Part shown: one piece after another, positions 1-14,080 of the stretch
Layout: each line of letters opens with the position of its first letter
Position numbering within the stretch: the stretch's first letter is position 1
DNA from: Clostridiales bacterium
GTDB lineage: Bacteria > Bacillota > Clostridia > Oscillospirales > Oscillospiraceae
Assembly: GCA_902363045.1 (NCBI GenBank)
Contig: CABIYX010000048.1
Span: 1-14,080 of the forward strand
Reading direction: 5' to 3'
DNA length: 14,080 bases
Program-made: the position numbers and the translations under genes
Notes under the pieces: model-generated
Told to the model about the DNA's origin: nothing
Seen by the model: only the letters and a program-made list of their open reading frames with translations
Databases searched by the model: none

Positions 1-77
1 TCATGAAGGATTTGGTCTCCTCTCGTGCGGTTGTTGCTCGCAACTTCAACTATAACCGATGAGACCTTATCCTTCAT
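1..77 (-). CDS. N-terminal end of an unrecognised gene running off the left edge
   Basis: On the minus strand an ATG at 77-75 opens a frame that stays open to the window edge (25 codons, beginning MKDKVSSVIVEVASNN and continuing with a basic stretch TRGDQ). The codons look protein-like, and the segment is the first gene inside the element whose attR lies at 327-385. There is a purine-rich AAAAGGG directly before the ATG, which is too close for a good ribosome site, so the start is uncertain. A 13-nt palindrome (CAGTAACCTACTG, 117-129) lies about 40 nt upstream and could be an operator. The same DNA can also fold (ATGAAGGAT at 3-11 against ATCCTTCAT at 70-78, GGTCTC at 14-19 against GAGACC at 61-66) and is followed on the plus strand by a T-run, so a rightward terminator-like hairpin is an alternative reading. 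I do not recognise the family. Confidence 0.35.
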   Translation of the reverse strand, partial: MKDKVSSVIVEVASNNRTRGDQILH

Positions 78-327
78 CCCTTTTTATTCAACTGTCCAAT
101 ATGTATTGTAGTCCTACAGTAACCTACTGCCCGAACCCCTCAACCGCTTGATTTTACTGGATTTTTCTGATATTCTTAGGGGGACAGTAATCGGCGTTTC
201 TACGGAATATCTACGCTTTTTTTGATGTTCCGATCGATGGCCTGGCGTGAGAGTGTGCGAGTGGTTTCAAGTTCGGCGGGATTCTAAAATCTCTCTACGG
301 ATTTCAGGTTCGTATCGCCCTAACGCA
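1..327. mobile_element. right end of an element integrated in tRNA-Ser
   Basis: Everything left of the tRNA-Ser fragment is inferred to be the terminal part of an integrated element, because an acceptor 5' strand that could complete that tRNA (GGAGATG) is not found in bases 1-326. The stretch holds the start of a minus-strand gene (1-77), a palindrome at 117-129, and about 200 nt (130-326) without a convincing gene. Minus-strand frames between 190 and 320 give protein-like but interrupted translations (for example ETTRTLSRQAIDRNIKKSV ending at a stop at 200-202, and GRYEPEIRREILESRRT in another frame), which may be a decayed gene end. No integrase is visible here; it would lie outside the window. 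Confidence 0.5.
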
Positions 328-385
328 CTCGAAATCAGTTGACGGGTCAAACCGTCCGGGGGTTCGAATCCCTCCATCTCCGCCA
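327..385 (+). pseudogene. 3' fragment of tRNA-Ser(CGA), probable attR
   Basis: The segment has an anticodon loop CTCGAAA (328-334, anticodon CGA), a long variable arm (GACGG/CCGTC around GTCAAA), a T arm (GGGGG, loop TTCGAAT, CCCTC at 358-374), an acceptor 3' strand CATCTCC (375-381), discriminator G and an encoded CCA (383-385). That is a type II tRNA-Ser from the anticodon loop to the 3' end. The 5' half is missing: the preceding bases (TAACGC) do not pair with the anticodon-stem strand TCAGT, and no GGAGATG occurs upstream. The tRNA terminator follows directly. This is the classic displaced 3' copy left by integration into a tRNA, with identity starting at the anticodon loop. The intact tRNA-Ser should lie at the other end of the element, left of the window. 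Confidence 0.75.
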
Positions 386-425
386 AAAGAAAATGCGACT
401 TGTTTCGACAAGTCGCATTTTCTTT
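386..425 (+). terminator. intrinsic terminator of the tRNA-Ser locus
   Basis: A perfect 17-bp inverted repeat (386-402 against 409-425, loop TTTCGA) starts directly after the CCA of the tRNA fragment. The stem is flanked by A-rich and T-rich arms (AAAGAAAATG / CATTTTCTTT), so it can act in both directions. It marks the start of chromosome-derived sequence on the right side of the attR. Confidence 0.85.
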
Positions 426-474
426 TGGGTTTCGCTCCCGTTGGCCGCGCTACCCTTCAGTGATTGAAACACTC

Positions 475-560
475 GGGCGAAGTGCATTCGCCCTGCGCCA
501 AGGTTTTGCCTGTGGCAAAACGCTTGTACGGTGCAAAGGCGCCGCCGGCCAGAAGGCCGG
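475..560. repeat. cluster of three short perfect hairpins in non-coding DNA
   Basis: Three separate perfect stems lie within 86 nt: GGGCGAA/TTCGCCC (475-481, 487-493), GTTTTGCC/GGCAAAAC (503-510, 514-521) and CCGGCC/GGCCGG (545-550, 555-560). No supported gene covers 386-760, and short frames here have no ribosome sites. The cluster could be a REP/BOX-like intergenic repeat following tRNA genes or part of a structured transcript; copy number in the genome would decide. Confidence 0.6.
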
Positions 561-631
561 TTGGATGCGTCTCAAGAAAAATTGCAAACGACCTGAGAGG
601 ATTTGGATTGTTACCCCTTGCCATAACAAGT

Positions 632-672
632 AGCAGGAGTCGATCATTTAAGGGAATCGACTCCTGCTCTTT
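632..672. terminator. strong hairpin terminator
   Basis: AGCAGGAGTCGAT (632-644) pairs perfectly with ATCGACTCCTGCT (655-667) around a 10-nt loop, followed on the plus strand by CTTTAT. It closes the hairpin-rich stretch after the tRNA-Ser locus. The T-run is short, so termination may be moderate. Confidence 0.7.
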
Positions 673-764
673 ATATGTGATATATGCTATGATTTAGGGA
701 AACCTGGATTGATTATTGCATTGTGCTGCATACAGAAAATGGTTATTTTCGGGAGTGAAAAAAT

Positions 765-1046
765 ATGCCGAAAGCAAGAAATAGATCCAATATAGTTTTC
801 GCAAAAGATTACCCATCCCGAATTGCTTGGCATGATTCATTAGACGTATACAGAGACCTAGTAGTCCTATTTGAGTACGCAAATAAAAACTTCCTGCTTC
901 TCAGCACCCCAATCGCGCTTGCCGGTCCATACGCCGGAAAAGGGCTCTCTGCGACAAAATCCGAAAAGAGTCTTTTTGTCCCCAAAATGTGGCCACCGGG
1001 TTCAACTCTGCAAGCAGCGCTGGAGGTTTTCCGTGATCCGCTGTGA
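765..1046 (+). CDS. hypothetical ORF, possibly a gene remnant
   Basis: An ATG at 765 is preceded at good spacing by GGGAG, and the first ~42 codons (MPKARNRSNIVFAKDYPSRI and onward, to about 890) read like a real protein in AT-rich DNA. From about 900 on the translation looks unlike protein and runs tail-to-tail 45 nt into the end of the glycosyltransferase gene, whose frame is much better supported. I do not recognise a domain. The likeliest reading is a truncated or decayed gene whose 3' part was replaced; a chance ORF is possible. A weak stem (GACAAAA 953-959 against TTTTGTC 974-980) inside it may serve as terminator for the opposing gene. Confidence 0.25.
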   Translation: MPKARNRSNIVFAKDYPSRIAWHDSLDVYRDLVVLFEYANKNFLLLSTPIALAGPYAGKGLSATKSEKSLFVPKMWPPGSTLQAALEVFRDPL

Positions 1047-2309
1047 GAAGGCCAGGTATTCTTTCCGCTCCTCCGGGGTGAAGCCTGCCAGGCGGTCGGT
1101 CAGGGCGTCCTCCTGAGACGCCTCCAGATCCGCGATCACGGAGCCTGCCTCAGGCGTCAGGACGGGCTTGCGTGCATCCAGATAACCGGGGGGCTCGCTC
1201 TCCAGCAGGCCCTTAGAGGTCAGCCGCTGAAGCGCCAGGGCGAGGGAGGGGCGGGAGAGGCCGGAAAAATCCGCCAGCTCCCGGCGGGTACAGGGGCCGC
1301 GCAGCTGACGCAGGGACAGCAGGACCTGTGCCTCCTGGAGGGAAAGCCCATTTTTCAGCGCGGCAGTCTCCAGATGAGATTCCAAAAGCCGCCGCTCCCG
1401 GTAGGCGTCGCAGAGGGGGCCGCTGCCCATTACACCGGCCTGGAGGGCGCGCACCCTCTCGTCGCCTAACCGCTGGCTGGTTGGGAGCAGTGGCGGTACC
1501 GCACCATCGCCAGCGGCATCCAAAAGAAAGCGGTATACTTTAGCCCGGCATCGCTCATAGCCTTCTTCGTCCAAAACGTCCTTGTAAAATTGATGATAGG
1601 ACTCAAAGATCATCAGCTTCATCTTGACTGTCCTGGAAATGCTCAGGCTTTGGGACGCCAGAGAGCCCTTGGTCTTGACATAGTAGTAGATCGGGACGGA
1701 AAGGGCGTAGAACCGCTCCGCCCGGCGGATGTACTCCAGATTGAATAGAAAGTCCTCACACCAGCTGATCTCCGGATCCATCCGCAGATGGTACCGTTCC
1801 ACCAGCTCCCGGCGGTAGAGCTTGTTCCACAGGACGCCGTAATAAAAGTCTGCGGGATTCTCCATCATATAGGCGGCATATTCCTCCCGAGTGAGAAGGC
1901 CGTCCTCGTCGATGTCGCCTTTTCGGGACAGGCGCTCCCCCACCACCCGGTAGAAGTCCGCGATCACCAGATCGCAGCGGTGGGCCTCCGCGGCCCGGAC
2001 CAGGGAGCGGGTGGCATCTGGGGTGATCCAGTCATCACTGTCCAGAAATTGGAGATAGGTGCCCTGTGCCTGCTCCAGGGCATGGTTGCGGGCGGTGGAG
2101 ACACCGGCGTTTTTCTGGTGCAGGACCGTCACCCTGGCGTCCCGGGCGGCAAATTCGTCGCAGATCTCGCCGGAGGCGTCGGTGCTCCCGTCATTCACCA
2201 AAAGCAGCTCCAGGTCGGTATACTGCTGGTCCAGGATGCTGGACACACAGCGCCGAAGGGTCTGCTCCGCGTTGTAGACTGGGACGATGACGCTGACCAT
2301 TGGTTTCAT
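1002..2309 (-). CDS. GT2 glycosyltransferase fused to a MarR-type winged helix
   Basis: This 435-residue protein has two parts. Residues 4-250 are a family 2 (GT-A fold) glycosyltransferase: the opening VSVIVPVYNAE, the nucleotide-binding VNDGSTD (38-44), NAGVSTARN (67-75), the metal-binding DSDD (90-93) and an ED pair (185-186) near the usual catalytic position. Such enzymes transfer a sugar from a nucleotide sugar to a cell-surface glycan or lipid. Residues ~305-432 are a MarR-like domain: an HTH (TRRELADFSGLSRPSLALAL, 341-360), then a wing (DARKPVLTPEAG, 378-389) and C-terminal helices. The frame is continuous, so this is a true fusion in the sequence given. I chose ATG 2309 rather than an upstream ATG at 2366 because AAGGAG sits 7-8 nt before it and because the family normally starts just before VSVIVP. 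It stands alone, with its own promoter. The fusion is unusual; DNA binding is inferred, not shown. Confidence 0.85.
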   Translation of the reverse strand: MKPMVSVIVPVYNAEQTLRRCVSSILDQQYTDLELLLVNDGSTDASGEICDEFAARDARVTVLHQKNAGVSTARNHALEQAQGTYLQFLDSDDWITPDATRSLVRAAEAHRCDLVIADFYRVVGERLSRKGDIDEDGLLTREEYAAYMMENPADFYYGVLWNKLYRRELVERYHLRMDPEISWCEDFLFNLEYIRRAERFYALSVPIYYYVKTKGSLASQSLSISRTVKMKLMIFESYHQFYKDVLDEEGYERCRAKVYRFLLDAAGDGAVPPLLPTSQRLGDERVRALQAGVMGSGPLCDAYRERRLLESHLETAALKNGLSLQEAQVLLSLRQLRGPCTRRELADFSGLSRPSLALALQRLTSKGLLESEPPGYLDARKPVLTPEAGSVIADLEASQEDALTDRLAGFTPEERKEYLAFSQRITENLQRCLQS

Positions 2310-2356
2310 TTGAGCAACTCCTTGTATTGAGGTATCGCAAGAGCGGGATATGGGGT

Positions 2357-2385
2357 AGTGTATCATGGCTTGGCACCGCCGTCAA
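2357..2385 (-). promoter_or_regulatory. sigma-A promoter of the glycosyltransferase-MarR gene
   Basis: On the minus strand TTGACG (2385-2380) and TACACT (2362-2357) are separated by exactly 17 nt, about 48 nt before the chosen start codon. This also supports the start at 2309, since an ATG at 2366 would lie within the promoter. Confidence 0.7.
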
Positions 2386-2458
2386 ATCGGGAACAGCTTC
2401 CTGGTTTCTGCGGATGTGGAGGTGATAGGGGCTGTGTGAACGGGGGAGTACTGTACCG

Positions 2459-2509
2459 CTGACAAGGAGCAGAAGGGGGACCGGCCGGCGCCGGTCCCCC
2501 TTCTGTCAG
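2459..2509. terminator. long GC-rich hairpin after the RraA-like gene
   Basis: AGAAGGGGGACCGG (2471-2484) pairs with CCGGTCCCCCTTCT (2491-2504), extended by CTGACA/TGTCAG outside (2459-2464, 2504-2509). It lies 20 nt beyond the stop of the leftward RraA-like gene and separates it from the glycosyltransferase promoter. No clear T-run follows on either strand, so it may be a weak terminator or an RNA 3'-end stabiliser. Confidence 0.6.
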
Positions 2510-2527
2510 AGAGCGGATATGGGAAAC

Positions 2528-3208
2528 TTAATCGACATACTCCACGCCGATCTGCTCCAGGATCTGGTCCACAAAGGGACGCGGAAAGCCCTTGCCCGCG
2601 TGGATCCCGGCCAGCTGGCCCTCCTCCTTCACCTTGACGGCGGCGGCGGCCTTGGCCAGCTCCTCGGCGTCCTCCGGCTTGATGACCAGAATACTGTCGC
2701 CGTCGCCCACCAGGATGTCGCCCGGGCAGATGACCTGTCCGCCCACGCTGACAGGGAAGTTGATCTCGCCGGGACCATTCTTATAGGGGCCGTTGGGGAT
2801 GACGCCCTTGGCGTAGACCGGGAAGTCGGTGAACTGGGCCAGCTCGTCCCGGTCGCGGACACAGCCGTCGATGATGAAACCGGCGATGCCGCGGCTGCGG
2901 GCATAGGTGGCCATGATCTCACCGCACAGGGCGCGGCTCATGCTGCCGCCGGCAGCGATGACCAGCACGTCGCCGGGCTGGGCCAGATCCAGGGCCTTGT
3001 GGAACATGAGGTTATCACCGGCGGGGCACTTTACGGTAAAGGCGGTGCCCAGCAGGGGAGAGGAGTTCATGGGGCAAAGCTCAGCCTGAACGGCGGAGAG
3101 ACGGTTCATGCAGTCGTCGATGTTGGCCACGGGAATGCCGCGGAACGCCTCCACCAGGCTGCGATCGGGACGAACGATACTCTTTTTAATTCTGCATCCA
3201 ACTGCCAT
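2528..3208 (-). CDS. RraA-like / 4-hydroxy-4-methyl-2-oxoglutarate aldolase family protein
   Basis: This 226-residue protein belongs to the RraA-like fold family (PF03737). Known members cleave 4-hydroxy-4-methyl-2-oxoglutarate to two pyruvates, often also decarboxylating oxaloacetate; others bind RNase E. The family's glycine-rich AAGGSMSRALCGE (85-97) and DGCVRD (114-119) are intact; in characterised aldolases the Arg and Asp equivalent to R118 and D119 bind pyruvate and the divalent metal. That favours an enzyme over an RNase E inhibitor, since RNase E is usually absent from this type of bacterium. The ATG at 3208 has AAGGATC upstream. It is divergent from the LysR gene, with 116 nt between, so it is a likely target of that regulator. 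A link to the aminotransferase (giving a 2-oxo acid as its substrate) is an inference. Confidence 0.85.
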   Translation of the reverse strand: MAVGCRIKKSIVRPDRSLVEAFRGIPVANIDDCMNRLSAVQAELCPMNSSPLLGTAFTVKCPAGDNLMFHKALDLAQPGDVLVIAAGGSMSRALCGEIMATYARSRGIAGFIIDGCVRDRDELAQFTDFPVYAKGVIPNGPYKNGPGEINFPVSVGGQVICPGDILVGDGDSILVIKPEDAEELAKAAAAVKVKEEGQLAGIHAGKGFPRPFVDQILEQIGVEYVD

Positions 3209-3222
3209 GATAAGATCCTTCT

Positions 3223-3275
3223 TTCAATACAATGATTTAAAGCGATTGAAATAACCGCGGATTGTGTGGTAAACT
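3223..3275 (+). promoter_or_regulatory. candidate LysR operator overlapping the lysR promoter
   Basis: A perfect 7-bp inverted repeat TTTCAAT (3223-3229) / ATTGAAA (3245-3251), 15 nt apart, lies in the divergent region. Its right arm overlaps the -35 of a probable lysR promoter: TTGAAA (3246-3251), 18 nt, TAAACT (3270-3275). This arrangement fits an autoregulated LysR gene that also controls the divergent RraA-like gene. The minus-strand promoter is not obvious. Confidence 0.45.
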
Positions 3276-3324
3276 GTCAGTAACTTTTTACGCTCTCATT
3301 TCCGGGTGCCAAGGAGGCGTTTGT

Positions 3325-4248
3325 ATGGATCTGGCCGATATCGAGATGTTTCTCTCCATTGTCAGTACCAAGAGCATTTCCAAAACAGCGGATGCTCTCT
3401 TTCTCTCCCAGCCTACGGTGAGCCACCGGCTCAAGCTGCTGGAAAAGGAACTGAACTGCTCGCTGATTCTCCGCAGCAAGGGATTTAAACAGATCGAGCT
3501 CACCCCAGAGGGGGCCGACTTCATCCCCATTGCGGAGCGGATGATGTCTCTGTGGAAGGAGACCCGCCTGCTTCAGGGGCGGCGGGAGCGGACGCTGCTC
3601 ACCATCGGCTGCACCGACAGCGTGAACGTGGCCCTGCTGGCGCCTTTTTATCGGCAGCTCATCCACAGTGGGACGGTGCTGGATCTCAACATCCGCACCC
3701 ATCAGTCCTCGGAGCTGTACAGCATCCTGGACGCCCACGACATCGACCTGGCTTTTGTGTACTACCAGCTCTACTACAAAAACATTCTCTGCGAGTGTGT
3801 CTTTGAGGAACAGATGTACCTGGTCCAGTCCTCCAACCCGGCGGTGGAGAAGCCCCTGGTCCACACCGAGGAGCTTGACCCCGCCAAAGAGCTGTTTTTA
3901 AAGTGGGACGACCCCTATCAGATCTGGCACGACCAGTGGCTGACCAGTTATTCCCGCCCCTGTCTGTCCGCCGACACCATTACGGTGATCTCCAAAATGT
4001 GGAACCCCAGAGAACAGTACTGGATGATCGCCCCGGAATCGGTGATCCATGAGCTCTACGGCAGCCACGCCCTGTATGTCAGCCGGCTGGAGAATCCTCC
4101 CCCCAACCGCTGCTGCTACAAGATCAAGCACCGCAATCCTCTGATCACCACGGAAAAAGCGCTGGACTATTTTGAACGCAACCTGGCTCAATATCTGCAG
4201 AATCTGAAATTCGATCTGCACATCGGCCAGACCTGGCAGCGTTTTTAA
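3325..4248 (+). CDS. LysR-type transcriptional regulator
   Basis: This 307-residue protein has the typical N-terminal LysR winged helix: MDLADIEMFLSIV, then the HTH SISKTADALFLSQPTVSHRL (17-36) and LELTPEG-like IELTPEG (57-63). It is followed by a substrate-binding domain of about 210 residues that is divergent and rich in tyrosine and tryptophan. The start at 3325 follows AAGGAGGCG at ideal spacing; an in-frame ATG 21 codons upstream lacks such a site and would add residues before the domain. It is transcribed away from the RraA-like gene and its stop overlaps that of the convergent aminotransferase (4245-4248). By position it likely controls the RraA-like gene and perhaps the aminotransferase and transporter/pxp genes, with a pathway metabolite as co-inducer; the effector cannot be read from the sequence. 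Confidence 0.9.
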   Translation: MDLADIEMFLSIVSTKSISKTADALFLSQPTVSHRLKLLEKELNCSLILRSKGFKQIELTPEGADFIPIAERMMSLWKETRLLQGRRERTLLTIGCTDSVNVALLAPFYRQLIHSGTVLDLNIRTHQSSELYSILDAHDIDLAFVYYQLYYKNILCECVFEEQMYLVQSSNPAVEKPLVHTEELDPAKELFLKWDDPYQIWHDQWLTSYSRPCLSADTITVISKMWNPREQYWMIAPESVIHELYGSHALYVSRLENPPPNRCCYKIKHRNPLITTEKALDYFERNLAQYLQNLKFDLHIGQTWQRF

Positions 4249-5426
4249 GCCTTCTTGGGCAGCTTGGCCAGAGCCTTGCGCATGCGCTCCATGCCCTCTA
4301 CGATGCGCTCATAGCTGCAGGCGTAGGAGAAGCGGACGTAGCCCTCGCCCTGAGAACCGAAGGCGGAGCCGGGCACAGTGGCGATCTTGGCCTCCTCCAG
4401 CAGGTAGTTGGCCATGTCGGCGGAGGACATGCCGAAGGACTTGATGTTCATGAAGACATAGAAGGCGCCGCCGGGGGTCTTGCAGCTCACGCCGTCCATG
4501 CTGTTGATGGCGGAGACCATGTAGTCTCTGCGGCGGGCGTACTCCTTCACCATCTCCTGTACGTCGGGCTCAGCCTTCTCCAGAGCGGTGATACCGGCCT
4601 CCTGGACAAAGGAAGCGGCGCAGGTGTTGATGTACTGGTGGACGCGGACCATAGCCTTGATGAAGTCCACGGGAGCGGCGGCATAGCCCAGACGCCAGCC
4701 GGTCATGGAGTAGCACTTGGAAAAGCCGTTGAGGGTGATGGTGCGCTCCTTCATGCCGGGCAGAGAGGCGATGCTGATGTGCTTCTCGCCGCCGTAGACC
4801 AGCTTCTCATAGATCTCATCGGAGACCACGATCAGATCGTGGCGGATCGCCATATCGGCCAGGCCCTTCAGGGTCTCATAGGACTGCACCACACCGGTGG
4901 GGTTGCCGGGGGTGTTGATGACCAGCATGCGGGTCTTGTCGGTGATAAGGCTCTCCAGCTCCTTCAGGTCGATCTGGAAGTCGTTCTCCTCCCGCAGCTT
5001 GTAGCTGACAGGAACAGCGCCGAAGAAGTTGGGCACGTGGATGTAGTTGAGCCACACGGGATCGGGAACCAGAACCTGGTCGCCGGGGTTAAGGAAGGCG
5101 GCTACCGCGGCGTAGGTGCCCTCGCCCACGCCGATGGTCACCAGGATCTCTTCCGGCGTGTACTCCACACCGTTGTCCCGCTTCAGCTTCCCGGCGATGG
5201 CCTTGCGCAGCTCCGGGGTGCCGTAGTTGGAGGTGTAGAACACATTGCCCCGGCGGATGCTGTCATAGGCGGCGTCCTTGATGACCTGGGGGGTGTCAAA
5301 GTCGGGCCGGCCGATCTCCATGTGGATGACGTCCTCCCCCATCTTCTGCATCTGATTGGCCCGCTCCATCATCACGCGGATGCCGGAGAACGGGAGGTTC
5401 TCCATACGCTGAGCAGTTTGAATCAT
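4245..5426 (-). CDS. PLP-dependent aminotransferase, class I/II (AspC/PatA-like)
   Basis: This 393-residue fold-type I aminotransferase shows the full set of motifs: HMEIGRPDFDTP (35-46), NTPGNPTG (171-178, with N175), SDEIYE (202-207, with D203 and Y206 for the cofactor), the Schiff-base lysine K237 in NGFSKCYSMTGWRLGY (233-248), and the carboxylate-binding R365 in YVRFSYA. It transfers an amino group between an amino acid and a 2-oxo acid in the cytoplasm; the exact pair is not evident. The start at 5426 follows AAAGGAG at good spacing and begins at the usual place; a longer frame to 5519 would cover its promoter. It is divergent from the transporter-pxp operon and tail-to-tail with LysR. 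In this setting it could use the glutamate-type amino acid released by the pxp products. Confidence 0.9.
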   Translation of the reverse strand: MIQTAQRMENLPFSGIRVMMERANQMQKMGEDVIHMEIGRPDFDTPQVIKDAAYDSIRRGNVFYTSNYGTPELRKAIAGKLKRDNGVEYTPEEILVTIGVGEGTYAAVAAFLNPGDQVLVPDPVWLNYIHVPNFFGAVPVSYKLREENDFQIDLKELESLITDKTRMLVINTPGNPTGVVQSYETLKGLADMAIRHDLIVVSDEIYEKLVYGGEKHISIASLPGMKERTITLNGFSKCYSMTGWRLGYAAAPVDFIKAMVRVHQYINTCAASFVQEAGITALEKAEPDVQEMVKEYARRRDYMVSAINSMDGVSCKTPGGAFYVFMNIKSFGMSSADMANYLLEEAKIATVPGSAFGSQGEGYVRFSYACSYERIVEGMERMRKALAKLPKKA

Positions 5427-5507
5427 AGTAGATTCTCCTTTCCTCTCTATCACAGGCTGATTTTTGTGTGATCCATCAGTTTTTTCTCGCTCCTGACTTT
5501 CAATGCC

Positions 5508-5536
5508 ATTATAGCGCACAGAAATTATATTTGTAA
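5508..5536 (-). promoter_or_regulatory. promoter of the aminotransferase gene
   Basis: On the minus strand a perfect TATAAT (5513-5508) lies 17 nt after TTACAA (5536-5531), about 80 nt before the start at 5426. The region around is AT-rich. The -35 is weak (3/6). Confidence 0.6.
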
Positions 5537-5574
5537 AATGAATATAGACAATAAAAATTATTAAATAAACAAAT

Positions 5575-5607
5575 AAAAGCCTGCGGGGGATCCCTCTGCG
5601 GGCTTTT
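5575..5607. terminator. terminator-like hairpin between divergent genes
   Basis: AAAAGCCTGC (5575-5584) pairs with GCGGGCTTTT (5598-5607), a 10-bp stem with one G-T pair and A/T-rich arms, the shape of a bidirectional intrinsic terminator. It sits between the divergent aminotransferase promoter and the symporter gene, where no gene ends. It may insulate the two units, end a small RNA, or be part of a leader that attenuates the symporter operon. Confidence 0.65.
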
Positions 5608-5667
5608 GTGCCGGATTCCTCTCGGAAAATATTGAGAAAATAAATAAAATATCGTCGAAATATTTAT

Positions 5668-5696
5668 TTGTCAAAAATCTTTGGAGATGTTACCCT
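5668..5696 (+). promoter_or_regulatory. possible promoter and 150-nt leader of the symporter-pxp operon
   Basis: TTGTCA (5668-5673) and TACCCT (5691-5696) are 17 nt apart on the plus strand; the -10 is poor. A start here would give a leader of roughly 145 nt before ATG 5849, containing a hairpin ACAGGA/TCCTGT (5739-5744, 5749-5754). I see no known riboswitch in 5608-5848. Regulation by the nearby LysR protein is possible. Confidence 0.3.
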
Positions 5697-5848
5697 TGAG
5701 ACAGCCGGAGAGGCAGTCGATTTTTGGGCAATTAAGACAGGAATACTCCTGTTGACACCGGTGACCCGAGCTGAGACCGCCGAACCAAAATTTACGGATC
5801 CCTTCAAGAGCGGGATACAAATTACGGTTGTATACGGGAGTTGAAATC

Positions 5849-7180
5849 ATGGTTGAGAAGAAACGGAAAAGCTTTGTCAAGCGCATGGTAACAGCCCTGA
5901 TCCTGGGCGTGATCCTGGGCATCGTTATCTCAGTGTTAAAACCCTCCATGTCCCCGGCCACGTGGGATGTTCTGAATAAGATTTTCTTCCAGGACATCAC
6001 CGTCAGCGAGGGACGCAGCGCCATTGGCCTGTTCTACATCATTCAGACGGTATTTACCAACGCATTGAAGCTGGCCATTGTGCCCATGGTCTTTTTCTCC
6101 ATCATTATGTCTGTTTGCAGCATGAACGACATGAGAAAGCTGGGGCGCATCGCCGGCAAGACCATCATCACCTTTGTGCTGTTCTATCTGGTGGCCTGCC
6201 TGTTCGCCGCCTTGGTCTCCGAGGCCGTCATTGGCATGGGCCTGTACCGGGAGTTTGTGGTGGACAGCCTGGCCGCCAACGTGACCGAGGCGGAGACCAG
6301 CAACATCCTGGTCACTCTGGTCAATGCGGTGCCGGACAATATGATCGCGGCCCTGAGTTCCAACAACAAGATGCTGGCGGTCATCACTTGCTCTGTGATC
6401 ATCGGCGTGAGCATTGCCGCCATGGGCGACAAGATCAAGGTCTTCAAGGTGTTCTGCGATGAGTGCAGCCAGATCGTCCAGAAGTTCCTGGACTTCCTGA
6501 TCATTGTGTGCAGCCCTGTCTCCGTGTTCTGCATGATCACCCGCACCTTCGCCATCTACGGCATCGACCAGGTGAGCAATATCTTCTCCTACATCCTTGT
6601 CACCATCATCGTCCTGGTGGTCTATCTGATGGTGGCCTACCCCATCGCCATCGGTGCTACTACCCGCTGCAACCCCTTCATCTTCATGAAGAAGATGATC
6701 AAGGTGGCCATCATCGCCTTTGGCGCTGCCGCCTCTGCCCCCGCTCTGCCTCTGAACCGTGAGACCTGTGTGAAGGAACTGGGCTGCTCTGAGGAGATCA
6801 CCGACTTCGTGCTGCCTGTGGGCATGACCATCAATATGAACGGCACCGCCATCATGCACATCATCGGCGCCGCCTTCATCGCCACCTGCGCTGGCCTGGA
6901 GGTGACCCCCATGAACTACCTGACCATGACCCTGCTGGCCATTGCCGCTTCCATGGGCACCCCGGCCATCCCCGCCGCGGGCTCTGTCATGCTGTACGCG
7001 GTGCTCACCGGCGCGGGCTTCAACACCGAGCTGTGCACCCTCATCTACTCCCTGGTGCTTGCCATGAACAAGCCCTGTGAGATGGTCCTGACCACCCTGA
7101 ACGTGGTGGGTGATGCGGCCACCGCCGTGATCGTCTCCGCCAGCGAGAAGGAGTTCAACAAGGAACTCTACAACAGCTGA
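5849..7180 (+). CDS. DAACS/SLC1-family cation symporter lacking the substrate arginine
   Basis: This 443-residue inner-membrane protein has the SLC1 fold (GltP/GltT/DctA group): N-terminal helices from ~residue 12, hairpin HP1 (AAASAPALPL, 293-302, in place of the usual serine-rich SSSATLP), TM7 NMNGT (329-333, usually NMDGT), hairpin HP2 SMGTPAIPAAG (368-378) and TM8 ending LNVVGD (417-422). Aligned by eye with archaeal GltPh, D405 and N401 are kept (D422, N418), but R397, which binds the side-chain carboxylate of aspartate/glutamate, is L414, D394 is E411 and D390 is N407. The family normally moves dicarboxylates or acidic or neutral amino acids with Na+ or H+; loss of this Arg points to a substrate without a second free carboxylate. 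The start at 5849 has GGAG 8 nt upstream. It leads the pxpBCA genes, suggesting uptake of their substrate. Confidence 0.88.
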   Translation: MVEKKRKSFVKRMVTALILGVILGIVISVLKPSMSPATWDVLNKIFFQDITVSEGRSAIGLFYIIQTVFTNALKLAIVPMVFFSIIMSVCSMNDMRKLGRIAGKTIITFVLFYLVACLFAALVSEAVIGMGLYREFVVDSLAANVTEAETSNILVTLVNAVPDNMIAALSSNNKMLAVITCSVIIGVSIAAMGDKIKVFKVFCDECSQIVQKFLDFLIIVCSPVSVFCMITRTFAIYGIDQVSNIFSYILVTIIVLVVYLMVAYPIAIGATTRCNPFIFMKKMIKVAIIAFGAAASAPALPLNRETCVKELGCSEEITDFVLPVGMTINMNGTAIMHIIGAAFIATCAGLEVTPMNYLTMTLLAIAASMGTPAIPAAGSVMLYAVLTGAGFNTELCTLIYSLVLAMNKPCEMVLTTLNVVGDAATAVIVSASEKEFNKELYNS

Positions 7181-7216
7181 TCCCCGCCGTCCTGTTATTT
7201 TGAACCAATCGATCCA

Positions 7217-7248
7217 TCCGGCCGGTCCATTGATATGGACCGGCCGGA
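7217..7248 (+). promoter_or_regulatory. perfect 14-bp hairpin just upstream of pxpB
   Basis: TCCGGCCGGTCCAT (7217-7230) and ATGGACCGGCCGGA (7235-7248) form a perfect 14-bp stem with loop TGAT, ending 4 nt before the pxpB ribosome site GGAGG (7253-7257). No T-run follows, so it is not a standard terminator. It could set the symporter:pxp expression ratio by protecting the upstream message end, by processing, or by affecting pxpB initiation. An in-frame ATG inside it (7235) is not the start. Confidence 0.75.
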
Positions 7249-7264
7249 CAAATGGAGGAATACG

Positions 7265-7987
7265 ATGTACACCTTACATAATGTGGGCGATCAGGCCCTG
7301 TTGGTGGAATTTGAAAATGAGATCAGCATGGAGGTCAATCGGAAGGTGATGGCCTTAAAGGGCGCGCTGGAAGCCCATAGGCTCCCCGGGATAGGGGAAC
7401 TGGTCCCCACATACCGCTCCCTGGCCATCCACTACGACCCTCTCACAGCTGACCTGGAGCAGCTGAAGGAGGCCATCGACCAGAGCGCCGGCCACTTGGA
7501 TCTTGCTGCGCTCCCCAAGGCCATTGTGACGGAGATCCCTGTCCTGTACGAGGGGGAATATGCACTGGATCTGGAGGAGATCGCCCGCATTGAGGGCAAG
7601 ACGGTGGAGGAAATCATCCGCATCCACAGCCAGAGCGACTACTATGTCTATATGCTGGGCTTTGCCCCCGGTCACCCCTACACCGCCCGGTTTGAACACC
7701 CCTTTTCCTTCAAGCGCCGGGAGACGCCCCGGGTGCGGATCCCGGGCGGGAGCATCGTAGTGCAGCTGGGCCTGAGCGACATCATCCCTTTCGATCAGCC
7801 CTGTGGCTGGAACATCATCGGCAGCACGCCCCTGCTGGCCTGCGACTACCGCAAGGAGAACCCCTTCCTGCTGAAGGCAGGGCAGTGGATCCGCCATGTA
7901 CCAGTGGACCGTGTGGAGTTCATGGACATCAAGCGGCAGGTGGAGCTGGGCTGCTACCAGCCCAGAACCTATGAGAAGGAGGGCTGA
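7265..7987 (+). CDS. pxpB: 5-oxoprolinase subunit B family protein (KipI-like)
   Basis: This 240-residue protein is a KipI/allophanate hydrolase subunit 1 family member. With PxpC and PxpA it forms the ATP-dependent 5-oxoprolinase that opens the lactam ring of 5-oxoproline to glutamate. Visible landmarks are GELVPTYRSLAIHYDP (44-59), YMLGFAPGHPY (near 130-145) and ETPRVRIPGGSIVV followed by CGWNIIGSTPL. The last motif usually reads SPGGW..IGRTP, so this copy differs at several conserved places (QPCGW, STP). The start at 7265 follows TGGAGG; the earlier ATG at 7235 lies in a hairpin. The stop is 2 nt before pxpC. In Bacillus the homologue KipI also inhibits the kinase KinA; nothing here shows such a role. 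Confidence 0.88.
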   Translation: MYTLHNVGDQALLVEFENEISMEVNRKVMALKGALEAHRLPGIGELVPTYRSLAIHYDPLTADLEQLKEAIDQSAGHLDLAALPKAIVTEIPVLYEGEYALDLEEIARIEGKTVEEIIRIHSQSDYYVYMLGFAPGHPYTARFEHPFSFKRRETPRVRIPGGSIVVQLGLSDIIPFDQPCGWNIIGSTPLLACDYRKENPFLLKAGQWIRHVPVDRVEFMDIKRQVELGCYQPRTYEKEG

Positions 7988-7989
7988 AC

Positions 7990-9054
7990 ATGGGCATTTT
8001 CATAGAAACCCCCGGTGTGCTCACCACCGTTCAGGACGGCGGCCGGTATGGCTATGAGCAGTTCGGCGTCTCTCCCTCCGGCCCCATGGATCTGGAGTCC
8101 TTCCAGCTGGCCAATATCCTGGTGGGCAACCCACGGGACCTGAGCGCCCTGGAGGCCACCATGCTGGGTCCCACCCTGCGCTTTACCCGGGACAACATCA
8201 TTGCCATCACCGGCGGGGATATGACGCCCCTGCTGAACGAGCAGCCCGTTCCCATGAACCAGGCCATCCTGATCCGGTCCGGTTCTGTTCTGAAGCTGCG
8301 GGCCGCCCGCACCGGCTGCCGGACCTATGTGGCCTTTGCCGGTGGGCTGGATGTGCCGGAGGTCATGGGCAGCCGTGCCACCGGGGTCCAGAACCGGGTG
8401 GGCGGACTGAAGGGCCGCAAGCTGGCCAAGGGGGACGAGATCCCCTTCCTGGCCCCCAAGACAGCTCTGCCCCGTATGAAGGACCGCCGGACCAGCCACC
8501 CCATGCCTGCTGGGAAGGAGCGGGTCCTGCGGGTCATCCTGGGCCCCCAGGATGACGCCTTCACCCAACAGGGGTTGGACACCTTTCTGGGCCAGCCCTA
8601 CCAGGTGACCAATGACTTCGACCGCATGGGCTGCCGCCTGGACGGGCCGGTCATCCAGCACAAGGTGGACGGCAACATCATCTCCGACGGCATGGTCACC
8701 GGGGCCATCCAGGTGCCCACCTCCGGCCTGCCCATCATCATGCTGGCGGAGCGGCAGACTGTGGGCGGCTATACCAAGATCGCCACTGTGATCACCGCGG
8801 ACCTTCCCGTTATCGGCCAGTGCCGTCCCGGCGATACCATCCGCTTTCAGTCGGTCCCTGTCTCCCGGGCCCACCAGCTGTGGCGGGAGACGCGGGAGCG
8901 CCTCAATGAGCTGGACCGGCGGCTGAATGCTCCGCCTGCCCAGCCTCAGACCGCAGCCCAACCCCAGGCCAAAGGACTGGGGCCTGTGCGTCACTACCGC
9001 ATCACCGTCAACGGAACCGTCTATGAGACCTCCATCCAGGTGGTCTCCCAGTAA
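7990..9054 (+). CDS. pxpC: 5-oxoprolinase subunit C family protein (KipA-like) with a biotinyl-domain-like tail
   Basis: This 354-residue protein is the KipA/allophanate hydrolase subunit 2 ('biotin-dependent carboxyltransferase') family partner of PxpB. Core motifs are clear: TVQDGGRYGYEQFGVSPSGP, RMGCRLDGP and SDGMVTGAIQVPTSGLPII followed by AERQTVGGYTKIATVI. The core ends near residue 310, the usual family length. It is followed by a Pro/Gln/Ala-rich linker (314-326) and RHYRITVNGTVYETSIQ (334-350), which resembles the first strands of a biotin carboxyl carrier domain but stops before any biotin-lysine motif. The start has GAAGGAGGG just upstream, overlapping the end of pxpB, so translation is likely coupled. 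It lies 18 nt before pxpA. The tail is real in this frame, but its kinship to BCCP is judged by eye. Confidence 0.9.
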   Translation: MGIFIETPGVLTTVQDGGRYGYEQFGVSPSGPMDLESFQLANILVGNPRDLSALEATMLGPTLRFTRDNIIAITGGDMTPLLNEQPVPMNQAILIRSGSVLKLRAARTGCRTYVAFAGGLDVPEVMGSRATGVQNRVGGLKGRKLAKGDEIPFLAPKTALPRMKDRRTSHPMPAGKERVLRVILGPQDDAFTQQGLDTFLGQPYQVTNDFDRMGCRLDGPVIQHKVDGNIISDGMVTGAIQVPTSGLPIIMLAERQTVGGYTKIATVITADLPVIGQCRPGDTIRFQSVPVSRAHQLWRETRERLNELDRRLNAPPAQPQTAAQPQAKGLGPVRHYRITVNGTVYETSIQVVSQ

Positions 9055-9072
9055 CAGAAAGAGGTGCGTTTC

Positions 9073-9831
9073 ATGTATTCCATCGATTTGAACAGCGATA
9101 TGGGCGAGAGCTTCGGCGCTTACCGCATCGGAAACGATGAGGGCATCATCCAGCATATCACCTCCACCAATGTGGCCTGCGGCTACCACGCCGGGGATCC
9201 CATGGTGATGGACAAGGTGGTGCGCATGGCCAAGGAGCGGGGCGTGGCTGTGGGCGCGCATCCCGGCTACCCCGACCTGATGGGGTTCGGCCGCCGGAAG
9301 ATGACGTTGTCTGTGGACGAGGTCAAAAATTACATGAAGTATCAGATCGGAGCCCTTATGGCGTTCACCCAGAGCTATGGGCTGAAGCTGCAGCACGTGG
9401 CGCCCCACGGCGCGCTGGGCAACCTGTGCCAGTACGACCGTGAGACCTCCCGGGCCATCTGTGAGGCCGTGTATGAGATCGATCCCTCCATCCGTATCTT
9501 CTACTGCGCGGGGGCCGTGCTGGGGGAGGAGGCCCAGAAGATGGGCCTGAAGACAGCGGCGGAGATCTTCGCCGACCGCGCCTATCAGGAGGACCTGTCC
9601 CTGGTTCCCCGGAAGCAGCCAGGCTCCATGATCACAGATGAGGATCTGGCGGTGGAGCGGTGCGTCAAAATGATCAAGGAGCACAAGGTCACCGCCATCA
9701 CCGGCAAGGAGATCGAGATCCAGGGGGATACCCTGTGCGTCCACGGGGACGGCGCCAAGGCCCTGGCCTTTGTGGAGCGCATCAAAAAGGAATTCCAGCA
9801 GGAAGGGATCCAGATCCGGAACTTCCTGTAA
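9073..9831 (+). CDS. pxpA: 5-oxoprolinase subunit A family protein (LamB/YcsF)
   Basis: This 252-residue protein is a full-length LamB/YcsF family member, a deacetylase-like TIM-barrel subunit of 5-oxoprolinase. It shows DLNSDMGESFG (5-15), NVACGYHAGDP (33-43), GAHPGYPDLMGFGRR, FADRAYQEDLSLVPR and VHGDG near the end. The family signature usually read as HVKPHGALYN is HVAPHGALGN here, so the conserved Lys and Tyr are replaced by Ala and Gly. I use ATG 9073, 7 nt after AGAGGTG and matching the family N-terminus; a GTG at 9064 is in frame but overlaps that site. It is the last gene of the symporter-pxpBCA unit and is followed by a terminator. Because of the altered signature, activity on 5-oxoproline itself is likely but not certain. 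Confidence 0.9.
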   Translation: MYSIDLNSDMGESFGAYRIGNDEGIIQHITSTNVACGYHAGDPMVMDKVVRMAKERGVAVGAHPGYPDLMGFGRRKMTLSVDEVKNYMKYQIGALMAFTQSYGLKLQHVAPHGALGNLCQYDRETSRAICEAVYEIDPSIRIFYCAGAVLGEEAQKMGLKTAAEIFADRAYQEDLSLVPRKQPGSMITDEDLAVERCVKMIKEHKVTAITGKEIEIQGDTLCVHGDGAKALAFVERIKKEFQQEGIQIRNFL

Positions 9832-9871
9832 GGCCGGCTCCCGCCGGGGTGAAACGGTGAGCGCGGAAACC

Positions 9872-9908
9872 AAACCCCATCGGCCATAATCGGCCGATGG
9901 GGTTTCTG
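9872..9908 (+). terminator. terminator of the pxp operon
   Basis: AAACCCCATCGGCC (9872-9885) pairs perfectly with GGCCGATGGGGTTT (9892-9905) around ATAATC, 40 nt after the pxpA stop. The T-run is short (TTTCTGT). It also keeps pxp transcripts apart from the tRNA promoter that follows. Confidence 0.8.
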
Positions 9909-9952
9909 TCGATCAAAGCCGGGCGGATGAATGAGGAACGGACAGGTTTTCG

Positions 9953-9981
9953 TTGACAGAGTAAAGGGAAGAGGATAAAAT
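9953..9981 (+). promoter_or_regulatory. near-consensus promoter of the tRNA-Arg locus
   Basis: TTGACA (9953-9958), 17 nt, TAAAAT (9976-9981). It is the strongest sigma-A promoter in the window and lies 38 nt before the first tRNA-Arg copy. It now reads through the truncated copies into the intact tRNA at 10224. Confidence 0.85.
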
Positions 9982-10019
9982 GGAGGAACAGAGCGGCAGA
10001 GCTGCCACCCTGTATTTCT

Positions 10020-10060
10020 GCGCCAGTAGCTCAATAGGATAGAGCGCACCCCTCCTAAGG
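10020..10060 (+). pseudogene. host tRNA-Arg(CCU) cut off in the anticodon arm
   Basis: GCGCCAG (10020-10026), TA, a D arm GCTC..GAGC, the anticodon-stem strand CACCC and loop CTCCTAA (anticodon CCU) form the 5' half of a tRNA-Arg. After CTCCTAAGG the sequence leaves the tRNA: the next bases (TTATG) do not pair with CACCC and no strand complementary to GCGCCAG (CTGGCGC) follows. It has the strong promoter at 9953-9981 and a different sequence from the intact copy at 10224, so it is read as the native host gene broken by integration. Its 3' half should lie at the far end of the element, beyond 14080. Confidence 0.75.
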
Positions 10061-10260
10061 TTATGCTCTACCGGCCGCCTTACGATGAAAAGTGATCGTT
10101 ACCAATTTTAATTGAATAGATGTCTCTGTAGCTCAGCAGGATAGAGCGTTCGCCTCCTAAGGTTATGCTCTACCGGCCGCCTTACGATGAAAAGTGATCG
10201 TTACCAATTTTAATTGAATAGATGTCTCTGTAGCTCAGCAGGATAGAGCGTTCGCCTCCT
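10051..10260 (+). repeat. 102-bp tandem repeat of element end plus tRNA-Arg 5' half
   Basis: CCTCCTAAG recurs at 10051, 10153 and 10255, exactly 102 nt apart. The two full units (10051-10152, 10153-10254) appear identical and consist of a non-tRNA stretch starting GGTTATGCTCTACCGGCC and a tRNA-Arg 5' half (GTCTCTGTAGCTCAGC and on) cut at the same point of the anticodon loop. The third occurrence of the core continues into the intact tRNA. This is what repeated integration at the core CCTCCTAAG would leave, each event adding one copy of the element's left end. A simple slippage duplication is the alternative. Confidence 0.85.
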
Positions 10261-10300
10261 AAGCGAAAGGCCGTGGGTTCGAATCCCGCCAGGGACGCCA
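10224..10300 (+). tRNA. tRNA-Arg(CCU), probably carried by the element
   Basis: A complete 77-nt tRNA: acceptor GTCTCTG/CAGGGAC (one G-T pair), D arm GCTC..GAGC, anticodon arm TTCGC-CTCCTAA-GCGAA, T arm GTGGG-TTCGAAT-CCCGC (one G-T and standard pairs), discriminator G and encoded CCA. The anticodon CCU reads AGG. Its acceptor and anticodon stems differ from the broken upstream copy (GCGCCAG, CACCC), so it is not that gene restored. It follows AT-rich sequence rather than its own clear promoter and probably relies on the promoter at 9953. A terminator follows at 10309. Confidence 0.93.
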
Positions 10301-10308
10301 GCAAACAC

Positions 10309-10348
10309 GCCGAAAACCTTTGATTTATCAGGGTTTTCGGCTTTTCTT
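10309..10348 (+). terminator. terminator after tRNA-Arg
   Basis: GCCGAAAACC (10309-10318) pairs with GGTTTTCGGC (10332-10341), followed by TTTTCTT, 8 nt after the CCA end of the tRNA. Confidence 0.85.
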
Positions 10349-10388
10349 ATTTCTGCGGCTTTTGTGGCTTTTTTGCAAAAAACCTTGG

Positions 10389-10563
10389 TTTGCTAACATT
10401 TGCTAACGAGATTTGGCCTTTTGCTAAGAAAGGCGGTAAGTCAGAGGTTCGATTTTTACCAAAGGAACTTGCAAACATTTGTTAGCAGAAATTAGAGGAA
10501 GTTGCAAACAAAATCGCGAATTTGCTAACATCGCTCAAAAATGCTTTCAGAACCTTGCTAACA
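10389..10563. repeat. cluster of TTTGCTAACA repeats, candidate integrase arm sites
   Basis: The ten-base TTTGCTAACA occurs at 10389-10398 and 10521-10530, with close variants at 10399-10408 (TTTGCTAACG), 10420-10429 (TTTGCTAAGA), 10554-10563 (CTTGCTAACA) and inverted at 10480-10489 (TCTGCTAACA on the minus strand). Two related TTGCAAACA sites are at 10469-10477 and 10502-10510. The cluster lies in a non-coding 300-nt gap between the tRNA core site and the integrase gene. Known tyrosine integrases bind short repeats of this kind with their N-terminal domain, so arm-type sites are the likeliest role; excisionase sites are possible for some. Confidence 0.75.
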
Positions 10564-10604
10564 AAAAAAGTGTTTGGTCACTGTGCAAAGTGGTTCAAAC
10601 GAAG

Positions 10605-10627
10605 AAAACCTCTCACAAAGTGAGAGG
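10605..10627 (-). terminator. terminator of the integrase gene
   Basis: Minus-strand CCTCTCAC-TTT-GTGAGAGG (10627-10609) is followed by TTTTCTTC, 22 nt after the integrase stop at 10649. Confidence 0.8.
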
Positions 10628-10648
10628 CGTTCTTCTGAGGGAGGGACT

Positions 10649-12040
10649 TTATAAAGCTTTTGCCAGCTGCTTGAGCAGTGCGGCAGTTTCGGGATTTTTA
10701 AGCAGTTCCAGTATCTTTGCTGCATCACTTTCATCACTTTCAGTGACGGCAGTATCCGCAGTTTTAGGCTCTGTATCTTCAACAGGGTCAGGAGTCTTGG
10801 ATGAGTAAAATGCTTCCTCCAATCGCTGAGCGTTTATGCAGCGATCCTCGTCGATGATGTGAGAGTAGACATCTGCAACCATTTTTACCTGAGCATGACC
10901 AGAGTCGCCCTGGACGGATTTCATATCGCCGCCATTGAGTTTCAGCTTGTAGGTGATACTGGAGTGACGGAGAGAATGGAATACAACATGAGGCAGTCCG
11001 TTTTCTTTGATAAGTTTATTGAAAGCACGGTTAATCACCTGGCTTTCCATCGGACGGCCATTGCTGGAGCAAAAGACCAGGTTATTGTCGATGTATTCAT
11101 CTCCAAACAGATCCATCAGCTCATCAATTTCTTTTTTTCTTTCTACCAGCATATAGGCAACTGTTTTCGGCAGGTACACACGGCGAATACTGGTTTTGGT
11201 TTTAGGCTCTTTCAGGACCAGAGCAGTATGGGTACTGGCTATGCAAGGTGGAAACTTCTTAATAACACCTTTGTCACTCAAATCGTCCAATGCACCTCGT
11301 GTAACCCGTTGCAGCTCTTTGTTGACGAATATATAAGCTGAACCATTTTCTATGCTCTGTGGTGCAATATCAATGCAGTCCCAGGTAAGGCCCAGCATTT
11401 CGCCAATGCGTAAAGAGCAGGAGAACGCCAGATTTAAGGCAAGGGAGAGTATAGGATCATCACAGACTTCCATCGCCTTGCTCAGCGTTTCGGCAGTCCA
11501 TATATCCCGTTCTTTATGTTCTTCTTTGGGAAGTGTCGCATTCAGAACAGGGTTACGGCTGATTAGTTCCCAACGCACCGCCTGATTAAAGGCACTGCGA
11601 AGTAGCTTGTGAATTTCTCTTACTGTATGCGGGGTCAGATATTCGCTTGTGGGTTTGCGGTTGTTGACGCTTACCGTTTTCACAGAGAGCAGATCGCGGT
11701 AATACTTATCCATCATCCTTGGAGTGATGTCGGATAGTAACATATCTCCGATAATAGGAGTTATGTAGTTTCTCGCCAGACCACGGCGGCTTTCATATGT
11801 TGACATTGCCCAGGTATTTACACCATAGATGGACATATATTCATCGAGCAGATCGTTCAGGGTCTTTGCCGTAGGAATAAAGAAGGTTCCAGAGTCCTGC
11901 TCATACTCAATTTGCTTTTTTCGTTTTTTTGCTTCTGCATTTGTGCTGAAGGTTTCCCAACGCTGTCTGCGTTTTCCGTTTTCATCTGTGTAATCATACA
12001 CCACAGAATATTTGCTTTTACGCTTCACGATAGATGCCAT
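10649..12040 (-). CDS. int: tyrosine recombinase / site-specific integrase
   Basis: This 463-residue integrase has an N-terminal arm-binding region (SIVKRKSKYSVVYDYTDENG, with WETF), a core-binding helical domain (~60-165) and a catalytic domain with the family residues in order: R211 (CSLRIGEM), a Lys in the KTKTSIRR turn (~280-284), H355-x-x-R358 (HSLRHSS), H382 (SGHAQ) and the nucleophile Y392 (ADVYSHI). It would join the element's core to CCTCCTAAG in tRNA-Arg. The C-terminus carries an extra acidic, Thr/Asp/Glu-rich tail (~415-463). Of two ATGs (12046, 12040) I prefer 12040, 8 nt after AAAGGAG; the other is too close to that site. The start lies inside the end of the upstream HTH gene, which suggests translational coupling. 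It reads toward the tRNA, and it is not the classic Tn916 Int by sequence. Confidence 0.95.
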   Translation of the reverse strand: MASIVKRKSKYSVVYDYTDENGKRRQRWETFSTNAEAKKRKKQIEYEQDSGTFFIPTAKTLNDLLDEYMSIYGVNTWAMSTYESRRGLARNYITPIIGDMLLSDITPRMMDKYYRDLLSVKTVSVNNRKPTSEYLTPHTVREIHKLLRSAFNQAVRWELISRNPVLNATLPKEEHKERDIWTAETLSKAMEVCDDPILSLALNLAFSCSLRIGEMLGLTWDCIDIAPQSIENGSAYIFVNKELQRVTRGALDDLSDKGVIKKFPPCIASTHTALVLKEPKTKTSIRRVYLPKTVAYMLVERKKEIDELMDLFGDEYIDNNLVFCSSNGRPMESQVINRAFNKLIKENGLPHVVFHSLRHSSITYKLKLNGGDMKSVQGDSGHAQVKMVADVYSHIIDEDRCINAQRLEEAFYSSKTPDPVEDTEPKTADTAVTESDESDAAKILELLKNPETAALLKQLAKAL

Positions 12041-12455
12041 TTTCATTGCTCCTTTCTGAGATTTTCACATAATGAGTTTGCTTTTGATACCAGGCTTCAA
12101 AACTGCTGGTAATGATACGAATTCTTCGATCAATCAAGGTCGTCTCAAAATAGCCCCTTTTAACAAGGTCATAAGCTGTGCCAGATTTCAGCCCCAAAAG
12201 ATCCGCCATTTCCGGTACTGACATCGTAGTATGCCGCCATTTCTCTCCGGGCGGTGTACCATCCACTTTTTTATAGTGGAACTGGCCGGCATACCAATCT
12301 TCAAAGCTATCCAGCATAACTCTCATTCGTCCGGCCACTTGAATTGTTTTGAAATAGTTCTTTTTAACCAACCAGTAGGATTCTACTTTACCAAGCCCAA
12401 GCATTTTGCCCATCTCTGGTACAGACATACTGGTCTTTACTCTTTGTTTTTGCAT
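12018..12455 (-). CDS. protein with two tandem excisionase-type HTH domains
   Basis: This 145-residue protein is an internal duplication: SVPEMGKMLGLGKVESYWLV (10-29) to SFEDWY (50-55), and SVPEMADLLGLKSGTAYDLV (79-98) to SFEAWY (119-124). Each half is a MerR-like excisionase (HTH_17) winged helix with the pattern helix, turn, helix, Arg-rich wing, then S-F-E-x-W-Y; a linker (56-77) with PPGEKW separates them. Such proteins bind and bend DNA at element ends to favour excision. The start at 12455 has GAGGAGG at good spacing, and the gene overlaps the integrase start by 23 nt, so the two are made together. The second helix of the first domain lacks the usual Ser/Thr-rich recognition pattern (KVESYWLV), so the two halves may read different sites. 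Confidence 0.85.
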   Translation of the reverse strand: MQKQRVKTSMSVPEMGKMLGLGKVESYWLVKKNYFKTIQVAGRMRVMLDSFEDWYAGQFHYKKVDGTPPGEKWRHTTMSVPEMADLLGLKSGTAYDLVKRGYFETTLIDRRIRIITSSFEAWYQKQTHYVKISERSNENGIYREA

Positions 12456-12513
12456 GGCTTTTGCCTCCTCTATAAAGTTTTTCTTGCTATGGCCTCATTG
12501 TAAGAGAAAGCAG

Positions 12514-12553
12514 AAAAAAAGTTAAGGATGTCGATTTGGAGATCGGCATCCTT
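12514..12553 (-). terminator. terminator between the MazF-xis and xis-int units
   Basis: On the minus strand AAGGATGCCGAT (12553-12542) pairs with ATCGACATCCTT (12535-12524), followed after AAC by seven Ts (12520-12514). It lies just after the stop of the single-domain HTH gene (12560). It separates that unit from the integrase unit, which must have its own promoter in the ~60 nt at 12456-12513 or depend on read-through. Confidence 0.85.
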
Positions 12554-12559
12554 GACAAA

Positions 12560-12787
12560 TCATTCATCTGCGTGATCCAGCCAGTCATCAAAGCTCTTTT
12601 TGGAAATGCGGATATGACCGCCGACTCTGACGCTGTGGAATACACCTTGTTTTACCAGATTATATGCTGTGGGACGACTGATACCCAGAATGTCCTGAAT
12701 CTCATCGACCGTATAGGTTCTTTTGTCATAGCTGACAGGATTTTGTTCATTAAAGCGGTTCAATTCCGCAATTCTTGCTTCAAACAT
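12560..12787 (-). CDS. excisionase-family helix-turn-helix protein
   Basis: This 75-residue protein has one HTH_17/excisionase domain: TYTVDEIQDILGISRPTAYN (24-43), LVKQGVFHSVRVGGHIRISK and SFDDWL near the end. The recognition helix SRPTAYNLVKQG is typical. It likely acts as an excision factor or small regulator. The ATG at 12787 follows AAAGGAGG; the gene lies 30 nt after the MazF-like gene and ends at a terminator, so the two form one transcript. Its partner in function could be the integrase, or, by position, it could regulate the toxin gene in the role an antitoxin usually has; the sequence shows no known antitoxin domain. Confidence 0.85.
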   Translation of the reverse strand: MFEARIAELNRFNEQNPVSYDKRTYTVDEIQDILGISRPTAYNLVKQGVFHSVRVGGHIRISKKSFDDWLDHADE

Positions 12788-12817
12788 AAAAACGCCTCCT
12801 TTATCCGGTAAGTGGCC

Positions 12818-13198
12818 TTACGGAGCCTCCATTTCCTCCGGAATATGAATATCTAAACTAACTTGCAGAGCATCATCAATCGCTCTCATTTCTTCGCGAG
12901 ATACGCGCCCAATGTACGATAAAACACGCCTTTTATCAATCGTTTTAATTTGCTCCAGCAGAACAACAGATTTCAGCCCAAGCTCTGGAACGCTCTCCAG
13001 TGCATAGTGCGTGGGCAGCTCCTTTTTCTTAATCCATTTACTGGTGAGCGGAGCTACGATCAAGGTGGGGCAGAAAAAATTCCCCACATTGTTTTGAAGA
13101 ACCAGGACAGGACGGGTGCCGCCTTGCTCTGATCCAAAATAAGGGTTCAAATTGGCATAATATAAATCCCCACGCTTATAAATCCAATCTTCTTTCAT
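12818..13198 (-). CDS. MazF/PemK-type endoribonuclease, no recognisable antitoxin
   Basis: This 126-residue protein is a MazF family toxin: RGDLYYANLNPYFGSEQGGT followed by RPVLVLQNN (9-37), with R29 and T52 (VAPLTSK) at the places of the catalytic Arg and Thr of Bacillus MazF, and LPTHYALE after a lysine-rich turn. Such enzymes cut single-stranded mRNA at short motifs. The start at 13198 lies 6 nt after AGGAGG; an ATG at 13204 abuts that site. MazF genes usually follow a small AbrB- or RHH-type antitoxin gene. None is visible: upstream lie only a hairpin and a 33-codon ORF, downstream an excisionase-like HTH. It may be an orphan nuclease, be restrained by a neighbour or by a chromosomal MazE, or serve element control. 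Confidence 0.92.
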   Translation of the reverse strand: MKEDWIYKRGDLYYANLNPYFGSEQGGTRPVLVLQNNVGNFFCPTLIVAPLTSKWIKKKELPTHYALESVPELGLKSVVLLEQIKTIDKRRVLSYIGRVSREEMRAIDDALQVSLDIHIPEEMEAP

Positions 13199-13234
13199 GT
13201 TCATCCTCCTATGTTTTGAGATTTGATTATGTAA

Positions 13235-13267
13235 GAAGGAGGCTCTGCAAATTACAGAGTCTCCTTC
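13235..13267. promoter_or_regulatory. 13-bp hairpin upstream of the MazF gene
   Basis: GAAGGAGGCTCTG (13235-13247) pairs with CAGAGTCTCCTTC (13255-13267), with one G-T pair and loop CAAATTA. It lies 36 nt before the MazF start on the minus strand. No T-run follows in that direction, so it may be a processing or attenuation element rather than a terminator. Confidence 0.55.
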
Positions 13268-13289
13268 AATTTAGCGCCTGTTTTATCCC

Positions 13290-13391
13290 TTACTTGTCCA
13301 CGACACCCCAGGGATTTGGGTAATCATTAAGCCGCAGGTGGCTGGCCTGCTTCTCAGGAATTTCACCTCCACTTCGTTTGGTCTTACCCAT
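13290..13391 (-). CDS. possible 33-residue small protein
   Basis: An ATG at 13391-13389 opens a 33-codon frame starting MGKTKRSGGEIPEKQASHLR and ending LNDYPNPWGVVDK with TAA at 13292-13290. The composition (basic start, then NDYPNPWG) looks like protein. No ribosome site lies directly before the ATG, but AAGGAGG occurs about 55 nt upstream, and a second frame in between reads SYSHSPSVITTVAGHG and stops by sharing the ATG region (…GGG TAA). One base fewer there would join the two into a longer protein, so this may be a frameshifted or shortened gene. Function unknown; by position it could be tested as a MazF antitoxin, though it has no antitoxin fold that I recognise. Confidence 0.4.
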   Translation of the reverse strand: MGKTKRSGGEIPEKQASHLRLNDYPNPWGVVDK

Positions 13392-13449
13392 GGCCTGCGA
13401 CGGTTGTTATCACGCTCGGACTATGGCTGTAAGAGAGCTTTCCTCCTTG

Positions 13450-13611
13450 TTATGCCATGACCGGATGCCATCCGATGTATTCCAGCCTGATATATTTCTG
13501 ATAAACCGCAAACTCATCTATACAGCAAAAATGGGTTGGCCTGTTATGTGAGTGGCAGCTCTCAGAAAATATACCGCTGATGTAGCGGCTATTACGCCCA
13601 AAGAGGATCAA
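13450..13611 (-). CDS. hypothetical small ORF
   Basis: A minus-strand frame from a TTG at 13611 (MILFGRNSRYISGIFSESCH in outline, ending YIGWHPVMA) gives 53 residues. A GTG at 13668 would extend it but runs through a hairpin and a TTGACA box, so it is unlikely. No ribosome site precedes the TTG. The aromatic, Tyr/Ile-rich C-terminal part looks protein-like, and AAGGAGG follows the stop. It could equally be a leader region with no product. I do not recognise it. Confidence 0.25.
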   Translation of the reverse strand: MILFGRNSRYISGIFSESCHSHNRPTHFCCIDEFAVYQKYIRLEYIGWHPVMA

Positions 13612-13672
13612 ACTTAATGATTCGTATATGAGGTTGTCAAGGTGCAAGTGAAAGGATTTCCCTCTCACTTGC
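13612..13672 (-). promoter_or_regulatory. hairpin and possible promoter after the sigma-like gene
   Basis: On the minus strand GCAAGTGAGAGG (13672-13661) pairs with CCTTTCACTTGC (13655-13644), a 12-bp stem 15 nt after the sigma-like gene's stop, followed by TTGACA (13640-13635) and, at 17 nt, a poor -10 (TTAAGT, 13617-13612). The hairpin has no T-run. This would start transcription of the small ORFs and the MazF-xis unit. Confidence 0.4.
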
Positions 13673-13686
13673 TACTGCCACTTTTT

Positions 13687-14079
13687 TTAGAAATCTATAA
13701 CCAACTTTTTTATTTTTTCTTCAATTTTTTTCAGACGCTTATGAGCTGCGGGCTGACTAATGCCATATCTTTTGGCTAATTGCAGTGTACTTGGCTTTTC
13801 CATGCCGTAATAATCCAAGATAAAAGAGCGTTCTTTCTGACTCAGCTGCTGCAAAGCACGGTGCAGATCGGCCATAAGAAGATTACAAATTGCTTGTTCC
13901 GCAGTATCAACAGATTCATCCACAAACAAATCTGTATCCTGATAACCTTCCTCTGTGCCGTCACGATCTCCCACATGAGAAGCCGGGAATATAGAGCGAC
14001 TTTTCTCATGTTCCTGGAGATAGCGGCTGTGGCGGTCCTCCTGTTGGTATTTTTCAAAATCTTTGCGAGAACATTCCAT
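13687..14079 (-). CDS. sigma-70 region 4-like regulator, start possibly outside the window
   Basis: The 130 visible residues end with a sigma region 4-type HTH: DLHRALQQLSQKERSFILDY (71-90) and TLQLAKRYGISQPAAHKRLK (98-117), where the second helix would contact a -35-like site or operator. The N-terminal part (CSRKDFEKYQQEDRHSRYLQ and an acidic DLFVDESVDTAEQA) matches the general look of sigma-like regulators found near the toxin/xis/int end of Firmicute mobile elements. No region 2 is present, so it is probably a regulator rather than a full sigma factor. An ATG lies at 14079-14077, one base from the window edge; no ribosome site can be seen, so the true start may be upstream. It likely controls the element's own genes. 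Confidence 0.75.
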   Translation of the reverse strand: MECSRKDFEKYQQEDRHSRYLQEHEKSRSIFPASHVGDRDGTEEGYQDTDLFVDESVDTAEQAICNLLMADLHRALQQLSQKERSFILDYYGMEKPSTLQLAKRYGISQPAAHKRLKKIEEKIKKLVIDF

Positions 14080-14080
14080 G

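Follow-up and report, generated by a model that had tools for sequence, protein, structure and literature searches.

The window, that is, the whole 14,080-nucleotide stretch of DNA analysed here, comprises host DNA with a LamB/YcsF gene on its left and part of an integrase-bearing element on its right (Table 1). Three tRNA-Arg(CCU) 5' halves stand in a row between them, the host's own half being followed by one in each of two 102-bp units. The host half has the acceptor strand GCGCCAG, the anticodon-stem strand CACCC and the loop CTCCTAA, and the sequence after position 10058 is not that of a tRNA. The first unit ends with a second orphan 5' half (10122-10160), and the 5' half in the second unit belongs to an intact tRNA-Arg(CCT), the sole tRNA that ARAGORN and Rfam recognise in the window. 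A chimera of the host 5' half and the element 3' half forms 4 of 7 acceptor pairs and 2 of 5 anticodon-stem pairs, and ARAGORN finds no gene in it. Thus, the host tRNA gene is not restored in the window. A preliminary description of this DNA had proposed a strong promoter in front of a host tRNA broken in its anticodon loop, with an intact tRNA-Arg(CCU) downstream that has different stems and is not the host gene restored; all of this is borne out by the features in Table 1 and by the chimera. Its reading of the layout captured the broken host half and the replacement but overlooked the second 5' half and the serial nesting described below. The layout recurs in other genomes and is thus more than chance.

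Table 1. Positions of features discussed in the text.
Feature	Position	Strand	Evidence or remark
LamB/YcsF gene, host DNA left of 10020	9064-9831		
Sigma-70-type host tRNA promoter TTGACA-17-TAAAAT, putatively also serving the element tRNA	9953-9981	+	11/12 consensus
Host tRNA-Arg(CCU) orphan 5' half, ending with the anticodon loop	10020-10058	+	Pairs 7+5 with the G012 host 3' half
Crossover core CTCCTAA (anticodon loop), first copy, at the element's left boundary	10052-10058	+	Host-variable before the core, shared after it
102-bp unit 1: 63-bp leader, element tRNA 5' half and core	10059-10160	+	Identical to unit 2
102-bp unit 2, content as unit 1; its 5' half is part of the intact tRNA	10161-10262	+	
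Element-borne intact tRNA-Arg(CCU), acceptor GTCTCTG/CAGGGAC	10224-10300	+	ARAGORN; Rfam 68.5 bits
Element tyrosine integrase	10649-12046	-	Phage_integrase PF00589, E 5.7e-19; 99-100% identical in 14 of 79 named loci
Helix-turn-helix protein, possibly an excisionase or element regulator	12018-12455	-	HTH_17

The host tRNA promoter is the only promoter-like site between 9880 and 10480 (one found, against 0.4 expected from shuffled sequences), and the leader in the window reaches a promoter score of 6 out of 12. A promoter scoring at least 9/12 lies before 20 of 38 arrays and in 4 of 39 leaders, compared with 8% and 4% in shuffles; these counts rest on rows that are not independent of one another, and the 38 array fronts still include at least two leaders (L209, L214/L217). 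Because most leaders have no recognisable promoter, the host promoter probably serves the element tRNA as well, as the preliminary description had suggested, and in the window the element tRNA is most likely read from it through the broken half. Some elements bring their own promoter, since the leader of the GTCCATA tRNA family contains TATAAT and the Monoglobus element has a site matching at 11/12. On the 3' side of the intact tRNA, the inverted repeat CCGAAAACC/GGTTTTCGG followed by T-rich DNA (10312-10350), not called by the scan that gave the host promoter, is probably its terminator.

The two units in the window are identical at 102/102 bp. Identical doubled units are also present in GAM79, Neobittarella and G033, and the unit occurs as a single copy in OY725843. 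Two identical units are the footprint expected if a second copy of the same element had inserted into the tRNA of the first, in which case the body of that copy would since have been lost or would lie further right. Alternatively, the doubled unit, taken by itself, may stem from unequal recombination or slippage between the repeated tRNA halves instead of a second insertion, an origin to which we give somewhat less than an even chance. The complete identity of the units speaks for it, as does Neobittarella, which combines a doubled unit with one element body; the 3'-half pattern is found there at two places, the element's own and the host's, and a doubled unit therefore needs no second body. 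However, the same picture would result if a second copy had inserted and the two copies had then recombined, and unit boundaries lying exactly at the core are compatible with either origin.

Displaced 3' halves in related genomes

The 3'- and 5'-half patterns were searched genome-wide in 27 genomes and the halves were then compared by stem pairing. This placed the displaced host 3' half at the element's far end, 48 kb from the 5' half in G001, 6.3 kb in G033 and 96 kb in G017. The host halves are also far apart in Holdemania (64 kb), Neobittarella (61 kb) and G012 (232 kb), so that the distances in relatives range from 6 to 232 kb. The right end in these relatives carries a 3' half only, the core is 7 bp long, and the tRNA is rebuilt at neither junction. 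The G012 genome matches positions 9800-10420 of the window at 83% over the full length, with its tRNA at the place corresponding to the window's. About 100 bp located shortly 3' of the G012 host 3' half (L197) are present in many genomes of the genus, often several times, among the matches listed.

Among genomes whose ends were fetched, 25 of the 31 orphan 3' halves could be paired at 12/12 positions with an orphan 5' half of their own genome. When halves from different genomes are compared, 80 of 1256 pairs reach 12/12, some genomes sharing an element. Of the 25 matched cases, 20 have an intact tRNA whose 5' half pairs incompletely with the displaced 3' half; pairing is full in three and was unscored in two. 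The best explanation, which we hold to be very probable from these sequence comparisons, would be that an ICE-like element splits tRNA-Arg(CCU) and supplies its own complete copy, that this copy is the next target, and that broken halves accumulate. The three pairing cases (G770, G779 and G782), in which the intact tRNA has the stems of the displaced one, count against this explanation, and so do the six orphan 3' halves without a 12/12 orphan partner. For one of the latter, in G012, the matching 5' half is lost; the pairing of two others, one in G087 and the one in G096, stops at 11 positions. The fetched G780 loci contain no orphan 5' half, and one 3' half in G776 resembles a gene with an indel. 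The sixth, in G008, pairs instead with the intact gene, which is the outcome expected from a restoring element or a rearrangement.

This last case would suit a conventional tRNA-targeting island, whose 3' fragment restores the host tRNA and for which the odd 5' halves would be duplication scars. Known islands are described in this way (PMC4383910), and the leaders of several other families begin with an apparent decayed tRNA 3' half, which points to such an origin and suggests descent from ordinary restoring elements. As an account of the present elements it is nevertheless very unlikely: no element fragment rebuilds the host tRNA in the window, where the chimera pairs poorly and yields no tRNA, and full pairing of the intact 5' half with the displaced 3' half fails in most matched cases, as counted above.

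All 14 rejoined genes that were tested read as tRNA-Arg(CCT). The gene rejoined in G020 is identical at 77/77 positions to unbroken genes in G002, G022, G059 and G061, and is the only one for which such an unbroken counterpart was found. The tRNA of element B, rejoined from CE91-St56 and from Eisenbergiella tayi, is the same as the window's tRNA, and the H tRNA rejoined from Hungatella is the same as the intact tRNA of CE91-St56; the remaining 10 have no identical copy among the fetched loci. The unbroken copy in G022 has another core upstream, and that tRNA may therefore once have arrived with an element itself. No match to the window's integrase was found in the fetched 1.8-3 kb loci of G002, G022, G059 and G061. 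A search with the flank, part of which is a dispersed repeat, for the window's locus without the element gave no empty site among the matches listed.

A leader and tRNA unit shared by hosts of several orders

We scanned species genomes by integrase alignment and retained, as named loci, the best 79 of 373 related stretches. The integrase is 99-100% identical to the window's in 14 of these 79 loci, and identity of at least 99% in so many loci suggests recent transfer. The leader and an intact tRNA stand behind a tRNA 5' half in nine of the 14 (C. citroniae, Clostridium sp. 1001271st1, GAM79, Holdemania, Yanshouia, CCNA10, Neobittarella, Enterocloster and Emergencia); two versions of the leader exist. 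In the other five loci, the element's own 3' half lies behind a foreign right end (four cases) or there is no core (one case). The query 10059-10420 was also matched over its full length, at 98.8% identity, in a Subdoligranulum variabile record, which holds one unit behind a different 5' half with the acceptor GTCTCCG and in which no readable right end was found. The intact 77-mer tRNA of the window is found identical in nine of the loci L082-L093. The sequence left of the core varies between hosts and that to the right is common to hosts that span Eubacteriales, Peptostreptococcales (Emergencia) and Erysipelotrichia (Holdemania). Since other gut Firmicutes carry the same unit after different 5' halves, the unit is part of the element; the Subdoligranulum record and the nine named genomes thus show that the replacement tRNA is element-borne, as suggested earlier. 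A tandem arrangement of two host genes, the GTCTCTG tRNA being the second, with an element that merely landed nearby, is extremely improbable: tandem tRNA genes are common in bacteria, but the eight best-matching genomes, from hosts of several orders, share the 150-bp piece of leader and tRNA with the window at 92-100% identity, next to an integrase at least 99% identical and with differing sequences left of the core.

A search of both strands revealed a tRNA-Arg(CCT), whole or half, adjoining the integrase in 56 of the 79 best loci, the other 23 being unmatched by the strict pattern. Many of the more distantly related integrases (L099-L160, about 54-76% identical) are on the other strand. They are oriented towards the displaced 3' half, which places them near the right end of their elements, and they still target the same tRNA loop.

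Beyond the integrase, the element encodes two helix-turn-helix proteins, a PemK/MazF-like protein (12818-13204), which could help the element persist, and a protein with a weak match to sigma-70 region 4, below the curated cut-off. The window shows 4 kb of its copy. Relaxase, coupling protein and TraG-like ATPase domains were identified in the G012 copy (10 proteins scanned, seven of them from G012 element B), which has the ICE gene set of integrase, relaxase, coupling protein and mating-pore ATPase. This copy differs from a temperate phage in carrying conjugation-type domains, and the leader pattern has no exact match in viral_contigs. Judging by its genes, the element is ICE-like wherever its whole length was seen. 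Element B of G012 (L031) also contains a gene for a GTPase that resembles, by its first residues, a ribosomal-protection tetracycline resistance gene, as well as a large serine recombinase (PF07508); cargo has therefore moved in.

Nested insertions and a proposed mechanism

Nesting was read on one contig in G012, G041, G081 and G083, and seems to be present across contigs in G093 and Brotaphodocola. In G012, element B is localized inside the tRNA of element A, whose 3' half follows the right end of B together with a related integrase. Further right come an A-type right end, the 3' half of a third tRNA without a 5' half, and finally the host 3' half. The tRNA of B is itself split in CE91-St56 by a 10.4-kb element with an integrase, TraX and an AAA_25 protein, and another element lies within it, on one contig, in Eisenbergiella tayi. 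A 12.9-kb insertion in G041, with the same left end as the CE91-St56 element, splits a tRNA with the same stems and another leader. Nesting also appears to be present, across contigs, in Faecalibacterium longum and Brotaphodocola. The array in Angelakisella comprises five orphan 5' halves and the intact gene, as defined by a permissive pattern. The 5' pattern, which counts intact genes too, was found in 38 of 64 genomes in a sample of the genus, and at least twice on one contig in 17 of these 64. Closely spaced tandem pairs were observed in 18 of 295 genomes of an order-wide sample and in 1 of 398 of a phylum-wide sample; a reversed control pattern had no match in any of the three samples.

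We propose that tyrosine recombination integrates an ICE-like element into the tRNA-Arg(CCU) gene at its 7-bp anticodon loop. Because the recombining sites share little beyond this loop, the host gene would be split and not restored. Its 5' half would remain at the left end and its 3' half would move to the far right end, where it is found in relatives. Directly behind the left core, the element would bring the short leader and the complete tRNA-Arg(CCU) seen in the window, and this tRNA would take over the decoding of AGG. The new tRNA, with the same loop, is itself a target and elements therefore nest: a later element would insert into it, within the former element, and leave one more 5' half on the left and one more 3' half on the right, as read in the relatives. 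We also lean towards the view that in many gut Clostridia the only tRNA-Arg(CCU) gene is part of a relay of mobile elements, in which every incoming element disrupts the existing copy, replaces it with a mostly promoterless one downstream of the host promoter and is itself targeted next. Tandem 5' halves would then form a readable record of insertions, from which units may also come and go by recombination between the 7-bp cores.

In 30 of 32 genomes, the fetched loci contained one recognisable intact CCT tRNA each. No intact CCT gene was obtained with that pattern in G017 and G776, and stem-pairing analysis gives one in G017. AGG accounts for 3 of 120 arginine codons in seven genes of the host part of the window, i.e. 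it is rare, and other tRNAs might read it.

The principle of replacement is already known from phages as tRNA-dependent lysogeny (Guerrero-Bustamante and Hatfull 2024, PMC10865867), in which the core within a tRNA gene is short and the phage brings a tRNA that compensates. The elements reported here are similar in their short common core, in that the tRNA is rebuilt at neither junction, and in carrying tRNA-Arg(CCT) within the unit. In the relevant passages of that paper, the carriers are phages, mainly of actinobacteria, and the phage tRNA need not lie at the crossover site, whereas here the carriers are ICE-like elements of gut Firmicutes and the tRNA immediately follows the left core, in most cases with no recognisable promoter of its own. 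The authors of that paper raise the possibility of a second plasmid that integrates with the tRNA gene of a plasmid as attB; serial insertion into an element's tRNA, a speculation there, is read here in genomes. What is new here is that the carriers are of conjugative type, that the tRNA lies beside the crossover site and that insertions are serially nested; the literature searched, which included few subscription papers, gave no account of nested tRNA replacement in conjugative elements. In Sinorhizobium meliloti, a host tRNA is likewise substituted on integration by a foreign, phage-related one (PMC11476347), in other bacteria and by other elements; the passages on this case mention no arrays of halves. 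The tandem islands at ssrA in Dehalococcoides (PMC3146451) are reminiscent of the present arrays, since repeated insertion at one RNA gene has produced a row of gene fragments. As described there, however, they involve 20-bp repeats of the 3' end of the gene and serine recombinases, and ssrA is kept at the edge, whereas the rows observed here consist of 5' halves and the functional gene is replaced each time. Islander-type genomic islands share tyrosine integrases, anticodon-loop crossovers and, for some, a tandem arrangement (PMC4383910). The Islander approach, as that paper presents it, rests on islands restoring their target gene, which the present elements do not do.

A 7-bp target in a conserved anticodon loop frees the element from matching the host 3' half, and this freedom may explain how one element comes to stand behind unrelated tRNA halves in several orders. 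Handing a decoding tRNA to mobile DNA may tie the host to the element. The order of past insertions can be read from the arrays of halves, and software that detects islands by a restored tRNA and its fragment may overlook or misinterpret such elements.

The leader of the window's family (10059-10072) contains GCTCTA six bases after the core, which mirrors TAGAGC six bases before the core in many targets. Together, GCTCTA and TAGAGC look like a candidate pair of inverted integrase sites around the core. In other families, the leader has GTTACA or GTTATA at this offset, and some of these families show a similar mirror site.
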